A DNA stretch of 64,000 bases from Methanococcus voltae PS (GTDB lineage: Archaea; AGJL01; Methanococci; Methanococcales; Methanococcaceae). The notes beneath the pieces are model-generated. The model had not been told where the DNA came from. It saw only the letters and a list, made by a program, of their open reading frames with translations, and ran no database searches. A program made the translations under genes and the position numbers. Each line of letters opens with the position of its first letter. The stretch's first letter is position 1. Shown here one piece after another: positions 1-64,000 of this stretch. The stretch is from assembly GCF_024807035.1 (NCBI RefSeq), contig NZ_JANUCQ010000001.1, positions 62,001-126,000 of the forward strand. Reading direction: 5' to 3'.

Positions 1-2
1 AA

Positions 3-1379
3 AAGATATTTTTACCAAAGGAACCAGATTTTACCAGTAAAAGCTTCATGGATTTCTTAGGAAATTTTGTATCTAGTAATGGGGCTAAATTTGCTTATTT
101 AAATAAAGTTCCAAATGGATACAATGAGAGTTTGATTTGGGGGGTGGCAGTACAAAACATCATGCCAGATAGCACTGGTGATGGCGTTATTCAGATTTCA
201 GGATACAATATGATTGTAGATGTAATTGATTCGGATTTAATATTGAAAAAATTAAAATTAATAGACGATTATTCAAAAGAAATTAAATCAAATTACACTT
301 ATATATCCACAGGTGCTGAAAATCTAAATGTTTTGGACGTAAATACAAAAGAACCAATTTCCAAATATCGTGAATTTTACATCATAGAAGATTTTTTAAG
401 ACAAGAAACTAGAAATGATAATTTGTATTCTAGATATGGCGATGGAAACGGCTACAATACTAAATATCTTAAAAATAAGGATTTAATGGCTTTTAGCTTT
501 TATCCGATGGTATATTTAGATAAAAGCCCAGATTCTATTAGAAATGACCCAATAGGTAGTTACTACCCTACAAGTTATGATTATCAATACTTATCAAATG
601 GAGATTACTGGATGAACTCAAGAGCTTCGGAAACAGGTTATTTCCAGTATGATAATGACGAAATCCTTGAAGATGTTGGATATTCCAAAATAAAACGACA
701 AACTTGGACGTTAGGTGATGAACAACTTTCTTTAAGGGAAGAAAACGAACTTAAAAATAAATATGACGCATTTAATTATTGGTACTGTAAAAATTACGGA
801 TATTTAACTACAAATGGCGTAAATGCAATTATATTGCCTTCTTCAGATGAAAATTTAACTGATATGATATTTGATAATACAGATAATGAAGATATAATAT
901 GGAAATCTACTCTGGCTAACTCCAATAATGGGATTTCATACATTGTAGTGCCAGGTGAAAATAATTATTATATTAAAAACAACGTATCGATATTACAAGT
1001 TCCAAATTTCTTAAATACTCAAAATTCGATTTCTTATATAAAAAGTTACTATAAACAACCAGAAAATGAAGAATTCGGCGTTTATGTAACGGATACAATT
1101 TACTTTAATAAAACTGTATTGAAAAATTTAGATTCAAATAGGGTATGGATTTGCTCTTTCGAGGAGTTTTCAAATTGGAATAAGGATTATACTAGAACTA
1201 ATATGGGTTTAAATAATGGAAATATTGTATTAACTACAAATATGAACCAAAAACCTAAAATTACCTACTATGAAAATAATATTGAGTATACTGATTCTCC
1301 AAAATACGAAAATGGAAAGTATTATTTAAAATTTGGCAGTATTTCAAAATATGGGGACAATACAATAGTAGGACCTTAA
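3..1379 (+). CDS. Unrecognised protein, 5'-truncated by the window edge
   Basis: The frame is open from base 3, without a stop, through the first in-frame ATG at 48, and no ribosome-binding site precedes that ATG, so this is very probably the C-terminal part of a larger gene that begins outside the window. The visible part (443 residues from the ATG) is rich in Asn, Tyr, Asp and Ser, has no Cys-rich motif and shows no membrane segment. It has several Asn-X-Ser/Thr sequons, which would suit an exported protein, but no signal peptide can be seen because the N-terminus is missing. I do not recognise the family. A T-rich tract follows the stop codon. Confidence 0.6.
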   Translation, partial: KIFLPKEPDFTSKSFMDFLGNFVSSNGAKFAYLNKVPNGYNESLIWGVAVQNIMPDSTGDGVIQISGYNMIVDVIDSDLILKKLKLIDDYSKEIKSNYTYISTGAENLNVLDVNTKEPISKYREFYIIEDFLRQETRNDNLYSRYGDGNGYNTKYLKNKDLMAFSFYPMVYLDKSPDSIRNDPIGSYYPTSYDYQYLSNGDYWMNSRASETGYFQYDNDEILEDVGYSKIKRQTWTLGDEQLSLREENELKNKYDAFNYWYCKNYGYLTTNGVNAIILPSSDENLTDMIFDNTDNEDIIWKSTLANSNNGISYIVVPGENNYYIKNNVSILQVPNFLNTQNSISYIKSYYKQPENEEFGVYVTDTIYFNKTVLKNLDSNRVWICSFEEFSNWNKDYTRTNMGLNNGNIVLTTNMNQKPKITYYENNIEYTDSPKYENGKYYLKFGSISKYGDNTIVGP

Positions 1380-1396
1380 TATATATTGAGAATCGT

Positions 1397-1450
1397 ATTT
1401 TTTATAATAGGATAATTTTTCTATTTTTTTATTTTATTTTATTTTATTTT
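1397..1450 (+). terminator. T-rich transcription terminator
   Basis: Runs of T (five to seven in a row) begin about 20 bases after the stop codon of the truncated gene. Oligo-T tracts without a hairpin are the usual intrinsic terminators of Methanococcus. This is inferred from base composition and position only. Confidence 0.4.
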
Positions 1451-1497
1451 TGGCCAATAATTCAAAATATATTAAAAAGTATATTAAAAAAAATATA

Positions 1498-2721
1498 TTA
1501 TAATTTATTAATGTGATTTAAAACTTCAATAACACTTAATGACACGCCTTCTACTTCAATACCACCTTTTCCTTTTACCCCGTCACCAACTAAGTATAAT
1601 TTATCATTAACAACTGGTTTTAAATCTGTCCCATTGGAGGCATGGTTAACTGGGCACTCATCACGATATGTTTGTATTGCAAGTATCTTATAATCTTCTT
1701 TTTTATGTCCGGTAAATTCTTCAGAAAATAAGTTATCAATATCTTCCAAAACTAAATCTATTTCATCGTTTATGTTATTTTTTATCTGAGTAGCATGTGC
1801 CATTATTAAATTATGCCCTTCTTTAGCTAATGATTTATCTACATTCGACGGTTGATTAAATCCATTCAATCGTTCTGCTTCGGTAGTAAATACTACACCA
1901 TTATGAGTTATTAACTTATTTCTAGAACCAATACTAACTTTGATACCTTTAGATGGTATTGGCATTTTATTTTTATTAATAAAGTTTAAATTACTAATTT
2001 TTTGGGTTATGATTGGTGAAGCATTGCTTATTATTATATCAAATTCATTTTCGTCATTTATTGTACATTTTTCTTGGTAATTTTCAGGAATGTATACTTT
2101 ATCAACAATGTAATTTTTATGGATTATTCCTCCATTTTGTAAGATAACTTGCTCTAAAGCATCAATTATGCCTTTACAGCCACCTAATGGGATACCGGGA
2201 CCTCCAAATTTATGGTAGTATTTGCTTATTGCCATAACTTCGTCCATTGGAGTTTCGTATGACGATAAGCTTAAAGCCCAGCCTGAAAATGAATTACCTA
2301 CTTTTTCAGCTATTGATATCCCTTCTAAAAAGGTACCAAATGAAATGTCTTTATCGACAGTACCTAATTTTAAATCTGCTAACATTTTTAAAGCTTTTAA
2401 TTTATCCTTAAAGCTTACAAGTTTTTTCAGCTCTTCAAAACCATAATTTGTATTATTAATCCTAAAAAGTCCATCGGGATTTGAATTGATTATTTTTGCA
2501 CCGCAGTTTGACTCTTGAACCAACTGTCCGAAAAAACCATTTGCACCATGAGGTATCATGTGCAGGGCGCCTGTTGTTAATTGATAGCCTTTATAGTCTA
2601 AATTTGTAAATCTACCTCCAATATATGGAAGTTTCTCGTAAATTGTTACATCATGTTTTTTTGATAATATTGCTGCACTAAATAAACCCCCTAATCCAGC
2701 TCCAATAATCCCTATTTTCAT
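1498..2721 (-). CDS. FAD-dependent oxidoreductase, phytoene desaturase (CrtI)-like
   Basis: The 407-residue product starts with a Rossmann dinucleotide-binding motif (GAGLGGLFSAAILSKK, residues 8-23), then an acidic residue at the end of the second strand (IYEK) and a GGR motif, the pattern of the amine oxidase/CrtI FAD superfamily. A second FAD motif is visible near the C-terminus (LYLVGDGVKGKGGIEVEGVS). The substrate cannot be read from sequence; relatives in methanogens are annotated as phytoene dehydrogenase-related proteins, and reduction or oxidation of an isoprenoid is one possibility. The ATG is preceded by AAGGTG at good spacing. It is transcribed alone; the next gene downstream is on the other strand. 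Confidence 0.75.
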   Translation of the reverse strand: MKIGIIGAGLGGLFSAAILSKKHDVTIYEKLPYIGGRFTNLDYKGYQLTTGALHMIPHGANGFFGQLVQESNCGAKIINSNPDGLFRINNTNYGFEELKKLVSFKDKLKALKMLADLKLGTVDKDISFGTFLEGISIAEKVGNSFSGWALSLSSYETPMDEVMAISKYYHKFGGPGIPLGGCKGIIDALEQVILQNGGIIHKNYIVDKVYIPENYQEKCTINDENEFDIIISNASPIITQKISNLNFINKNKMPIPSKGIKVSIGSRNKLITHNGVVFTTEAERLNGFNQPSNVDKSLAKEGHNLIMAHATQIKNNINDEIDLVLEDIDNLFSEEFTGHKKEDYKILAIQTYRDECPVNHASNGTDLKPVVNDKLYLVGDGVKGKGGIEVEGVSLSVIEVLNHINKL

Positions 2722-2988
2722 AATAGCACCTTATAATCATCTAATACTTTTAAAATTTTCAAATATTTTGTAAAAATTATTATTATAATTATTGTATGGT
2801 GTATTCTTTATATATAGATTATACATTCTGAAGTAAATAATCTTAAAATAAGGATTTTTATAAAAATAAACTATTAATTCAACAATTGCTTAAAAAGATA
2901 ATTCAACATGTTTTATTAGATTTTTAAATATTTAACATATCACTAAAATAAATAAAAAAAGAAAAATAAATATTATTTAATTATTTAA

Positions 2989-4071
<1,083 letters not shown>

Positions 4072-4270
4072 TTAGTTTGATATAATATGTAATAAATAAT
4101 ACATCTATATGGTTAATATATAAATATTACGATATTATTTTGGTGTAATATATGTTAATAAACATTTTAATATCTCGATAAAAATGTAATAAATACGATA
4201 CTTATTTGAAAAAAAATGTTTAAAAAATAATAAAAATAAAAAATTAGAATAAATTAAAATTAAAAATATT

Positions 4271-4849
4271 TTATTTCAAAAACTTATCAAAGAAATATTT
4301 GTAAACAATAATTCCATTTTCTGATAATTCAGGGTGGAATGAAATTGCCATACAGTTATTTTGGATAATTCCTACAATTCTATTTTCATTTTTAGAAATT
4401 ACGGATATCTCGTCACTCATTAATTCTTTTACAAGGGGGGCTCTTATAAATACGGCATGAACCACATTTCCATCTAGTTCTATCTCTTTTTCAAAACTTT
4501 CAACCTGACCGCCATAAGCATTTCTATCGATTGAAACATCCATTAATTTTAAAAGAGGTTGGTCAATGCCTGTTTCTTTGGATAAAAGAACCATCCCTGC
4601 ACAAGTCCCTAATATTGGAATATTTTTTTTAAGATTAAGTTCTCTTATTTTATCGATGAATCCATATTTATCCATTATTTTACCCATTGTGGTACTTTCA
4701 CCACCGGGGATTATTAAAGCATCAATACCCTCTAGCTCTGAAATAGTTCTCACTCTTATAGCTTCATAACCCAATTTTAAAATTGAATCAATATGTTCTT
4801 CTACATCGCCTTGTATTCCTAAAATTCCTATTTTTTTAGTTGTAGTCAT
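4271..4849 (-). CDS. pdxT: Pyridoxal 5'-phosphate synthase glutaminase subunit
   Basis: PdxT hydrolyses glutamine and channels ammonia to PdxS, which builds PLP from ribose 5-phosphate and glyceraldehyde 3-phosphate. The 192-residue product has the class I glutaminase features: the PGGESTT loop near residue 49, the nucleophile Cys83 in GTCAGM, and the His172/Glu174 pair in SFHPELS. The length is typical of the family. No pdxS lies in the window. The ATG at 4849 follows a weak AAGGTTAA site. An A-rich tract on the plus strand (T-rich in the transcript) follows the stop. Confidence 0.93.
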
Positions 4850-5051
4850 AATTTAACCTTTATTTTGCTTAATTTAATTATAATCTTTACAATAATATGT
4901 TTATTTTATAAATATTCATAATTAATAATACTATAAAAAAATATGCAGGAATAGATTTTATAAAATTTTATAATATATTACTATATTAAAATACATAAAT
5001 ATATTTATCTAATAACAAAGAATAATATAAAACAGGTTAAATTTCAAAAAA

Positions 5052-5127
5052 TGGGGCCGAGACCGAGAATTGAACCCGGGTCGAGGGATCCACAGTCCCT
5101 CAGGATAGCCACTACCCTACCTCGGCC
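5052..5127 (-). tRNA. tRNA-His (GTG)
   Basis: The minus strand folds into a full cloverleaf with acceptor GCCGAGG, a G at position -1 opposite C73 (the tRNA-His identity feature), anticodon loop CTGTGGA (anticodon GTG) and T-loop TTCAATT. The CCA end is encoded. It is the last gene of a five-tRNA minus-strand cluster. Confidence 0.95.
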
Positions 5128-5145
5128 ACATAACATATCCAATAA

Positions 5146-5230
5146 TGCAGGGGCAGGGATTTGAACCCTGGAACCACTACTGGACAGGATTCTAAGTCCT
5201 GCGTCTTTGGCCAGGCTTGACAACCCCTGC
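5146..5230 (-). tRNA. tRNA-Leu (TAG)
   Basis: Class II tRNA with a long variable arm, acceptor GCAGGGG, anticodon loop CTTAGAA (anticodon TAG) and T-loop TTCAAAT. The discriminator is A73, as expected for leucine, and CCA is not encoded. It is the fourth gene of the minus-strand tRNA cluster. Confidence 0.95.
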
Positions 5231-5249
5231 ACACGATATAAAAATAAAG

Positions 5250-5324
5250 TGCTCCAGCCGGGATTTGAACCCGAGTCGCGGGCTCGAAAGGCCCGCATGA
5301 TTGGCCGGACTACACCACTGGAGC
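5250..5324 (-). tRNA. tRNA-Glu (TTC)
   Basis: Cloverleaf with acceptor GCTCCAG, anticodon loop CTTTCGA (anticodon TTC), T-loop TTCAAAT and discriminator A. CCA is not encoded. It is the third gene of the minus-strand tRNA cluster. Confidence 0.95.
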
Positions 5325-5340
5325 AATTTTAATAAACAAG

Positions 5341-5415
5341 TGGGCCCGATGGGATTTGAACCCATGACCACTCGGTTATGAGCCGAGCACTCTAACCAGC
5401 CTGAGCTACGGGCCC
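5341..5415 (-). tRNA. tRNA-Met elongator or tRNA-Ile2 (CAT)
   Basis: Cloverleaf with acceptor GGGCCCG, anticodon loop CTCATAA (anticodon CAT) and discriminator A. It lacks the initiator acceptor sequence AGCGGG, so it is not the initiator. Whether it is elongator Met or the Ile2 tRNA whose C34 is modified to agmatidine cannot be decided from the anticodon alone; the GGGCCCG acceptor fits Ile2 well. No intron is present. Confidence 0.9.
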
Positions 5416-5471
5416 ATAATGTAATGTCCGTTACTAATGCACTTAAAATGAGTTAATAATTTTTAGAAAAA

Positions 5472-5548
5472 TGGCGCCTCCTGCAGGGCTCGAACCTGCG
5501 ACCTACGGATTAACAGTCCGTCGCTACTACCTACTGAGCTAAGGAGGC
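5472..5548 (-). tRNA. tRNA-Asn (GTT)
   Basis: Cloverleaf with acceptor GCCTCCT, anticodon loop CTGTTAA (anticodon GTT), T-loop TTCGAGC and discriminator G. The CCA end is encoded. It is the first gene of the minus-strand cluster, nearest the promoter at about 5604. Confidence 0.95.
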
Positions 5549-5603
5549 TCTTTACTATTCTTTGCTACACATCTTGTCAGCACAATAACAATACACGTTA
5601 TAA

Positions 5604-5611
5604 TATATAAA
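5604..5611 (-). promoter_or_regulatory. TATA box of the five-tRNA cluster
   Basis: The minus strand reads CCTTTATATATTA, a classic methanogen stable-RNA promoter box, about 56 bases before tRNA-Asn. The expected start point is near 5580. It is back-to-back with the tRNA-Phe promoter about 30 bases away. Confidence 0.7.
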
Positions 5612-5638
5612 GGTTTCTATCACTCCATCAGCGAAACA

Positions 5639-5646
5639 TTTATATA
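5639..5646 (+). promoter_or_regulatory. TATA box of tRNA-Phe
   Basis: TTTATATA stands 46 bases before tRNA-Phe, giving an expected start near 5670 and a short 5' leader. It diverges from the promoter of the minus-strand tRNA cluster. Confidence 0.7.
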
Positions 5647-5691
5647 CTATAAAACCTATCCTTATTACGTGACTTAATGAAATAGAATATT

Positions 5692-5765
5692 GCCAAGGTA
5701 GTTCAGCCTGGGAGAACGCTGGACTGAAGATCCAGTTGTCGGGTGTTCGAATCACCCCCTTGGCA
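5692..5765 (+). tRNA. tRNA-Phe (GAA)
   Basis: Cloverleaf with acceptor GCCAAGG, anticodon loop CTGAAGA (anticodon GAA), T-loop TTCGAAT and discriminator A. CCA is not encoded. It is a single gene on the plus strand followed by a T-rich tract. Confidence 0.95.
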
Positions 5766-6002
5766 TGTTTTTTATTTTAGGCAAATTAATTCATAAATTT
5801 AAATATATTGTTTAACTTTTTTTCTATGGAATATAATTTTAAATACTTAATACTTTAAAATATAGTATCGATTATAATTTATTTTAAATCACATTAATCT
5901 AGTAAATCTCACAATTTATATTTAATGTAAATTATTTTGTTTATTTATAAATTTTTTAAATATATAAATTTATATAAATTTATATCTTATAGGAGTGAAA
6001 TT

Positions 6003-7211
6003 TTGAATGTAATAGGAAAAATGGGTAAAAGAAATACTCAAAAGGCTAAAAAAAATACGAAAGAAAATGATGATGATTCAGCATCTAATAAAGAATTTAA
6101 AATACTAATAAGAAGAATAGTTCAAAAAACGAAAATAGCTGAAGGAGAATTGGCAATTTATGATATATTAAGATGTATATACCGTAATCAACCAATATCT
6201 ACAAAGAAAATAGGGCAATATACTAAATTACCACTTCCAATAGTTTCAAAAGTTAGAACGATGTTGGAAGGGGATAAAATATTAAAAAGAGACGATAAGG
6301 GAGCCCATTACACAAAAGAAGGTTTTATTTTTGTTGAAAAAAACTTAGGTTTATCTTTAAAGCACGACTTAAAATGTCCGATGTGTAAGGGTAAAACTGT
6401 AGTCTTTGACGACAAGTTTGAAAAGATATACAAAAGACATAAAGAAATAGCTAAAGAAAGACCTTCTGTAAATACATTAATTGACCAATCATTTGCTACA
6501 CCCGAAACTGCTACGTATAGAGCTACCATAATGGCAGATAGGGGTGATTTAGAAGGTAAGAGAGTTTTATTTGTTGGTGACGATGATTTAACATCTATTC
6601 CTGTGGCTATGAGTGGTTTATGTAAGGAAATTGTGGTTGCAGATATTGACGAAAGATTATTAGATATGATAAAATACTTCTCAAAGCAGAATAAACTTAA
6701 TATAAAGACTATAAAACACGACTTCAGAAATGGTTTACCTAAACACTTAGTTGATAAGTTCGACGTAGTATTTACCGACCCTCCATATACCTTGGAAGGT
6801 GTAAAATTGTTTATGAATCGAGGTATTGAAGCTTTAGGTTCAGATGGCGTTTTATATTTGGCGGTTTCTCATAAGCCTATTGATGAACATATACAACTAC
6901 AAAAAAACATACTAGCTATGAACTTTTTAATAGCTGAAATGTTACCTGGTTTTAATTTTTATGAAGGTACTGAAATCATAGGAAATACAACATTCTTAGC
7001 AAGACTAGTTGGTAAAAACCTTGTAAAATTGGAAGAAAAAAGTGATAAGATATATACTGGACAGGTAAAACCTGTTTTAAGGTATTATAAATGTCAAAAA
7101 TGTGGAAAAATTTATGAAATCGGAGGTAAAATTAAAAGAATAGAAGATTTAACCTGTGATTGCAAGGGTAATAAATTCTACATGATTAAAAGAAGTAAAT
7201 TAAAAGATTAA
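6003..7211 (+). CDS. bpsA: N4-bis(aminopropyl)spermidine synthase (branched-chain polyamine synthase)
   Basis: The product transfers aminopropyl groups from decarboxylated SAM to make branched polyamines. An N-terminal winged-helix-like region is followed by a Cys pair (CPMCKG), a Rossmann methyltransferase-like core with VLFVGDDD and the DPPY motif (FTDPPYT), and a C-terminal zinc ribbon (CQKCGKIY with a later Cys pair), the layout of the former DUF43 family. The frame extends upstream to a TTG at 5937, but the best ribosome-binding site (GGAGTG) lies seven bases before the TTG at 6003, which I chose; an ATG at 6021 is the other option. A strong oligo-T region follows. Confidence 0.85.
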   Translation: MNVIGKMGKRNTQKAKKNTKENDDDSASNKEFKILIRRIVQKTKIAEGELAIYDILRCIYRNQPISTKKIGQYTKLPLPIVSKVRTMLEGDKILKRDDKGAHYTKEGFIFVEKNLGLSLKHDLKCPMCKGKTVVFDDKFEKIYKRHKEIAKERPSVNTLIDQSFATPETATYRATIMADRGDLEGKRVLFVGDDDLTSIPVAMSGLCKEIVVADIDERLLDMIKYFSKQNKLNIKTIKHDFRNGLPKHLVDKFDVVFTDPPYTLEGVKLFMNRGIEALGSDGVLYLAVSHKPIDEHIQLQKNILAMNFLIAEMLPGFNFYEGTEIIGNTTFLARLVGKNLVKLEEKSDKIYTGQVKPVLRYYKCQKCGKIYEIGGKIKRIEDLTCDCKGNKFYMIKRSKLKD

Positions 7212-7224
7212 TTATATTTCTTAT

Positions 7225-7285
7225 TTATTTTTATTGGCTTATTATTTTATTTTTTACAATTTTTTAATTTTTAATTTTTAATTTT
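7225..7285 (+). terminator. Oligo-T terminator after bpsA
   Basis: Several runs of five to six T residues follow the bpsA stop codon within 75 bases. This fits the oligo-T terminators of Methanococcus; it is inferred from composition only. Confidence 0.45.
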
Positions 7286-7411
7286 TAGTTTTCTATAAAA
7301 ATATAGTAGATAGTATCCTAAATAAATAATCGAATAAAGGAAATATATGTTATTATAAATAAAATAAGTTTAAAACGAGAAAAAAAGAAAATTTTTTTTT
7401 GAATAATTAAA

Positions 7412-7798
7412 TTATTCTTTGATTAAAATAGCATTTACAATACCATCTTGACCAGGTCTTGAGGTAACTTTAGCTTTACCCATTTCGGTTTCAACGATAG
7501 CTCCTTTTGTAACCACGTTTCTTCTGATGTAGTGTTTGTTTGCTACGTTATCAATTACGTTTGTAATTGTAACTTTTTTACATACTTTTGATTCTTGGTC
7601 GAAAACGTTAGCGTAGTTTGTTCTTTCTAATTTAACTTTTTTGCTTCCGCCTCTTCCTCTTAATATTTTAATTTTAACTGAATCGGTTAAGTGGGTTTCT
7701 ACAGGTGAGTTACCCATTTCTCTTTTATGTTTTTTAACAATTCTTCTTAATTTTGCACCAGTAGATTTTCTACCGCTTCTTCCTTGCCATACTGCCAT
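7412..7798 (-). CDS. rps8e: Small ribosomal subunit protein eS8
   Basis: The 128-residue basic product begins MAVWQGRSGRKSTGAKLR and has the family's glycine/lysine-rich middle and the LRGRGGSKK segment. The length matches archaeal eS8. It binds 16S rRNA in the small subunit. The ATG at 7798 follows AAGGTGTAATT. It is a single-gene unit here; the 265 bases upstream are AT-rich, and I see no further gene there. Confidence 0.96.
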   Translation of the reverse strand: MAVWQGRSGRKSTGAKLRRIVKKHKREMGNSPVETHLTDSVKIKILRGRGGSKKVKLERTNYANVFDQESKVCKKVTITNVIDNVANKHYIRRNVVTKGAIVETEMGKAKVTSRPGQDGIVNAILIKE

Positions 7799-8063
7799 AA
7801 TTACACCTTATTATTTATTATTTTTAAATTTATTTTTAGTTTATTTTTAATTTTTTAATTTTTTAAGTTTTAATTATTTTAATTATTTTAATCGTTTTTT
7901 GTTATTTATTACGTTAATCATCCCTTCGTAATAAATTAACTGCTAACATTTTTAAATAATTACAATACTTCCGATAATAATGAGAGAGCATGCGAGTATC
8001 TATACATTGTTAATACATTATGATATAAAAAATTATCTATGATAATATAATTTATTGAATGAT

Positions 8064-8972
8064 TTATTGATTATTGGATTTATATAATAATTTTAATATT
8101 GCCATTCTAACAGGTATTCCATAAAAAGACTGTTTAAAATATACGGATTGTTCTAATGAATCTAATTCCTGTTCTATTTCATCAACACGGGGCAAAGGGT
8201 GCATTACAATAACTTTTTTATTTTCAACTTGGGATTTGTTTAATTTATATATTCCTTTAACTTTGTGATATTCATTAGGGTCTGGAAATCTCTCTTTTTG
8301 GATTCTAGTCATATAAATACAATCAATATTTTCTAAGTCCATTTCTTCCATTTCTTCAAGTGATACTTTTGATTTAATGTCTTCTATTATTTCTTGAGGC
8401 ATTTTTAATTCTTTTGGCGATATTAATCTAATATTTACGTTTTCAAACAATGATAAAGCTTGACATAATGAATGCACGGTTCTACCGTATTTTAAATCAC
8501 CGATAAAAGCAATATTTAAATTATCTATTTTTCCAATTTCACGTTTTATCGTGTATAAATCTAAAAGAGTCTGTGTAGGGTGTTGATTAGAGCCATCTCC
8601 TGCGTTTATAACTGGAATTTTTGAGCACTCACTCGCAAGTCTTGAAGCTCCTTCATAAGGGTGTCTTATAACTATTAAATCGGCATATCCTCCGATTACA
8701 GATATAGTATCTCTTAAAGTCTCCCCCTTGGTAACTGAGGTACTTTTAGCATCTGTAAAACCTATTACATTTCCTCCGAGCCTTTTCATAGCAGTTTCAA
8801 AAGATAATCTTGTTCTCGTGGATGGTTCGTAAAATAAAGTTGCTAAAAGTTTTCCCTTCATAAATTCACAAGGTTTTTTCTCTTCAAGTAAATTTTCCAT
8901 TTCTTCGGCAATTTTTAAAATATTACTTATTTCATTTTTATTTATATCTCTTGTAGAAATTAAATGGTCCAT
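8064..8972 (-). CDS. pyrB: Aspartate carbamoyltransferase catalytic subunit
   Basis: This enzyme joins carbamoyl phosphate and aspartate in pyrimidine synthesis. The 302-residue product carries the carbamoyl-phosphate loop STRTR at residues 51-55, followed by LSFETA, then the HPTQTLLD signature and MHPLPRVDEI near the C-terminus, all in the usual order and spacing. The ATG at 8972 follows ATGGTGATTTT. The regulatory subunit gene pyrI is not in the window. Confidence 0.96.
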   Translation of the reverse strand: MDHLISTRDINKNEISNILKIAEEMENLLEEKKPCEFMKGKLLATLFYEPSTRTRLSFETAMKRLGGNVIGFTDAKSTSVTKGETLRDTISVIGGYADLIVIRHPYEGASRLASECSKIPVINAGDGSNQHPTQTLLDLYTIKREIGKIDNLNIAFIGDLKYGRTVHSLCQALSLFENVNIRLISPKELKMPQEIIEDIKSKVSLEEMEEMDLENIDCIYMTRIQKERFPDPNEYHKVKGIYKLNKSQVENKKVIVMHPLPRVDEIEQELDSLEQSVYFKQSFYGIPVRMAILKLLYKSNNQ

Positions 8973-9117
8973 AAAATCACCATATTACCAAATTATCATC
9001 AGCATTTTTTATTTTTAAAATATATAATATAATTTTTATATATAGCTATGGATATATTTATGAATATATAAGATGATTTAATACTCAATATTTAATATGC
9101 AATATGTTGGTGATATT

Positions 9118-9330
9118 ATGATAACCGAAGAGCAAAAAGAAGATATAAAACTTTATGTAATGCCATATATTCAAAATATGAGCTATATTTCTGAATTAAT
9201 AAATAATTCAAATGATATGGATGATTTAATTGATAAAGTATTAAAATTAATGAATGAAGATATTGAATTATCCACAAAAACAGATTTGAAAATATTATAT
9301 GAAAAATTAACTGAACAATTAAAAGAATAA
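9118..9330 (+). CDS. Small unrecognised protein
   Basis: A 70-residue acidic, predicted all-helical protein beginning MITEEQKEDIKLYVM. An upstream ATG at 9097 is in frame, but GGTGAT directly before the ATG at 9118 favours the shorter product. There are no Cys residues, membrane segments or recognised motifs. It stands alone between pyrB and cbiF, which both lie on the other strand. I assign no function. Confidence 0.6.
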   Translation: MITEEQKEDIKLYVMPYIQNMSYISELINNSNDMDDLIDKVLKLMNEDIELSTKTDLKILYEKLTEQLKE

Positions 9331-9389
9331 AATTTAAAAAAATAGAAAAATAACAAAATAAATTAAGTATAAGTGGCTAATCTGACGAA

Positions 9390-10157
9390 TTAATCAAATT
9401 TAGCTTTCCTGTATTCATGTTCAAATTTTTTATCATATAATTTTGAATATGTATAATTTTTAGGGTCGAGAACATCCCCTACAATTATCAATGCTGTTTT
9501 TGTAATTCCTTCATCTTTAACTTTTTGAGCTATATTTTCAAGATTTCCAATAATTTTTTTCTCATCTTCCCATGAAGCGTGATATACAACGCCTACCGCA
9601 GTATCTGCGGGATAACCGCCCTCTATTAATTCTTTGCATACTTTTTCAATCATACCTGTACCCAGGTATATTGCCATAGTTGCTTGATGTTTAGCCAATG
9701 ATTTTAAGCTTTCTTCACTTGGTTTTGGAGTTCTACCAACTGGACGTGTTATAATGACGGTTTGTGAAACGTCTGGCAATGTTAATTCAGATTTTAAAGT
9801 AGCTGCTGCAGCAAATAATGAGGTTACACCAGGTATTATTTCTACATCGATATTTCGTTTTTCTAACTCATCAATTTGCTCTTTTATAGCACCATATAAT
9901 GAAGGGTCCCCAGTATGTACTCTAACTACTTTTTTATTTTCTTTAATTCCATTTACAATTACATCTATAACTTCTTCTAAATTCATTGAAGCACTATTGT
10001 AGATTTGTGCTCCACTTGTATTATATGTTAAAACTTCTGGATTAACTAATGAGCCTGCATATATTATAATATCTGCGTTTTCAATTGCTTTAGCTCCTTT
10101 AACCGTTATTAATTCCTTATCTCCAGAACCTGCACCAACTATTGTTAATTTATTCAT
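9390..10157 (-). CDS. cbiF: Cobalt-precorrin-4 C11-methyltransferase
   Basis: This SAM-dependent methyltransferase acts in the anaerobic cobamide pathway, which methanogens need for the corrinoid of the Mtr complex. The 255-residue product starts with the precorrin methylase motif VGAGSGDKELITVKG, has VHTGDPSLYGAI and EIIPGVTSLFAAAA, which are characteristic of CbiF/CobM, and a C-terminal ALIIVGDVL. The ATG at 10157 follows AAAGGTGTTTTT. No other cobamide gene lies beside it. Confidence 0.93.
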   Translation of the reverse strand: MNKLTIVGAGSGDKELITVKGAKAIENADIIIYAGSLVNPEVLTYNTSGAQIYNSASMNLEEVIDVIVNGIKENKKVVRVHTGDPSLYGAIKEQIDELEKRNIDVEIIPGVTSLFAAAATLKSELTLPDVSQTVIITRPVGRTPKPSEESLKSLAKHQATMAIYLGTGMIEKVCKELIEGGYPADTAVGVVYHASWEDEKKIIGNLENIAQKVKDEGITKTALIIVGDVLDPKNYTYSKLYDKKFEHEYRKAKFD

Positions 10158-10410
10158 AAAAACACCTTTTAAACTATATATTATACTTGTATTTTATATC
10201 TTCATAGTATATTTTCATCTGTATTAGATTTTAATTTAAAATTATCTCTAATAAAAATAACCTAAGTTAATTAAACTAATCTTGTATTAAATTCAACATA
10301 TTTATATTATTTATATGTATAAAAATATGGTATAAAAAGATTATAGATATAATTTTGATATTTTTAGCAATTTTTTAGCAAATAACTGGTTAATTGGTTA
10401 TTGATTTAAA

Positions 10411-11685
10411 TTATTGATTTAATCCTTTTCTAATCAATTCTTCGATAGAGCCGTATATTACTTCACTACTACAGAAGTTAGGTAAATATGTAGCTGCTTT
10501 TCCTGAATTTGTAGCTACGTACTTATAACCCATTTTTTCAATAGGTGCAACAACCATACACGTATCCACAACTAGTTTACCGCCTGCATCTTCTATAATT
10601 TTTGTATAACCCATTCTGTCAGCTATTGCTTTTGTATATATCGAAGTACAAACCCATAAGTCTGTTTTTAACTGTTTTTTCTCTTCAAGAAGAATGTCAA
10701 CAATTGTTTTTATTTCACTCATGCCACTATGTGGGCAACCGATACATATTAAGTCTATTTTTTGGTCATTATTGAATTTTGAGAGCTCTTCTTCAATCAT
10801 TTCATTTGTAATTGTAATTTCATCGTCAAATTTTAAATTACCCTTATCAAACTGATTATCATAAGTACAGATGGCTTCAGGGGTTATTCCATTAAAATGG
10901 TACAATGCAACACCACCACTCGCAGCTAATGCAGCCCCGAGTCCTTTTAAACACTCACTTTTGATATTTAATCCATCGTTTTTTTGCTTGTTGCTAAAAT
11001 TAAAGTATGGTATGCCGTTTTTTACAATTCTTCCCACATATCTACCTATTAATCCATAAGAAGCCATGTTATTAATTTTATTGTCACATTTTAGACCAAT
11101 TTTTTCAAAGTCCAAATCTAAATTAATTTTAAAATTAGGTGTTCTATTTTCGTCCAAATGATAGCCATAGTATGAAGTTTTACCCAATATTGCACTAGCT
11201 AATGCAGAGGGTCCCCCTTCTCGATTAGTATAAGCGCCAAGAACGGAATTTGAGTAGCATACTGCAGATGACTCCGCCCACGAGATATGGTCTCTAAATC
11301 TTGGTACATTTCCGGATAAGTATGGGGTACAGGTACAACCTAATTCAATCCCCATTTTTTCAAAATAATCTATGATTTCAATCTGTTTTTTTGCAAAATC
11401 TTCTGGAAATCCAATATTTTTGTAGTCTATTAAGTCCATACCTGCAGGATTTAAAGTTGTAGGTACTGAAACTTTTAAGCCACTAGCTGACATATCTCTT
11501 AAAAATTCTAATCCTTTTTCGCCGATAGTTTTATATGAAACTCCTGAAACCTGGGCTGATGTAACATCTATCAATTTTTCGGCTCCATAAATGTCCCCAA
11601 GAGATACAATTAAATTCATACACATTTCGAGAGTTTCTCCGTACTCTCCATTATATATTTTTTCTTCTTCAGTGGTTAAATACAA
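10411..11685 (-). CDS. Phosphomevalonate dehydratase large subunit (aconitase X type)
   Basis: The product is an aconitase X catalytic subunit. In archaea this family dehydrates 5-phosphomevalonate to trans-anhydromevalonate 5-phosphate, an early step of the archaeal mevalonate route. The 424 residues show the family features: SAQVSGVSYKTIG near the N-terminus, the CTCTPYLSGN iron-sulfur segment, SYYGYH, CIGCPHSG, and a further Cys in VDTCMVVAP. The start is a TTG at 11685 preceded by GGGTGTAA. The small subunit gene is not visible nearby. The pathway link to isopentenyl phosphate kinase, also in this window, supports the assignment. Confidence 0.85.
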   Translation of the reverse strand: MYLTTEEEKIYNGEYGETLEMCMNLIVSLGDIYGAEKLIDVTSAQVSGVSYKTIGEKGLEFLRDMSASGLKVSVPTTLNPAGMDLIDYKNIGFPEDFAKKQIEIIDYFEKMGIELGCTCTPYLSGNVPRFRDHISWAESSAVCYSNSVLGAYTNREGGPSALASAILGKTSYYGYHLDENRTPNFKINLDLDFEKIGLKCDNKINNMASYGLIGRYVGRIVKNGIPYFNFSNKQKNDGLNIKSECLKGLGAALAASGGVALYHFNGITPEAICTYDNQFDKGNLKFDDEITITNEMIEEELSKFNNDQKIDLICIGCPHSGMSEIKTIVDILLEEKKQLKTDLWVCTSIYTKAIADRMGYTKIIEDAGGKLVVDTCMVVAPIEKMGYKYVATNSGKAATYLPNFCSSEVIYGSIEELIRKGLNQ

Positions 11686-11849
11686 AATTACACCCTTAAT
11701 CTTTTAGTAAATTTATAAACTTTTAATTTATTGATTCATTAAATTTTCATGTTATTAATTATACATTTGTATTATATTATAGTTATGTTATTAAGCACTT
11801 TTAAATATTATTTATACAAATATTTAGAGAAATTTGGAAAACTATTAAA

Positions 11850-11884
11850 GTATTATTGTAATGTATTATTGTAATGTATTATTA
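11850..11884 (+). repeat. Three tandem copies of a 13-base unit
   Basis: The unit GTATTATTGTAAT occurs twice exactly at 11850 and 11863, and a third, partly changed copy starts at 11876. It lies in the 284-base spacer between the two divergent genes for the aconitase X protein and the CofE-like protein. Confidence 0.7.
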
Positions 11885-11969
11885 CGTACTAAAATATAAT
11901 ATAAAATTAAAAAATAATCAAAAAATAATCCTAATTTAGAGAATTTTATTAGTTAATATCGATGATAAT

Positions 11970-12896
11970 ATGGTAAAAGTAAATTATAAAATAAATTCTG
12001 AAATTCCTGATAATTTAAAAAATAGAATAACTGCTAAACCAATACAAACTAATTATTTGTATAATGGCGATGATTTTATATTCGAAACACTTCACTCTCT
12101 ACGAAGAGAGGTAAATGCAGGTACTTTATCACTAAAAGATGGGGATTTACTAGTTGTTAGTGAAAAATTTGTATCCACCAGTCAGGGTAATTTTGTAGAT
12201 GAGAATAAATCTAAGCCAAAATTGGGTGCTTATTTTTGTTATTACTGGAGTAAATATATTTGGGGTTATATACTAGGTCCTTTATTAAAAACAAGACCTG
12301 ACCGAGTATTAAACCTTAGAAAAATGCCTGAAAGAGAAACTTTAAAGCATAAGCAAGTTGTAATTGATAATGTAGGATTTATTTATGCCTTAAAACCTGC
12401 TTCTGAAGGAGGAATTGATTTAACAAATGTGCCCGGTACTTATGCTTCTTTATTACCTACTAACCCTAAAGAAACCATGGATAAGTTATACGATGCAATA
12501 AAAAAGGAATTTGATGTAGATTTAACAATTATGTTAATTGATACCGATGCAACATATAAGTTTTATAAGTGGTATGTAACTGCACTACCCTATGCTACTG
12601 AAGGTATAATCTCAGGAATTGGAGTTTTTGGCTATATTTTAGGTAAAATAGGGAATTTATTAAATTTAGGCGGATTATATGGCGCTACTCCATTGACAAT
12701 AACGGGAAATAATTTTTATAAAAAATATTCTATGGAATTACTGTTATATATTGCAAATCTTGCAGATACTTCGCAAGTGCCTTATACTAAGTCAATACAC
12801 GATTTAATGAAAAAATATAATACCTACGTAATAACTGAGAAAATTTTAAGTGATATGGAGCATAGTCCTATAGTACTTGTTAAAATAGACGAGTAA
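11970..12896 (+). CDS. CofE-like coenzyme F420-0:glutamate ligase family paralog
   Basis: The 308-residue product has the segment DGDLLVVSEKFVSTSQGN (about residues 49-66), the signature of the F420-0:gamma-glutamyl ligase (CofE) fold. It is longer than CofE (about 250 residues) and has an aromatic-rich insertion (YFCYYWSKYIWGYI) plus a glycine-rich stretch after residue 200 that could be membrane-associated. I therefore read it as a paralog and not as the housekeeping CofE, and its substrate is unknown. The ATG at 11970 has only a weak upstream site. It is transcribed alone. Confidence 0.6.
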   Translation: MVKVNYKINSEIPDNLKNRITAKPIQTNYLYNGDDFIFETLHSLRREVNAGTLSLKDGDLLVVSEKFVSTSQGNFVDENKSKPKLGAYFCYYWSKYIWGYILGPLLKTRPDRVLNLRKMPERETLKHKQVVIDNVGFIYALKPASEGGIDLTNVPGTYASLLPTNPKETMDKLYDAIKKEFDVDLTIMLIDTDATYKFYKWYVTALPYATEGIISGIGVFGYILGKIGNLLNLGGLYGATPLTITGNNFYKKYSMELLLYIANLADTSQVPYTKSIHDLMKKYNTYVITEKILSDMEHSPIVLVKIDE

Positions 12897-13071
12897 TATA
12901 AATTAATTAAATTATTTAATTAATTAAACTAAAATGATATAAAACAAAAGTTTATGATATTTAATATATTTTTTAATCTATTTTTAATACATTTTTACAA
13001 GGTGCATTCAATTAATAGAGTATATTTATGTATTTAGAGATTATTTTCAATATTAAAAGTATAATATTCCA

Positions 13072-14850
13072 TTACACTCTCTTATCTTTCAAAGTGGTTT
13101 CAATCAATGATTGTATCATTATTTCATGCGATAATTTATACAAATCAAATTCATTATCTTGATTATTGTCTACAAAATCCAATAATTCATTTGATAATAT
13201 AGTTTGCATTGATTTATCTTTCGGGACAATATATACCTGCCTGCCATCTTCAAGCTCTACTTCCATACATTCGGATTTAAGTGCGAGCACAACACATTCT
13301 TCATCTGAAATTTCCAAAGTTTGACCAAGTTTTATGTTTCTATTGTTTGTATTTTCGTATTCATTCGACCTATATTCTGCTATTGATATCAATTCTTCAA
13401 AATTGCTCAACATTTCAGAATCATAGATGTCCTGAGACGTAATAACTTTTTCAATATTTTCATTGGCATTTACTAATTTATTTTTAGCATTCTTTAATTT
13501 TAGAGATAAGTTATCTCTTATTTTTATCGTGTGTTTTTTCAAATCTTCCAACAATTCGTAAGGATATTGTTCAAATACGCACTTTAAGAATGTTATTTCT
13601 AAATTAATATTCTTAATACAATTGAATATTAATTCTACAATTTTTTTATCTACATATCCTAATTTAATTAATGATATTGTAGATTCTTTTTTATATTCCG
13701 AATTTAAAAATTTAGATTTTAAAATAGGAATATATTTATCCTTACAATATTTATCGAATTTTCCAAAGTTTCCCATAATGGCAATTGATTTTTTAATAAT
13801 GCTGTCATTATCGTCTTCAATGGTTTTTTCGACAATTTTCCTGTATTTTTTAGCCGTTTTAGATTCTAAATTGGATAATGTCTGTAATAATGTCATTACA
13901 GAATATTTTAATTCATAATCTGTTGTATCTATGTAAACTTCTAAATCTAATTCATTTACGTCACTTGGGCTTAGATGACATATATTATTTAAAGTATCAA
14001 TAGCAGGGATTTTTACATCCCTTTCTTCATACTTTATAAATTCAATAATTTCGGGCATTATGTCCTGAAATTTTTCAGGCTCTAATTTAGACAATTCCGC
14101 TATTGTATTAAGTGCAGAAATTTTAATATCCTTATTATTAGAATCCATTTTTAAAATTATTTTTTCGGCATTTGTATATGAAATATTTTTGGGTTTAATA
14201 TTGTATATTATTTCAAGGGCTTTTATTACTATTTCAGGGTTCTTATCGTCCAAATATTCATAAAGATTATTTGAACTATCTTTGAGTAATTCGGGATTTA
14301 TATTACTCATATTTTTTAAAATTTCAATCAACAATAATTTAGATTTTATTTTGTTATTTAGTAAGTTTATAAGTTTTTTAGGATTATTACATTTTGGGTT
14401 CAATGATATTTTTGAAATTGTGTAAGCTGATGAACATACAACGTTAGGGTTCTCATCGTCTAACATTGCTATGATATGGTCCATATATTCACTAATAAGC
14501 TCATAACATACTAATCCTGCATCACCAAGGAATTCTAGGGAATTCTTACGAGTTCTCCAATCAGAATCTTTTAACATTTCAACTATTGTGGGCACCAATG
14601 GTTTTAGATGTTCTGGATATGCAGTAACTATTATAGACATGGCTTTTAACGTGGCCCATTTGAATTTAAAGTCTTTATGTAATGATTTTTTGTATTCAGG
14701 TATCAATTTATTTATTATTTTTGGGTTTTCAATACTGAATTTACCTGAAAATAATATTTCTCTGAAATTTTTAAATTCGCCAATATTATTCAGATTTAAA
14801 TTAACCTTCATATCAAAATACTTTTCATCATCTTTGTATCCATTCATCAT
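13072..14850 (-). CDS. HEAT-repeat protein of unknown role
   Basis: The 592-residue product is made of about a dozen paired helices with HEAT/ARM periodicity, for example LKPLVPTIVEMLKDSDWRTR and ILKMDSNNKDIKISALNTI. The last 150 residues turn into a charged coiled-coil region followed by a short beta-rich end (LEDGRQVYIVPKDKS). Such proteins are usually scaffolds; nothing in the sequence points to an enzyme. It is located directly before the archaellum locus but on the opposite strand, so no functional link is shown. Start ATG at 14850 or 14847. Confidence 0.65.
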   Translation of the reverse strand: MMNGYKDDEKYFDMKVNLNLNNIGEFKNFREILFSGKFSIENPKIINKLIPEYKKSLHKDFKFKWATLKAMSIIVTAYPEHLKPLVPTIVEMLKDSDWRTRKNSLEFLGDAGLVCYELISEYMDHIIAMLDDENPNVVCSSAYTISKISLNPKCNNPKKLINLLNNKIKSKLLLIEILKNMSNINPELLKDSSNNLYEYLDDKNPEIVIKALEIIYNIKPKNISYTNAEKIILKMDSNNKDIKISALNTIAELSKLEPEKFQDIMPEIIEFIKYEERDVKIPAIDTLNNICHLSPSDVNELDLEVYIDTTDYELKYSVMTLLQTLSNLESKTAKKYRKIVEKTIEDDNDSIIKKSIAIMGNFGKFDKYCKDKYIPILKSKFLNSEYKKESTISLIKLGYVDKKIVELIFNCIKNINLEITFLKCVFEQYPYELLEDLKKHTIKIRDNLSLKLKNAKNKLVNANENIEKVITSQDIYDSEMLSNFEELISIAEYRSNEYENTNNRNIKLGQTLEISDEECVVLALKSECMEVELEDGRQVYIVPKDKSMQTILSNELLDFVDNNQDNEFDLYKLSHEIMIQSLIETTLKDKRV

Positions 14851-15297
14851 ACTATCACGCTTACAATTAAATAATGGTTATCTTATATAATATAGTTTTT
14901 TTGCATATGCTTATGTAGGTTATTTTTAAATTTTACCTACATAACTACCTGCTTACATAAGTACTTAATTAAATACTTAACTAAGTGCTTAATAAACTAC
15001 AAAAAAAGTATATTATTAGAAAAAGACTATTTTAATATATTCAGATTAAACTGGTTGATATTATTTATATATTATCTATAATTTATCACAGTTAAATTTA
15101 ATGAATTATCTTTTTATCAATCTAATTACTTTAAAACGTATCTATTACTACAATCTTCGAGTTATGCCTATAAAGCATACGCTAATCGGTATATCTTATT
15201 ATAATGTTTACTTATTCGATTTAATAATTTTAGTGGAGTACTACTAATTTTGAATTTAGGGTATAAGACTTTACTTTTCACATGCTGGAGGGAAATT
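14851..15297. other. 447-base spacer between the HEAT-repeat gene and flaA
   Basis: The spacer holds the flaA promoter box described separately at 15000-15013 and, upstream of it, short words shared with the flaB1 upstream region (CATATGCTTA at 14904, TTACCTACATAACTA at 14933). If transcription starts 25 bases after that box the flaA leader would be about 260 bases, so a second promoter closer to the gene is possible. I see no gene in it. Confidence 0.6.
15000..15013 (+). promoter_or_regulatory. Candidate flaA promoter (A-tract plus TATA box)
   Basis: CAAAAAAAGTATAT is identical to the element upstream of flaB1 at 16479-16492. The A-tract resembles the BRE and TATAT the TATA box. The distance to the flaA ATG is long (about 285 bases). 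Confidence 0.5.
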
Positions 15298-15954
15298 ATG
15301 AAAGTAAAAGAGTTTATGAATAACAAAAAAGGTGCAACTGGTGTGGGCACATTAATAGTATTCATAGCAATGGTATTGGTTGCGGCAGTAGCTGCAAGTG
15401 TTTTAATAAATACAAGTGGCTTTTTACAACAAAAAGCTTCATCAACAGGAACAGAAAGCACGGAACAAGTTTCAACGGGATTAAAGATTGTTCAAACATG
15501 CGGTAAATTAAATGAGCCAATTATTGATAGGCTTACAATATATGTTACACCTTCACCAGGTAGTAAACCAGTGGATTTAAAAAATACTAAATTATTAATG
15601 ACCGATGGACATTCAACAGCGACTGTATCTTATAGTAGCACTTATTTTGAAAATAATAATAAACAAATATTTGATGTAACCGGTTCAAAAGCTTGGAATA
15701 ACGGTGCAATTTTGCCAGAGTATAATTTTGGAGTGATTGTTATTCAAGACGACGATGGTTCATGTACTGCAGAATCTCCCGTAATTGGAAAAGGTGATAT
15801 GGCAGTAATAACAATAAATTGTACAAATTTAGACTTAGCACCTAGAACAAGGTTGAATGGATATTTACAATCAGAAATAGGTTTTAAAACACAATTTACT
15901 TATATCTTACCAAATGCGTATGATAAAACTGAAGATGTAGTTATATTACAATAA
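15298..15954 (+). CDS. flaA: Archaellin FlaA
   Basis: This is a structural subunit of the archaellum filament. The 218-residue precursor starts with the class III signal MKVKEFMNNKKG, cut after Gly12 by the prearchaellin peptidase, followed by ATGVGTLIVF and a conserved hydrophobic assembly domain of about 35 residues. The frame extends upstream to 15250, but a strong GGAGGG site sits before the ATG at 15298. The mature part has Asn-X-Ser/Thr sequons for N-glycosylation. FlaA has its own upstream region and is 633 bases away from flaB1, consistent with separate transcription as known in M. voltae. It differs from FlaB proteins in having Cys residues (CGKL, SCTAE, NCTN). Confidence 0.95.
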   Translation: MKVKEFMNNKKGATGVGTLIVFIAMVLVAAVAASVLINTSGFLQQKASSTGTESTEQVSTGLKIVQTCGKLNEPIIDRLTIYVTPSPGSKPVDLKNTKLLMTDGHSTATVSYSSTYFENNNKQIFDVTGSKAWNNGAILPEYNFGVIVIQDDDGSCTAESPVIGKGDMAVITINCTNLDLAPRTRLNGYLQSEIGFKTQFTYILPNAYDKTEDVVILQ

Positions 15955-16478
15955 TAGCTAAATATTTAACAAATTAGTTATTATTCTTTTTTTAATATAT
16001 TATTAGTTTATCCTTTGACATTTCTTTATTTTTTATTTCTAAATATCATTATATATTTTAACTATAGTTTTAAGTTGATTAAATTATAATTTTTATGGAT
16101 TATAGTATTATAAACTATTATTTGTATCAACAACTAACTTAAAAAAAGTTATTTTTTTAATTAATGGGGGTAATTTTAAATAATATGATTATATTTAATA
16201 TGGATTTTTGAAGCTTTATATTATAATCTATAATAAATTAGGATTTATTTTTTATAAAAAATTATATAATATGTTTTAAAACTAATTTTAAGATTTATTA
16301 TCTATTTGTTTTCTTTTATTTTAATTTAAATCTAAGTTCTTACCTACATAACTAACTACATAATTATATACATATTTACATACCTAATCATATACCTAAA
16401 TAGTTACATAATAAACTACATACTCAACTACAATAGACCCTACATAACCAGGTACAAAACCATATGCTTAAAGAAGTG

Positions 16479-16492
16479 CAAAAAAAGTATAT
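16479..16492 (+). promoter_or_regulatory. flaB1 operon promoter (A-tract plus TATA box)
   Basis: CAAAAAAAGTATAT matches the flaA element exactly over 14 bases. A start about 25 bases downstream would give a leader of roughly 70 bases containing the GC-rich island at 16518-16537. It drives the main archaellum operon by inference. Confidence 0.65.
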
Positions 16493-16517
16493 AATAACAA
16501 AAAACAACATATTTATT

Positions 16518-16537
16518 CGGGAACATCCCCCAGGGGT
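16518..16537 (+). promoter_or_regulatory. GC-rich island in the flaB1 leader
   Basis: A 20-base GC-rich island stands in an otherwise AT-rich leader. It can form GGGA/TCCC around ACA, or a competing CCC/GGG hairpin further 3'. It lies near the expected transcription start and 50 bases before the flaB1 ATG. A role in translation or mRNA stability is a guess. Confidence 0.35.
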
Positions 16538-16587
16538 AAATACAACTATGCATAAGTAGACTTACTAAAATACCTCGGAGGTATAGT

Positions 16588-17244
16588 ATGAACATAAAAG
16601 AATTTTTAAGCAATAAAAAAGGTGCTTCAGGAATTGGTACCTTAATAGTATTCATAGCAATGGTATTAGTTGCGGCAGTAGCTGCAAGTGTTTTAATTAA
16701 CACAAGTGGCTTTTTACAACAAAAAGCTTCAACAACAGGAAAAGAAAGTACAGAACAAGTTGCAAGTGGTTTACAAGTAACCGGTGTAACCGGTGTTAAC
16801 AGTACTGACAGTGAAAATATTACACACATTGTAGCATACATTACACCTAACGCAGGAAGTTCAGCAATTGACTTAAGTCAAGCTAAATTATTCGTTACAT
16901 ACAATGGCGTAAGTGCTGTTTTAAAAGCAAATGAATCTGCAATAGATGGTACATCAGGAACACCTGACGTATTAAGCGCTACCTTATTATCAAATACATC
17001 TGCTACCGAATACCAGGTAGTTTCATTACAGGACTTTGACGGTTCAGTAGCTAAAAACCAAGTTATCAACAAAGGTGACTTAGTGGCTATTGCAATTAGT
17101 ACTGGACAAGTTTTCTCATCAACAAAAGGTATACCTACCAGAGCACACGTTTCAGGTAAATTACAACCAGAATTTGGTGCACCAGGTATCATTGAGTTTA
17201 CAACACCAGCTACATTCACAACAAAAGTTGTTGAATTACAATAA
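16588..17244 (+). CDS. flaB1: Archaellin FlaB1
   Basis: This is a major filament subunit of 218 residues. The signal MNIKEFLSNKKG is followed by the cleavage site and [10 protein letters not shown]. The product has no Cys and at least five Asn-X-Ser/Thr sequons, in line with the N-glycosylated archaellins of this genus. GGAGGT precedes the ATG. Codon choice is shifted to C-ending codons compared with flaA, as expected for a highly expressed gene. A 162-base block encoding the N-terminal domain is nearly identical to flaB2. It is the first gene of the operon that continues to flaJ. Confidence 0.96.
   Translation: MNIKEFLSNKKGASGIGTLIVFIAMVLVAAVAASVLINTSGFLQQKASTTGKESTEQVASGLQVTGVTGVNSTDSENITHIVAYITPNAGSSAIDLSQAKLFVTYNGVSAVLKANESAIDGTSGTPDVLSATLLSNTSATEYQVVSLQDFDGSVAKNQVINKGDLVAIAISTGQVFSSTKGIPTRAHVSGKLQPEFGAPGIIEFTTPATFTTKVVELQ
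16615..16776 (+). repeat. 162-base block shared with flaB2 (copy 1)
   Basis: This block is the same as 17350-17511 except for a single visible base difference (A at 16737, C at 17472). It encodes the processing site and the hydrophobic assembly helix of the archaellin. Third-codon positions are also identical, which points to gene conversion and not only to protein-level constraint. Confidence 0.9.
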
Positions 17245-17322
17245 TTAACTTAATAATTAAATAAATAATAATTATTTCTAATTACTATTCGACTAAATTA
17301 TTAAATTTAAGAGGTTATTCTT

Positions 17323-17973
17323 ATGAAAATAAAAGAATTCATGAGTAACAAAAAAGGTGCTTCAGGAATTGGTACCTTAATAGTATTCATAGCAATGGTA
17401 TTAGTTGCGGCAGTAGCTGCAAGTGTTTTAATTAACACAAGTGGCTTTTTACAACAAAAAGCTTCAACAACCGGAAAAGAAAGTACAGAACAAGTTGCAA
17501 GTGGTTTACAAATATCACAAGTTATGGGAATGCACAACAATTCTAACATAAACAAAACTGCAATATACATTTCACCTAACGCAGGAAGTTCAGCAATTGA
17601 TTTAAGCCAAGCTGTAATCATGTTATCAGATGGTTCAAACAAAAGAGTTTATAAATACAATGAATCATCATACAAAGATTTAACCAATGGTGGAGACATC
17701 TTTGATAATGCTAACGTAGAATGGATTAAAGCAACTGCAACAAAATTCGGTATCGTAGTTATCCAAGATGCTGACGACTCATGTACTGCAGCTAACCCAG
17801 TTATCAACAAAGGTGACTTAGTAGCAATTACACTTAACACAACATCATTCTCAACAACTCCAAGAACATCAATCACTGGTACAGTTCAACCAGAATTTGG
17901 TGCACCAGGTATCATCTCATTTACCACCCCAGCTACCTACTTAAACGATTCAAAAGTAGTTCAATTACAATAG
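17323..17973 (+). CDS. flaB2: Archaellin FlaB2
   Basis: This is a major filament subunit of 216 residues with signal [12 protein letters not shown], cleavage site and [10 protein letters not shown]. It starts 78 bases after flaB1 with AGAGGTTATTCTT before the ATG. Several Asn-X-Ser/Thr sequons are present, for example in HNNSN, YNESS and LNTTS. The C-terminal [10 protein letters not shown] segment is shared with FlaB1 and FlaB3. Known work in M. voltae identifies FlaB1 and FlaB2 as the main filament proteins. Confidence 0.96.
17350..17511 (+). repeat. 162-base block shared with flaB1 (copy 2)
   Basis: This is the second copy of the near-identical archaellin N-terminal block; see 16615-16776. 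The spacing between copies is 735 bases. Confidence 0.9.
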
Positions 17974-18025
17974 ATAAATTAAGGTAACACTTAATTTATT
18001 TTTTTTATATTGAGGTGGATGGCGC

Positions 18026-18745
18026 ATGTTAAAAAATTTCATGAAAAATAAGAAGGGTGCCGTCGGTATTGGTACGCTGATAATTTTCATAGCTCTTGTT
18101 TTAGTAGCGGCCGTAGCTGCTTCAGTTATTATAAATACAGCAGGTAAATTACAACATAAAGCTGCAGTGGTTGGGCAAGAAAGTACCCAGCAAGTTGCAA
18201 GCGGTTTACAAGTAGTTAAAATAACAGGTCACAGTGTTGACCAATATAATTTAGATAAAATAGCAATATTGGTATCTCCGAATATTGGGGATGAAATTGA
18301 TTTGGCAACCACTGTCGTTACATTTTCTACAGATGATAGAAAAATGTCTCTATTATACGATTCTAGTAATGCAAGTAATGGTGGAAAGGTAAGATTGTCA
18401 ACGGCAAATGGTACATCAGATATTTTCAAATATGATGACGTATATGCCATAGGTGCATGGCCTTTTGAAGATCCAACCTACGGTCAAAGTGACCAAGACC
18501 CTAATGAAAAGAAATTCGGTATCGTAGTACTCCAAGATATGGATAATTCAGTTTCTGGAGAACATCCTACCGTTAATTACGGAGATAAGGTGTTATTAGC
18601 TATAAATATAGGTAATATTGTCGGAGAAAATATCGGCAACAGAATAAGAATTCAAGGGGAAGTAGTTCCTGAATTCGGTGCACCTGGTATAATAGATTTT
18701 ACAACGCCACCAGTATATGCAAATAGAGTTGTAGCACTCCAATAA
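18026..18745 (+). CDS. flaB3: Archaellin FlaB3 (minor, proximal type)
   Basis: This 239-residue archaellin has a shorter signal, MLKNFMKNKKG, followed by AVGIGTLIIF. It is the most divergent of the three FlaB proteins and does not share the conserved nucleotide block of flaB1 and flaB2. In M. voltae FlaB3 is reported near the cell-proximal hook-like part of the archaellum; placing it there in this strain is by analogy. GGTGGA precedes the ATG. It lies 10 bases before flaC and is part of the same operon. Confidence 0.93.
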   Translation: MLKNFMKNKKGAVGIGTLIIFIALVLVAAVAASVIINTAGKLQHKAAVVGQESTQQVASGLQVVKITGHSVDQYNLDKIAILVSPNIGDEIDLATTVVTFSTDDRKMSLLYDSSNASNGGKVRLSTANGTSDIFKYDDVYAIGAWPFEDPTYGQSDQDPNEKKFGIVVLQDMDNSVSGEHPTVNYGDKVLLAINIGNIVGENIGNRIRIQGEVVPEFGAPGIIDFTTPPVYANRVVALQ

Positions 18746-18755
18746 CGGTGATAGT

Positions 18756-19322
18756 ATGCCCAATATCTCTGAAATAATCGATGATATAAAACAGAAGATC
18801 AAATTGGGCAAGAAGAATGATACTACACCTCTTGAAGATGATTCTGAAGACGAATTCAGCTTCGTATTAGATGAGGAAACCACAGCCGAATCAGATAATG
18901 ATTTAGTAGCTGCAAATGAAGAACTTCTTGCCAAAATGGGTGAACTTGAATCCAAGTTTCCGAAGATTGAAATGATGGTCACCAACCTAAGAAAAGAAAA
19001 TGAAAATCTTAGAAGTGACATTCATAACATAAACGAGAATTTTCAAGACATGATGGCTCTCTATGAAGTGGTTTCAAATCAAATAAATCCATTTATTGGA
19101 ATTTCCAAAGTTACTGCAACCAGTATGGAAAAAGTGGAAAAAATTGAACATGAATCTACGAATCTTAAAAAAAGAGTTGAAGAGTTACAAAATGATGTAG
19201 TAATTCTTGCAAATGTATACTTACAAGAACATGATATTGACTTAGATGGAGTAATTAATGAAATACTCGCAGAAGAAGAATTCTCCAAAGCGATATTAGG
19301 AGAGGATTCCGATGATTGGTAA
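18756..19322 (+). CDS. flaC: Archaellum accessory protein FlaC
   Basis: This 188-residue acidic protein has long coiled-coil stretches (roughly residues 50-150). FlaC, FlaD and FlaE form a cytoplasmic assembly at the archaellum motor and link it to the chemotaxis adaptor in euryarchaea. GGTGATAGT precedes the ATG. The 3' end overlaps the start of flaD by 11 bases, which suggests translational coupling. Confidence 0.93.
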   Translation: MPNISEIIDDIKQKIKLGKKNDTTPLEDDSEDEFSFVLDEETTAESDNDLVAANEELLAKMGELESKFPKIEMMVTNLRKENENLRSDIHNINENFQDMMALYEVVSNQINPFIGISKVTATSMEKVEKIEHESTNLKKRVEELQNDVVILANVYLQEHDIDLDGVINEILAEEEFSKAILGEDSDDW

Positions 19323-20403
19323 AGTAGATATGGATTACGCTTCTCTTGAAGAAGAGTATATGACAGAAAGTGAAATGGAAGACTATCTCGATGAATTAAG
19401 ACATAAGATTCCATCATTTATTGTAGAATTATTGAAAAATAATTTAAAAAACAGAAATTTGACCCGAAATCAATTAAATAAAATCGTAAATAGAGTTTCA
19501 GACCTTTACTTCGGTAAGAAACCAGAAGATAAAAAAGCTGCTGAATTAACTAATAAAATAAATGATTTAAGTCATAAACTAGATGCACTGATGAAAGTAG
19601 CAACTGTATCATCTGCAACAAAGGTTTCGGATGATATTAAAAAGGAAATTGATAATTTAGATGAATTGGATTTAGCTGTCGAATCTCCGAAGGTATTAGA
19701 AAGCCCAAAAACTTTGGAGCCTGTTCAAAAAATTGAAGAAATAGATGAAATAGAAATTTCTGAAATTGATACTGACGACGAATTGCCAATTTATGAAGAA
19801 GAATTAATTCCTGAAATAGAATTAATTGAAAATCCCGAAGTTGATACAGAAGTTGATACAATTAATTCTGAAAATTACAATAGTGATGTAGTAATAAATA
19901 ATTCAGCAAAAATCGAATCCTTACCTGAGCCTACTAAAGAATTAGATAGAACTACAGGTCTTGAAAACGAAGTTAAAATTCCTATGGATTATGTGGAGGT
20001 AAAAAATATGGAGTCAGAAATTGCTAAAATCAATGAAAATACTAGACTTCACGAATTGCCAGAAGATACATTGTCAACAATGCTTATATTCAAATGGTTA
20101 GAATTTTTAATCAGCAGAGTTGGTACAAATAACTTAGTAGATGTTTTAGACTACTACTATACATTAAAATGGATATCTGGTAAATCAGTAAATAAATTAT
20201 TGAAAATCTCAAAAAATATGAAATATTTCCACGAAGATATGGAGTGGAAAGCAAGTAAATCAATGACCCCTGAGGATCACGTAGTTTCTTTACTCTACAT
20301 TGAAAAATTGGCTGGAAGACCAATTTCAATGGATGAACTTGAAGAAATGGAAAGAGAAATTACAAGAATCAAAAAATGGGCGAATGAATTACAAACATTG
20401 TAA
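19312..20403 (+). CDS. flaD: Archaellum accessory protein FlaD
   Basis: The 363-residue product has a helical N-terminus, an acidic Glu/Ile-rich middle (residues about 110-200) and a C-terminal domain of about 130 residues homologous to the whole of FlaE (compare FKWLEFLISRVG with FKWLEYLCERVG in FlaE). Its ATG lies inside flaC. An internal in-frame ATG at 20008, preceded by GGAGGT, would release the C-terminal domain as a separate 132-residue protein. Full-length FlaD acts with FlaC and FlaE at the base of the archaellum. Confidence 0.94.
   Translation: MIGKVDMDYASLEEEYMTESEMEDYLDELRHKIPSFIVELLKNNLKNRNLTRNQLNKIVNRVSDLYFGKKPEDKKAAELTNKINDLSHKLDALMKVATVSSATKVSDDIKKEIDNLDELDLAVESPKVLESPKTLEPVQKIEEIDEIEISEIDTDDELPIYEEELIPEIELIENPEVDTEVDTINSENYNSDVVINNSAKIESLPEPTKELDRTTGLENEVKIPMDYVEVKNMESEIAKINENTRLHELPEDTLSTMLIFKWLEFLISRVGTNNLVDVLDYYYTLKWISGKSVNKLLKISKNMKYFHEDMEWKASKSMTPEDHVVSLLYIEKLAGRPISMDELEEMEREITRIKKWANELQTL
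19995..20010 (+). promoter_or_regulatory. Internal ribosome-binding site and start codon in flaD
   Basis: GGAGGT at 19995-20000 followed seven bases later by an in-frame ATG at 20008 (residue 233). It should yield a FlaE-sized product of 132 residues. A small second FlaD product of about this size has been reported for M. voltae; this site would explain it. Confidence 0.75.
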
Positions 20404-20471
20404 TATATTTGATTATATCTTATAAACTGTATAATTATTAAAAAATAATAGGAATTAATGGAGTGAATTAT

Positions 20472-20879
20472 ATGAACACTGCTACATTATCGTCAATCTT
20501 GCTTGAAAGCCACAAACCTGCAAAATTAGAAACAATCCCTGAAGACTCATACTCCTCAATCTTTGTATTTAAATGGTTGGAGTACTTATGTGAAAGAGTA
20601 GGTCATTCAAACGTTCCAGATGTTTTAGAATTCTACTACAATTTAGGATGGGTTTCAGATAAAGCTATCGCTAAATTATTAAAATTCTCAAAAGGAATCG
20701 GATTAGATGACGACGAAATTGAAACATCAGTAGGAAAATTAACTATTGCTGACCACTTAGTATCTTTATTATTTATCGAAAGATTAAATGGTAAAAAAGT
20801 ATCTTCTGAAGCATTAGATAAATTAGAATGGGAAATTAGAAGAATTAAGAAAGGAGCAGAGCAATACTATGGGATTTAG
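20472..20879 (+). CDS. flaE: Archaellum accessory protein FlaE
   Basis: This 135-residue protein matches the C-terminal domain of FlaD almost along its full length, with shared elements such as PEDSYSSIFVFKWLEYL and IRRIKKGAEQ. The frame opens with a GTG at 20463, but GGAGTG lies at the right distance for the ATG at 20472. The end overlaps the flaF start by 11 bases. It acts in the cytoplasmic motor complex with FlaC and FlaD. Confidence 0.93.
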   Translation: MNTATLSSILLESHKPAKLETIPEDSYSSIFVFKWLEYLCERVGHSNVPDVLEFYYNLGWVSDKAIAKLLKFSKGIGLDDDEIETSVGKLTIADHLVSLLFIERLNGKKVSSEALDKLEWEIRRIKKGAEQYYGI

Positions 20880-21267
20880 TTCTACTGTAGGGTCGGTTTT
20901 GATACTAACAACACTACTGATCTGTTCTGTATATCTTTACAGTTCAGTGGATGTTGTATCCTCTAAATTTACAAATGCTTATTCTCAGCATGCAGAAAGT
21001 TTGCAGGGTAAGATGAATGAAAATTTAGAACTTGTTGAAATAACAAAATTAGGTGATGATATAGTTTTGAAACTGTCCAACAATGGCACGGAAACGTTAA
21101 GTTGTGAACATTGGACTGTTATGTACAATGGGACGCCTAAAGCCTATATTGCAAATCAAAGTTATGTAGCACCAATGGATACGGTTCAAATATCAATAAA
21201 TGGATCGACACCTTGTAGAATTTCCTTAATTTCCGAATATGGGAATAAATACTATTATAAATTGTAA
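20869..21267 (+). CDS. flaF: Archaellum stator-like protein FlaF
   Basis: The 132-residue product has one N-terminal membrane segment (about residues 8-28) and a soluble beta-rich domain outside the membrane. Known family members bind FlaG and the S-layer and hold the motor in place. The ATG lies inside flaE and follows GGAG. The C-terminal region has sequons. Confidence 0.9.
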   Translation: MGFSSTVGSVLILTTLLICSVYLYSSVDVVSSKFTNAYSQHAESLQGKMNENLELVEITKLGDDIVLKLSNNGTETLSCEHWTVMYNGTPKAYIANQSYVAPMDTVQISINGSTPCRISLISEYGNKYYYKL

Positions 21268-21451
21268 TATACAACAGTATTAAATAATTTGATTGTGGTC
21301 ATACAAACAAATATATATTAATATTATAGATTTGTATATGTCAAGAAATTAGAAAATATAAGATTTATAAAAATTTATACCTACTCAAATATTTGATTAA
21401 ATATAAATTAAAAAATAATTATTTTGTTTGACTGCTGTCAAAGGTGATTAT

Positions 21452-21904
21452 ATGGCTTCGAATGTATTTTCAGAAATCATTTTATTTGTTAGTGTTTTGA
21501 TAATCACTGCAGCAGTATCTGGAATTCTTGCAACGAGCACTCATAAAATTTCATTGGGGTTAGAACAAAGGGGTGACGCTCTTTCGTCTCAACTTACGAA
21601 GGATTTTGAAATAATAAATGACCCAGGATATGTTCTCAAGAATGCAACAGATACTACAATGATATATCTAAAAAATACGGGTAAATCTCCTATAACTTTC
21701 GATAAAGAAGTTATAAGTGTATTGGTTGATGGAAATCCTGTGGAAATATCCAATACTTATGTTGAAGGCGATAGCTCTGTTAGAGTGCTGGGTAGCTCTA
21801 AAGTTGGTAAGTTACACATAACCTACAACACAAGTGGTTACCATAGATTTAAAGTTGTAACTAGTGAAGGTATTGCAAGAACTTTTACCGGAGAAATAGT
21901 TTAA
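21452..21904 (+). CDS. flaG: Archaellum stator-like protein FlaG
   Basis: The 150-residue product has an N-terminal membrane segment (about residues 4-27) followed by a beta-sandwich-like exported domain, and is related in form to FlaF. An upstream start at 21428 is possible, but GGTGATT directly precedes the ATG at 21452. A 184-base gap separates it from flaF, the longest gap inside the operon after flaB1, so an internal promoter is possible. Confidence 0.9.
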   Translation: MASNVFSEIILFVSVLIITAAVSGILATSTHKISLGLEQRGDALSSQLTKDFEIINDPGYVLKNATDTTMIYLKNTGKSPITFDKEVISVLVDGNPVEISNTYVEGDSSVRVLGSSKVGKLHITYNTSGYHRFKVVTSEGIARTFTGEIV

Positions 21905-22067
21905 ATTAAATTTATACTTTACAATACAATTATTAATTATTATCAGTTTCATACTGATAAATAATATTCATTTTGTTATTATATTGAAATGTTCAACATT
22001 TAATGTTTATTATGTTTATGAATTAGAAAATTATTTTTATTAAAATTTACACATATCGGTGGTCATA

Positions 22068-22760
22068 ATGAAATATGCTAAAATAGAGCTTGAAAGAGAC
22101 GATGTTCATAAGCGTTTTGGGGGAGGTATCCCTTATGGTAGTATTATCCATATTGAAGGTGAGGAATCTTCTGGTAAATCTATACTTTCCCAAAGGCTTA
22201 GCTACGGCTTTTTACAAAATTCATATTCATTATCCTATATTTCCACACAATCGACCACCACAGAATTTGTTAAACAAATGACTTCTTTGAAATATATGAT
22301 AAATAAGAAATTATTAAATGGTAATTTATTATATATTCCTGTTTATCCTTTAATTTCAGATAATACTCAAAAGGATGATTTTATAAAAAAATCAATGACT
22401 ACAAGAGCATTTTATGAAAAAGATATTATTATTTTTGATTGTCTTTCTACATTAATATCTAATGACGCAAGTGAAGTCCAAGTAGGCGATTTAATGTCTT
22501 TTTTAAAGAGAATAGCGTCAATGAATAAGATTATCGTATATACGATAAATCCAAAAGAACTTTCTGACCAAGTAGTAACGATGTTAAGAACTGCTGCTAC
22601 AATGGTTATAAAAACCGAAACATTCTCTTTCGGTGGCAATCTTAAAAATTCTGCCAAAATAGTAAAATATAATATGGCTGCAGGACCATTCCAAAAAGTA
22701 ATGGTATTTAGAGTTGACCCAGGACTTGGAATTGCAGTAGAGATATCCTCAGTGGCATAA
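22068..22760 (+). CDS. flaH: Archaellum motor regulator FlaH (KaiC/RecA-like ATPase)
   Basis: The 230-residue product has a RecA-like fold with P-loop GEESSGKS (Walker A, about residues 28-35) and a Walker B strand IIIFDCLS. FlaH forms a ring under the FlaI ATPase and FlaJ and probably sets switching by ATP binding. The ATG at 22068 follows GGTGGTCAT; the frame itself opens upstream with GTG at 22059. It lies 15 bases before flaI. Confidence 0.95.
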   Translation: MKYAKIELERDDVHKRFGGGIPYGSIIHIEGEESSGKSILSQRLSYGFLQNSYSLSYISTQSTTTEFVKQMTSLKYMINKKLLNGNLLYIPVYPLISDNTQKDDFIKKSMTTRAFYEKDIIIFDCLSTLISNDASEVQVGDLMSFLKRIASMNKIIVYTINPKELSDQVVTMLRTAATMVIKTETFSFGGNLKNSAKIVKYNMAAGPFQKVMVFRVDPGLGIAVEISSVA

Positions 22761-22775
22761 TAAGTAGGTGAGATA

Positions 22776-24434
22776 ATGGCTGATGATTTTAACACTGCAC
22801 AAAGGAAAAACCCCCATTTAAAAAGATACGTTGAGAGATTTAAGAAAACATACATGAAAGTCCCAGATTATATTACGGATATTGGAGGATTGGGCGATTT
22901 AAAAAGTATTAAATATCCAAATGTTATTTATCCAATCGGTGACCCCTTATTTATCCACGTTTATGGCTCACCTAATCAAAGAACAAGATATATTGCAATA
23001 GAGCCTAAGCTAGATACGGCTACAGAAAGAGCAAAGTATTTTGAAATTTTGGATAAAATTTTAGAATATGCACCTTATAGTGAAATTCCTGAAAGTGACG
23101 ACGAATTTTCAAAAGTTTTAATTGATATTTTTGACACTGTAACGAAAGTTAATAAAAATGCAAATAATCCTAATAAAAAATCTAAATTAGGATTGATGAA
23201 CAAATTAACAAATTCAAATTCAATTGCAATAACAAAAGTTCAAAGGGATAAATTTGTTTATCTTTTAAGACGGGATTTAATTGGTATTGGTAACTTAGAA
23301 CCTATTAAAAGAGACCCTACAATTGAGGATATTCACGTTATCGGTCCAAAAAATACTCAACTTGTTCACAAAACTTTCGATATGTTACCTACAAACATCG
23401 TATGGGAAGACGATGGAGATATGTCAAATTACTTAAAAAATTTGTGTGAAAGGATGGGTAGGCCAGTATCTGACGCTACGCCAATCGTGGATGGTTCAAT
23501 GCCTGACGGTTCAAGGATTAACATCTTATACTCAAATGATGTTTCTTTAAAAGGTCCTTCTTTTACAATAAGGAAATTCTCAGATACTCCTACAAGTATA
23601 ACTCAAATTATCAGCTGGGGTACTATGTCTCCAGAGATTGCAGCCTACTTATGGTTATGTCTCGAATACGGTATGAGTATTTTTGTATGTGGCGAAACAG
23701 CTTCGGGTAAAACTACAACATTAAATGCCATAATGCCATTTATAAAACCTAAATCTAAAGTATTTTCCTGTGAGGATACTGCAGAGGTTAAACCCCCTAA
23801 CCCAGTATGGCAGCAATTGCTTACAAGGGAAAGAGGTCCTGAAGAAAGTAGGGTTACTTTATTTGACTTGTTAAGAGCTGCACTAAGGTCAAGGCCGAAT
23901 TACATTATTGTGGGTGAAATTAGGTCCGTAGAAGGAGCAGTTGCTTTCCAAGCTATGCAAACAGGTCACCCCGTACTATCTACTTTCCACGCAGCTAATG
24001 TAAGGAAAATGATTCAAAGGCTTACTGGTGACCCTATTAACATCCCTCAGACATTTATGGACAACTTGAATATTGCATTATTCCAGTTGGCTGTTTATAC
24101 AAGAGGTAGATTTTTAAGGCGAGTTGTAGCCGTCGAAGAGATAGAGGGTTACTATAAAGAAGTTGATGGTGTTATCACCAGAGGTGTTTTTGAATGGGAC
24201 CCTCAAAAAGACATTCACAACTTCACTGGTTTAAACAACAGTTACATTTTAGAAGATAAAATTGCAACTGTGGCAGGTTATGAAGACCCAAGAGAAATTT
24301 ACGACGAATTAAACCTTAGGGTTAGAATTCTCGAAGAGATGATTGCAAGAGAAATTTACGATTATCACGATGTATTAGATATAATTTGGAAATTTTATGA
24401 AAATGGATTGGAGGGATTACCTTTCCCAATATAA
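22776..24434 (+). CDS. flaI: Archaellum motor ATPase FlaI
   Basis: This type II/IV secretion ATPase powers archaellum assembly and rotation. The 552-residue product has Walker A GETASGKTTT (about residue 309), an Asp box and Walker B in the region of RSRPNYIIVGEIR, and the His box GHPVLSTFHAA, all in the usual order. GGTGAGATA precedes the ATG. The next gene, flaJ, starts 10 bases after its stop. Confidence 0.97.
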   Translation: MADDFNTAQRKNPHLKRYVERFKKTYMKVPDYITDIGGLGDLKSIKYPNVIYPIGDPLFIHVYGSPNQRTRYIAIEPKLDTATERAKYFEILDKILEYAPYSEIPESDDEFSKVLIDIFDTVTKVNKNANNPNKKSKLGLMNKLTNSNSIAITKVQRDKFVYLLRRDLIGIGNLEPIKRDPTIEDIHVIGPKNTQLVHKTFDMLPTNIVWEDDGDMSNYLKNLCERMGRPVSDATPIVDGSMPDGSRINILYSNDVSLKGPSFTIRKFSDTPTSITQIISWGTMSPEIAAYLWLCLEYGMSIFVCGETASGKTTTLNAIMPFIKPKSKVFSCEDTAEVKPPNPVWQQLLTRERGPEESRVTLFDLLRAALRSRPNYIIVGEIRSVEGAVAFQAMQTGHPVLSTFHAANVRKMIQRLTGDPINIPQTFMDNLNIALFQLAVYTRGRFLRRVVAVEEIEGYYKEVDGVITRGVFEWDPQKDIHNFTGLNNSYILEDKIATVAGYEDPREIYDELNLRVRILEEMIAREIYDYHDVLDIIWKFYENGLEGLPFPI

Positions 24435-24443
24435 GGTGGTTAA

Positions 24444-26120
24444 ATGATTTTAGATATACTACCAAGAGTAGGATTAAAGCCAAAGGATTATTTCTTAAAA
24501 TTTGTACTTCCTGCAGTATTGGCCTCATTATTTATGGTAGTTTTGGGCTTCATATATTTTGATGGAATTACAAGGCTTTTGGTTTTAGCATTACCCCTAC
24601 TTCTTTTGGGCGGGGCTTTAGGGTATCCCTACATCGAACTAGATTCCCAGAAGCAAAAAATAAACGAAAGATTGCACGTGTACATTACTAAATTTGGAGT
24701 ATTATCCATAACTGATTTAGATAATAAAGCACTTTTAGAATTACTTTCTGTAGAAAAAGAAGAATTGGGTCAACTTGCAGAGGAGTCCCGTAAAATTTAC
24801 GTGTTAGTTAAACGATGGAATCAATCATTGGCGGAATCCTGTAGATTTTTAGCAAATAGGACTCCAAGTAGTCAATTTGGTGATTTTTTAGATAGAATGG
24901 CTTATTCTATTGATAGCGGTCAGGAGTTAAAAGAATTTTTAGCAGGAGAGCAAGATATCGTAATGGACGAATATGCAGGGTTTTATGAAAGAGCACTATA
25001 CTCCCTAGATAACTTTAAAGAGATGTATGTGAGTGCTATAACTTCAGTATCGTTCTTTGTAACATTTGCAATTATTGCACCGTTTTTGTTACCTTATGAT
25101 TTCGTGACAATGGTTACTGTTGCAATTTTCATATTTATGATAATCGAGGTAATTTTAATATATAGTATAAAAAATAAGTTACCTTATGATAGATTGTGGC
25201 ATACTGGTGAAAAACCGACTGCTATAGATAGAAAATTAAGAAAATGGCTCATAATTTCAGTAGGTTTAACAATATTGGCTTCAATCGTACTTTTCTGGGG
25301 AAAGTATATTTATGAAGCACCGCAGCTATTAAAAATACCTTATGAATTGATATTTTCAATAGCTATGACTCCGTTAATGTTGGGCGGTTATATGGCACAA
25401 CGTGAAGAATCATTGGTTATTCGTAAAGAAAACAACTTTCCCGACTTTTTAAGGTCTTTGGGCGATTCTGTAAGTGCAAAAGGTGGAGGTACGCTAGAGT
25501 CTTTAGGTTATTTGTGTACTAACGACTTTGGACCCCTTACTAAGGATTTGGTTGCATTACATAGAAGATTATCTATAAGAATAAATGGTCAAAAATCTTG
25601 GAAATACTTTGGGCACGATACCTGTAGTTACTTGATACAGCTCTTTTCTGAGATGTACGAGAGATGTACCTACTTGGGTGGTAACTCAGGTCAAGCATCC
25701 CATATTATAGGTAAAAACTTCCGTAAAATTTTACGATTAAGACGTTCTAAATATCAGAACGTAAATCAGTTTGCAGGAGTTATGTATGGTCTTTCAGGCG
25801 GTATGGCGTTAACTTTGTTTGCATCTTACGGGGTTGCTTCAATGGTTAATGGATTATACTCTAGCTTAGATATCCCAGATACGATGCTAAGTATGGTACA
25901 CGTAGTAGCACCTTCAGACTTTGGATTTATTTCGTACATGATGTACGGAACTTTAATAATATACGCGTTATGTTCGTCATACCTTATAAAATTAATGGAC
26001 GGTGGACATTACCAAGTTTCACTACTTCACTTTAGTACTATGGTATGGATATCATCCATAGTGGCAGTAGTAACTGAAATGGTAACAAACAGTTTATTAA
26101 AAGCTACAATACCAGTTTAA
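24444..26120 (+). CDS. flaJ: Archaellum platform membrane protein FlaJ
   Basis: The 558-residue polytopic membrane protein (about nine predicted membrane segments, with pairs near residues 15-55, 195-235 and 270-320 and a group after 440) is the platform on which FlaI acts. Two cytoplasmic type II secretion F-like domains lie between the membrane segments. GGTGGTTAA precedes the ATG. It is the last gene of the archaellum operon; the next gene is convergent. Confidence 0.95.
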   Translation: MILDILPRVGLKPKDYFLKFVLPAVLASLFMVVLGFIYFDGITRLLVLALPLLLLGGALGYPYIELDSQKQKINERLHVYITKFGVLSITDLDNKALLELLSVEKEELGQLAEESRKIYVLVKRWNQSLAESCRFLANRTPSSQFGDFLDRMAYSIDSGQELKEFLAGEQDIVMDEYAGFYERALYSLDNFKEMYVSAITSVSFFVTFAIIAPFLLPYDFVTMVTVAIFIFMIIEVILIYSIKNKLPYDRLWHTGEKPTAIDRKLRKWLIISVGLTILASIVLFWGKYIYEAPQLLKIPYELIFSIAMTPLMLGGYMAQREESLVIRKENNFPDFLRSLGDSVSAKGGGTLESLGYLCTNDFGPLTKDLVALHRRLSIRINGQKSWKYFGHDTCSYLIQLFSEMYERCTYLGGNSGQASHIIGKNFRKILRLRRSKYQNVNQFAGVMYGLSGGMALTLFASYGVASMVNGLYSSLDIPDTMLSMVHVVAPSDFGFISYMMYGTLIIYALCSSYLIKLMDGGHYQVSLLHFSTMVWISSIVAVVTEMVTNSLLKATIPV

Positions 26121-26243
26121 AATTAGAATTTTGTAAACTTACAAACTTATAAAAATTAAATAAAAAAGTAAAACTTAAAAATACAAAAGTAAAAAATAAA
26201 AATTAAGTTATTAATATATTAAAATGCTAAGTATTCATTTAAT

Positions 26244-27944
26244 TTAATTATCCATTTCTTTTTTTAATTCTTTCATTTTAGGTGGTAATTCATCCCATCT
26301 CCAAAATCCACGGTCTATTTCATCTTTATTATATCTTCTGGACAAATATTTACTCCAACGTTTGTAGTAATCAGGATGTAATTCTTTAACTCTGTTGAAC
26401 TCGCTGTTTAATGCGGAAGGACATAAATAACAACCTATTCTCTCGAATCCTTCATCATAAAGTGGGTTGTACGGTATGTCATTTTTATAGATATATGTCC
26501 AAATATCCAAAGCATTCCAATCTAAAATTGGAAATGTGGTAGTTTGGAAGTCTATAAAACTACTGTTTCTCTCGTAGTCTAGATTTGAACGAGTAAAGCT
26601 TTCAAATTGTCTAGAGCCATCTATAGTTAATACTTTTTTACCAGGATACTTCTTTTTTAAGTAACTTCTCAATGGATTTAACTTACAAGAGCTATTGCAC
26701 CAACGATTATCTTTTGTAGGTACACCATTTCTTAATATGTCCTCCCAGAAGTTGTCTCCATCAACTATATCCATATTTAAATCATATTTCTTTGAGAATT
26801 TTTTAATATATTCTATAGTTTCAGGATATTCTAAACCCGTATCTATTGAAACTACCTCTATATCGGGCATTACTTCTTTAGCTAATAGTGTAGACACTGA
26901 ACTATCTTTTCCACCACTGAATGAGGCATTTATAACGTATCCTTTTTTCTTATATTTTTCAATCATATGTTTTAATATTTTCAAAGAATTATTTTTTAAT
27001 ATTTCAACATATTTTGAACGTTTTTCAAGATATTCGCTTAATTTTTCTTCTTCAAAATCAGATATTTTTGATAAATCTTTCAATTTTATCCTATCGCCCG
27101 ACGTAACACCATGACCTGCAAAATTGCCCATCTTTACGCCAACATCTTTGATTTGAGCGTCTAAATCATTTTCAGGAGCATTTACAATGGTATTATAGGC
27201 TTTTAAATTATCTTCATCTTCCACCAAATATTCTTCTTTTATCCATTTACCTTTCAATCTCATTTTACTTGGTTTTAACTCAATATCATACTTGTTCAGA
27301 TACATATAGTACTCTGGATTAGGTACAAATTGCCAGCTTAATTCTTTTAAATCATATTCTAAAATCCCAAGCTGTTTTTTACCGTATATTACCCTTTTTC
27401 TATAGTCCATACCACTTAATCGCTCTAATATGACAACATTGTCCTTAAAATCTATATTAGTAAGCTTAGATAGTATACTTAACTCATGAGGTGATGCAAA
27501 TTTTGCATCTTGTTTGTAGTAAAATTCAGGATACCAACTTTCTAAATTAGTTTTTAAGTTTAATTTTTTCTGTAATGACTCTCTTGGCTCTACATTTCTA
27601 TTATCGATAGGGATTTTATTTTTACCTTCTCTCTTTGTATTCCTAATATTTGTATTATTTTTGCCATTCCCATTTTTATCTGGATTTTTACCTTTAAATT
27701 TAGGGGGGTTTTTGCCTTTATTTTTTGGATTTTCATTCTTTTTGCCTTTATTGACATAATCTTCTAAATCAAAAAGATTACTTTTTGAATTTGATTCATT
27801 ATTTTTTTCAAATTTATTATTTTTTTTATATTCTCCTTTTTTACTCACTGGCTTTTTATCTTCTTTTTCCCATTTTCTTGAAGAACCACGTGTTTCAGAA
27901 ACTTTTCTGGATATATTTAATACACTACCAAATCTTTTTTTCAT
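26244..27944 (-). CDS. PAPS reductase-family protein with Cys cluster and low-complexity N-terminus
   Basis: The C-terminal half has the adenosine PPi-loop SGGKDSSVSTLLAKE (about residue 345) and the PAPS reductase-type segment VVSIDTGLEYPETIEY. Two Cys pairs, WCNSSCK and GCYLCPS, could bind an iron-sulfur cluster. A middle domain of about 150 residues precedes this, and the first 110 residues are a Lys/Asn/Gly-rich tract, a likely disordered extension. Members of this family activate a substrate by adenylation or reduce sulfur compounds; the real substrate here is not known, though methanogens do not use classical sulfate assimilation. AAGGGATATT precedes the ATG. It is transcribed alone. 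Confidence 0.7.
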   Translation of the reverse strand: MKKRFGSVLNISRKVSETRGSSRKWEKEDKKPVSKKGEYKKNNKFEKNNESNSKSNLFDLEDYVNKGKKNENPKNKGKNPPKFKGKNPDKNGNGKNNTNIRNTKREGKNKIPIDNRNVEPRESLQKKLNLKTNLESWYPEFYYKQDAKFASPHELSILSKLTNIDFKDNVVILERLSGMDYRKRVIYGKKQLGILEYDLKELSWQFVPNPEYYMYLNKYDIELKPSKMRLKGKWIKEEYLVEDEDNLKAYNTIVNAPENDLDAQIKDVGVKMGNFAGHGVTSGDRIKLKDLSKISDFEEEKLSEYLEKRSKYVEILKNNSLKILKHMIEKYKKKGYVINASFSGGKDSSVSTLLAKEVMPDIEVVSIDTGLEYPETIEYIKKFSKKYDLNMDIVDGDNFWEDILRNGVPTKDNRWCNSSCKLNPLRSYLKKKYPGKKVLTIDGSRQFESFTRSNLDYERNSSFIDFQTTTFPILDWNALDIWTYIYKNDIPYNPLYDEGFERIGCYLCPSALNSEFNRVKELHPDYYKRWSKYLSRRYNKDEIDRGFWRWDELPPKMKELKKEMDN

Positions 27945-28061
27945 AATATCCCTTTTAATTTATACTCTAATATCTATAAAATTGATAATTTAATTAAAAA
28001 TACAAATAAAATATTTTAATTAAAATAGAATGAATTTTTAAATATATATGTTTATTGTTTA

Positions 28062-29468
28062 TTATACTTTTTCAACCAAATATTTGACAAAATCTTTTTT
28101 ATCGGGTATATATGCCCCACAAGCAAATTTGTGACCTCCTCCAGTACCACCTACTTTTTCAGAGGCATAATTTATTGCTTTTGCTAAATTAATATCTTCA
28201 GCAAAGGATAGTAACTTAGGACATCTTGCAGATATCTTATAACCTTCATCAAGTTCAGATATCGCGAAAATTGGCTTTTTCCAATCTACTTTTTCTATAG
28301 AATAAGACATACCCGCAATTATACCTACTATATTACCCTTTATTTCATTATTGGATACCTCAAAATACTGGAATTTATCCTTTTGAACTACTTCTATATC
28401 ATTTTTGATAGTATCCATTGATTTTGCAAGATTTCGCTTGTGTTTTTTTAACATCTTATTCATTTTAGATTCATAGTTCATATTGCCTTTTAAAATTTCA
28501 AGGGGTACTTCATATTCATTATAACGAGAGCAGGCATTTATACATGTCGAATATTCTTCTAAACTTCTAAAGCTAGTACCTGGCTCGTGGTTTAAAAGTT
28601 CATAGCTCTCCCCAAATATTACTTTTGGCAAATATTGTATCCATTCTTTGGGTACATATCTTACACATTTTTTAAAAAATTCAGAACCAACAGCTCTTTT
28701 CTGCGATTCAGTTAATTTGTACATATAATTTGTATTTGTTATTTCTGAATCATATTTTTTATTAACATGGTTTATAAAATTTATAATCCTAGAGTCGTTA
28801 TCTGTTAAATCGGTTCTTACATCTGTAAAATATTTTATTGAAGTAAATAGTGGTCGTGTGTGTTTTCCATAGAATTGTAAATCTGGTGAGTTAGACACCA
28901 AATTTAAATCCAAAGCATCTTTTAATATTATTTTTCTATTTAATCCTTCTAATTTACCATTTAAATTTTGTACGTCACCTATGGCACCTAGTAGTGCATA
29001 TTTGGACAAATCTTTATTATTATCGTTTAATTTACGTGCAAATAAGTAACAGACTCCAGCGCCACAAAGTTCTATACTGCCATTTAATCCATCTTGTGAG
29101 GGATTAACATTCGTTATATATTCGGGCATTTTTTTAAATTGGCACATGTGATGGTCAAAAATCACTATTTTTGGAGGTTTTATGTTCATAGATTTTATTT
29201 GAGCATCAATCATATCGATTTGACCACTTCCTAAATCTGCAAATATGACTAAATCATAATCTCCAAAAGGAATATCACCTATGGTTCCATAATCAATTTG
29301 CCTTAAAAACCTATATTCTGGAAAAATACCCTGCCTAGATAAGGTTTCTTCTAATACAACACGTGAATTAAGTCCATCTGTATCAATGTGCGTATAAACG
29401 ATAATATTATCGTTTTTATGTCTTAATATTTCGTCGATTGCTTTTTGCATATTTGATAAATATTCCAT
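28062..29468 (-). CDS. Archaeal RecJ-like DHH phosphoesterase
   Basis: The 468-residue product has the DHH superfamily motifs: HIDTDG (motif I, residue 27), the Asp in IFADLGSG (motif II), FDHH (motif III) and a C-terminal DHHA1 domain with GTGGGHKFACGAY. It should be a Mn/Mg-dependent single-strand nuclease. In archaea such proteins act with the GINS/CMG replisome or in RNA turnover; which applies here is unknown. GGTGTTTTC precedes the ATG. Confidence 0.88.
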   Translation of the reverse strand: MEYLSNMQKAIDEILRHKNDNIIVYTHIDTDGLNSRVVLEETLSRQGIFPEYRFLRQIDYGTIGDIPFGDYDLVIFADLGSGQIDMIDAQIKSMNIKPPKIVIFDHHMCQFKKMPEYITNVNPSQDGLNGSIELCGAGVCYLFARKLNDNNKDLSKYALLGAIGDVQNLNGKLEGLNRKIILKDALDLNLVSNSPDLQFYGKHTRPLFTSIKYFTDVRTDLTDNDSRIINFINHVNKKYDSEITNTNYMYKLTESQKRAVGSEFFKKCVRYVPKEWIQYLPKVIFGESYELLNHEPGTSFRSLEEYSTCINACSRYNEYEVPLEILKGNMNYESKMNKMLKKHKRNLAKSMDTIKNDIEVVQKDKFQYFEVSNNEIKGNIVGIIAGMSYSIEKVDWKKPIFAISELDEGYKISARCPKLLSFAEDINLAKAINYASEKVGGTGGGHKFACGAYIPDKKDFVKYLVEKV

Positions 29469-29634
29469 GAAAACACCACTAAATACTTTACGATATTAAT
29501 ATAGGGGTTACTATTTTTTATATCTATTCAATTTAGTCAAATAATTTAAAAAATGAATAAAAAAACCTTCTAAAAAATAAGTTAAAAATAACTTAAAAAT
29601 TAAATTAAAAACAAAATAATGAATTTTTACTTAA

Positions 29635-30297
29635 TTAATATAAATCATACAATTCTAAATCTTTTGAAATTGTATCGTATATGTAAAAGCCACTATATGA
29701 TGGATTAACTATTAATGTGTTCCCTATTTTATCAATAACTTTATTTTGATGGATATGTCCACAAGCGCATAGGAATGGCTGGTATTCTTCAATAATTTTT
29801 CGTATACTGGAACTTCCAAGATAACCTACTTCCGTTAAATCCGCCATCGTATATTTTGGAGGCATATGTGAAAGCAATATAAAATTATTTTTTAAATTTT
29901 CGAAATTATTTATTTTTAAATTGTTAAGCTTATTTTTATGCAATGTATTTAAAAAATTAGAGTATATTTGTTCTTCGGAGTATTCATTGGGTGTATTAAA
30001 TGGGGTGTATGTACTACCACCTAATCCAATAACGTTTACGCCCTTAAAATTAACTAATCTTCCATCTATATTTATGCCATAGTCCGTCATAAGTTTAGAG
30101 GTGATTTGACAATCCCAATTACCACAAATCGTAAATATGGGACTTTTTTTATTTACTTCTTTCAATACGTTTAAAATCCTATAATCGTTAGTTTTAACTA
30201 TATCTCCAGAAATTAATATTAAGTCGGGTTTTAACTTTAAAATTTTTGAAAAGTTTATAATACGATTATGTAAATCAGTTAATCCAATAATTCTCAT
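29635..30297 (-). CDS. Calcineurin-like metallophosphoesterase
   Basis: The 220-residue product carries the dimetal motifs in order: GLTDLHNR (a Leu replaces the usual second His neighbour), ISGDIV, CGNWDC (the GNHD motif with Trp for His), LLSHMPP and CGHIHQ. The substrate cannot be told from the sequence. A weak GGTTGTGAAATT precedes the ATG. It lies between the recJ-like gene and a pilin gene, on the same strand, with gaps of 166 and 51 bases. Confidence 0.85.
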   Translation of the reverse strand: MRIIGLTDLHNRIINFSKILKLKPDLILISGDIVKTNDYRILNVLKEVNKKSPIFTICGNWDCQITSKLMTDYGINIDGRLVNFKGVNVIGLGGSTYTPFNTPNEYSEEQIYSNFLNTLHKNKLNNLKINNFENLKNNFILLSHMPPKYTMADLTEVGYLGSSSIRKIIEEYQPFLCACGHIHQNKVIDKIGNTLIVNPSYSGFYIYDTISKDLELYDLY

Positions 30298-30348
30298 AAT
30301 TTCACAACCATGGAATAAAATAAAAAAATTAAAAATATTATTTAGTAA

Positions 30349-30579
30349 TTAAGGAGTTGAATTAGTTTTACTTGCATTATCTGCTGCTTCTGAGAATTCA
30401 TCGATAATACCTGTGGCTGTAGTACCTACATCACCAGATACGTTCTTTACGTTTGTTAAGTAGAAATATCCTGCAACTGCTGCTACAGCAACTGCCGCTA
30501 CAGCAACTGCCGCAGCAATTAAAATACCTACTTCCATTGAAATTTGCCCTTTTGTTGATTTTAACTTTTTCATTAACAT
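30349..30579 (-). CDS. Class III signal peptide pilin
   Basis: This is a small archaeal type IV pilin of about 76 residues. It has a short basic leader ending in KG followed by QISMEVGIL, the QXSXEXXXL motif recognised by the EppA prepilin peptidase, then an alanine/valine-rich helix and a short acidic tail with Asn-X-Ser/Thr sequons. The frame opens at a GTG (30588), but GGGTGAT overlaps that codon, so ATG 30579 is the better start. No pilus assembly genes lie nearby. Confidence 0.88.
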   Translation of the reverse strand: MLMKKLKSTKGQISMEVGILIAAAVAVAAVAVAAVAGYFYLTNVKNVSGDVGTTATGIIDEFSEAADNASKTNSTP

Positions 30580-30809
30580 GCTCATCACCCGTTTGTTGGA
30601 GTAATCATCTATGCCTCATAGTATTTAATTTAAAATACTTTATAGTATATATAAAACATTTATTTCAATATTATTTATATTTATTGTAGATAGTTTACAT
30701 AACTCTGTATATATTTATGACATATGACAATATATATAATTAATTATTCGATACCATAGTAATCTATCAAAAGAAAATATTAAGTAATAAACGAACTTTG
30801 TAAAAAAAG

Positions 30810-30924
30810 TGGGAGTACTGGGATTTGAACCCAGGTCCAGGGATATCTCCTGCATCGGGTTTCGGTCCAAGCCCGTATAGGCACTTGGAGTCCCCGATGA
30901 TAGACCAGACTACACCATACCCCC
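30810..30924 (-). tRNA. tRNA-Trp (CCA) with a 40-base intron
   Basis: Acceptor GGGGGTA pairs with TACTCCC, the T-arm is CTGGG TTCAAAT CCCAG, and the anticodon stem GGGGA pairs with TCCCT around the mature loop CTCCAAA. The intron lies between positions 37 and 38 (30845-30884). A textbook bulge-helix-bulge is visible: bulge AAG, four-base-pair helix CTCC/GGAG, bulge ATA. No CCA is encoded. Confidence 0.93.
30845..30884 (-). other. Archaeal tRNA-Trp intron
   Basis: A 40-base intron at the canonical 37/38 position, bounded by AA|G and AT|A within the bulge-helix-bulge. It is too short to hold a C/D box guide RNA as found in the tRNA-Trp introns of other euryarchaea, and I see no box C/D pair in it. 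Confidence 0.85.
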
Positions 30925-30963
30925 ATGGATATATTAAATATAATAATAAAGTAAATTATTAAG

Positions 30964-30971
30964 TATATAAA
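30964..30971 (-). promoter_or_regulatory. TATA box of tRNA-Trp
   Basis: The minus strand reads ACCTTTATATACTT, 40 bases before the tRNA 5' end, the usual box of methanogen stable-RNA genes. Confidence 0.7.
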
Positions 30972-31085
30972 GGTTACGGTTATTACTAATTAATAGATTA
31001 AATTAAATGGTAAAAATATTAAATATTATATATTAAATTAATATTTATTAAGTTTTTTATATTTATTATTTACAAATAACTCATA

Positions 31086-32969
31086 TTATTCTACAGTTAC
31101 ACTTTTTGCAAGACCTCGAGGTTTATCTACATCCCTACCCATTGCTAGGGCTTTATAATAAGCTAAAAGTTGGCAAGCAGGTGCGTAAACAAAAGGACTT
31201 ACTTCTTCGATTAAATCTGGAACTTCAATCAATGTATCAGTTTCTATATCTACTTTTTTAGGACCCACTGCTATTACTTTACCGCCTCGGGCTTTTATTT
31301 CTTCCACATTTGCGAGTACTGAATTTAACAACGGCGATTTTGTAGGTGGAATTAATGCTAATGTATCCATATTTTCATCTATTAAAGATATCGTACCATG
31401 TTTCAAAAATCCACTACTCATACCTTCTGCATGTAAATAAGTTATTTCTTTGAATTTTAATGCTCCTTCATACGCATTTGCTAAATTAATACCTTTAGAT
31501 ATAAATAAGTAATTTGAAGCAGTTAAATTTTCAGAAATTCTTTTTATTACTTCTTTATTTTCTATAGTTTTTGAGATGTATTCTGGTATTTTTTGTAATT
31601 CCTGTTCGTATATGCCCATATCCTTATTTGCTAGTTTACCATATTCTATAAATAACCTGTAAAGAATTACTAATTGAGACATAAACGTTTTAGTGGCACA
31701 TACTGATATCTCTAGACCTGAGCCTATCATAATTGTTACGTCAGATTCTCTTGTCGCAGTACTTCCTATAACATTAACTAATGAAGCAGTTTTAGCACCT
31801 TTACTCTTAGCGTATTTAATCGCTTTTATGGTATCATATGTTTCACCGCTTTGAGTGATTCCTACAACTAAAGTTTTTTCATCTATAATACCTTTTATTA
31901 AAAATTCGGATGAATCGCAAGGAATTACAAGTTTCCCTAACTTTGAAAACCAATATTCTGCAATCATTCCTGCATGCAATGAAGTACCCATTGCTATGAT
32001 GTATATTTTATCACAATCATCTATTAAATTCGAAAGTTTTTGAATTTCTTCCTGAGATATTTTCATAGAATTTTTAATAATTTCTGGCTCTTCCATTATT
32101 TCTTTTAACATAAAATGTTCATAGCCTTTTTTCTCAGCATTTTCAATATCCCAGTCTAAATTTAATATATTTTTTGAAATATCTGTTTTTACACAATTAT
32201 TTTTTAAATTAAAGATTTCAAAGTTGTAACAATTATGTTCTGTATTATTTTTATTAACAATTATCATATCCCCATCTTCTAAAGGTAGAGCTTGATTTGT
32301 GTATTTTAAAAATGCTGAAACATCGCTACCAATAAAATATTCTAAATCATCTTTTCCAAATCCGACAACCATGGGACTTTCGTTTCTAATTCCAATCAAA
32401 GTGTCAGGGAAATTTTTATTGATTATAACAACTGCGTAGGTTCCTTCAATTTTCTCAAATGCTTTTTTTACACAATTGATGTATTCTTCTTTTGAATATA
32501 TATTATCAAGGGCATCTTTTTTTAATCCGGTTAATCTCTTTAATTCCTTTAATTCTTCTTCTATTAAATGAGGTATAACTTCCGTATCGGTTTCAGATTT
32601 AAAAATATGGTCTTTTTTTATTAGTTTAGATTTTAAATCTTTGTAATTAGAGATAATTCCATTATGAACAACACAAATTTCATTTTTACAGTCAGTATGA
32701 GGGTGCGAATTTTCTTTAGTAATTCCTCCATGGGTTGCCCATCTACTATGCCCTATCCCTGTATTTGCGCAGAATTCTTCAAAATTTTCAGATTCTGAAA
32801 CTTCTTTAACCTTACCTATATCTTTTTTAACTAAAATATTGTTAGAATCTGCAGGGTTTATAATTCCAATACCGCAACTATCATATCCCCTATATTCCAA
32901 TCTTTTCAAACCTTCTAATAGTATTTCTGAAGCATTTCTAAACCCGATGTATCCAATTATACCACACAT
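31086..32969 (-). CDS. glmS: Glutamine-fructose-6-phosphate aminotransferase
   Basis: This enzyme makes glucosamine 6-phosphate, the entry to the N-acetyl amino sugars of the archaellin N-glycan and cell surface. The 627-residue product starts MCGIIGYIG with the N-terminal nucleophile Cys2, has the glutaminase GHSRWATHG segment, and two SIS sugar isomerase domains with MGTSLHAGM and ITQSGETYDT. The C-terminus ends KPRGLAKSVTVE, typical of GlmS. AAAGGTGTAAT precedes the ATG. Confidence 0.97.
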   Translation of the reverse strand: MCGIIGYIGFRNASEILLEGLKRLEYRGYDSCGIGIINPADSNNILVKKDIGKVKEVSESENFEEFCANTGIGHSRWATHGGITKENSHPHTDCKNEICVVHNGIISNYKDLKSKLIKKDHIFKSETDTEVIPHLIEEELKELKRLTGLKKDALDNIYSKEEYINCVKKAFEKIEGTYAVVIINKNFPDTLIGIRNESPMVVGFGKDDLEYFIGSDVSAFLKYTNQALPLEDGDMIIVNKNNTEHNCYNFEIFNLKNNCVKTDISKNILNLDWDIENAEKKGYEHFMLKEIMEEPEIIKNSMKISQEEIQKLSNLIDDCDKIYIIAMGTSLHAGMIAEYWFSKLGKLVIPCDSSEFLIKGIIDEKTLVVGITQSGETYDTIKAIKYAKSKGAKTASLVNVIGSTATRESDVTIMIGSGLEISVCATKTFMSQLVILYRLFIEYGKLANKDMGIYEQELQKIPEYISKTIENKEVIKRISENLTASNYLFISKGINLANAYEGALKFKEITYLHAEGMSSGFLKHGTISLIDENMDTLALIPPTKSPLLNSVLANVEEIKARGGKVIAVGPKKVDIETDTLIEVPDLIEEVSPFVYAPACQLLAYYKALAMGRDVDKPRGLAKSVTVE

Positions 32970-33323
32970 TTTATTACACCTTTATTGTAACCATTTTTTA
33001 GCCAATCATTAATCCATACTCATTATTTTCTAATAAATTGTATATTACATTGATGATTTAAATTAATTGCCATTTTAAATTAATTTGAATTGAAATCAAT
33101 AGTGCTTATTTAAAATACTATTGACAAACATATTATCTTTTATGATATTTATTCTAAGATATTTTATCATATATAATATCTACAAAATAATGTCGACAAT
33201 ATTAAAATTAATACATTACTTAAACAATAGTAATATAATATTTAATATTATAAAATATTAGATAATTATAATATATATTATAAAAAATAAAATATAAATA
33301 AATTTATTATTATCGGTGACAAT
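32970..33323. other. 354-base spacer between divergent glmS and UPF0179 gene
   Basis: Very AT-rich DNA that must hold two divergent promoters. Several TATA-like words are present and none stands out. I see no gene or RNA in it. Confidence 0.5.
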
Positions 33324-33764
33324 ATGACCAAAATAACATTAATAGGAAACAAATTAGCAGTAAAAGACAACGAATTTGTATATATGGGCCCCGTGGCAGA
33401 GTGTGACGAATGCAAGTTTAAAAAGATGTGCCATGGAAATTTGGAAAAAGGGGTTAAATATAAAATAACGGAAATTAGGGCCACAACGCATCCTTGTAGT
33501 ATTCATTCAGAAGGTGTTAAGGTGGTTGAAGTAATACCTTCTGAATTAAACATCAATATAGAATCAAAAAAAGCATTGGAAGGTTTAACGATTTCCCATA
33601 AGGATGTATCTTGCGATAACGTATTGTGTGAAAATTACTTGTATTGCAAACCTCAAATTGAAAGTGGAAAATATAAGATATTAAGTGTTTTAAACACTAA
33701 GGTAAAGTGCCCTCTTGGAAATTCCTTAAAAAGAGTATTAATAAAGCCTATTAAGGAAGAATAA
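33324..33764 (+). CDS. UPF0179 family Cys-rich protein
   Basis: The 146-residue product has nine Cys residues in a pattern typical of UPF0179 (CDECKFKKMC, then HPC, then CDNVLCENYLYC and KCPLGN). The Cys pattern suggests metal or iron-sulfur binding. The function of the family is unknown and it is confined mainly to euryarchaea. GGTGAC precedes the ATG. Confidence 0.85.
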   Translation: MTKITLIGNKLAVKDNEFVYMGPVAECDECKFKKMCHGNLEKGVKYKITEIRATTHPCSIHSEGVKVVEVIPSELNINIESKKALEGLTISHKDVSCDNVLCENYLYCKPQIESGKYKILSVLNTKVKCPLGNSLKRVLIKPIKEE

Positions 33765-33853
33765 TTTAAAAATTAAGTTACTTTTTTAAATAATATATTA
33801 TTACAATTTTTTATATGATTGTAATTTTACAAAATTTATAACTTTTATAACTT

Positions 33854-34714
33854 TTATAAATTTTCATAATAATTTTTTAAAATCAAAGCATCATGTTCTA
33901 AACAAGGACTTTCACAAATTATAGTTCCAGAGACTTCAAAATCCTTCAAAACCTTTAATAAGTCTTTATAATTAAACTTTGAGCATGAATTATCTAGGGG
34001 GTAGTGTTTTTTCTCTCCGGAATTTCCAAACTCAATACCTGAAACGTGCATATGCATATTTTTTATACATTTTTTTCCAATATTTGCATCCAAATACTCA
34101 AGAATTTTATAAAATTCATCGTAATTATTTACTTCCCCTAAACTACGGGCATAAACGTGTGAAAAGTCAATACATGGTAGTATATTTTCGGTACCCAATT
34201 CATTTGATAGTTTAACTAGCTCTTCAACTGTACCGAATTGTGTAACTTTACCAGTAGTTTCAGGTCTTAATATTACACCATAATCCATTTTATTTTTTAA
34301 TTCAATTATTCGTTGTGTATTTTCTTTAATTTTTTGATAAACTTCGTTTTTGTCTTGCTTTAGATAAAATCCTGGATGGTATACTATTCCAATTTTGGAA
34401 TCTATCTTTTTATTTTGTGGAATGACATTTTTTGCAAATACGTCCATTACCTCACAACTTTTTAAAATTCTCGCAATACTTGAATTTACTTTTTCTTCTT
34501 CTTTAGCGTTTAAATTTATGTAGTATGGGGCGTGAGCACTCAATGAAATACCTTCTGTTAATTTACTCAAGTATTTGGCTTTTTCAACTTTTAAATGCAC
34601 ACTTCTAACAAATTCTAGTTCCATAGCATCTAAATTTACTTTTTTTAAGTATTCAAAAGAATTTTCCGTAGTAGTGGCACCTATGGGGATTCCTGCAGTT
34701 CCGAATTTTATCAC
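33854..34714 (-). CDS. Endonuclease IV (Nfo)-like TIM-barrel protein
   Basis: The 286-residue product has the AP endonuclease 2 fold: early LSAHAPYYINLN, then VYHPGFY, the RPETTGK segment where endonuclease IV has a metal-binding Glu, CIDFSHVYARS, MHMHVSG and ICESP. These provide the His/Asp/Glu ligands of a metal-dependent endonuclease or isomerase. The start is a GTG at 34714 after GCGTGATACT. It may act in abasic site repair; a sugar isomerase role cannot be excluded. Confidence 0.8.
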   Translation of the reverse strand: MIKFGTAGIPIGATTTENSFEYLKKVNLDAMELEFVRSVHLKVEKAKYLSKLTEGISLSAHAPYYINLNAKEEEKVNSSIARILKSCEVMDVFAKNVIPQNKKIDSKIGIVYHPGFYLKQDKNEVYQKIKENTQRIIELKNKMDYGVILRPETTGKVTQFGTVEELVKLSNELGTENILPCIDFSHVYARSLGEVNNYDEFYKILEYLDANIGKKCIKNMHMHVSGIEFGNSGEKKHYPLDNSCSKFNYKDLLKVLKDFEVSGTIICESPCLEHDALILKNYYENL

Positions 34715-34930
34715 AGTATCACGCTTTAAATCAATCTGATATTATTTTGATATATTATAATTAATTTAATTTTAGGTTTATTCTATAACTTATTTTATAA
34801 CTTATTTTATTATACTGAGTAAATATATATTATAAATAGTATGGCATAGTAATACCATTATAAAAAAATATAAAAATATAAAAAATAAGGATTAAATTTT
34901 TAAATTAACAATATATATCATGGTGTTTTT

Positions 34931-35773
34931 ATGAATATTTTGGCATATTTTGAGCTATTAAGGACTAAAAACTGCATATCTGCATCGGTTGGTGCTTTAA
35001 TAAGCGCTTTAATAGCTTCAAACTTTCAATTTACCTATTCAACCGAATTAATCATAATATTTTTGATTGTATTTTTAATTTGTGGCTATGGAAACGCTAT
35101 TAATGATATTTACGACTTAGAAATTGATAAAATAAACAAACCAGAACGCCCTATCCCATCTGGTAGAGTTAGTTTAAAATCTGCTAAAATATTTTCCATG
35201 AGTATTGTTATATTGGGGCTAATACTGTCCTTTTTTAATATTTACTGCACTATTTTAGCAATATTTAACGCATTTATACTGTATATGTACGCAAAAAAGT
35301 ATAAAAAGAACAAAATAATTGGAAATATATTGGTAGGCTATCTTACAGGCTCTGTATTTTTATTTGGTGGAATTGCAGTAAACAATATTTACGATATAAT
35401 TATTTTGTTTGTAAGTGCCATGTTAGCAATTTGGTCTAGGGAGATAATTAAGGACTATGAGGATATTAAAGGAGACGAATTAGAAGGCGTAATGTCACTA
35501 CCTATCAAGAATAAGTCGTTATCTTTAAAATTGGCTACATTATTATTAATTTTAGCAATTTTGGTAAGTCCTATACCTTATTTAATTGGAATATTTGGCA
35601 TATATTATTTAATTGGAATATTAGTTTGCGATTTATTGTTTTTAGCGGCAATATATCCAATAATAAAGTCTAAATTTGGTAAAAAAGATGTAAATGCTAA
35701 AAAAATTTCAAAAAATATTAAATTAACTATGAATTTAGTACTTTTAAGTTATATAATTGGTTCAATATTCTAA
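34931..35773 (+). CDS. UbiA-type prenyltransferase, likely digeranylgeranylglyceryl phosphate synthase
   Basis: The 280-residue membrane protein has about eight or nine hydrophobic segments and the two Asp-rich UbiA motifs: NDIYDLEIDKINKPERP and later KDYEDIKGDE. In archaea this family member adds the second geranylgeranyl chain to GGGP, a step of ether lipid synthesis. The PSGRVS extension after the first motif fits DGGGP synthase. GGTGTTTTT precedes the ATG. Confidence 0.82.
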   Translation: MNILAYFELLRTKNCISASVGALISALIASNFQFTYSTELIIIFLIVFLICGYGNAINDIYDLEIDKINKPERPIPSGRVSLKSAKIFSMSIVILGLILSFFNIYCTILAIFNAFILYMYAKKYKKNKIIGNILVGYLTGSVFLFGGIAVNNIYDIIILFVSAMLAIWSREIIKDYEDIKGDELEGVMSLPIKNKSLSLKLATLLLILAILVSPIPYLIGIFGIYYLIGILVCDLLFLAAIYPIIKSKFGKKDVNAKKISKNIKLTMNLVLLSYIIGSIF

Positions 35774-35835
35774 AATATTTAAAAAATAAAGATATATTAA
35801 TTTATTATTTATTTTATTTTTATTATTTATTTTTA

Positions 35836-37410
35836 TTATTCATCATCTTTTTTCTTTTTTCTTTTTTCCAGTAAATAATACCCTGAACCTAAAACTATTA
35901 TAATTACTGCTATTGTACCAATAAATTTAAGTTCTGAATGTCCGTTAATTACATTAATTTTCAGAGGTATATTTGAAATGTAAACTTGTTTATCGCCAAT
36001 ATCTGAATCCCCTACTGCTCTAACTTCTAAATTTATAATGTATTGTTTTTCAACTCCGTTATCAACATCTATTATCAATAAACCTTCTCCTGAATCATTA
36101 ATATTCAAAGTACCTATTGAATCAGTTTTTGTTGGATAATCAAAAGGTTGAGCCGTGTTTTTAACTGCGGTAATTTTTACATTTTCTGCTTTTTCATTAC
36201 CTACGTTTTTTATTTTTAACAATACCTGATTTCCTTTTTTATTTTCAATAGTTATTTCATTAGATTCTAGTTCCAATATTGGTTTAGGTTTTACATAGAT
36301 GTCTATATATTCTAATTCATAATGTTTTTTGTTAAAGATGTCCAAGTACGACACATTGATTGGTATTTCATAGTGTCTAGCCTGCGCTTCTTTATCTACA
36401 TCAATATAGAATGTAACAGATTTGGAAGTCCCCGAAGTTAATGTGCCAATGTTTTTTATGTTAGAACTACTCCAACTGTCTCTAAATGGGTAATTGGTTA
36501 TTAATTTTAAGTTAATGTCTTTTGCTTCACCATGCCCATTATTTGAAACACTGACATCTATTCGAACGTAGGTGTCTTTAGGTTTTATTTCTTTAGGTTC
36601 TGTGATTATGTTGGATATTCCAATCATTAAATCTCCTTTTACAATCAAACCTAAGTTTATTGTATCTTGTTTTTCCAAACCTTCCTGGTCTATCCAGTTT
36701 ATGGTTATAGGTACTGAATAGGAACCTTCCGTAGCTTTTTCATTGGTATGTAGTGAAATATATGTTTTAGTGCTTTCCGATGCCGCCATGCCGCCTATGT
36801 AAAATTTGGTTGTTTCCACGGGATTTACAGATTCTGTATTGCCTACTGAAAAAGTAACTTGCTTTGCTGAACCAGTACCCTTATTTTCTATAATTATGGG
36901 TATTTTTTCGGTTTTAGATGGTGTAAGTACATCTCCTTCAGAGCTTAATTCAAAATTAGCATCTCCGTAGACTGTTACATAAAAACTTCTTGAAACGCTT
37001 CTTGAGTACCTATATTCTTCGTTGCCATCTTCATATCTCACTACATAATATTTTACATTTACATCTATTTTATACTCGTTGGACCTTGCATCATCATCGA
37101 CATGAAATTTAAAATGCATATCTTTAGAAACACCGTCTTCCAAGTAATTATATGTTACTTTACCTTTTGAAGGGTTAACCTGTATTAATTCAAAAGGGTA
37201 TGAAGGCTTTATTTCTGTATATACATCTTCTACCCTTTCATTATCTCCTAATAATTCGTTATTGTTCAATTTAAACCATATATCTACATCATCACCGGGG
37301 TGAATTACTTTAGGCGTGGTTTCTGGCTCTTCTATTGCTAAAGCAGAGCAAGAATTTATGATTAATAGTATTAATCCAATAATTGAAACCATTTTTAGAA
37401 TTCTGTTCAT
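35836..37410 (-). CDS. Secreted, membrane-anchored beta-sandwich protein (COG1361 type)
   Basis: The 524-residue product has an N-terminal signal (hydrophobic residues about 8-24), several CARDB/NEW3-like beta-sandwich repeats with phrases such as IVIENKGTGSAKQVTFSVGN and ISVSNNGHGEAKDINL-like segments, and a C-terminal membrane anchor followed by a KKKKKDDE tail. It should be held on the outer face of the membrane. It lies downstream of the RND protein gene and the regulator gene on the same strand and probably works with them. Confidence 0.78.
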   Translation of the reverse strand: MNRILKMVSIIGLILLIINSCSALAIEEPETTPKVIHPGDDVDIWFKLNNNELLGDNERVEDVYTEIKPSYPFELIQVNPSKGKVTYNYLEDGVSKDMHFKFHVDDDARSNEYKIDVNVKYYVVRYEDGNEEYRYSRSVSRSFYVTVYGDANFELSSEGDVLTPSKTEKIPIIIENKGTGSAKQVTFSVGNTESVNPVETTKFYIGGMAASESTKTYISLHTNEKATEGSYSVPITINWIDQEGLEKQDTINLGLIVKGDLMIGISNIITEPKEIKPKDTYVRIDVSVSNNGHGEAKDINLKLITNYPFRDSWSSSNIKNIGTLTSGTSKSVTFYIDVDKEAQARHYEIPINVSYLDIFNKKHYELEYIDIYVKPKPILELESNEITIENKKGNQVLLKIKNVGNEKAENVKITAVKNTAQPFDYPTKTDSIGTLNINDSGEGLLIIDVDNGVEKQYIINLEVRAVGDSDIGDKQVYISNIPLKINVINGHSELKFIGTIAVIIIVLGSGYYLLEKRKKKKDDE

Positions 37411-37549
37411 GATTTCACCTATTTAATTTTTAATTGCTCAATTTCATTGATTTTATGCAATTTTAATCATTTTTTAAAGTTATTAGTATTTTTATCCACA
37501 ATTGAGATTATATATTAATAATAAATAAGAATTAATATGTAATAATTAA

Positions 37550-38719
37550 TTATTCACGTTTTAAGAACTTAATTTTTGATATAAGCTTTTTATTAAATGG
37601 TTCTATATATTTATCATTTAATACAATTAATGAAGGTAATAGGATTATAACTGCTAACATACAGTATATTATACCCAAAGAACAACTTTTACCCAAGTTT
37701 TGCATAGTAGGTAATGGAGCAAGTATTAAAGCACCAAAACCGACTGTCGTAGTGGCAGTGGTTGCCAAAACTGCCGTACCTGTATTTATAACAGCTGTTT
37801 CAAGCGCTTCTTCAATTGATTCTCCTTTTTTTCTCTCCTCATGGTAACGATGCATAAGGTGAATTCCATAATCGATACCCAAACCTAAAAGCAATGAAGC
37901 AATAGCTGTTGTAGCAAAGTCCAATGGAATGTCTAATAACGTCATAGACCCTCCAGTCCAGATAACTGCTAAGATTACGGGTGCCAATGGCATCATCGAG
38001 GATAAAAAATTTCTAAAGTAGAATAAAAGTACTATAAATACACCCAATAAACCAACAACGGTTGTTATATATTGACTTTCATTCATGAGTCTTGAAACTA
38101 AAACTCTCAATGAAGGAGTTCCTGTTAATATTACTTTAGTTCCTGGTGGTATTGGAGCTTCCTTAACTCTATTTTCTATTTCAGTAATTAACTGTGTATT
38201 TTTAATTGAATCAGAACCTGAATCTGACGTAATATATAACGTAGCCATCGTATAGTCATTATTGAATATTTTACCCTGAGATTCTTTAGGGATTTGATTA
38301 TAAATATGATTAACTGTGTCAATATCATTAGGTATTACGCCATTATTTTTTTCCTTAAATACGTCGGTCGGTGAAGATACCGATGTAACATACTCTACAC
38401 TGCTTATATCTCGCTCTAAAAAATCTATAAGCTCTAAGACTCGGGGGTCTCGAATATCTGTAACTTTTTCAGAACTTTCCGAAGGAACTATTTTAATAGC
38501 TGTAGTCACTATATCTGTTCCACCAAAATTGTCTCTAACTTCATAGAGTGTTTTGATTGCTTCGTCATCTTGTGGTAGCATCTTTTCAAACGCGGTTTCC
38601 ATTCGAATATTGGATGCAATAGAGCCCATAACGATAGTCATAATTAATATAGTGATTACCACCAATACGGGTCTTTTTTCGGAAAATCTTGCTATTTTTT
38701 TAAGTATTTCTTCAATCAT
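37550..38719 (-). CDS. Half-size RND superfamily exporter
   Basis: The 389-residue product has one N-terminal membrane segment, a large loop (residues about 40-200) and then five or six membrane segments with GLGIDYGIHLMHRYHEE, a typical RND/MMPL segment. It corresponds to one half of the usual two-repeat transporter, so it would have to form a homo-oligomer. The class is hydrophobe efflux or lipid transport (HAE3-like). It is in line with a GbsR/MarR-type regulator upstream and a secreted protein downstream, which suggests one operon. Confidence 0.82.
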   Translation of the reverse strand: MIEEILKKIARFSEKRPVLVVITILIMTIVMGSIASNIRMETAFEKMLPQDDEAIKTLYEVRDNFGGTDIVTTAIKIVPSESSEKVTDIRDPRVLELIDFLERDISSVEYVTSVSSPTDVFKEKNNGVIPNDIDTVNHIYNQIPKESQGKIFNNDYTMATLYITSDSGSDSIKNTQLITEIENRVKEAPIPPGTKVILTGTPSLRVLVSRLMNESQYITTVVGLLGVFIVLLFYFRNFLSSMMPLAPVILAVIWTGGSMTLLDIPLDFATTAIASLLLGLGIDYGIHLMHRYHEERKKGESIEEALETAVINTGTAVLATTATTTVGFGALILAPLPTMQNLGKSCSLGIIYCMLAVIILLPSLIVLNDKYIEPFNKKLISKIKFLKRE

Positions 38720-38837
38720 CGTATCACAAACTTGATAATTGATAATAGTTAATATTATTGGTATAATTTATAATTAGGATAAATTTATCCATTTTATTAT
38801 TTTATATTGCCATTTTATTTTATTCTTATATTTAGTA

Positions 38838-39374
38838 CTATTTCGACAATTCTTCTTTATTTTTTTTAGAGTTGTCGATTAATTTTTTGTGTAATTCTTC
38901 ATAATCAATATTTTCATACTCTCTGAGAGTTTCCATAACCTTTTCGGAAATTTCTTTAAGAATAATTACTCCATAAAGTTTTTTTTCCGTGAATTCCTTA
39001 GTTTCTAGGTTAATATCATTATCCATCAAGGAATTTAATTTATAATATGCATTAGACACAGCTTCATGTCTTTTAAAAACCAAATCCATAAGGGGAATAA
39101 CTCCGCTAATCTTATAGTAATTTTTACGGTCCCCTTCTACCCAAACTTTTTTTATTGCTTTTATTTCTTCAAGTCGCCTTATCATAGTGCTTGCAGTACC
39201 TTTGCTTATCTTAAGGGTTTTTATTATGTCATCCATACATAACGGCTTTTCAGATAAGTAAATGGCAGAATAAACTTCTCCCATCGATTTTGGTAAATTC
39301 GTAAGCCTAGCGATTTCATTAAATAATTCCATAATTGTTTTTTTAACTTCTTCTTTCTCATTATCGGAATGCAT
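38838..39374 (-). CDS. GbsR/MarR-type winged-helix regulator
   Basis: The 178-residue product has a winged-helix DNA-binding domain around KTLKISKGTASTMIRRLEEI (about residues 55-74) followed by the wing VEGDRKNYYKIS and a helical dimerisation tail. The frame opens upstream at 39392, but GGTGTTACT precedes the ATG at 39374. A 9-base inverted repeat covers its own promoter, so it probably controls itself and the downstream RND and secreted protein genes. Confidence 0.82.
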   Translation of the reverse strand: MHSDNEKEEVKKTIMELFNEIARLTNLPKSMGEVYSAIYLSEKPLCMDDIIKTLKISKGTASTMIRRLEEIKAIKKVWVEGDRKNYYKISGVIPLMDLVFKRHEAVSNAYYKLNSLMDNDINLETKEFTEKKLYGVIILKEISEKVMETLREYENIDYEELHKKLIDNSKKNKEELSK

Positions 39375-39383
39375 AGTAACACC

Positions 39384-39418
39384 ATAGTTCAATTATTTCT
39401 GAACATAATGAACTATGT
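39384..39418. promoter_or_regulatory. Inverted-repeat operator of the regulator/RND operon
   Basis: CATAGTTCA at 39384-39392 and TGAACTATG at 39410-39418 are a perfect 9-base inverted repeat with a 17-base spacer. A TATA box (TTTATATA on the minus strand, 39428-39435) puts the transcription start near 39403, inside the repeat. This is the geometry of a repressor site for the adjacent GbsR/MarR-type regulator. Confidence 0.7.
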
Positions 39419-39610
39419 TATAAAATTATATAAACCTTTTGATAATAACTTTACTGAAAAAAGTATTCTTTTATAGATATTACAATTTACAAGTTTTAAA
39501 TATTACAATTTTATAAATTTATATACTTTAAATGACTATGTACATATATCATATATTTATATTAGTCAATTAAGTTAATTCAATATCATTTATTTTTTAT
39601 TTGGTGAATT

Positions 39611-40621
39611 ATGAGCATGGAAAGAGAAATGTTAATTAAAGAAGAGTCAAAAACAAATTACGAGTTTGGAACTAATCCGTATAATCGTGATATAAAATCT
39701 TTGCTAGAAACAGGAATTGTGATAATCAATAAACCATCTGGTCCGACATCCCACGAAGTTTCTGCATGGGTAAGGGATATATTAAGAGTTTCAAAAGCTG
39801 GGCACGGGGGTACACTTGACCCAAAAGTAACTGGAGCATTGCCCATCGCACTTGGTAATTCAACAAAGTGCGTACCTTACTGGCACATACCCCCTAAAGA
39901 ATACGTATGTATTATGAGATTACATAGGGATATGAAAGAATCAAAAATTGGCGAAAAAGAAATATTGGAGCTTTTTGATAATTTCATCGGAAAGATGTAT
40001 CAAAGACCCCCTTTAAAAGCTTCTGTGGCAAGAAAGTTAAGAGTAAGAAAAATTTATGAGTTAAAACTTATAGAAATAAATGAAGAAATAAATTCAGTGC
40101 TGTTCTGGGTAAGATGTCAATCAGGAACTTACTTAAGAAAGTTAGTTGATGATTTTGGTGAGGCCTTAGGTGTTTCAGCACACATGCAGGAATTGAGAAG
40201 AGTTAAAAGTGGTCCATTCTTTGAAGAAGAAGCAATTTATTTGCAAGACCTTGTAGATGAATATATCTATTGGAAAGGAACTGGAGATGAACAATATATC
40301 CGTGAAATTATAAAACCTGTCGAATATGGTTTACAACACATGCCGAAAGTTGTAATTAAAGATAGCGCGGTAAATGCAATATGCCACGGTGCGGATTTAT
40401 ATGCAAACGGTATAACCAAAATCGAAAAAGGTATCGGTCCAGAAGAACTGGTTTTACTTGAAACATTAAAAGGTGAAGCTGTAGCTATTGGTAAAACTCT
40501 TGCAAATACTAAAAAAATTTTAAAATCTGATGAAGAAATGGTCATAGACATAGAAAGAGTAATTATGGATAAAAATATATATCCTAAAATGTGGAAATCA
40601 TCCAAAAAGAAAAAATTTTAA
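39611..40621 (+). CDS. cbf5: rRNA pseudouridine synthase Cbf5 (H/ACA RNP catalytic subunit)
   Basis: Cbf5 is the dyskerin homologue that converts uridine to pseudouridine in rRNA under H/ACA guide RNAs and also in tRNA. The 336-residue product has the TruB catalytic motif GHGGTLDPKVTGALP with catalytic Asp, KPSGPTSHEVSAWVR upstream, QSGTYLRKLVDDFG, and a C-terminal PUA domain ending in basic KKKKF. GGTGAATT precedes the ATG. The ferredoxin gene follows 60 bases later. Confidence 0.96.
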   Translation: MSMEREMLIKEESKTNYEFGTNPYNRDIKSLLETGIVIINKPSGPTSHEVSAWVRDILRVSKAGHGGTLDPKVTGALPIALGNSTKCVPYWHIPPKEYVCIMRLHRDMKESKIGEKEILELFDNFIGKMYQRPPLKASVARKLRVRKIYELKLIEINEEINSVLFWVRCQSGTYLRKLVDDFGEALGVSAHMQELRRVKSGPFFEEEAIYLQDLVDEYIYWKGTGDEQYIREIIKPVEYGLQHMPKVVIKDSAVNAICHGADLYANGITKIEKGIGPEELVLLETLKGEAVAIGKTLANTKKILKSDEEMVIDIERVIMDKNIYPKMWKSSKKKKF

Positions 40622-40681
40622 CAAAGGATTATAAAAAATAGTATTTAGATATCATTAATTAATACTGCATATGGTGAAATT

Positions 40682-40891
40682 ATGAAGATTACAATAAACG
40701 AAGAATACTGTAAAGGTTGCGATATTTGTATCCAAGTATGTCCTAAAGATGTGTATGAAAAATCAAAGCAATTAAATAAAAAAGGTATTTACCCTCCAAA
40801 ACCTGTAAATCCAAATGAATGCACCCATTGTAACTTATGCGTTTTACAATGTCCTGACCAAGCTATTAACGTAGAATTAAATGAAGAATAA
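40682..40891 (+). CDS. 2[4Fe-4S] ferredoxin, possible 2-oxoacid oxidoreductase delta-type subunit
   Basis: This 69-residue protein has two cluster motifs, CKGCDICIQVCP and CTHCNLCVLQCP, joined by a loop with KGIYPPKPVNPNE. This spacing is typical of the delta subunit of 2-oxoglutarate ferredoxin oxidoreductase (KorD) and of free ferredoxins. No other kor gene follows directly, so it may be separated from its partners. GGTGAAATT precedes the ATG. Confidence 0.8.
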   Translation: MKITINEEYCKGCDICIQVCPKDVYEKSKQLNKKGIYPPKPVNPNECTHCNLCVLQCPDQAINVELNEE

Positions 40892-40950
40892 CTTTTAATT
40901 TTTTAATTTTTAATATTTATTACTTTTTATAATTATTATTTTTATTATTT

Positions 40951-40995
40951 TATAATCTTATAATATTATAATCTTATAACACTATAATCTTATAA
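40951..40995 (+). repeat. Tandem repeat, three copies with 16-base period
   Basis: TATAATCTTATAA occurs exactly at 40951, 40967 and 40983, so the period is 16 bases with a variable three-base linker. It lies directly upstream of the next gene and could place several TATA-like boxes in phase. Confidence 0.8.
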
Positions 40996-41024
40996 TTTTA
41001 TTTTTAATTTTAACGAGGGGTACT

Positions 41025-41792
41025 TTGATAGGAATTGCAACAAAATTAAGCAAATTTGATTATGATACGGATAAATTAATTAATTTGAATAAGTTAATTA
41101 CTAAAAATTTTGATATACATGTCATTGATGCCGAAGAAATACAATTAACCGATAAAAACGTACTGGAGCAGTTAAATAAAAACTCTCAACTTACCATACA
41201 GTGTAGGCGAGAAAATGCAAAGGATTTATTAAATCTTTACAGTAGTTATAATTTTCATATTTGTTTTGTTTATGGAAATAAAAAGTATATGGCTAAATCT
41301 GAAAAAGATAATTCAAAATCTTCCGTATTATCATTATTGAACGAAGCTACAAAGATGATGGATAATAATAAGATTTGGATAGGTACCGAAGGAATTGAGA
41401 ATTTATTGGTAAGCAATGATACTAATATTGAAAAAATAGTAAATAATTATATAAAATACTATGTTTATGGATGTAAAAAGTCAAATAATGAATATAAAAC
41501 ATTGTATGATAAAAGAACTGCTGTTTATATTCCTTTTATGGAAAATATCGCCAATGAATTGGTAGACTCTATGGATAATTACTTAAAAAGACGGGAAAAT
41601 TATGTTGGGGACTGGGAAAATTACCTTTTAAACATAGATAATACTTCAAATGCAAATAGTAACTCTAAAAATAAAGATTTGATAGACGAATATAACAATA
41701 AAAATAAAGATTTTTCCGTTATTGGATATCCAATTAATCAAGATTATAGTATTGAAAATTTAAAATTGTTTAAAAATTATTTCAAAAAATAA
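41025..41792 (+). CDS. Unrecognised protein
   Basis: The 255-residue product starts at TTG, with GAGGGGT at good spacing before it. It is mostly alpha/beta-like in the first 130 residues, has a Tyr-rich helix (KYYVYGCKK) and a conserved-looking helical segment VYIPFMENIANELVDSMDNY, followed by an Asn/Ser/Lys-rich insertion (about residues 205-230). I do not recognise the family and assign no function. It is transcribed alone, convergent with comE. Confidence 0.6.
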   Translation: MIGIATKLSKFDYDTDKLINLNKLITKNFDIHVIDAEEIQLTDKNVLEQLNKNSQLTIQCRRENAKDLLNLYSSYNFHICFVYGNKKYMAKSEKDNSKSSVLSLLNEATKMMDNNKIWIGTEGIENLLVSNDTNIEKIVNNYIKYYVYGCKKSNNEYKTLYDKRTAVYIPFMENIANELVDSMDNYLKRRENYVGDWENYLLNIDNTSNANSNSKNKDLIDEYNNKNKDFSVIGYPINQDYSIENLKLFKNYFKK

Positions 41793-41827
41793 TTAAAATA
41801 AATTAAAATAAGTTAAAAAATAAAATA

Positions 41828-42397
41828 TTATTTACTTGTAACAGCGTCCATAAATCTTTCTTTAATAACTACAGGCTCTAATTCAATATTTTTAACTTTT
41901 TCATTATGTGGACGGGTTTTTATAACTAATGTTTTTGTTTCTTTTTCATTCATTAGCTCAGAAAATGTTTTTCTTATTTCTTTTTCTTTTACAAGTGTTT
42001 TAGCATCAATTTTGCAACCTTTGGCCACCATTTCCAAATCTGTGCTTATACATTGCGTTGATTGATTACCTGTAGAGCCATATGCGCAATTATCGATAAT
42101 GATTAAAAGCATATTTTTAGGTTTTGTATACCCAATTGTGGATAAAGAGCCCATATTCATCAAAACGGAGCCATCTCCGTCGATAACTATTGTTTTTTTA
42201 TCGTTTTCATATGCTTTTCCTAACGCCAATCCAAGTCCAATTGAAGAAGCCAGACCCATAGAACCAAGCATATAGAAGTTTTCGCTTCTATCATTAATAT
42301 CGTGTAATTCTTTACTTGGTATTCCTATGTTGGATATTATGTATTCGTCTGTTACATATTCCATTAGTATTTTTAGGACTTGATACCTTGTTAACAT
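41828..42397 (-). CDS. comE: Sulfopyruvate decarboxylase beta subunit
   Basis: ComDE turns sulfopyruvate into sulfoacetaldehyde in coenzyme M synthesis. The 189-residue product is the thiamine diphosphate-binding half: MGSMGLASSIGLGLALG, then the ThDP motif beginning VIDGDGSVLMNMGSLSTI and IDNCAYGSTGNQ. The PYR-domain partner (comD) is not adjacent. GTGATAAT precedes the ATG. A phosphonopyruvate decarboxylase would look alike, but methanogen context favours ComE. Confidence 0.88.
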   Translation of the reverse strand: MLTRYQVLKILMEYVTDEYIISNIGIPSKELHDINDRSENFYMLGSMGLASSIGLGLALGKAYENDKKTIVIDGDGSVLMNMGSLSTIGYTKPKNMLLIIIDNCAYGSTGNQSTQCISTDLEMVAKGCKIDAKTLVKEKEIRKTFSELMNEKETKTLVIKTRPHNEKVKNIELEPVVIKERFMDAVTSK

Positions 42398-42557
42398 ATT
42401 ATCACTTTTTTAATATAATTTAGTAAAATTAATAAAATTAATAAAATTTAATCTGCTAAATTGAAGAATAAATTGTAAATACAATTTTAGGATATATAAT
42501 ACAATCTTTATTATATTATTTATAATTTATAGCATATAATTTTAGAAATTCGATATT

Positions 42558-43283
42558 TTAATATTTTTCAATTAGGTTTTTTAAGTTTAAAGTTCCATTA
42601 TGTAATGAAGTGCCTATTAAAACACCTGAAACCTCTAAAAATTTACATTTGTCTATATCTGAGATATTTTTAACCCCTCCGCCCACGTAAACCTTGTTTT
42701 TAATACTTTTTACTACTTTTTCAATTAATGGGTAGTTTAAACCTTTTAGAGTACCTACTGAAGAAATATCCAATACTATAACGGGAATATCAGGATTTTG
42801 GTTTAATTTTTCAATCAATTCCTCAAAATTATATCCTTTGCTTAATAATTCCCCATTTTTAAAATCTAAACTTAATATTACGTCTTTTTTATTTATAAGT
42901 TCCAAATCAACAAGTGTTTCAGTACCGATGATTAATTTAGCATTTTTAAAGTCAAAAGACTTATAGTATTCATAATCAAGTAGTGTAGATATTCCAAAGT
43001 CAATAATCTTATCACATTCAATTTTTCTAATAATTTCCAAATTCTTTTCAGAATCTATATTTAAAAATTTTCCAGTCATTTCATTTTTATTTTTAGCAAT
43101 AATTGCGTTTAAATCGGCTATATAAACTTTTTCTACGCCATACGATATATAAGCATTTGATAAGTCCACTGGATTGCTAGAATTACAAATAACCGATTTC
43201 ACGGGAAAATATGATTCTCTATTTCCACTTTTGCCATGAACCGCATTTTCCTCTAAAACATCTAAAACAGGAATTATTTCCAA
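42558..43283 (-). CDS. HisA/HisF-related TIM-barrel protein
   Basis: The 241-residue product starts LEIIPVLDVLEENAVHGKSG and keeps the half-barrel phosphate-binding motifs of the HisA/HisF family, for example VYVGGGVKNISDI and SGVLIGTSLHNG. It matches the methanogen and Archaeoglobus HisA/HisF-related group, which is different from true HisA; its reaction is unknown. The frame opens with a GTG at 43292, but GGTGGTTATT overlaps that codon and fits the TTG at 43283, which I chose. Confidence 0.78.
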   Translation of the reverse strand: MEIIPVLDVLEENAVHGKSGNRESYFPVKSVICNSSNPVDLSNAYISYGVEKVYIADLNAIIAKNKNEMTGKFLNIDSEKNLEIIRKIECDKIIDFGISTLLDYEYYKSFDFKNAKLIIGTETLVDLELINKKDVILSLDFKNGELLSKGYNFEELIEKLNQNPDIPVIVLDISSVGTLKGLNYPLIEKVVKSIKNKVYVGGGVKNISDIDKCKFLEVSGVLIGTSLHNGTLNLKNLIEKY

Positions 43284-43475
43284 AATAACCACCTATAAAT
43301 TAGTATAATAATTTATAATTCTGATATAAATGAATAACATTAATATCGAATAAAATATAATAATAACAATATACTAGTTTATAACTTTTAAATTATATAA
43401 ATTAGCATTATATCTTAAAATAACACTTTTGATTAGTTTAAATTAATAAATAATATTAAAAAAAAGATTTGGTTA

Positions 43476-43507
43476 TGTTAGAGGGTCCAAAAGGTTCCCC
43501 TTTAACA
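43476..43507 (-). promoter_or_regulatory. SECIS-like hairpin 3' of fwdB
   Basis: On the minus strand the element folds into a stem TGTTA/TAACA, one A-C mismatch, an A-T pair and GGG/CCC, then an internal loop of GAA opposite A, two C-G pairs and a TTTT loop. This is the archaeal SECIS design. It lies about 120 bases after the fwdB stop. The fwdB gene upstream has no in-frame UGA, so the element appears orphaned. Confidence 0.75.
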
Positions 43508-43627
43508 AATAATTACTTAATTTTTCAAGACGTATTTTTGTAAGTATAAAAGGGGAATTTTACAACTTACCGATTTAATATCTATTATTCACTTTATTCA
43601 ATTTATTCTATTACAATTACTTATAAT

Positions 43628-44935
43628 TTATTCCATTTTCTTAACTTCTTTCAATAACCCACTGATAATTTCAGCATCTGAAAGTAAGCCTTCCGGAACA
43701 TCTACAACTTTTCTAAGTTCAATTGGTACGCCATCCATTCTATATGCGGTACCTGAAACTTCAACACCGGTTAATGCAGTAGGCATAACGATGTTAGCTA
43801 ATTCTGTTGTAGGTGTTTGGTGAGGGTCGATACATACCAATGGGATTTTAACCATATGCTCCAAAGCTTTCTGAGGGAAGTGTGCACCAGGGTCTGACGC
43901 AATGTTTAACATCATGTCGGTTTCTCCTCTCTGTAATAAGTCATTTGAAGCGGTTTCTCCAGGGTTATATCTTGGATATCCTCTCGAGAAATCCACACCA
44001 TAAGGATAACCGGTTATCCAAGTGCTAACCTGGTTAAATCCGTTCACGTTATAGTGTCCTCTCATAGGCATTAAGCTAAATTTGGTGTGAGCATTTAAAT
44101 CAACGATTAACTGAATTGCGTTATCGATAATTCTGTGCTTTCCTCTACTCATGGTTACACCCATTGAGAAGAATAGTGTACCAAATTGAGCATTTTTACA
44201 AAGGTCCACAGCTTCGTAAACTGTTTCTGTAGGAATTCCTGCTACGTAATCAGATTCAATTTTGAAGCCTTTTAAAGCTGCCCTCATAGCGCTTACTAAT
44301 TCATAATCTTTATGAGGTTCAACTTGAAGGTGAACATCTGCTAATTTTGCAGTATCTGTTTTTCTTGGGTCGACAACAATCATTTGTCTGTCTTTTCTTC
44401 CCCTCTCACGGAAGAACCCTCTTGCAAATACTGAGTATCTACTCATGTGTCTAGGGTGAGCGTGCATTGGATTGCTACCCCAGAATAGAACTGTATCAGC
44501 TCTGTTTTTAGTTTCCCCTAATGTGGCTACAGGATAGCCTACGTCTTGTACTGCCAATAATGATGGTCCGTGACATACACTCGCGGTGTTATCTAACACA
44601 CCATTAACTTTTTCGCCTAATAATACACCCAATTGTTGAGCGTGACATTCTGCAGAACTCCATCCATAGATTAATGGAAGTTTTGATTCTACAAGAAGCC
44701 TTGCGGTTTCTTCGATAGCCGTTTCATAGTCTACTTTTTTGAATTCGTCCTTTTTATTTTCTCTCATTAAAGGACTATCGTATCTTACAGAACCTTCATA
44801 ATGCATAAATTTAGCATTTCCGATTCTACAAGCATTTCTTGTACCTACAATATGCCCGTCTTCCACAAGAACTTCAATATCATCACATAGCGTTCCACAA
44901 AATGGACATACTACGTTTTTAACCACTTTTACCAT
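43628..44935 (-). CDS. fwdB: Formylmethanofuran dehydrogenase subunit B, Cys form
   Basis: FwdB carries the tungsten or molybdenum bis-pterin site that reduces CO2 to formate in the first step of methanogenesis. The 435-residue product has an N-terminal cluster segment (CPFCGTLC and, later, NACRIGN) and the metal-ligand region NTASVCHGPS with Cys121 encoded by TGT (44573-44575). Close relatives are reported to have selenocysteine here. AGGGGTGATAA precedes the ATG. It stands last in the hdrA-vhu block, 247 bases after vhuB, away from other fwd genes. A SECIS-like hairpin follows the gene. Confidence 0.93.
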   Translation of the reverse strand: MVKVVKNVVCPFCGTLCDDIEVLVEDGHIVGTRNACRIGNAKFMHYEGSVRYDSPLMRENKKDEFKKVDYETAIEETARLLVESKLPLIYGWSSAECHAQQLGVLLGEKVNGVLDNTASVCHGPSLLAVQDVGYPVATLGETKNRADTVLFWGSNPMHAHPRHMSRYSVFARGFFRERGRKDRQMIVVDPRKTDTAKLADVHLQVEPHKDYELVSAMRAALKGFKIESDYVAGIPTETVYEAVDLCKNAQFGTLFFSMGVTMSRGKHRIIDNAIQLIVDLNAHTKFSLMPMRGHYNVNGFNQVSTWITGYPYGVDFSRGYPRYNPGETASNDLLQRGETDMMLNIASDPGAHFPQKALEHMVKIPLVCIDPHQTPTTELANIVMPTALTGVEVSGTAYRMDGVPIELRKVVDVPEGLLSDAEIISGLLKEVKKME

Positions 44936-45182
44936 TTTATCACCCCTTAGTGGGATACCAGATATATACGGTAATTATATCGTATTTTTATTTTATAATT
45001 TGAATTTATTTAGTTGATAGATGAAGAAATATTTATTTTAAATATGTATAAGGTCAGAAATACATATTTAAAATGTTTTTAAATATTTAACCGTTACTTT
45101 AAATATTTAATAAATTGTTAAATTATTATTAGTTGATATAGTATTATCTTATTTAATAGTTTAGAATTTACAAATTATAGTC

Positions 45183-46370
45183 TTATTGTAAGCCTAAAGC
45201 GTTTCTTTTTGTTTTAGCACAAGCTTCTATACACTTTAAACAAAGTATACAGTAGCCTTCGAGTGGTTTTTTCTCATCGCCTGTAAGTTTCAATGTGTCT
45301 TGTGGACATACATCTACACATTCGCCACATTCATTACATAAAGCAGGGCTAAATTCAATTCTATTATATTCTTTACCTTCATGAGTAATTTTACCCATTT
45401 TTAAAGCACCAGTTGGACACTTCATAACACAAGCACCACATCTGATACACATTCTAAATTCTGGGTCTTTATCTGTTTTAGTTCTTGAAGGTAATGCAAG
45501 TCCTTTCTGGTTAATCATGTTAATTGCATTTGTAGGACATTTTATAGCACAAGGTCCACAATAGTTGCACTTATCTTCATACCATACTAATCCTTCTTCT
45601 GTAACTGGTTTAGCACTTCCATATTCTACTTCTAAGGAAATAGCATCCACAGGACAGTTTTGCTCACACAAGTGACATGCAGGACAAGCTTCTGGCAATT
45701 TTACAATTAAATCTTCTGCATTGTATGTAATCATGTCACCAGGACATACTTCAACACATTTTTCACAACCGATACATTCTTCGGTAACTGTGAATGATTT
45801 AATTTCTTTTTGTCTTTTTGAAGGTTTTTTACCTGCCACATATATGGCGTTCCATGGACAAGTTTGTGCACATACACTACAGTATATACATTTTTCTGTG
45901 TCAATAACTGCTAGTTCGTCTTCGATTGAAATAGCATCCACCGGACAAACTGGTACACACTCTGAACAACCTACGCAAGCTTCTGTCACTTTGATAGGTT
46001 CTTGAGGTATTGTAACTTCTCTTTCAGGTTTGTCAATTTTTCCAGGGATTGAAATTATATCGATTGGACAAGCATCAACACATTTTTCACAAAGTACGCA
46101 GTGTCCTTTTGAGTATGGGAATCTATCATCAACTTTTTTAATGCCTGTAGGACAAGCAGTTGCACAGTTTCCACATTTTATACACTTACTACTGTTGTAG
46201 ATTAACTTACCATTGTTTTCTACTAATGCCCCTGTTGGACATGCACTTGCACACGAAAAGCACAAGGTACAGGTCTTAAAGGGGGCAATTTCTATTGCCT
46301 CGGTTGGACATGCTTTTGAACAAGCATTACAAACAAGACATGCATCTTCTTGAATTTTAATTCCAGCCAT
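45183..46370 (-). CDS. vhuB: Polyferredoxin VhuB
   Basis: The 395-residue protein is built from twelve ferredoxin cluster motifs of the CxxCxxCxxxCP type (the last ends in CA), so it could hold twelve [4Fe-4S] clusters, as in the MvhB family. It is thought to carry electrons between the Vhu hydrogenase, heterodisulfide reductase and formylmethanofuran dehydrogenase. AAGGGGTATC precedes the ATG. It is placed between vhuU and fwdB on the same strand. Confidence 0.95.
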
Positions 46371-46404
46371 TTGATACCCCTTTTAAATTTTTGATAATAT
46401 GGGG

Positions 46405-46418
46405 CCTTCTGATGAAGG
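46405..46418 (-). promoter_or_regulatory. Short hairpin in the vhuB leader
   Basis: CCTTC and GAAGG flank an ATCA loop on the minus strand, about 35 bases before the vhuB ATG. It has no GAA/A internal loop, so it is not a SECIS. It could mark mRNA processing between vhuU and vhuB. Confidence 0.3.
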
Positions 46419-46770
46419 TTTTTAAGTGAATATTAAAATAACCATAAAGTTGATTATTTTAATCATAATTGATAATTATAATAGACAATTACAATTTAGA
46501 TATATAGTTTATTTCCTATAAATATTTTTAAATTTAGATAGTTAGTTACTAAATTTACTATTTACTATTTTGATATCAAATCTGATAATTAGTTTTAATA
46601 CTCAAAAAATTATCTCTAAGTTAGTATAATTATCAGAATATTAATTAAATATAATTTTTTAAATTTAAAACTTTATATTTAACATCTTTAATAGATATTT
46701 AATATTTTAATAATCTCAATTTTGACAATTAGTGTAATTATTTAAAAAATTAAAAAATTGTGAAATATTT

Positions 46771-46798
46771 CTTTACCTCCCAATGGGTTCGGTTAAAG
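46771..46798 (-). promoter_or_regulatory. SECIS element of vhuU
   Basis: On the minus strand CTTTAACC pairs with GGTAAAG (one bulged A), then GAA lies opposite A, then CCC/GGG closes an ATT loop. It begins 3 bases after the vhuU stop codon, in the 3' untranslated region as expected for archaeal selenoproteins. The remaining 400 bases before vhuB show nothing else but the short hairpin at 46405. Confidence 0.9.
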
Positions 46799-46800
46799 AA

Positions 46801-46935
46801 TTATTCATCGTTTACAATTTCAAATACAACGTTTCCTTCAGCATCTTCCACAATCATGTGAGCAGCACATGAGTATCAAGGGTCGTATGCTCTTAATACA
46901 ATTTCTATTAAATTTAATTTTGTTTCATCCACCAT
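46801..46935 (-). CDS. vhuU: Selenoprotein VhuU, active-site mini-subunit of the F420-non-reducing hydrogenase
   Basis: This 44-codon gene encodes the C-terminal metal-ligand piece that is missing from VhuA. The product has DP-Sec-YSCAAH, the usual DPCxxCxxH motif with selenocysteine at residue 20 from UGA at 46876-46878. Residues 2-26 give exactly the 25-residue mature VhuU known from M. voltae; the rest (MIVEDAEG onward) should be removed by the maturation protease after the nickel-iron site is built. GGTGGTAAT precedes the ATG, which lies 15 bases after the vhuA stop. UGA would stop a standard gene caller at residue 19. Confidence 0.95.
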
Positions 46936-46950
46936 ATTACCACCAGAGGC

Positions 46951-48213
46951 TTAATTGTCTTTGAAAAGCACTTCTGCGGCTTGTTGGATAGCTTTTTCCA
47001 TTGTAGGTACATTGTGCGTGGTAGCAACAATCATATTCGCTTTAGTTACGATACCATTATCATCGGTTTCGTAGTTGTGGAATAAAGTACCTCTTGGAGC
47101 GTATACAACACCAACGCCATTTCCAGCTTTTGGTTCAACTTCTGCCTTAACATCTGTTGAAACAATCTCTGGGTCTTCGAGAAGTTCTTTTGCTCTTTCG
47201 CAAGCTGAAAGTAATTCGATTAATCTTGCTTGGTTGTATGCTATTGATTGATTTGCTGGTCTTCCAAATGTTTCAGCAAATTCTTTTCTAGCCTCTTCTG
47301 CAAGAGGTGTAGACATCGAATCACAAACATTTATCATAGCCAAAGGACCAACTCTATATAATCCTTCAGGGTAACCAACTTTTTTGTTGTAAGGGTATTT
47401 TACATAACTGTGTTCTACAACATGTTCTCCAAGATAGTCTAAGTATTCAGCCGGTTTGAATTCCATTTTTTCGGAACCATCTGGTGAAACAAATCTTAAA
47501 GTGTCTCCGTAGAAGTTATGTTTACCATCTTTAACTAAACCCAAATACCAGGTATCAATTACACCCAATGAGTTTATTGTATCTAAGTATTTTTCATTAA
47601 GTGATTTCATTAAATCGAGTCCATCTTGACCATATTGAATCATTGTATCGATTTCAGCCAAAAGTTCGTCTCTTTTTTCTTCACTCATTGATTTTGATAA
47701 ACCGCCTGGAATACCAGTTACTGGGTGTATAGGTTTACCACCAGTAGCCTCAACCATTGATTGACCTACTCTTCTCATTGCGATAGCTTTTTTAGCTACT
47801 TCTGGAGCCGCATCAATTACTCCAACAATATTTCTAATTGCAGGGTCTGCGTCTGGTCCAAGAACAAAATCTGGGGCTGCAAGGTAGTAGAAGTGTAATG
47901 CGTGACTGTGAATCATATTTCCCAAATGCATTAATTCTCTCTGTTTCTCTGCAGCGCTTGGAATTTGTGCGCCCCATGCAGCATCAACAGCTTTAACACT
48001 AGCTAAGTGGTGAGCTGTTTGACAAATACCACATATTCTTGGGACTATTCTTGGTACCTCTTCAGCAGGTCTTCCAATTACAAATTGTTCAAAACCCCTG
48101 AGAGCGGTAATATGTAATTTTACATCAGCTGGTTTACCTGAATCATCCAACTTGATGGTAACTTTACCATGCCCTTCAAGACGGGTTAGTGGTGCTATTG
48201 TAATTTTACCCAT
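46951..48213 (-). CDS. vhuA: F420-non-reducing hydrogenase large subunit VhuA (split)
   Basis: The 420-residue product has the N-terminal nickel-iron ligand motif RICGIC (Cys61, Cys64) and the expected hydrogenase fold segments (ITALRGFEQFVIGRP, YNQARLIELL). It lacks the C-terminal DPCxxCxxH motif, ending instead in AAEVLFKDN; VhuU supplies that part. Together they form the hydrogen-splitting site. CGGTGACTCT precedes the ATG. Confidence 0.96.
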   Translation of the reverse strand: MGKITIAPLTRLEGHGKVTIKLDDSGKPADVKLHITALRGFEQFVIGRPAEEVPRIVPRICGICQTAHHLASVKAVDAAWGAQIPSAAEKQRELMHLGNMIHSHALHFYYLAAPDFVLGPDADPAIRNIVGVIDAAPEVAKKAIAMRRVGQSMVEATGGKPIHPVTGIPGGLSKSMSEEKRDELLAEIDTMIQYGQDGLDLMKSLNEKYLDTINSLGVIDTWYLGLVKDGKHNFYGDTLRFVSPDGSEKMEFKPAEYLDYLGEHVVEHSYVKYPYNKKVGYPEGLYRVGPLAMINVCDSMSTPLAEEARKEFAETFGRPANQSIAYNQARLIELLSACERAKELLEDPEIVSTDVKAEVEPKAGNGVGVVYAPRGTLFHNYETDDNGIVTKANMIVATTHNVPTMEKAIQQAAEVLFKDN

Positions 48214-48385
48214 AGAGTCACCGTCCTTATTTTAAGTCTAAATTAGTCTAAATAATTCTAAATCCTTATTAATAGTCACATGAAATTCTATTTTACAAAT
48301 TAAGCAAATTAATATTTGAATAAATATGTAATTAGTAATTCCAATAATAGAATAATATAATTAAATCAAAATTTGATTTAATTAC

Positions 48386-49249
48386 TTATTCCTGTTTTTT
48401 TGAAATCAAAGCTGCTGGCAATGTAAATCTGTTGAATAATGCTGATTTGTCGGAAATTTTTAAAGCTTCATCTCCTGCAGCAGCATATGTATTTGCCAAA
48501 GATGAACCCTGGTCAAGTACTTCGTCAGTTTTACCATAGCATCCCCTACATGGAACTCCAGCACTAGGGCAGAGTGCACCGCATCCTGCTCTTGTACCCA
48601 TTCCTACGCAAGTGTAACCTTGTTCAAATAAACATTTTTCAGGATCTGGTGTTCCTTCAAAAGTTCTTTTAAATGTTTCTGGTATAACATTTTCTTTTGT
48701 TCTTGGACATTCGTCACAAACAATCTTTTTAGGTAATTCTGGGTCTCTACCTTCTAGTAATGCTACAATTGCACCAGCATTAATTTCCGGTCTTGGAGGA
48801 CATCCTGGAATTACGTATTCAACATCTACAATACTTGGAACAGGCATAACTGAATTAGTTAACGGAGGTACCATTTCATCAGAAGGTAATTCTCCAACGT
48901 TATCTGTAGTTTCAGTTCCATAAACAGTTTTTTTCAACTGTTCTGCACTGTATAAATTTCCAAGTCCTGGAATTCCACCATATACTGCACAGGTTCCCCA
49001 AGCAATCACTACTTTTGATTTTTCTCTGATTTCATGAATCAAATGTTCATCGTGTTCATTCCTTGCACCACCTTCGATAAGAAATACATCACATTCGGGT
49101 ATTTCTTTTACATCAGCAATGATTGGAGCGTAAACGATTTCCAAATTCGGAAGAACATCTAATAATTGTTCGTGTAAATCAAGTAGTGATATATGGCATC
49201 CTGAACATCCACATAGTTGTATTAATCCGAGCCTAACTTTATCTGCCAT
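48386..49249 (-). CDS. vhuG: F420-non-reducing hydrogenase small subunit VhuG
   Basis: The 287-residue iron-sulfur subunit passes electrons from the VhuA/VhuU site to VhuD. It begins RLGLIQLCGCSGCHISLLDL with proximal-cluster Cys residues, has AWGTCAVYGGIPG and YVIPGCPPRP, and Cys-rich C-terminal motifs (CDECPRTK, CGALCPSAGVPCRGC). There is no twin-arginine signal, so it is cytoplasmic. AAGGTGATTAC precedes the ATG. Confidence 0.96.
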   Translation of the reverse strand: MADKVRLGLIQLCGCSGCHISLLDLHEQLLDVLPNLEIVYAPIIADVKEIPECDVFLIEGGARNEHDEHLIHEIREKSKVVIAWGTCAVYGGIPGLGNLYSAEQLKKTVYGTETTDNVGELPSDEMVPPLTNSVMPVPSIVDVEYVIPGCPPRPEINAGAIVALLEGRDPELPKKIVCDECPRTKENVIPETFKRTFEGTPDPEKCLFEQGYTCVGMGTRAGCGALCPSAGVPCRGCYGKTDEVLDQGSSLANTYAAAGDEALKISDKSALFNRFTLPAALISKKQE

Positions 49250-49272
49250 GTAATCACCTTATATTATTAAAG

Positions 49273-49297
49273 GTATATTCCCCAACTCGGGGCAGTC
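49273..49297 (-). promoter_or_regulatory. CCCC/GGGG hairpin between vhuD and vhuG
   Basis: On the minus strand CCCC and GGGG flank a GAGTT loop right after the vhuD SECIS and about 30 bases before the vhuG start. It lacks the GAA/A internal loop. It might stabilise the mRNA or pace translation of vhuG. Confidence 0.35.
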
Positions 49298-49328
49298 GTT
49301 TTACAAGTCCAGAGGTTTCCTGTAAAAC
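49298..49328 (-). promoter_or_regulatory. SECIS element of vhuD
   Basis: On the minus strand GTTTTACAG pairs with CTTGTAAAAC (one bulge), followed by GAA(A) opposite A, two C-G pairs and a TCT loop. It lies 23 bases after the vhuD stop codon. It could serve both UGA codons of vhuD and, in a shared transcript, hdrA. Confidence 0.85.
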
Positions 49329-49351
49329 TCATCCTCTTTTTTCTTACTTCT

Positions 49352-49756
49352 TTACTTTTTTAATGGGTTTGGACCTAACTTTTTAGCTCTGTCAGTCATT
49401 TCATTAACAGCTTCGGTGAATTTTCCTGCGTCTGCTCCACTCATGAAGAACATTTCGATTCTATCTCCACCTATTCCCATTTCATCGAGAATTTGCTTGG
49501 TCATTTTAACCCTTTCTTCCGCTCTGAAGTTACCTGTTTCGAATGCACACTCATTAGGTTTTCAACCTGCAACAAATACTGCATCAGCACCTTTTTGGAA
49601 TGCCCTTAATGCGTAGGTAATATCAAATTTACCTGTACAAGGGACTCTTATAGGTCTAACGCTTGCTGGGTATTGCATTCTACTAGTACCTGCTAAGTCA
49701 GCAGCACCATAACCTCATTGATAGCAAATGAATGCCATAATTATAGGTTCGGCCAT
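49352..49756 (-). CDS. vhuD: Selenoprotein VhuD, hydrogenase delta subunit with two selenocysteines
   Basis: The MvhD-type subunit links the hydrogenase to HdrA and carries an iron-sulfur cluster. Reading both in-frame UGA codons as selenocysteine gives one 134-residue protein of the normal family length: Sec14 (UGA 49715-49717) in ICYQ-Sec-GYGAADLAG and Sec65 (UGA 49562-49564) in FVAG-Sec-KPNECAFETGN. In Cys-containing homologues both positions are Cys (for example CxxC before YGAADLAG and FVGGC). The rest, such as RVKMTKQILDEMGI, matches the family. GGGATAAC precedes the ATG. Confidence 0.93.
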
Positions 49757-49977
49757 TGTTATCCCTTCCTATATTTTATTTTTATAGAATGATTAATTTA
49801 TTTGTAATATTTTTCAATGTATCTAGAAAATTTCTGTATTTTCAATATTATTTGAATAATATTACTTTATTTTTGAAATTACATACATTTTTTATTAATA
49901 TATCTAAATAATACTTAAAATATATGATATATTAACTAAGATATTAATTAAAGATATTTTTCAATAAATTTAATTAA

Positions 49978-51957
49978 TTATTCGTTATTAATCATATTAG
50001 CTGCATCTAACATTCCGTCAATTGAATCTAAGATTTGTGAGTCTCTGTAGTATCTTAACTGCATAGCACCACTTGGACATGCACCTGCACATGCTCCACA
50101 ACCTTTACATGCAACGTCGTCTGTTATAGCTACTAGATGACCTTCTTTTTCCTCGTATGTAATTGCATTATATGGGCACATTATTGCACATACTTTACAT
50201 CCACCACATACATCTTCGTCAACAGTTGCTCTAATCATTTCAATTTTGAAGCTACCTTGTGACATTGGAATAGCCACAGCACTTGCAGCACCTTTTGCCT
50301 GTGCTACTGTGTCTGGAATATCCTTAGGTCCTTGTGCAACTCCTGCAATTGCGATACCATCAACTTTTGTGTTAACTGGAGCTAATTTAGGGTGTGACTC
50401 CTTAAAGAATCCTTCTGGTCCTACATCAACGCCCATCATTTTAGCTAGGTCTTTTGTTTCTTTTTTACCCACTAAACCAGCTGATAATACAACTAAGTCA
50501 GCATCAATCTCTAAGATTTCGCCTAATAATGTATCTTCAACTCTAACGGTTAAGTTTTTGGTTTCAGGGTCTTCAATAACAGCTGCTGGTCTTCCTCTTA
50601 CGAATCTAACACCAAACTGTTCTTGTGCTCTTTTATAGTATTCTTCGTATCCTTTACCAAATGCCCTTATATCCATGTAGCAAATGTACACTTCTGCATT
50701 AGGGTCGTGCATTTTCATTAACTGAGCGTTTTTAAGTGCGAACATACAGCATACTCTTGAACAGTATGGGTTGCCGACTTTTTCGTCTCTTGAACCAACA
50801 CATTGGACAAATACAGTTCTGTGAGGGTGTTTACCGTCACTTGGTCTGATTTCATGACCGCCGGTAGGTCCAGCTGGGTTTATCATCCTTTCAATTTCTA
50901 AGGTTGTGATAACGTTGTCATAAACTCCGTAACCGTATTCTTCTTTCTGTGTAGCATCAAATTCATCGTACCCTGTAGCTGTGATAATTGTACCAACCTT
51001 AATTTCTACTTCTTCAGGTTTTTGGTCGTATCTTACAGCTTTTGCAGCACATACTTTTGAACAAAGTTCACAGTTAATACAGTGTTCCATGTCAATTGTA
51101 TATACTAAAGGTACAGCTTGTGGGAATGGTACGTATATCGCTTTTCTAGTACCTAAACCTAAATCAAATTCGTTAGGTATCTCTATAGGACATACTGCAG
51201 CACAAGCGCCGCAACCGGTACAGGTAATTTCATCAATGTATCTTGCTTTTTTCTCAAGTTTTACATTGAAGTTACCAATGTATCCATCAATATCTTTAAC
51301 TTCTGTGTAAGTTAATAATTCCACGTTAGGGTGGTTAGCCACCGAAACCATTTTCGGTGCGAGAATTCACATCGCACAGTCATCGGTTGGGAAAGTTTTA
51401 GCTAATTGTGCCATTCTTCCGCCGATTGACTCATCTTTGTCTACAAGATATATTTTAAAGCCTTGGTCGGCAAGGTCTAATGCAGATTGGATACCTGCAA
51501 TACCTGCACCTATCACCATACAGCTTTTATCTACATCCACAACTTTTTGAGGTACGTCCTCAAGTTTTTTAGCTCTAGCAATACCTGCTGCAACTAATTC
51601 TTTAGCTTTATCTGTTGCAGCTTTTACGTCATTCATATGAACAAAAGCGTCATGCTCTCTAATGTTCACAAACTCTAAGTAATATGGGGATATGCCTGCT
51701 TCTGATAAACACGCTCTAAACGTAGGTTCGTGGATTTTAGGAGTACATGCTGCTACCACAATTCTGTCCAACCCTTTTTCTTTGATTGCATCTTTAATAA
51801 GATTTTGTCCAGGGTCAGCACACATAAATGGGTATGATTCAGCAACTACTACTCCATCGAGTTTGGAAGCGAAATCTTTAACTGCTTCACAATCCACTGC
51901 ACCGTTGATGTTAGAACCACAGTAGCAAACGAAAACCCCCACTTTGGGGTCACTCAT
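49978..51957 (-). CDS. hdrA: Heterodisulfide reductase subunit A, selenocysteine form
   Basis: HdrA is the flavin subunit that bifurcates electrons from H2 to heterodisulfide and ferredoxin. The gene is interrupted in the standard code by UGA at 51367-51369, which sits in DDCAM-Sec-ILAPKM (Sec197), where other HdrA proteins have Cys. The full product has 659 residues: an N-terminal domain with VFVCYCGSNING, a FAD-binding GAGIAGIQSALDLADQG segment, a Cys-rich insert (CTGCGACAAVCP, CINCELCSKVC) and C-terminal ferredoxin motifs CGGCKVCAIMCP and CKGCGACAGACP. GGAGGTGAATCC precedes the ATG. It is the first gene of the block; no clear SECIS lies in its own 3' spacer. Confidence 0.95.
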
Positions 51958-52317
51958 GGATTCACCTCCACATTAAACAAATAATAATGTATGTGCAAAT
52001 ATGTATACATTTATAATACACTCACATTATTATATAAGGATATATTCTTGATTTTCTTAATGGGTGCTATTAGTTATTATAAATTAAAATAGTTTTTTGA
52101 AATTATGTTTATATGGTAATCCACGTTCAATATGTTAAAATTTTAAAATAGCGTCATTCATATTATTGAGATATTAATTATTTACAGATAGATATATTTT
52201 TAACCAAATATATATAAATTATTCTTTAAATTTGGTAATATGTTTTAAAAAAATTTAATAGTAAATTGATTATCTAAACACATATTTGTTATTGAAATGT
52301 TTAATATTTAATCTTTA
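51958..52317. other. 360-base spacer upstream of hdrA
   Basis: The spacer holds the hdrA ribosome-binding site and a promoter box (minus strand CCTTATATAATAAT, 52025-52039) that would give a leader of about 45 bases. The rest is AT-rich, ends in T-rich DNA 3' of the VOC gene, and shows no gene and no SECIS-like hairpin. Confidence 0.6.
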
Positions 52318-52806
52318 TTAATTTTTATGACAATGATTTTCTTTAACCATTTTTACAAAATCAACAGGATGTTGGATAATTTCTGCAGTTTTTTCAATAG
52401 AATAACCTTCATTAAGATAGCGTTTTGCAATCAAAATCATTGATTCTCCTACTTCTATGATATGAAAATCTGGGTCATAAATACGAACAACTCTCTGTTG
52501 CCATTCGTGTTTTTTAGGTTTATTTACATATTCTATTTTCTCATATTTTTCGTATTCTTCCAGTTTTTTTAAAAATTCGTCAAAATCATCTACTTCAAAA
52601 TATAATTCCATATTATTTGATTTTTTAATCAAGGAATTTTCAGGAATATCTAGTAGCCATGGAAAATCTTCTTGTAGTGCGAATCCTCCGTCAAATGTTA
52701 TATTTTTACCCAAATCACATACTACATGTTGATTAAAAAGTTTTTCATAGAATTTTTTGGAAATTTTTATATCTTTAACTGCTAAAAGTGTTATTACATA
52801 TTTCAA
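52318..52806 (-). CDS. VOC (glyoxalase/bleomycin resistance fold) protein
   Basis: The 162-residue product begins LKYVITLLAVKDIKISKKFY and shows the two beta-alpha-beta-beta modules of the VOC fold, with MELYFEVDDFDEF in the middle and RIYDPDFHIIEVGESM at the end. The C-terminal 40 residues add a helical extension. The frame runs upstream to 52947, but the upstream part is low-quality sequence, and GGTGGGAT stands right before the TTG at 52806, so I start there. The substrate and metal are unknown. Confidence 0.75.
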   Translation of the reverse strand: MKYVITLLAVKDIKISKKFYEKLFNQHVVCDLGKNITFDGGFALQEDFPWLLDIPENSLIKKSNNMELYFEVDDFDEFLKKLEEYEKYEKIEYVNKPKKHEWQQRVVRIYDPDFHIIEVGESMILIAKRYLNEGYSIEKTAEIIQHPVDFVKMVKENHCHKN

Positions 52807-52872
52807 AATCCCACCCAAAATACTATTATTTATTAATTTATTATTGGTTTTATATATAATATAATTTATTAA

Positions 52873-52890
52873 GCACAACACGCGTTTTGC
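52873..52890. promoter_or_regulatory. Imperfect palindrome around ACGCGT upstream of the VOC gene
   Basis: An inverted repeat centred on ACGCGT (CAACACGCGTTTTG, one mismatch) lies upstream of an AT-rich TATA-like region for the VOC gene. It may be an operator. It is one of few GC-rich words in this spacer other than the RNA candidate. Confidence 0.3.
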
Positions 52891-52984
52891 CTCATGTGGT
52901 GTATAACGTAACGTAACATAATATATACGCATATATTTTTGATTCATAGTAAATTATACATACAAGTACATTATACTAATGTTA

Positions 52985-53115
52985 TGCACGGTGTGGGATA
53001 GTAGTGATATTTTAACCCCCTCATACCCCCACATCACTACTGATAACACCGTGTGGGAGATATTTTTATCTCCTATCCCATTCCCACCCCTCATATTAAT
53101 AAAGCTGTTTTTTTT
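52985..53115 (+). ncRNA. Structured RNA candidate (three helices, possible pseudoknot)
   Basis: A GC-rich island in a 568-base spacer. P1: CACGGTGT (52987-52994) with ACACCGTG (53046-53053). P2: AGTAGTGAT (53000-53008) with ATCACTACT (53033-53041), closing a loop with two CCCCC runs. P3: GGAGATA (53056-53062) with TATCTCC (53067-53073), loop TTTT. GGGAT in the internal loop (52995-52999) can pair with ATCCC (53075-53079). An eight-T run at 53108-53115 fits termination on the plus strand, and ATTATACAT near 52953 could be its promoter. It does not resemble a tRNA; the class is not recognised. Confidence 0.6.
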
Positions 53116-53374
53116 GAGAATTATTTGAATTTATACTAGTTATTAATTATATGATAATACGATTTTTAATGTGTTCATGTGTTTATTATTATTTTAAATA
53201 GGTAATTATATTAAAAATATAGGTATAGAATATACTAGAATTATATCTACTTATATCTAATTACATTCAATTTACGTCTAAAAGTTTTTAATTATATATT
53301 CAATCAACGTTTTAACTCGTATTATCCACATATTAGTAATATATTTACAATTATTTGTTATTTCGAGGTAAATT
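53116..53374. other. Spacer between the RNA candidate and the marker 8 gene
   Basis: AT-rich DNA of 259 bases that should hold the promoter of the following gene. I see no gene in it. It forms the 3' part of the 568-base gap from 52807 to 53374. Confidence 0.4.
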
Positions 53375-54283
53375 ATGGAAAATAATAAAGATATTCACAT
53401 AATGGAAGCATTGGGTAACGCAAAAGTTACTGTAGTTAATGGAAAGGTTATATCCATAGATAAACCAATAATAAAGACATGTCCTTTATTTTTAAAACAT
53501 AGGAATATTGAAGAATTAAATGAAGATACTATAAAGAAGAATATCGAGTTTAGAATACAAAGCTTTGGATTATTCACAAAAGACCGAGTGGTGGAAGAAA
53601 AGGAGCAAATTGTTAGCTTTGGAACTTCTGAAATTTTTATGACTGCCTTAAACAAAAAAATGTTGGATGCAGTAGTTATTGTTAGTGATTGCGCCGGGAC
53701 TGTTATAACTTCAAATCCTTATTTAGTACAAGGATTATGTGGTAGGATATCAGGAATTGTTAAAACTACGCCTATAAAAGAAGTAATTGAAAGAATAAAT
53801 AAAGCAAATCCCAATGGTGATATATTAAATGAAGAAACTGCAGAGATTAATCAGGTAAAAGGAGTTTTAAAAGCAATTGAACTTGGTTTTAAAAATATTG
53901 GCGTTTCAATAGCACATCCAGAGCAGTTAAAAGAAATAAGACAAATTGAGAAAGAATACAATTTAAAAAATAATGGAGAAGACGGTATAAAAATCTGTAT
54001 TTTTGGAGTGCATACTACAGGGGCAGATTTTAATAAATACAAGTCAGAAATCCCAGAATACGATTTAATCGCAAATTGTGCATCAAAGAGCCTTTATAGT
54101 TTATTAAAAACCGATGAAGATTTAAAGGACGTTTTGAAGGTACAAGCGGGAAAAGGGGTTCCAATATATGCTTTATCTAATTTTGGTAAAGATTTATTGT
54201 TAGAACGATTTAAGGAATTGGATAAAAAGATTTATATTTGCACGGAGGATAATTTGCCAGACATTCAAGAAATGCCCCAATAA
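53375..54283 (+). CDS. Methanogenesis marker protein 8 (DUF2099)
   Basis: The 302-residue product has the features I associate with methanogenesis marker 8: IIKTCPLFLKHR near residue 35, SFGTSEIFMTAL, VVIVSDCAGTVI and YLVQGLCGRISGIVKT, and a C-terminal CIFGVHTTGAD segment. Proteins of this group occur only in methanogens and are thought to help build or activate methyl-coenzyme M reductase or its cofactor; the exact role is not known. CGAGGTAAATT precedes the ATG. The IPK gene follows 104 bases later on the same strand. Confidence 0.78.
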   Translation: MENNKDIHIMEALGNAKVTVVNGKVISIDKPIIKTCPLFLKHRNIEELNEDTIKKNIEFRIQSFGLFTKDRVVEEKEQIVSFGTSEIFMTALNKKMLDAVVIVSDCAGTVITSNPYLVQGLCGRISGIVKTTPIKEVIERINKANPNGDILNEETAEINQVKGVLKAIELGFKNIGVSIAHPEQLKEIRQIEKEYNLKNNGEDGIKICIFGVHTTGADFNKYKSEIPEYDLIANCASKSLYSLLKTDEDLKDVLKVQAGKGVPIYALSNFGKDLLLERFKELDKKIYICTEDNLPDIQEMPQ

Positions 54284-54387
54284 AGAAGATAAATATAACC
54301 TCTTATTTTTAATTTTTTAATTAAATATATAATATATATTAATAATTATTATGTTTTTATATAATATATTATTAAATTGGTGAAAAA

Positions 54388-55197
54388 ATGTTAATCGTGT
54401 TAAAACTTGGTGGTAGTATATTATGTGATAAAAATATCCCTTATTCTGTAAAATGGGATAATTTATCAAGAATTTGCAAGGAAATAAAACAATTTTTTGA
54501 TGAAAAATTGATGAAAAATCCTGAAAATTTTATTAATAATCAAGAAAAGCCAAAATTAATAATAATTCACGGGGGAGGTTCATTTGGACACCCTGTGGCA
54601 AAAAAACACATCATAAAAGATAATAATGGAAATTCTAGATTTGTAGATATGGAATCAGGTTATTGGGAAATACAGAAAGCAATGCGTAAATTTAACAATA
54701 TTGTTATATCTGAATTACATAGTTATGGCATACCTGCAGTTTCTATTCAACCATCTTCTTTCGCAATGTTTAATAAAGAAGGTTTACATTTTGATTTAAC
54801 CGTAATCAAAAAAATGCTCGATAAAAATCTTGTACCAGTAATACATGGAGATATAGTCCTAGATGAATTAAACGAATATAAGATTTTTTCAGGGGACCAT
54901 GCACTACCTTATTTATCTAAAGAACTTAAACCAGATTTAAGTCTACATGCTTCAGACGTTGAAGGTGTTTGGGATAATAATAAGGATATCATAAATACCA
55001 TATCTAGTGAAAATATCGAAGATGTAAAAAAATCGCTTTCCTTTTCTTCAAAAGAAGATGTTACTGGCGGAATGTATCTAAAAGTCATGGAGTGTTTTAA
55101 CTCGGGAGTGACCTCTATCATTTTTAATGGTAATAAAAAGGATAATGTCTATAAAGCGTTGAATAATAATGTAAATGGAACCATAATTGAAAAATAA
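54388..55197 (+). CDS. Isopentenyl phosphate kinase
   Basis: IPK phosphorylates isopentenyl phosphate to the diphosphate, the last step of the archaeal mevalonate route. The 269-residue amino acid kinase-fold product starts LIVLKLGGSILCDK, has IIIHGGGSFGHPVAKKH (the His is the typical IPK catalytic residue), PVIHGDIVLDE and SLHASDVEGVWDN, and DVTGGMYLKVMEC near the end. TTGGTGAAAA precedes the ATG. Together with the aconitase X dehydratase gene it supports the modified archaeal route. Confidence 0.94.
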   Translation: MLIVLKLGGSILCDKNIPYSVKWDNLSRICKEIKQFFDEKLMKNPENFINNQEKPKLIIIHGGGSFGHPVAKKHIIKDNNGNSRFVDMESGYWEIQKAMRKFNNIVISELHSYGIPAVSIQPSSFAMFNKEGLHFDLTVIKKMLDKNLVPVIHGDIVLDELNEYKIFSGDHALPYLSKELKPDLSLHASDVEGVWDNNKDIINTISSENIEDVKKSLSFSSKEDVTGGMYLKVMECFNSGVTSIIFNGNKKDNVYKALNNNVNGTIIEK

Positions 55198-55222
55198 CTT
55201 AATAAACTACAATAAATTAAAT

Positions 55223-55251
55223 AAAAATAATAATAATAATAATAATAAAAA
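55223..55251. repeat. AAT triplet run
   Basis: About seven consecutive AAT units followed by imperfect ones, 3' of the IPK gene. It is probably slippage in AT-rich noncoding DNA. Confidence 0.6.
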
Positions 55252-55288
55252 TAATAATATCTTCTATTTTTAAAATTTTGTTAAAAAA

Positions 55289-55378
55289 CGGCATAGGGGG
55301 GGAATCGAACCCCGAATTCCCATGGAACTCGACGGATCTGAAGTCCGCCCTGAACTACCAAGTCCAGCACCCCGTGCC
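55289..55378 (-). tRNA. tRNA-Sec (TCA)
   Basis: The 90-base gene has anticodon loop CTTCAGA (anticodon TCA, reading UGA). It shows features special to archaeal tRNA-Sec: a seven-base-pair D stem, CTGGACT pairing with AGTTCAG around a TGGT loop, an extended acceptor GGCACGGGG, a long variable arm and discriminator G. No CCA is encoded. It decodes the UGA codons of hdrA, vhuD and vhuU nearby. It lies alone between the IPK gene and hom. Confidence 0.96.
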
Positions 55379-55409
55379 ACGACTACTTTTTTATATTGTT
55401 TCCAAGTAC

Positions 55410-55417
55410 TATAAAAA
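55410..55417 (-). promoter_or_regulatory. TATA box of tRNA-Sec
   Basis: The minus strand reads CCTTTTTATAGTACTTGG, about 32 bases before the tRNA-Sec 5' end. This matches the box and spacing of the other tRNA genes in the window. Confidence 0.65.
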
Positions 55418-55439
55418 GGTTATTAAAAAAAATTATTAA

Positions 55440-56498
55440 TTAGTCATTACACTTTTTCGAATTGCCTATAAATATTAAGTCACTTAGTATAGCAGAAGAA
55501 GTTTCAATGTCTCCAGCTCCTCTTCCAATTACTACAACGTCTTTTGCTAAATCGGTATCAAACATAGCAACGTTTAAAGAACCTTTAACGTTCATAGGGT
55601 GGTCTATAGGTATTAATTTAGGGCAAACTTCTAATTTTTTATTTGAAACTTCCCCAATTAATTTTATGGTGGTACCACTTTTATTTGCCATTTCAAGTGC
55701 TTCCGGTGTAATTCTTGTTATTCCTTCGAGTTTTACATCTTTGATTGTATAATCTTTACCCAAAAGAGTATTTGCAAGAATTACCATTTTTGCAGCAGTA
55801 TCTAATCCGCTAACATCTTGATGAGGATTTGTTTCTGCTATACCTAACTCCTGAGCTTCTTTTAAAATAGTATTAAAATCTAACCCTTCTTTTTCCATTT
55901 TAGTTAATATGTAGTTGGTTGTACCATTTAAAATTCCTTTAATATTTTTAATATTGTTACCTGCAAGACTTTCTCTAGCCAAATTTATTACTGGCATAGC
56001 TCCGCCTACTGATGCTTCATATCTAAACATTACGTCATTTTTATCCGCACTATTCATTAATTCTGAATAAGCCACTGCTAAAGCTCCTTTGTTTGCAGAA
56101 ACAACGTGTTTTTTGGTTTCAAAAGCTTTTAAAGTGTATGATTTTGCAGGTTCTCCTGTTTCTATGTTTGTAGGGGTTACTTCTATAACTACATCAGCGT
56201 TAACGGATTCGATAACTTCAAGTATGTTTTTTTGAACTCCAAAGTCATGATTAACTATTTTTCCAGTTTCTTCTTTGGTTTTTATTATTGAAAGGGGTTT
56301 AATTCCATTTTCATTTATTGTAGCACCACTACTATCACATGCAGCAACAACACTTATTTTAAATCCATACTTTTTAAATAAATCATCGTTTTTAGCGTCT
56401 ATAACTTTTAAAACGCCTTTTCCAATAACTCCCAAGCCAACTAAAATTACTTTAAGTTCCTTAAAGTCATTACATTTATTAAGACTCTTTTCACACAT
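55440..56498 (-). CDS. hom: Homoserine dehydrogenase
   Basis: This NAD(P)-dependent enzyme reduces aspartate semialdehyde to homoserine for threonine and methionine synthesis. The 352-residue product has a Rossmann motif VGLGVIGKGVLKVI, the HSDH signature GILNGTTNYILTKM, and the catalytic DVSGLDTAAKMVILA region. It lacks a fused ACT domain, which is encoded by a separate gene upstream. AGAGGTAAATT precedes the ATG. Confidence 0.95.
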   Translation of the reverse strand: MCEKSLNKCNDFKELKVILVGLGVIGKGVLKVIDAKNDDLFKKYGFKISVVAACDSSGATINENGIKPLSIIKTKEETGKIVNHDFGVQKNILEVIESVNADVVIEVTPTNIETGEPAKSYTLKAFETKKHVVSANKGALAVAYSELMNSADKNDVMFRYEASVGGAMPVINLARESLAGNNIKNIKGILNGTTNYILTKMEKEGLDFNTILKEAQELGIAETNPHQDVSGLDTAAKMVILANTLLGKDYTIKDVKLEGITRITPEALEMANKSGTTIKLIGEVSNKKLEVCPKLIPIDHPMNVKGSLNVAMFDTDLAKDVVVIGRGAGDIETSSAILSDLIFIGNSKKCND

Positions 56499-56626
56499 AA
56501 TTTACCTCTAGTAGTAAATATCGAATAATTATAGCATTTTAAGTTTTTTAGATTGAATTTATTTTTTATAGTTCTATTTTTTATACTATATTTTATTTTT
56601 AAAGCACAATATACTTTAAATTAAAT

Positions 56627-57109
56627 TTAACATGATTTTACAAATAATAAATCTTTTTCTTTTGAAATAATATCTAATTCTTCGTATAATTCATCTATTT
56701 TTTCCACATCAATCACTATTCTCATTTTAGCAGATGATTCCACATCCGGGGATGGCATAGACAAATCTAAATCTAGTACTAAGCCTATCTCGTTTATTCT
56801 ATCTATCGTATCCCTTACATCTGTATCTACAACGTGACCAATAATTACAACGTCTAAATCTAATTTTCTTCTTTTTTCATTTATTTTAGCAACAATTACG
56901 TCTATACTTTCTAATTTATCAATTATGGAGGATAGTTCGCCATCATCAATTTTATCGATAACAACTTTTACAGGTAACCTACCGTCTTCTGTTCTTTCTT
57001 CTCGCATATGTATAACGCTTATAATATTCCCTTTTGCAGAAGATATGGGTTCAAGAGCTTTTAATAATTCACCAGGCGTATCTTTTAATTCTAAATCAAG
57101 AAATATCAT
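56627..57109 (-). CDS. Stand-alone ACT-domain regulatory protein
   Basis: The 160-residue product has two ACT-like beta-alpha-beta units: MIFLDLELKDTPGELLKALE with the typical Asp-x-Pro-Gly loop, and a second one ending in VDVEKIDELYEELD. It lies directly upstream of hom on the same strand, so it may bind an amino acid and control homoserine dehydrogenase; this is inference from context. Its ribosome-binding site (GGTGGT) is inside the last codons of carS, so translation is probably coupled. Confidence 0.82.
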   Translation of the reverse strand: MIFLDLELKDTPGELLKALEPISSAKGNIISVIHMREERTEDGRLPVKVVIDKIDDGELSSIIDKLESIDVIVAKINEKRRKLDLDVVIIGHVVDTDVRDTIDRINEIGLVLDLDLSMPSPDVESSAKMRIVIDVEKIDELYEELDIISKEKDLLFVKSC

Positions 57110-57115
57110 ATTTTA

Positions 57116-57658
57116 TTACCACCATACTTTTTTAATTCCTAATTTATACGCAATTATATTTGATATCAAATGAACAATTGGCGAGAGTAATATTAATAAT
57201 ATTGCCATGTTCAATGAAGCAGGTATATAAAAGTAACCAAATATTAGGGCAAATACTATAAATGTTAATTGGTCCCATAAGGGTGCAGAACCGCCCTGCG
57301 AAATATTAAATCTTCTTTTCACAAAACTTCCAAACATGTCTCCAAATAAGGCACCAGATGATAAAAGCAACCCTAATATTATATATTGCATTAATCCAAC
57401 ATTTAAAAACATCATCCAATCTATATTAAAGTAATTGCCAACAAAATATTGCAGTATTGAGCCAATAACCCCACAAGTTATTCCTGAAATTGTTCCCTTG
57501 ATTGTTACTCCATTTCCTATTAATCTACGACCATCAACAAAGTTTTTGCCTCCATCTAAAGGAGTTCCCCCGCCAAAAACACAAGCCATAGCATTTGCAA
57601 TATATGCAGGTATTATATACCATACTGAGCTCAATAGTAAAAATACGTAATAATCCAT
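57116..57658 (-). CDS. carS: CDP-archaeol synthase
   Basis: CarS activates unsaturated archaetidic acid with CTP before polar head groups are added to archaeal lipids. The 180-residue membrane protein has about five hydrophobic segments and the CarS motif regions: PLDGGKNFVDGRRLIGNG, GDMFGSFVKRR and PLWDQLTF, all in family order. AGAGGGATTTT precedes the ATG. The gene is followed directly by the ACT-domain gene. Confidence 0.93.
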   Translation of the reverse strand: MDYYVFLLLSSVWYIIPAYIANAMACVFGGGTPLDGGKNFVDGRRLIGNGVTIKGTISGITCGVIGSILQYFVGNYFNIDWMMFLNVGLMQYIILGLLLSSGALFGDMFGSFVKRRFNISQGGSAPLWDQLTFIVFALIFGYFYIPASLNMAILLILLSPIVHLISNIIAYKLGIKKVWW

Positions 57659-57955
57659 AAAATCCCTCTAGTGTAAACCTATGTTTATTATTGTATATCA
57701 CTATTTAAATTTACCGAATATCTCTTAAATAACGTTCTCTAAAAATAGCGTATATTTTTGTAAAAAAGGTATTTTTAAACATTTAAATAATTATTAATTT
57801 AAAACAATAAAATAGGAAAATTTAGTATCTAACGATGAAAAATATATTTATTTGCAAAAATAATATAGATGTTATTTTAGTATAATTTGTTATACTTTAT
57901 TTTATTTTTACTTTATTTTAATTAGTTCTATATTATAGTGTACTTCTTTTTTTAA

Positions 57956-58330
57956 TTAGTCTTTTTTCTCTTTTACTATTTTTTCAATTATGGTGTTAGA
58001 TGGAACTGCCATAATTTTGGTTTCACAAAGTCTTACGATTTTACCTGTATTCCTTAATTTATTTTTTAAATCTGTAAGGACTTTAGCATAATCATCATCT
58101 ATATCTCTTTCAAGGTCAATAGTGTTTGCAATAACTAAGTAACCAGCTTCAACCAATACTGAAATTTCAGTAGAATCTTTGAAGTCTTCAAGTTCGCAAA
58201 CTTTTATTTTTACTAATTCATTTCCTTCGTAGGTTTTAACCGGTAATTCAATGTACTCTTCTATTGGTACAGGACTACTTGGTTTCAAGGTTTCTGTTGA
58301 TGATATCATTTTTTTTATTTTTTTAAACAT
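57956..58330 (-). CDS. sepF: Cell division protein SepF
   Basis: Archaeal SepF anchors FtsZ to the membrane. The 124-residue product has an N-terminal amphipathic membrane-targeting helix (MFKKIKKMIS), a Pro/Ser linker and a compact C-terminal SepF domain (VLVEAGYLVIANTIDLER and RLCETKIMAVPSN). Its ribosome-binding site TAGGTG overlaps the stop codon of the upstream GTPase gene, so the two are almost certainly translated together. Confidence 0.92.
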   Translation of the reverse strand: MFKKIKKMISSTETLKPSSPVPIEEYIELPVKTYEGNELVKIKVCELEDFKDSTEISVLVEAGYLVIANTIDLERDIDDDYAKVLTDLKNKLRNTGKIVRLCETKIMAVPSNTIIEKIVKEKKD

Positions 58331-58340
58331 TTTAGGACAC

Positions 58341-58901
58341 CTATCTCTTCAGTATTGTTATTATTACGTTAATTAGTTCGTTAATACCTTCATAAGACAT
58401 TGCAGAAGTGAAGTATACTTTATTATTTAGCCTTTCTTCAACGGCAGTGGTTAAGGAATTTCTTTCAGAATGGGATAATAAGTCACATTTATTTACAACA
58501 ACAATTATGGGTTTTTGATATCTATATTTTAAAAGGTGATGTAATTTTTCAAAACTTTTGAAAAGACCATCTTTTGCATCGATAACGTGAATTATCATAT
58601 CTGAGCTATCTATCTCTTCAAAAGTTTTTTCTAAAACATTGCCAACCATTACAACAGACTTGTCTTCACCAGAGTATAAACCCCCCAAATCAGCAAAGGT
58701 TATGTCTGCAAATTCTGGATTTTGCTTTAATCTACCTATTTTTAGCTTTCCCCAATATTTTCGAACCGGTTTTTTTGTGGTACCGCCCACTTCTGAAACT
58801 TCGGAAATACTCTTTCCAAATATTTTGTTAACAATAGATGATTTTCCCGAATTTTCAGGCCCCATCATTGCTATTTTATACTTTTTAATATTACTATTCA
58901 T
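58341..58901 (-). CDS. Small Ras-like/Era-like GTPase linked to sepF
   Basis: The 186-residue product has the full set of GTPase motifs: P-loop GPENSGKS (G1), DLGG (G3), NKCD (G4) and SAM (G5), plus the switch region GGTTKKPVRKY. It has no extra domain. It lies 10 bases before sepF on the same strand. The close pairing suggests a role in cell division, but no direct evidence is visible. The ATG at 58901 has only a weak GTGAAAAAAG site. Confidence 0.85.
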   Translation of the reverse strand: MNSNIKKYKIAMMGPENSGKSSIVNKIFGKSISEVSEVGGTTKKPVRKYWGKLKIGRLKQNPEFADITFADLGGLYSGEDKSVVMVGNVLEKTFEEIDSSDMIIHVIDAKDGLFKSFEKLHHLLKYRYQKPIIVVVNKCDLLSHSERNSLTTAVEERLNNKVYFTSAMSYEGINELINVIITILKR

Positions 58902-59381
58902 CTTTTTTCACTATTTTGATATATTATACCTATATAGTTAAATTATGATAGTTATAGGGTTATATAATTTACTATATTACATAATTATATAATTATACAA
59001 TATACTATAATTTATACTATTCGATATATACTTAAAAATGCTTTTTTAATATAATTTATGGGTTATGTTATTATATGTCCAATATTAGCCTATGATATAT
59101 AATAAAATATCCATTTAATTAATTAGTTGGTTAAATATAAGGATATAAAGTTTTAACATTATAAATATTTTAAATATGTAAATAGAATTGATAAATAATA
59201 CTATATAAATAATATTAATAATTTATGATATGATTTTCACTATTTTTGTATATTTCTCATATTTTACATATTTCACACGTATTATACAAATAGGATTAAA
59301 AATAAGTTTGATTAATTCAATAAATAATTACAATCAAAAATCAATAAAAAAAAGGGAATTGATAGTTTATTTGAATTTAAT
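58902..59381. other. 480-base spacer between the GTPase gene and mat
   Basis: The 5' part should contain the promoter of the GTPase-sepF operon, with several TATA-like words, none clearly best. The part next to mat holds the mat terminator. I see no gene or structured RNA in it. Confidence 0.5.
59346..59353 (-). terminator. Oligo-T terminator of mat
   Basis: The minus strand reads CCCTTTTTTTTATTG shortly after the mat stop codon, an eight-T run of the kind that ends archaeal transcripts. Confidence 0.5.
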
Positions 59382-60599
59382 TTAGAATGTAGTTACTTTT
59401 CCTTCAATAATTCTTTCAGTAACTGTTTCTACATTATCAAGCCATTTTTGAGCTACTTTTTCGATTTCAGAATTTAAACCCTCAACTGTAAAGCCTTCAG
59501 CAGGTATAATCTCAATGCTTAACATTTTTGGTTCATTAATTGGTTTACCAATTTGGCTTAATATTCTGATTTGGCATTCTTGAACGCCTTCAATTTTAGC
59601 AACATCTTCTGCAACGGTATTTGCCAATATGTTGTATATCTTACCAATGTGGTTTATTGGGTTTTTACCACTTGTAGCTTCCATACTCATAGGTCTGAAT
59701 GGCGTAATTAATCCGTTTGCTCTGTTTCCTCTACCTACTGAACCATCGTCACCCATTTCTGCAGATGTGCCAGTAACGGTTAAGAAAATACAGTCTTTAT
59801 CATCGTCAGCTGTGTTTATATATACTTCAACTTCGAAGTCTCCAGCATACTTTTTAGCGTTTTCTTCAACTTTTTTCTTTGCAATTTCTTTAACTTTAAT
59901 GTAGTCATCGCAAGAATTGATGTATTTGTCCACAGCACCCATCGCAATAGTTAAAGTTACTTTATTTTCTTCTCTTAATCCCATAACTTTAATATCTTCA
60001 CCGATTGCAGGAACTTCTGCCTTCATAGCATCTGAATTTAATAATCTTTCTGTTTCAAGTACTAATTTTTCAGTAATACTTAATGGAGCATGTCCAACAC
60101 CAAATGAGGTATCGTTAGCATGTGGTATTGCGTTTCTTTCTCTATCGAATACTTCTACTAAATCAACTGAACCTTGTCCTATTCTGCAGTCTACGATTAT
60201 ATCTCTTTCTAAATCTGCATTTCTAATGGTTTTCTTTAAGTATTCCCTAGCAGCGTTTACTGCAGTGGAGTTAACTGGTAATTTTATAATTTCTCCAGTT
60301 TCTTTGTTTAATACTTCCATTGTAGCTCTACCGGATAATAATACATAGATAGGGGTTATCATTTCTCCGCCACCAAGTTTAGGATATGCGTAACCGCCAA
60401 CCAATTCAACCTGGTCAGTATTATGGTGTAAAACTACACCTAAATGTTCTTTGTACATTTTACATAACGCAACGCTAACGCTTTCTGCAACACCGTCGCA
60501 AATACTGTCCGGGTGACCGATACCTTTTCTTTCTACAATTTCAATAGGGGTTTCGTTTATTGGAGCTCTTTCTAATTTTTTAACAACTATATTTGACAT
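59382..60599 (-). CDS. mat: Archaeal-type S-adenosylmethionine synthetase
   Basis: This enzyme makes SAM from methionine and ATP. The 405-residue product is of the archaeal class, not the bacterial MetK class: it begins with [32 protein letters not shown], split here as [18 protein letters not shown], and contains [16 protein letters not shown] and [28 protein letters not shown] precedes the ATG. The leader holds a GC-rich patch at 60639-60671. Confidence 0.97.
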
Positions 60600-60908
60600 T
60601 TTATCACCATTTTTGGTATGGAGTGATGTAGATTGTTAGATTACAGGGCTTCGGTTTTAAGTCTAATCCTGCATTAAATGATTTTTTATAACAATAATCT
60701 ATTTCTAATTTAAAAATTATAGACTATTAAATAATACTGTTTTTTAAACTTTTAATATTATAACTTATTTTTATATATAATATTTGTTATTTTTTTGAAA
60801 TGCTAAAAATATTCAATACATACTATACTTAGGGGTATATATAGTAATCACCTTTAAAAAATATTATTTATACAAAAGTAATAAAATAGAAAAATCTATT
60901 AATTTTAA
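60600..60908. other. 309-base spacer with mat leader element
   Basis: The spacer holds the mat leader. A GC-rich patch at 60639-60671 has two crossing complementarities on the minus strand: CAGG with CCTG and GATTA with TAATC, so it could fold two ways or form a pseudoknot. Apart from this the spacer is AT-rich and has no gene. Confidence 0.4.
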
Positions 60909-62672
60909 TTATAGTTTTCGATAGGTTTTTTCAAGTATTCTCAATTTCTTAACTACTTCTATAGAGTTTTGACCTAATATCCATATCATAGGTTCTATTT
61001 GGTGTCCACCTTTGTTATATACTATATCTAACGTACAGTCAAAATTTTCTTTGAATCCTATGAAGTCATACAGTATTTTATTTTTACAGTATTTACAATC
61101 GCTACAATTTTCACGGTCTTCAGGGTTTATTTTATTACATTCTTCCCTTAAATTAGCTAAAGTTTCACTTTTACTTAAATTTTTAGAAATTGGTGCTTTA
61201 TTAATCAAATTAGAGGATAATATATCGCGAATACCATCTAAATCTTCCTTTAATTTTTTTAAATTATTTATATTTTCATTTTCCATATCATTTAAATAGT
61301 TGGATTCATTCAATTGATTTGTTTCAGCTGAATTCTCTTCAATATATTTACCATTTTTATTATCGTTAATATTTTTATTATCTTCATTATCTTCATTATT
61401 TTCTAAATCTTTTTTAAATTTATCGCTATCTTTTCCTATTTCACTAATTTTTGCATCGGTTTTAATATCTCTACTTAAATCTAACATATAATTTTTTTCT
61501 TGGAGTCCAATGTATTTTTCAATCAAGTAATTTTTAAATGCATTATCTATTCCGATACCCACCTTACGTATATTTTCAAACCCATCTGTTTTAAAATGGC
61601 TAATGCAGAATATGCCATCTTCTTTAAGCCTTTCCATAAGTTTTTCATTAAATCTAACGCCCATTGTAGCTCTTATTTTTGGGTCATACTTATTAGCTGT
61701 TATTATAACATCAGTTAATATTTTAGATGCTCCAAATTTAAACTCGCCTGCTTTATGATACCCGCCAGTATCTTTATCTTTTATTAGCCTACCTGAAAGA
61801 GCACATATATCGTAGCGGTTTTTTGGCAATATCGTACATTCTCCAATATTTGAACCAACGTCGGGAATTAAGGTATATTTAATATTTTTTAACAAGAATA
61901 ACGAATATTCAAGATTTTTATAGATTGTTTTTTCGTTAATAAATAATGGGTTTGTATTGTATCCATACCTAGTTTTTTTTGCATAAATAACAGAGCCGAG
62001 TACCAACTTTTTTGCATTTTTTATTGCACTAATCAACGGCATTCTGGTGGAGAAACCAGCAATAGCCGAAGAAAATACGCAACCAGTTCCATGAACTTCT
62101 TTATTTATTTTTCTACCATTAAATATTGCTATTTTAGTTCCTGAATACTTTTGTAGTGTATCATTAATCCCTGTAACCAATACACTTAGTTCTTTTAAAT
62201 TTTCATCGTAGTATTTTTCTTTTTTTAATTTAGTATACATATAATGCTTTATAAATTTGAATTCCTCGTTATTCGGCGTTATTAAATAACATTTATTAAA
62301 TAAGTCCACATATAAGTCCAGTGTTTCTTTATCGGTTAATAATCTGCCAGTAGTGGATTTTATAACTGGGTCACATATTATTTTAAAATCATAGTCTTTA
62401 TGATATTTTAATATTAATTCAATTGCATTTTTGGACAGTACTCCTGTTTTTACACATTTTATATTAAAATCTTCAAATATGGATTCAAATTGTTCTTCAA
62501 GTATTTGTTTTGATACGTCTTCTTTAGAATATACTTTCTGGTTGTTTTGAGGTATAAGTGATGTTATAATGGTTAATGGATTATTGCCAGTTTCTTTAAT
62601 TGTTTTAGCATCAGCAATTACTCCTGCACCACCGGTGGGGTCGTAGCCACCTATTGCAAGCACATTTTTCAT
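60909..62672 (-). CDS. thiDN: Bifunctional HMP-P kinase / thiamine phosphate synthase (ThiD-ThiN) with large insertion
   Basis: The N-terminal half is ThiD (GGYDPTGGAGVIADAKT, CDPVIKSTTG, and the catalytic HGTGCVFSSAIAGF), which phosphorylates HMP phosphate. From about residue 260 comes ThiN, which joins HMP-PP and thiazole phosphate (PDVGSNIGECTILPKN, SGRLIKDKDTGGY, ATMGVRFNEKL). The ThiN core is interrupted after GIDNAFKN by about 150 residues of Asn/Asp/Glu-rich sequence, a helical part and a Cys cluster (CSDCKYC), then resumes with VYNKGGHQIEPMIWILG. The total length of 587 is far above the usual 420-450. GAGGTGCCCAT precedes the ATG. Confidence 0.9.
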   Translation of the reverse strand: MKNVLAIGGYDPTGGAGVIADAKTIKETGNNPLTIITSLIPQNNQKVYSKEDVSKQILEEQFESIFEDFNIKCVKTGVLSKNAIELILKYHKDYDFKIICDPVIKSTTGRLLTDKETLDLYVDLFNKCYLITPNNEEFKFIKHYMYTKLKKEKYYDENLKELSVLVTGINDTLQKYSGTKIAIFNGRKINKEVHGTGCVFSSAIAGFSTRMPLISAIKNAKKLVLGSVIYAKKTRYGYNTNPLFINEKTIYKNLEYSLFLLKNIKYTLIPDVGSNIGECTILPKNRYDICALSGRLIKDKDTGGYHKAGEFKFGASKILTDVIITANKYDPKIRATMGVRFNEKLMERLKEDGIFCISHFKTDGFENIRKVGIGIDNAFKNYLIEKYIGLQEKNYMLDLSRDIKTDAKISEIGKDSDKFKKDLENNEDNEDNKNINDNKNGKYIEENSAETNQLNESNYLNDMENENINNLKKLKEDLDGIRDILSSNLINKAPISKNLSKSETLANLREECNKINPEDRENCSDCKYCKNKILYDFIGFKENFDCTLDIVYNKGGHQIEPMIWILGQNSIEVVKKLRILEKTYRKL

Positions 62673-62952
62673 ATGGGCACCTCAAACATTGATAACGTAG
62701 TAAAATACTTAAAATATCGACTTAAATAAATTATTTGTGTTTAGCTCTTTATACATTTTTTTATAATATTATGGATATACTAATATAAAATTATTTTTAA
62801 TTATGTTTTTATTCTGTGGGCGTAATTACTTGAATACTGAAATATAACTTGTGAAACATAAAATATACTAGTTGTATAAAAAAATGGCACTAAAAAATAA
62901 GGTAAATAAAAATTCAAAAAATAGGAAAATAGAAAAATAAGAATAAAATAAT

Positions 62953-63822
62953 TTATAAATTTAATTCAATATATTCTCTTTTTATAGATGGTACTTCAGA
63001 TATACAGTCTGTTTTTATATTATTAAGTACAAAACCGTCCATATCTTTTAAATAAACCAATAAACACCCCTTAATGGTGACATTTACAGTTGGTGCTTCT
63101 TTTTTCATCTTATCTACTAGTATTAACAAATCTTTAACGTAGCCTATATCATCAATATTTGTTATTTCTTTAAGTTCTGAAGCATTAGAATCATGAACTA
63201 TAAGTTGATGTAACATAATTTCATGAACACCAATTTTTTCCATTTCTTTTGCAAGATTTATAAGTTCTTGCTCATTATAATTTGGAATATAAATACTTCT
63301 GACTATTGTATGGAAATTTTTTGCACATAATTTAATATTTTCAAATATTTTATCATAATTATCATTATTTGATAATTTAAAGTGCTTTTCAGGATTTTTA
63401 GAATCTGAGCTTAAACTAATCATAACCATATCTAATCCTAGCTCTTTTAATTCATTAATCAGATTTTCATTTAACAGTGAACCATTAGTTTGAAGGTCAC
63501 ACCTTTTACCATGTGATTTTACATATTTTACAGCTTTTTTAACTTTTTCAGGATAGGTTAATGGTTCTCCATACTGACTTATTGTAACTGCCTTATTTTC
63601 TTTTATATCTCCATAAAGACCTGCTTTTACTTCTGTTAATTTTGAATAGCAGAAAATACAATTGTGATTACATTTTTGAGTTATTTCAATGGATGGATGA
63701 TGATGGGGGTCTTTATTATTTAAATCAAGACCTTCACAGCCTATACAATGGTTAGTTACTCTTAAATCTTTCACTATATTCTCTAATTTTTCACAAATGT
63801 CATTTCTAAGTACTATTTTCAT
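62953..63822 (-). CDS. Radical SAM protein
   Basis: The 289-residue product has the radical SAM cluster motif CNHNCIFC (residues about 51-58) and the following glycine-rich segment SQYGEPLTYPEKVKK, and the RCDLQTNGSLLNE strand typical of the superfamily. Two extra Cys near the N-terminus (NHCIGCEG) could add a metal site. No SPASM domain is visible. The substrate is unknown. AAGGGATATT precedes the ATG. It is transcribed alone as far as the window shows. Confidence 0.83.
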   Translation of the reverse strand: MKIVLRNDICEKLENIVKDLRVTNHCIGCEGLDLNNKDPHHHPSIEITQKCNHNCIFCYSKLTEVKAGLYGDIKENKAVTISQYGEPLTYPEKVKKAVKYVKSHGKRCDLQTNGSLLNENLINELKELGLDMVMISLSSDSKNPEKHFKLSNNDNYDKIFENIKLCAKNFHTIVRSIYIPNYNEQELINLAKEMEKIGVHEIMLHQLIVHDSNASELKEITNIDDIGYVKDLLILVDKMKKEAPTVNVTIKGCLLVYLKDMDGFVLNNIKTDCISEVPSIKREYIELNL

Positions 63823-64000
63823 AATATCCCTTATAATATTGATTATTATATTACTAATTTATATTAATAATTTTCAGAATTTCGAATTTTCAAAGCTTTA
63901 AATTTTTAAAATCTCATAAATAAATTTAAATCATAATCTTAAAATATAATAAAAATGATATTTAATACCCATATGTGCATATTATCAAAACTATCTTTGA

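Follow-up and report, generated by a model that had tools for sequence, protein, structure and literature searches.

The fwdB gene of Methanococcus voltae PS very probably encoded a selenoprotein until recently: its codon 121 would have changed from UGA to UGU after the split from the nearest sister species, and both the SECIS hairpin behind the gene and a 9-bp remnant of a second RNA element, the tether, are still in place. In fwdB, hdrA and selD of the Methanococcales, a stretch of 9-28 nt beside the 3′-UTR SECIS is likely, in our view with good confidence, to pair with coding sequence about 10-60 nt past the UGA and so to tether the SECIS. Novelty, as far as we can tell, lies in the tether, which is open to testing; the underlying observation is confirmed and its interpretation supported. 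The window that we analysed is a stretch of 64,000 nt (contig NZ_JANUCQ010000001.1, positions 62,001 to 126,000), and all coordinates refer to it. In keeping with M. voltae, RadA of this genome matches PDB 1t4g, the RadA of that species, at every position from residue 3 onward and deviates at residue 2 alone.

The fwdB gene and its codon 121

43628..44935, (-) strand: fwdB, 435 aa with no UGA in the frame; orthologous to M. maripaludis fwuB, which encodes Sec
44573..44575, (-) strand: codon 121, TGT (Cys), context NTASVCHGPS; TGA (Sec) in sister species

In a profile search, the fwdB product, a subunit of formylmethanofuran dehydrogenase (a key enzyme of CO2 fixation), matched TIGR03129 over its full length with 650.9 bits (cut-off 327.8), and it carries the (U/C)HGPS active-site motif as VCHGPS at position 121. 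Its PDB matches were 9sfi_Q and 5t5i_B (FwdB), and in 9sfi_Q (E 1.7 × 10−261) a non-standard residue, printed as X, stands exactly at the position of codon 121. On the (-) strand the gene comes after a vhuB-type polyferredoxin gene, vhuU, vhuA, vhuG, vhuD and hdrA; this vhu-side locus and a top identity to TGA-bearing copies, not to the Cys paralog, identify it as the fwuB ortholog. Reading the open reading frame at 44573-44575 agrees with the initial annotation, which had given TGT as Cys121 in NTASVCHGPS, the codon state being that of one assembly.

When and in which direction codon 121 changed

Nearly all fwdB orthologs at the vhu-type locus in 36 genomes of the order have one TGA. Five other Methanococcus genomes (G016-G020) carry TGA at codon 121 and the hairpin at the same vhu-side locus, and the same combination was found in every vhu-side ortholog examined in Methanococcus besides the window. 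Two of these genomes belong to sister species (G019 and G020) whose fwdB is 97% and 91% identical to that of the window, and both have TGA and the same hairpin. The coding sequence differs from those of the TGA-bearing sisters at 43 (G019, the nearest) and 114 of 1308 positions. With G020 as the outgroup, 24 of the 1308 positions changed on the window branch, mostly third positions, and only three codons were altered in meaning (TGA to TGT at 121, Q359E and E432K).

Because the sisters have both TGA and hairpin and only three codons were altered on the window branch, these comparisons support a change that ran from Sec to Cys, recently and by a single base. The few residue changes also suggest that fwdB is still under purifying selection. 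Two elements of the initial annotation are borne out here: that FwdB of relatives is a selenoprotein at this position and one base separates TGA from TGT, and that Sec was lost at FwdB with the SECIS still standing. The comparison of fwdB and its 3′ region among Methanococcus, proposed there as a check, showed TGA orthologs and a conserved hairpin.

As the proposed sequence of events, a single A-to-T change, evident from the comparison, would have turned UGA-121 into UGU in M. voltae after the nearest sister had split off. Cys would now occupy the tungsten/molybdenum ligand position of FwdB, presumably with a consequence for the enzyme, and the SECIS and the 9-bp complementarity may persist since there has been too little time for decay.

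The SECIS hairpin behind fwdB

43476..43507, (-) strand: SECIS hairpin (pseudo-SECIS) in the 3′ UTR of fwdB, by fold, covariance model, sister alignment and shuffles
46767..46801, (-) strand: SECIS of vhuU, for comparison, by pattern scan
49298..49328, (-) strand: SECIS of vhuD, for comparison; vhuD has two in-frame TGA codons

The hairpin reads TGTTAAAGGG-GAA-CC-TTTT-GG-A-CCCTCTAACA (43507-43476), starts 120 nt past the fwdB stop and consists of a basal stem of ten pairs, a GAA standing opposite A, an apical part with two C-G pairs and a UUUU loop. The KTL motif is present, with GAA and its two invariant A residues at 43497-43495 opposite 43486, and the GC clamps and a basal stem of at least 3 bp are given by GGG/CCC, an A-U pair, an A-C mismatch and 5 further pairs below the apical CC/GG. 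The mismatch, at basal-stem pair 5 (43502/43481), is absent in the two sister species. The initial annotation had described a hairpin about 120 bases past the stop with every archaeal SECIS feature; position, motif and loop stand, and the stem has to be corrected at pair 5. Its further statement that the only other hairpins of this type in the window follow vhuU and vhuD was reproduced.

We built a covariance model with 12 pairs from 19 fwdB SECIS elements of other genomes, leaving the window element out; 95% of the cells in its alignment are paired and the covariation exceeds that of all shuffles. Searched against the whole 1.78 Mb genome, the model gave the fwdB hairpin 40.7 bits (E 2.9 × 10−7), the next match having an E of about 3, and 43476-43507 folds as a methanogenic SECIS, a check that the initial annotation had proposed. 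The model did not recover the other SECIS elements of the genome, which rest on the pattern scan; that scan overlooked the selD element of the voltae clade, with its UAA/A motif, and may have overlooked others. In this selD element (L218 and L219, 3′ UTR), UAA apparently stands opposite A where GAA is expected (TATCC-TAA-CC-TTTT-GG-A-GGATT). None of 40 dinucleotide-shuffled windows contained a SECIS-like hairpin equal in score to that of fwdB, and the folding z-score of the hairpin alone is unremarkable (-1.1).

The predicted stability of the hairpin is -11.1 kcal/mol, compared with -12.9 and -14.0 in the sisters and -9.3 and -9.5 kcal/mol for M. maripaludis-type elements. Because it is more stable than the latter and keeps both A residues of GAA, the element could probably still work. 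M. maripaludis-type fwuB SECIS elements reach about half of the reference activity in vivo, a basal stem of three pairs is enough for some SECIS activity, and both A residues of GAA are essential (PMC11881835). With the in-frame UGA gone from the window fwdB, the hairpin does not count as a functional SECIS; it is homologous to the SECIS of relatives and lies behind a gene whose Sec codon is now Cys, which makes it a pseudo- or fossil SECIS.

On the window branch, two substitutions fell into the 32 nt of the SECIS, one producing the A-C mismatch and the other turning a G-U pair into G-C. It is unlikely that selection maintains the hairpin for a different purpose, either the protection of the mRNA 3′ end or service to another UGA on the transcript, although several features would suit such a role. 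The new G-C pair is one of them, and another is a run of eight T (about 43459-43466) that directly follows the hairpin here and in relatives, so that a 3′-end role is possible. A third is that hdrA (49978-51957, same strand as fwdB) has an in-frame TGA, and no SECIS that would belong to it is visible: neither SECIS nor tether was found in its 3′ region (49757-49977) in the three voltae-clade genomes, and relatives have both. Against this explanation, two changes in 32 nt, one of them pair-breaking, are about what drift would give at 24 changes in 1308 CDS bases, and hdrA lies about 6 kb upstream with the SECIS elements of vhuD and vhuU in between. Because there are only two substitutions, near the drift expectation for that time, a relic and a maintained element so far look alike in this hairpin.

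Complementarity between the fwdB 3′ UTR and coding sequence

44540..44548, (-) strand: tether, CDS half, CAAGACGTA, +27..+35 from the first base of codon 121
43526..43534, (-) strand: tether, UTR half, TACGTCTTG, which complements 44540-44548 and lies 18 nt upstream of the SECIS stem
43540..43570, (-) strand: hairpin common to three voltae-clade genomes, where relatives have the GGTATCC tether half

Upstream of the SECIS, the 3′ UTRs of relatives contain the nearly invariant GGGTATCCTACATCCTG, which is the reverse complement of CAG GAT GTA GGA TAC CC, a coding sequence shortly past the UGA that encodes the conserved QDVGYP; in M. maripaludis fwuB the UTR half is GGTATCCTAC. In an exact-match comparison of UTR with CDS, the longest complement was located at CDS +26..+44 in 26 of 26 SECIS-bearing fwdB loci, the window included, with a length of 9-26 nt and the UTR half about 11-20 nt upstream of the SECIS. 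At the five fwdB loci without SECIS, two Cys paralogs among them, the longest complement was found elsewhere (0/5 at the site). A SECIS flank complementary to the CDS 3′ of the UGA at a conserved position, as known from fdhA1, is thereby present in fwdB.

The two halves change together between species, with matched species-specific changes such as GAC/GTC, GAAATA/TATTTC and GGAGGT/ACCTCC. Among 12 distinct pairs from Methanococcales fwdB, we counted 16 compensatory cells compared with a shuffled mean of 5.4 (0/500 shuffles), and 20,000 permutations of UTRs among CDSs never matched the own-species pairing (0/20,000); these statistics overstate the significance, related sequences not being independent, a limit that does not affect the recurrence in hdrA and selD. 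In all 23 fwdB genes with a full tether, Gly is always encoded by GGA and Tyr always by TAC, and the third base of Pro, which lies outside the duplex, varies. We scored tethers by exact complement searches, which replaced RNAduplex on full UTRs after the latter over-extended the duplexes. A synonymous-codon shuffle is a weak null, the same codons often staying in place; in its stead we relied on agreement in position, on covariation and on permutation.

It is unlikely that the complementarity reflects protein conservation or chance and not RNA pairing. The CDS half does encode a conserved motif, many loci are not extreme under the synonymous shuffle, and Peiter et al. reported that fdhA1-type flanks raise activity per mRNA about twofold and leave total reporter activity unchanged (PMC11881835). 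Protein conservation or chance is opposed by the matched species-specific changes and the permutation result, by the invariance of GGA and TAC next to a free third base of Pro, by the Cys paralogs, which have nearly the same CDS and lack the UTR element, and by the recurrence of the arrangement in hdrA and selD together with the recovery of the published fdhA1 case. With RNA pairing as the preferred reading, the duplex of 10-26 bp in relatives would fold the mRNA and bring a SECIS from a distance of about 1 kb to the side of the UGA. Observed are the complementarity and its covariation; pairing in the cell and an effect on recoding are what we infer.

The voltae clade keeps nine base pairs of the tether (44548-44540 with 43534-43526), and hairpin 43570-43540 has replaced the rest of the UTR half. 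CDS codons that thereby lack a tether partner have changed synonymously (GGA to GGC, TAC to TAT). The 9-bp remnant in the window is not significant on its own and counts by its position only. Both remaining halves are identical in the window and a TGA-bearing sister, and because TGA-bearing sisters share the shortening, it predates the Sec-to-Cys switch. The loop TTCCCC (43552-43557) of the replacing hairpin, which is invariant in the voltae clade and hence provides no covariation evidence, is complementary to GGGGAA of the SECIS (43495-43500), and such UUCCCC-GGGGAA pairing could possibly hide the SECIS.

Complementarity in other genes and a second Cys case

A comparable complementarity was found in hdrA at 17 of 17 loci with a 3′ SECIS, where 9-28 nt, mostly 17-22 nt upstream of the hairpin, match CDS +28..+62 within a searched span of CDS -60..+240 only. 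In selD it was found at 15 loci, with 14-21 nt starting at CDS +9..+13; all belong to the thermophilic genus groups g4 and g5, and no selD tether was found in Methanococcus. The same approach recovered the published fdhA1 5′-UTR case at CDS +28. No comparable complementarity was found in fruA, with a UGA near its stop codon, or in vhuD (134 aa). The likely tether reading includes a rule of distance: tethered genes would be those with the UGA roughly 1-1.5 kb from the SECIS, and fruA (UGA near the 3′ end) and vhuD (short) would do without. The open-access literature that we searched contains no report of a tether for a 3′-UTR SECIS, and as far as can be told it appears to be new.

Genome G033 (L282) contains a tandem pair of a third FwdB-type gene, a Cys copy (DNTATVCHAPS) and a Sec copy (DNTATIUHGPS), each with the same SECIS and a tether-like CTGGATATCCTC behind it. 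With this Cys copy, the window is not the sole case of Sec-to-Cys change in which the SECIS still stands, although in G033 the downstream Sec copy could also make use of the hairpin.

Other arrangements were also seen. At three loci (L019, L023 and L033 in G013, G003 and G009), fwdB has TGA and neither a 3′ SECIS nor a tether was seen; for two of these loci, the closest hairpin is about 1.6 kb upstream, probably the SECIS of vhuU. For fmdB (Sec codon +97) of Methanococcus and some Methanothermococcus-like genomes, no 3′ SECIS is visible (L057-L062 and L283), and a SECIS-like hairpin (TATTGGG-GAA-CCA..TGG-A-CTCAATG) lies inside the open reading frame (6532-6561 in L057, also in L058-L062 and L283). 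At this site the protein reads NPMDSMP, and relatives with a 3′-UTR SECIS encode NPMHSHP, as if the protein had yielded to the SECIS within its reading frame. In G018, fmdB has TGT (Cys) and retains this hairpin.

Selenocysteine use in the rest of the genome

55290..55378, (-) strand: tRNA-Sec gene (Rfam RF01852, 59.3 bits)

In addition to this tRNA gene, the M. voltae genome has SepSecS, and in-frame TGA is retained in selD, fruA, vhuU, vhuD, hdrA, two fdhA genes and a second FwdB-type gene. Because all of these have been kept, the use of Sec is intact in this genome, and among the selenoprotein loci examined fwdB appears, from the sequence comparisons, to be the only one to have left it. The second FwdB-type gene is fmdB (G000:C4), still with TGA; the initial annotation had suggested looking for a second fwdB in the strain and had itself missed this gene. 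Both fdhA genes of the voltae clade have TGA, and the pattern scan showed no SECIS nearby (L119-L124); that M. voltae lacks the fdhA 5′-UTR SECIS is noted in PMC11881835.

M. maripaludis JJ induces a separate Cys fwdB together with vhc and hdrA under selenium shortage (PMC11097638). At vhc-hdrA, the three voltae-clade genomes (G000, G019 and G020) have a Cys hdrA and no Cys fwdB, and G015 and G018 have a Cys fwdB nearby. The absence of a separate Cys fwdB from the voltae clade could plausibly, though it does not prove it, account for the conversion of the Sec gene itself: the clade would have lost the backup that stands behind vhc-hdrA in M. maripaludis and M. vannielii, and conversion of the Sec gene would have been a way to a selenium-independent enzyme. 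G015 has no vhu-type VhuA/VhuD and no Sec fwdB; it keeps only the Cys fwdB, vhc and hdrA, with TGA retained in selD, fruA and fdhA, and would represent another route of partial selenoprotein loss.

We consider it quite improbable that TGT is a sequencing or assembly error and fwdB still a selenoprotein gene. An error would need a single base, read from one assembly, and both hairpin and tether are still intact. On the other side, completeness of the genome is 98.6% and contamination 0.01%, a further Cys fwdB is absent from the clade, though M. voltae reportedly induces selenium-free hydrogenases under selenium shortage (as cited in PMC11097638), and the title of a 2005 article on a M. voltae pseudo-SECIS (PMC2933860, ref. 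149) would be independent support if it concerns the same gene. A chance stem-loop, or an element of a separate small UGA gene as the initial annotation had allowed, hardly deserves consideration despite the modest z-score: the genome-wide model score and the 40 shuffled windows refute it, homologous elements with compensatory changes stand behind TGA-bearing fwdB across the order, and with TGA read as sense the interval from stop to hairpin holds no small UGA gene able to own the hairpin.

Implications and comparison with known systems

The window fwdB is a clean, dated, one-base loss of a selenoprotein in an organism that otherwise keeps Sec, and Sec-to-Cys substitutions in prokaryotes are called rare in a 2026 review (PMC13188914). 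Because no archaeal SECIS-binding factor is known (PMC11881835), it is in question how a 3′-UTR SECIS acts on a UGA a kilobase away. A covarying duplex in three unrelated genes suggests that the mRNA itself brings SECIS and UGA together, and it gives defined bases for mutation. The pairing would also account for certain synonymous sites in tethered genes that never change. If the tether is read correctly, nature has provided in the window fwdB a loss-of-UGA mutant that lets the decay of SECIS and tether be watched.

The closest precedent is the pseudo-SECIS of Methanococcus voltae (Böck & Rother 2005, Arch Microbiol 183:148-150; cited in PMC2933860), which by its title lies in the same species behind a selenoprotein gene turned sulphur homologue. 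Because of this title, and because fwdB is the only fitting gene among the loci examined, the core finding, a Sec-to-Cys fwdB with a leftover SECIS, was most likely already published there. The frc and vhc genes were rejected as the gene in question, the pattern scan having shown no SECIS-like hairpin at either. The initial annotation had presented the locus as a fresh snapshot of selenoprotein loss; the switch is supported, its novelty probably is not, and the tether had been overlooked. Relative to the 2005 article, as far as its title tells, the tether, the dating by sister species and the G033 case are added here.

Fossil SECIS elements are also known from insect selenoprotein loss, where Sec-to-Cys change likewise left a recognisable SECIS (PMC2500217); those are of the eukaryotic type, whereas the window element is archaeal and has an additional pairing element. 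The Cys isoform of FwdB behind vhc-hdrA in M. maripaludis has Cys at the same ligand position and lets formylmethanofuran dehydrogenase run without selenium (PMC11097638). That gene, a paralog in its own right, has neither SECIS nor tether (L048 and L055), whereas the window gene is a converted Sec ortholog.

The methanococcal fwuB SECIS (Peiter et al. 2025, PMC11881835) resembles the window element in ortholog, position, KTL motif, GC clamps and 3′-UTR location, but has AAA/A in M. maripaludis where the window has GAA/A, and the window gene has no UGA. The flanks of the fdhA1 5′-UTR SECIS in the same study resemble the fwdB tether in that a stretch next to the SECIS pairs with the CDS shortly 3′ of the UGA, and in both cases the complementarity is longer in hyperthermophiles and weak or absent in M. 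voltae. The fdhA1 case concerns a 5′-UTR SECIS only, whereas the complementarity described here belongs to the 3′-UTR SECIS of fwdB, hdrA and selD, lies upstream of the hairpin and spans about 1-1.5 kb.
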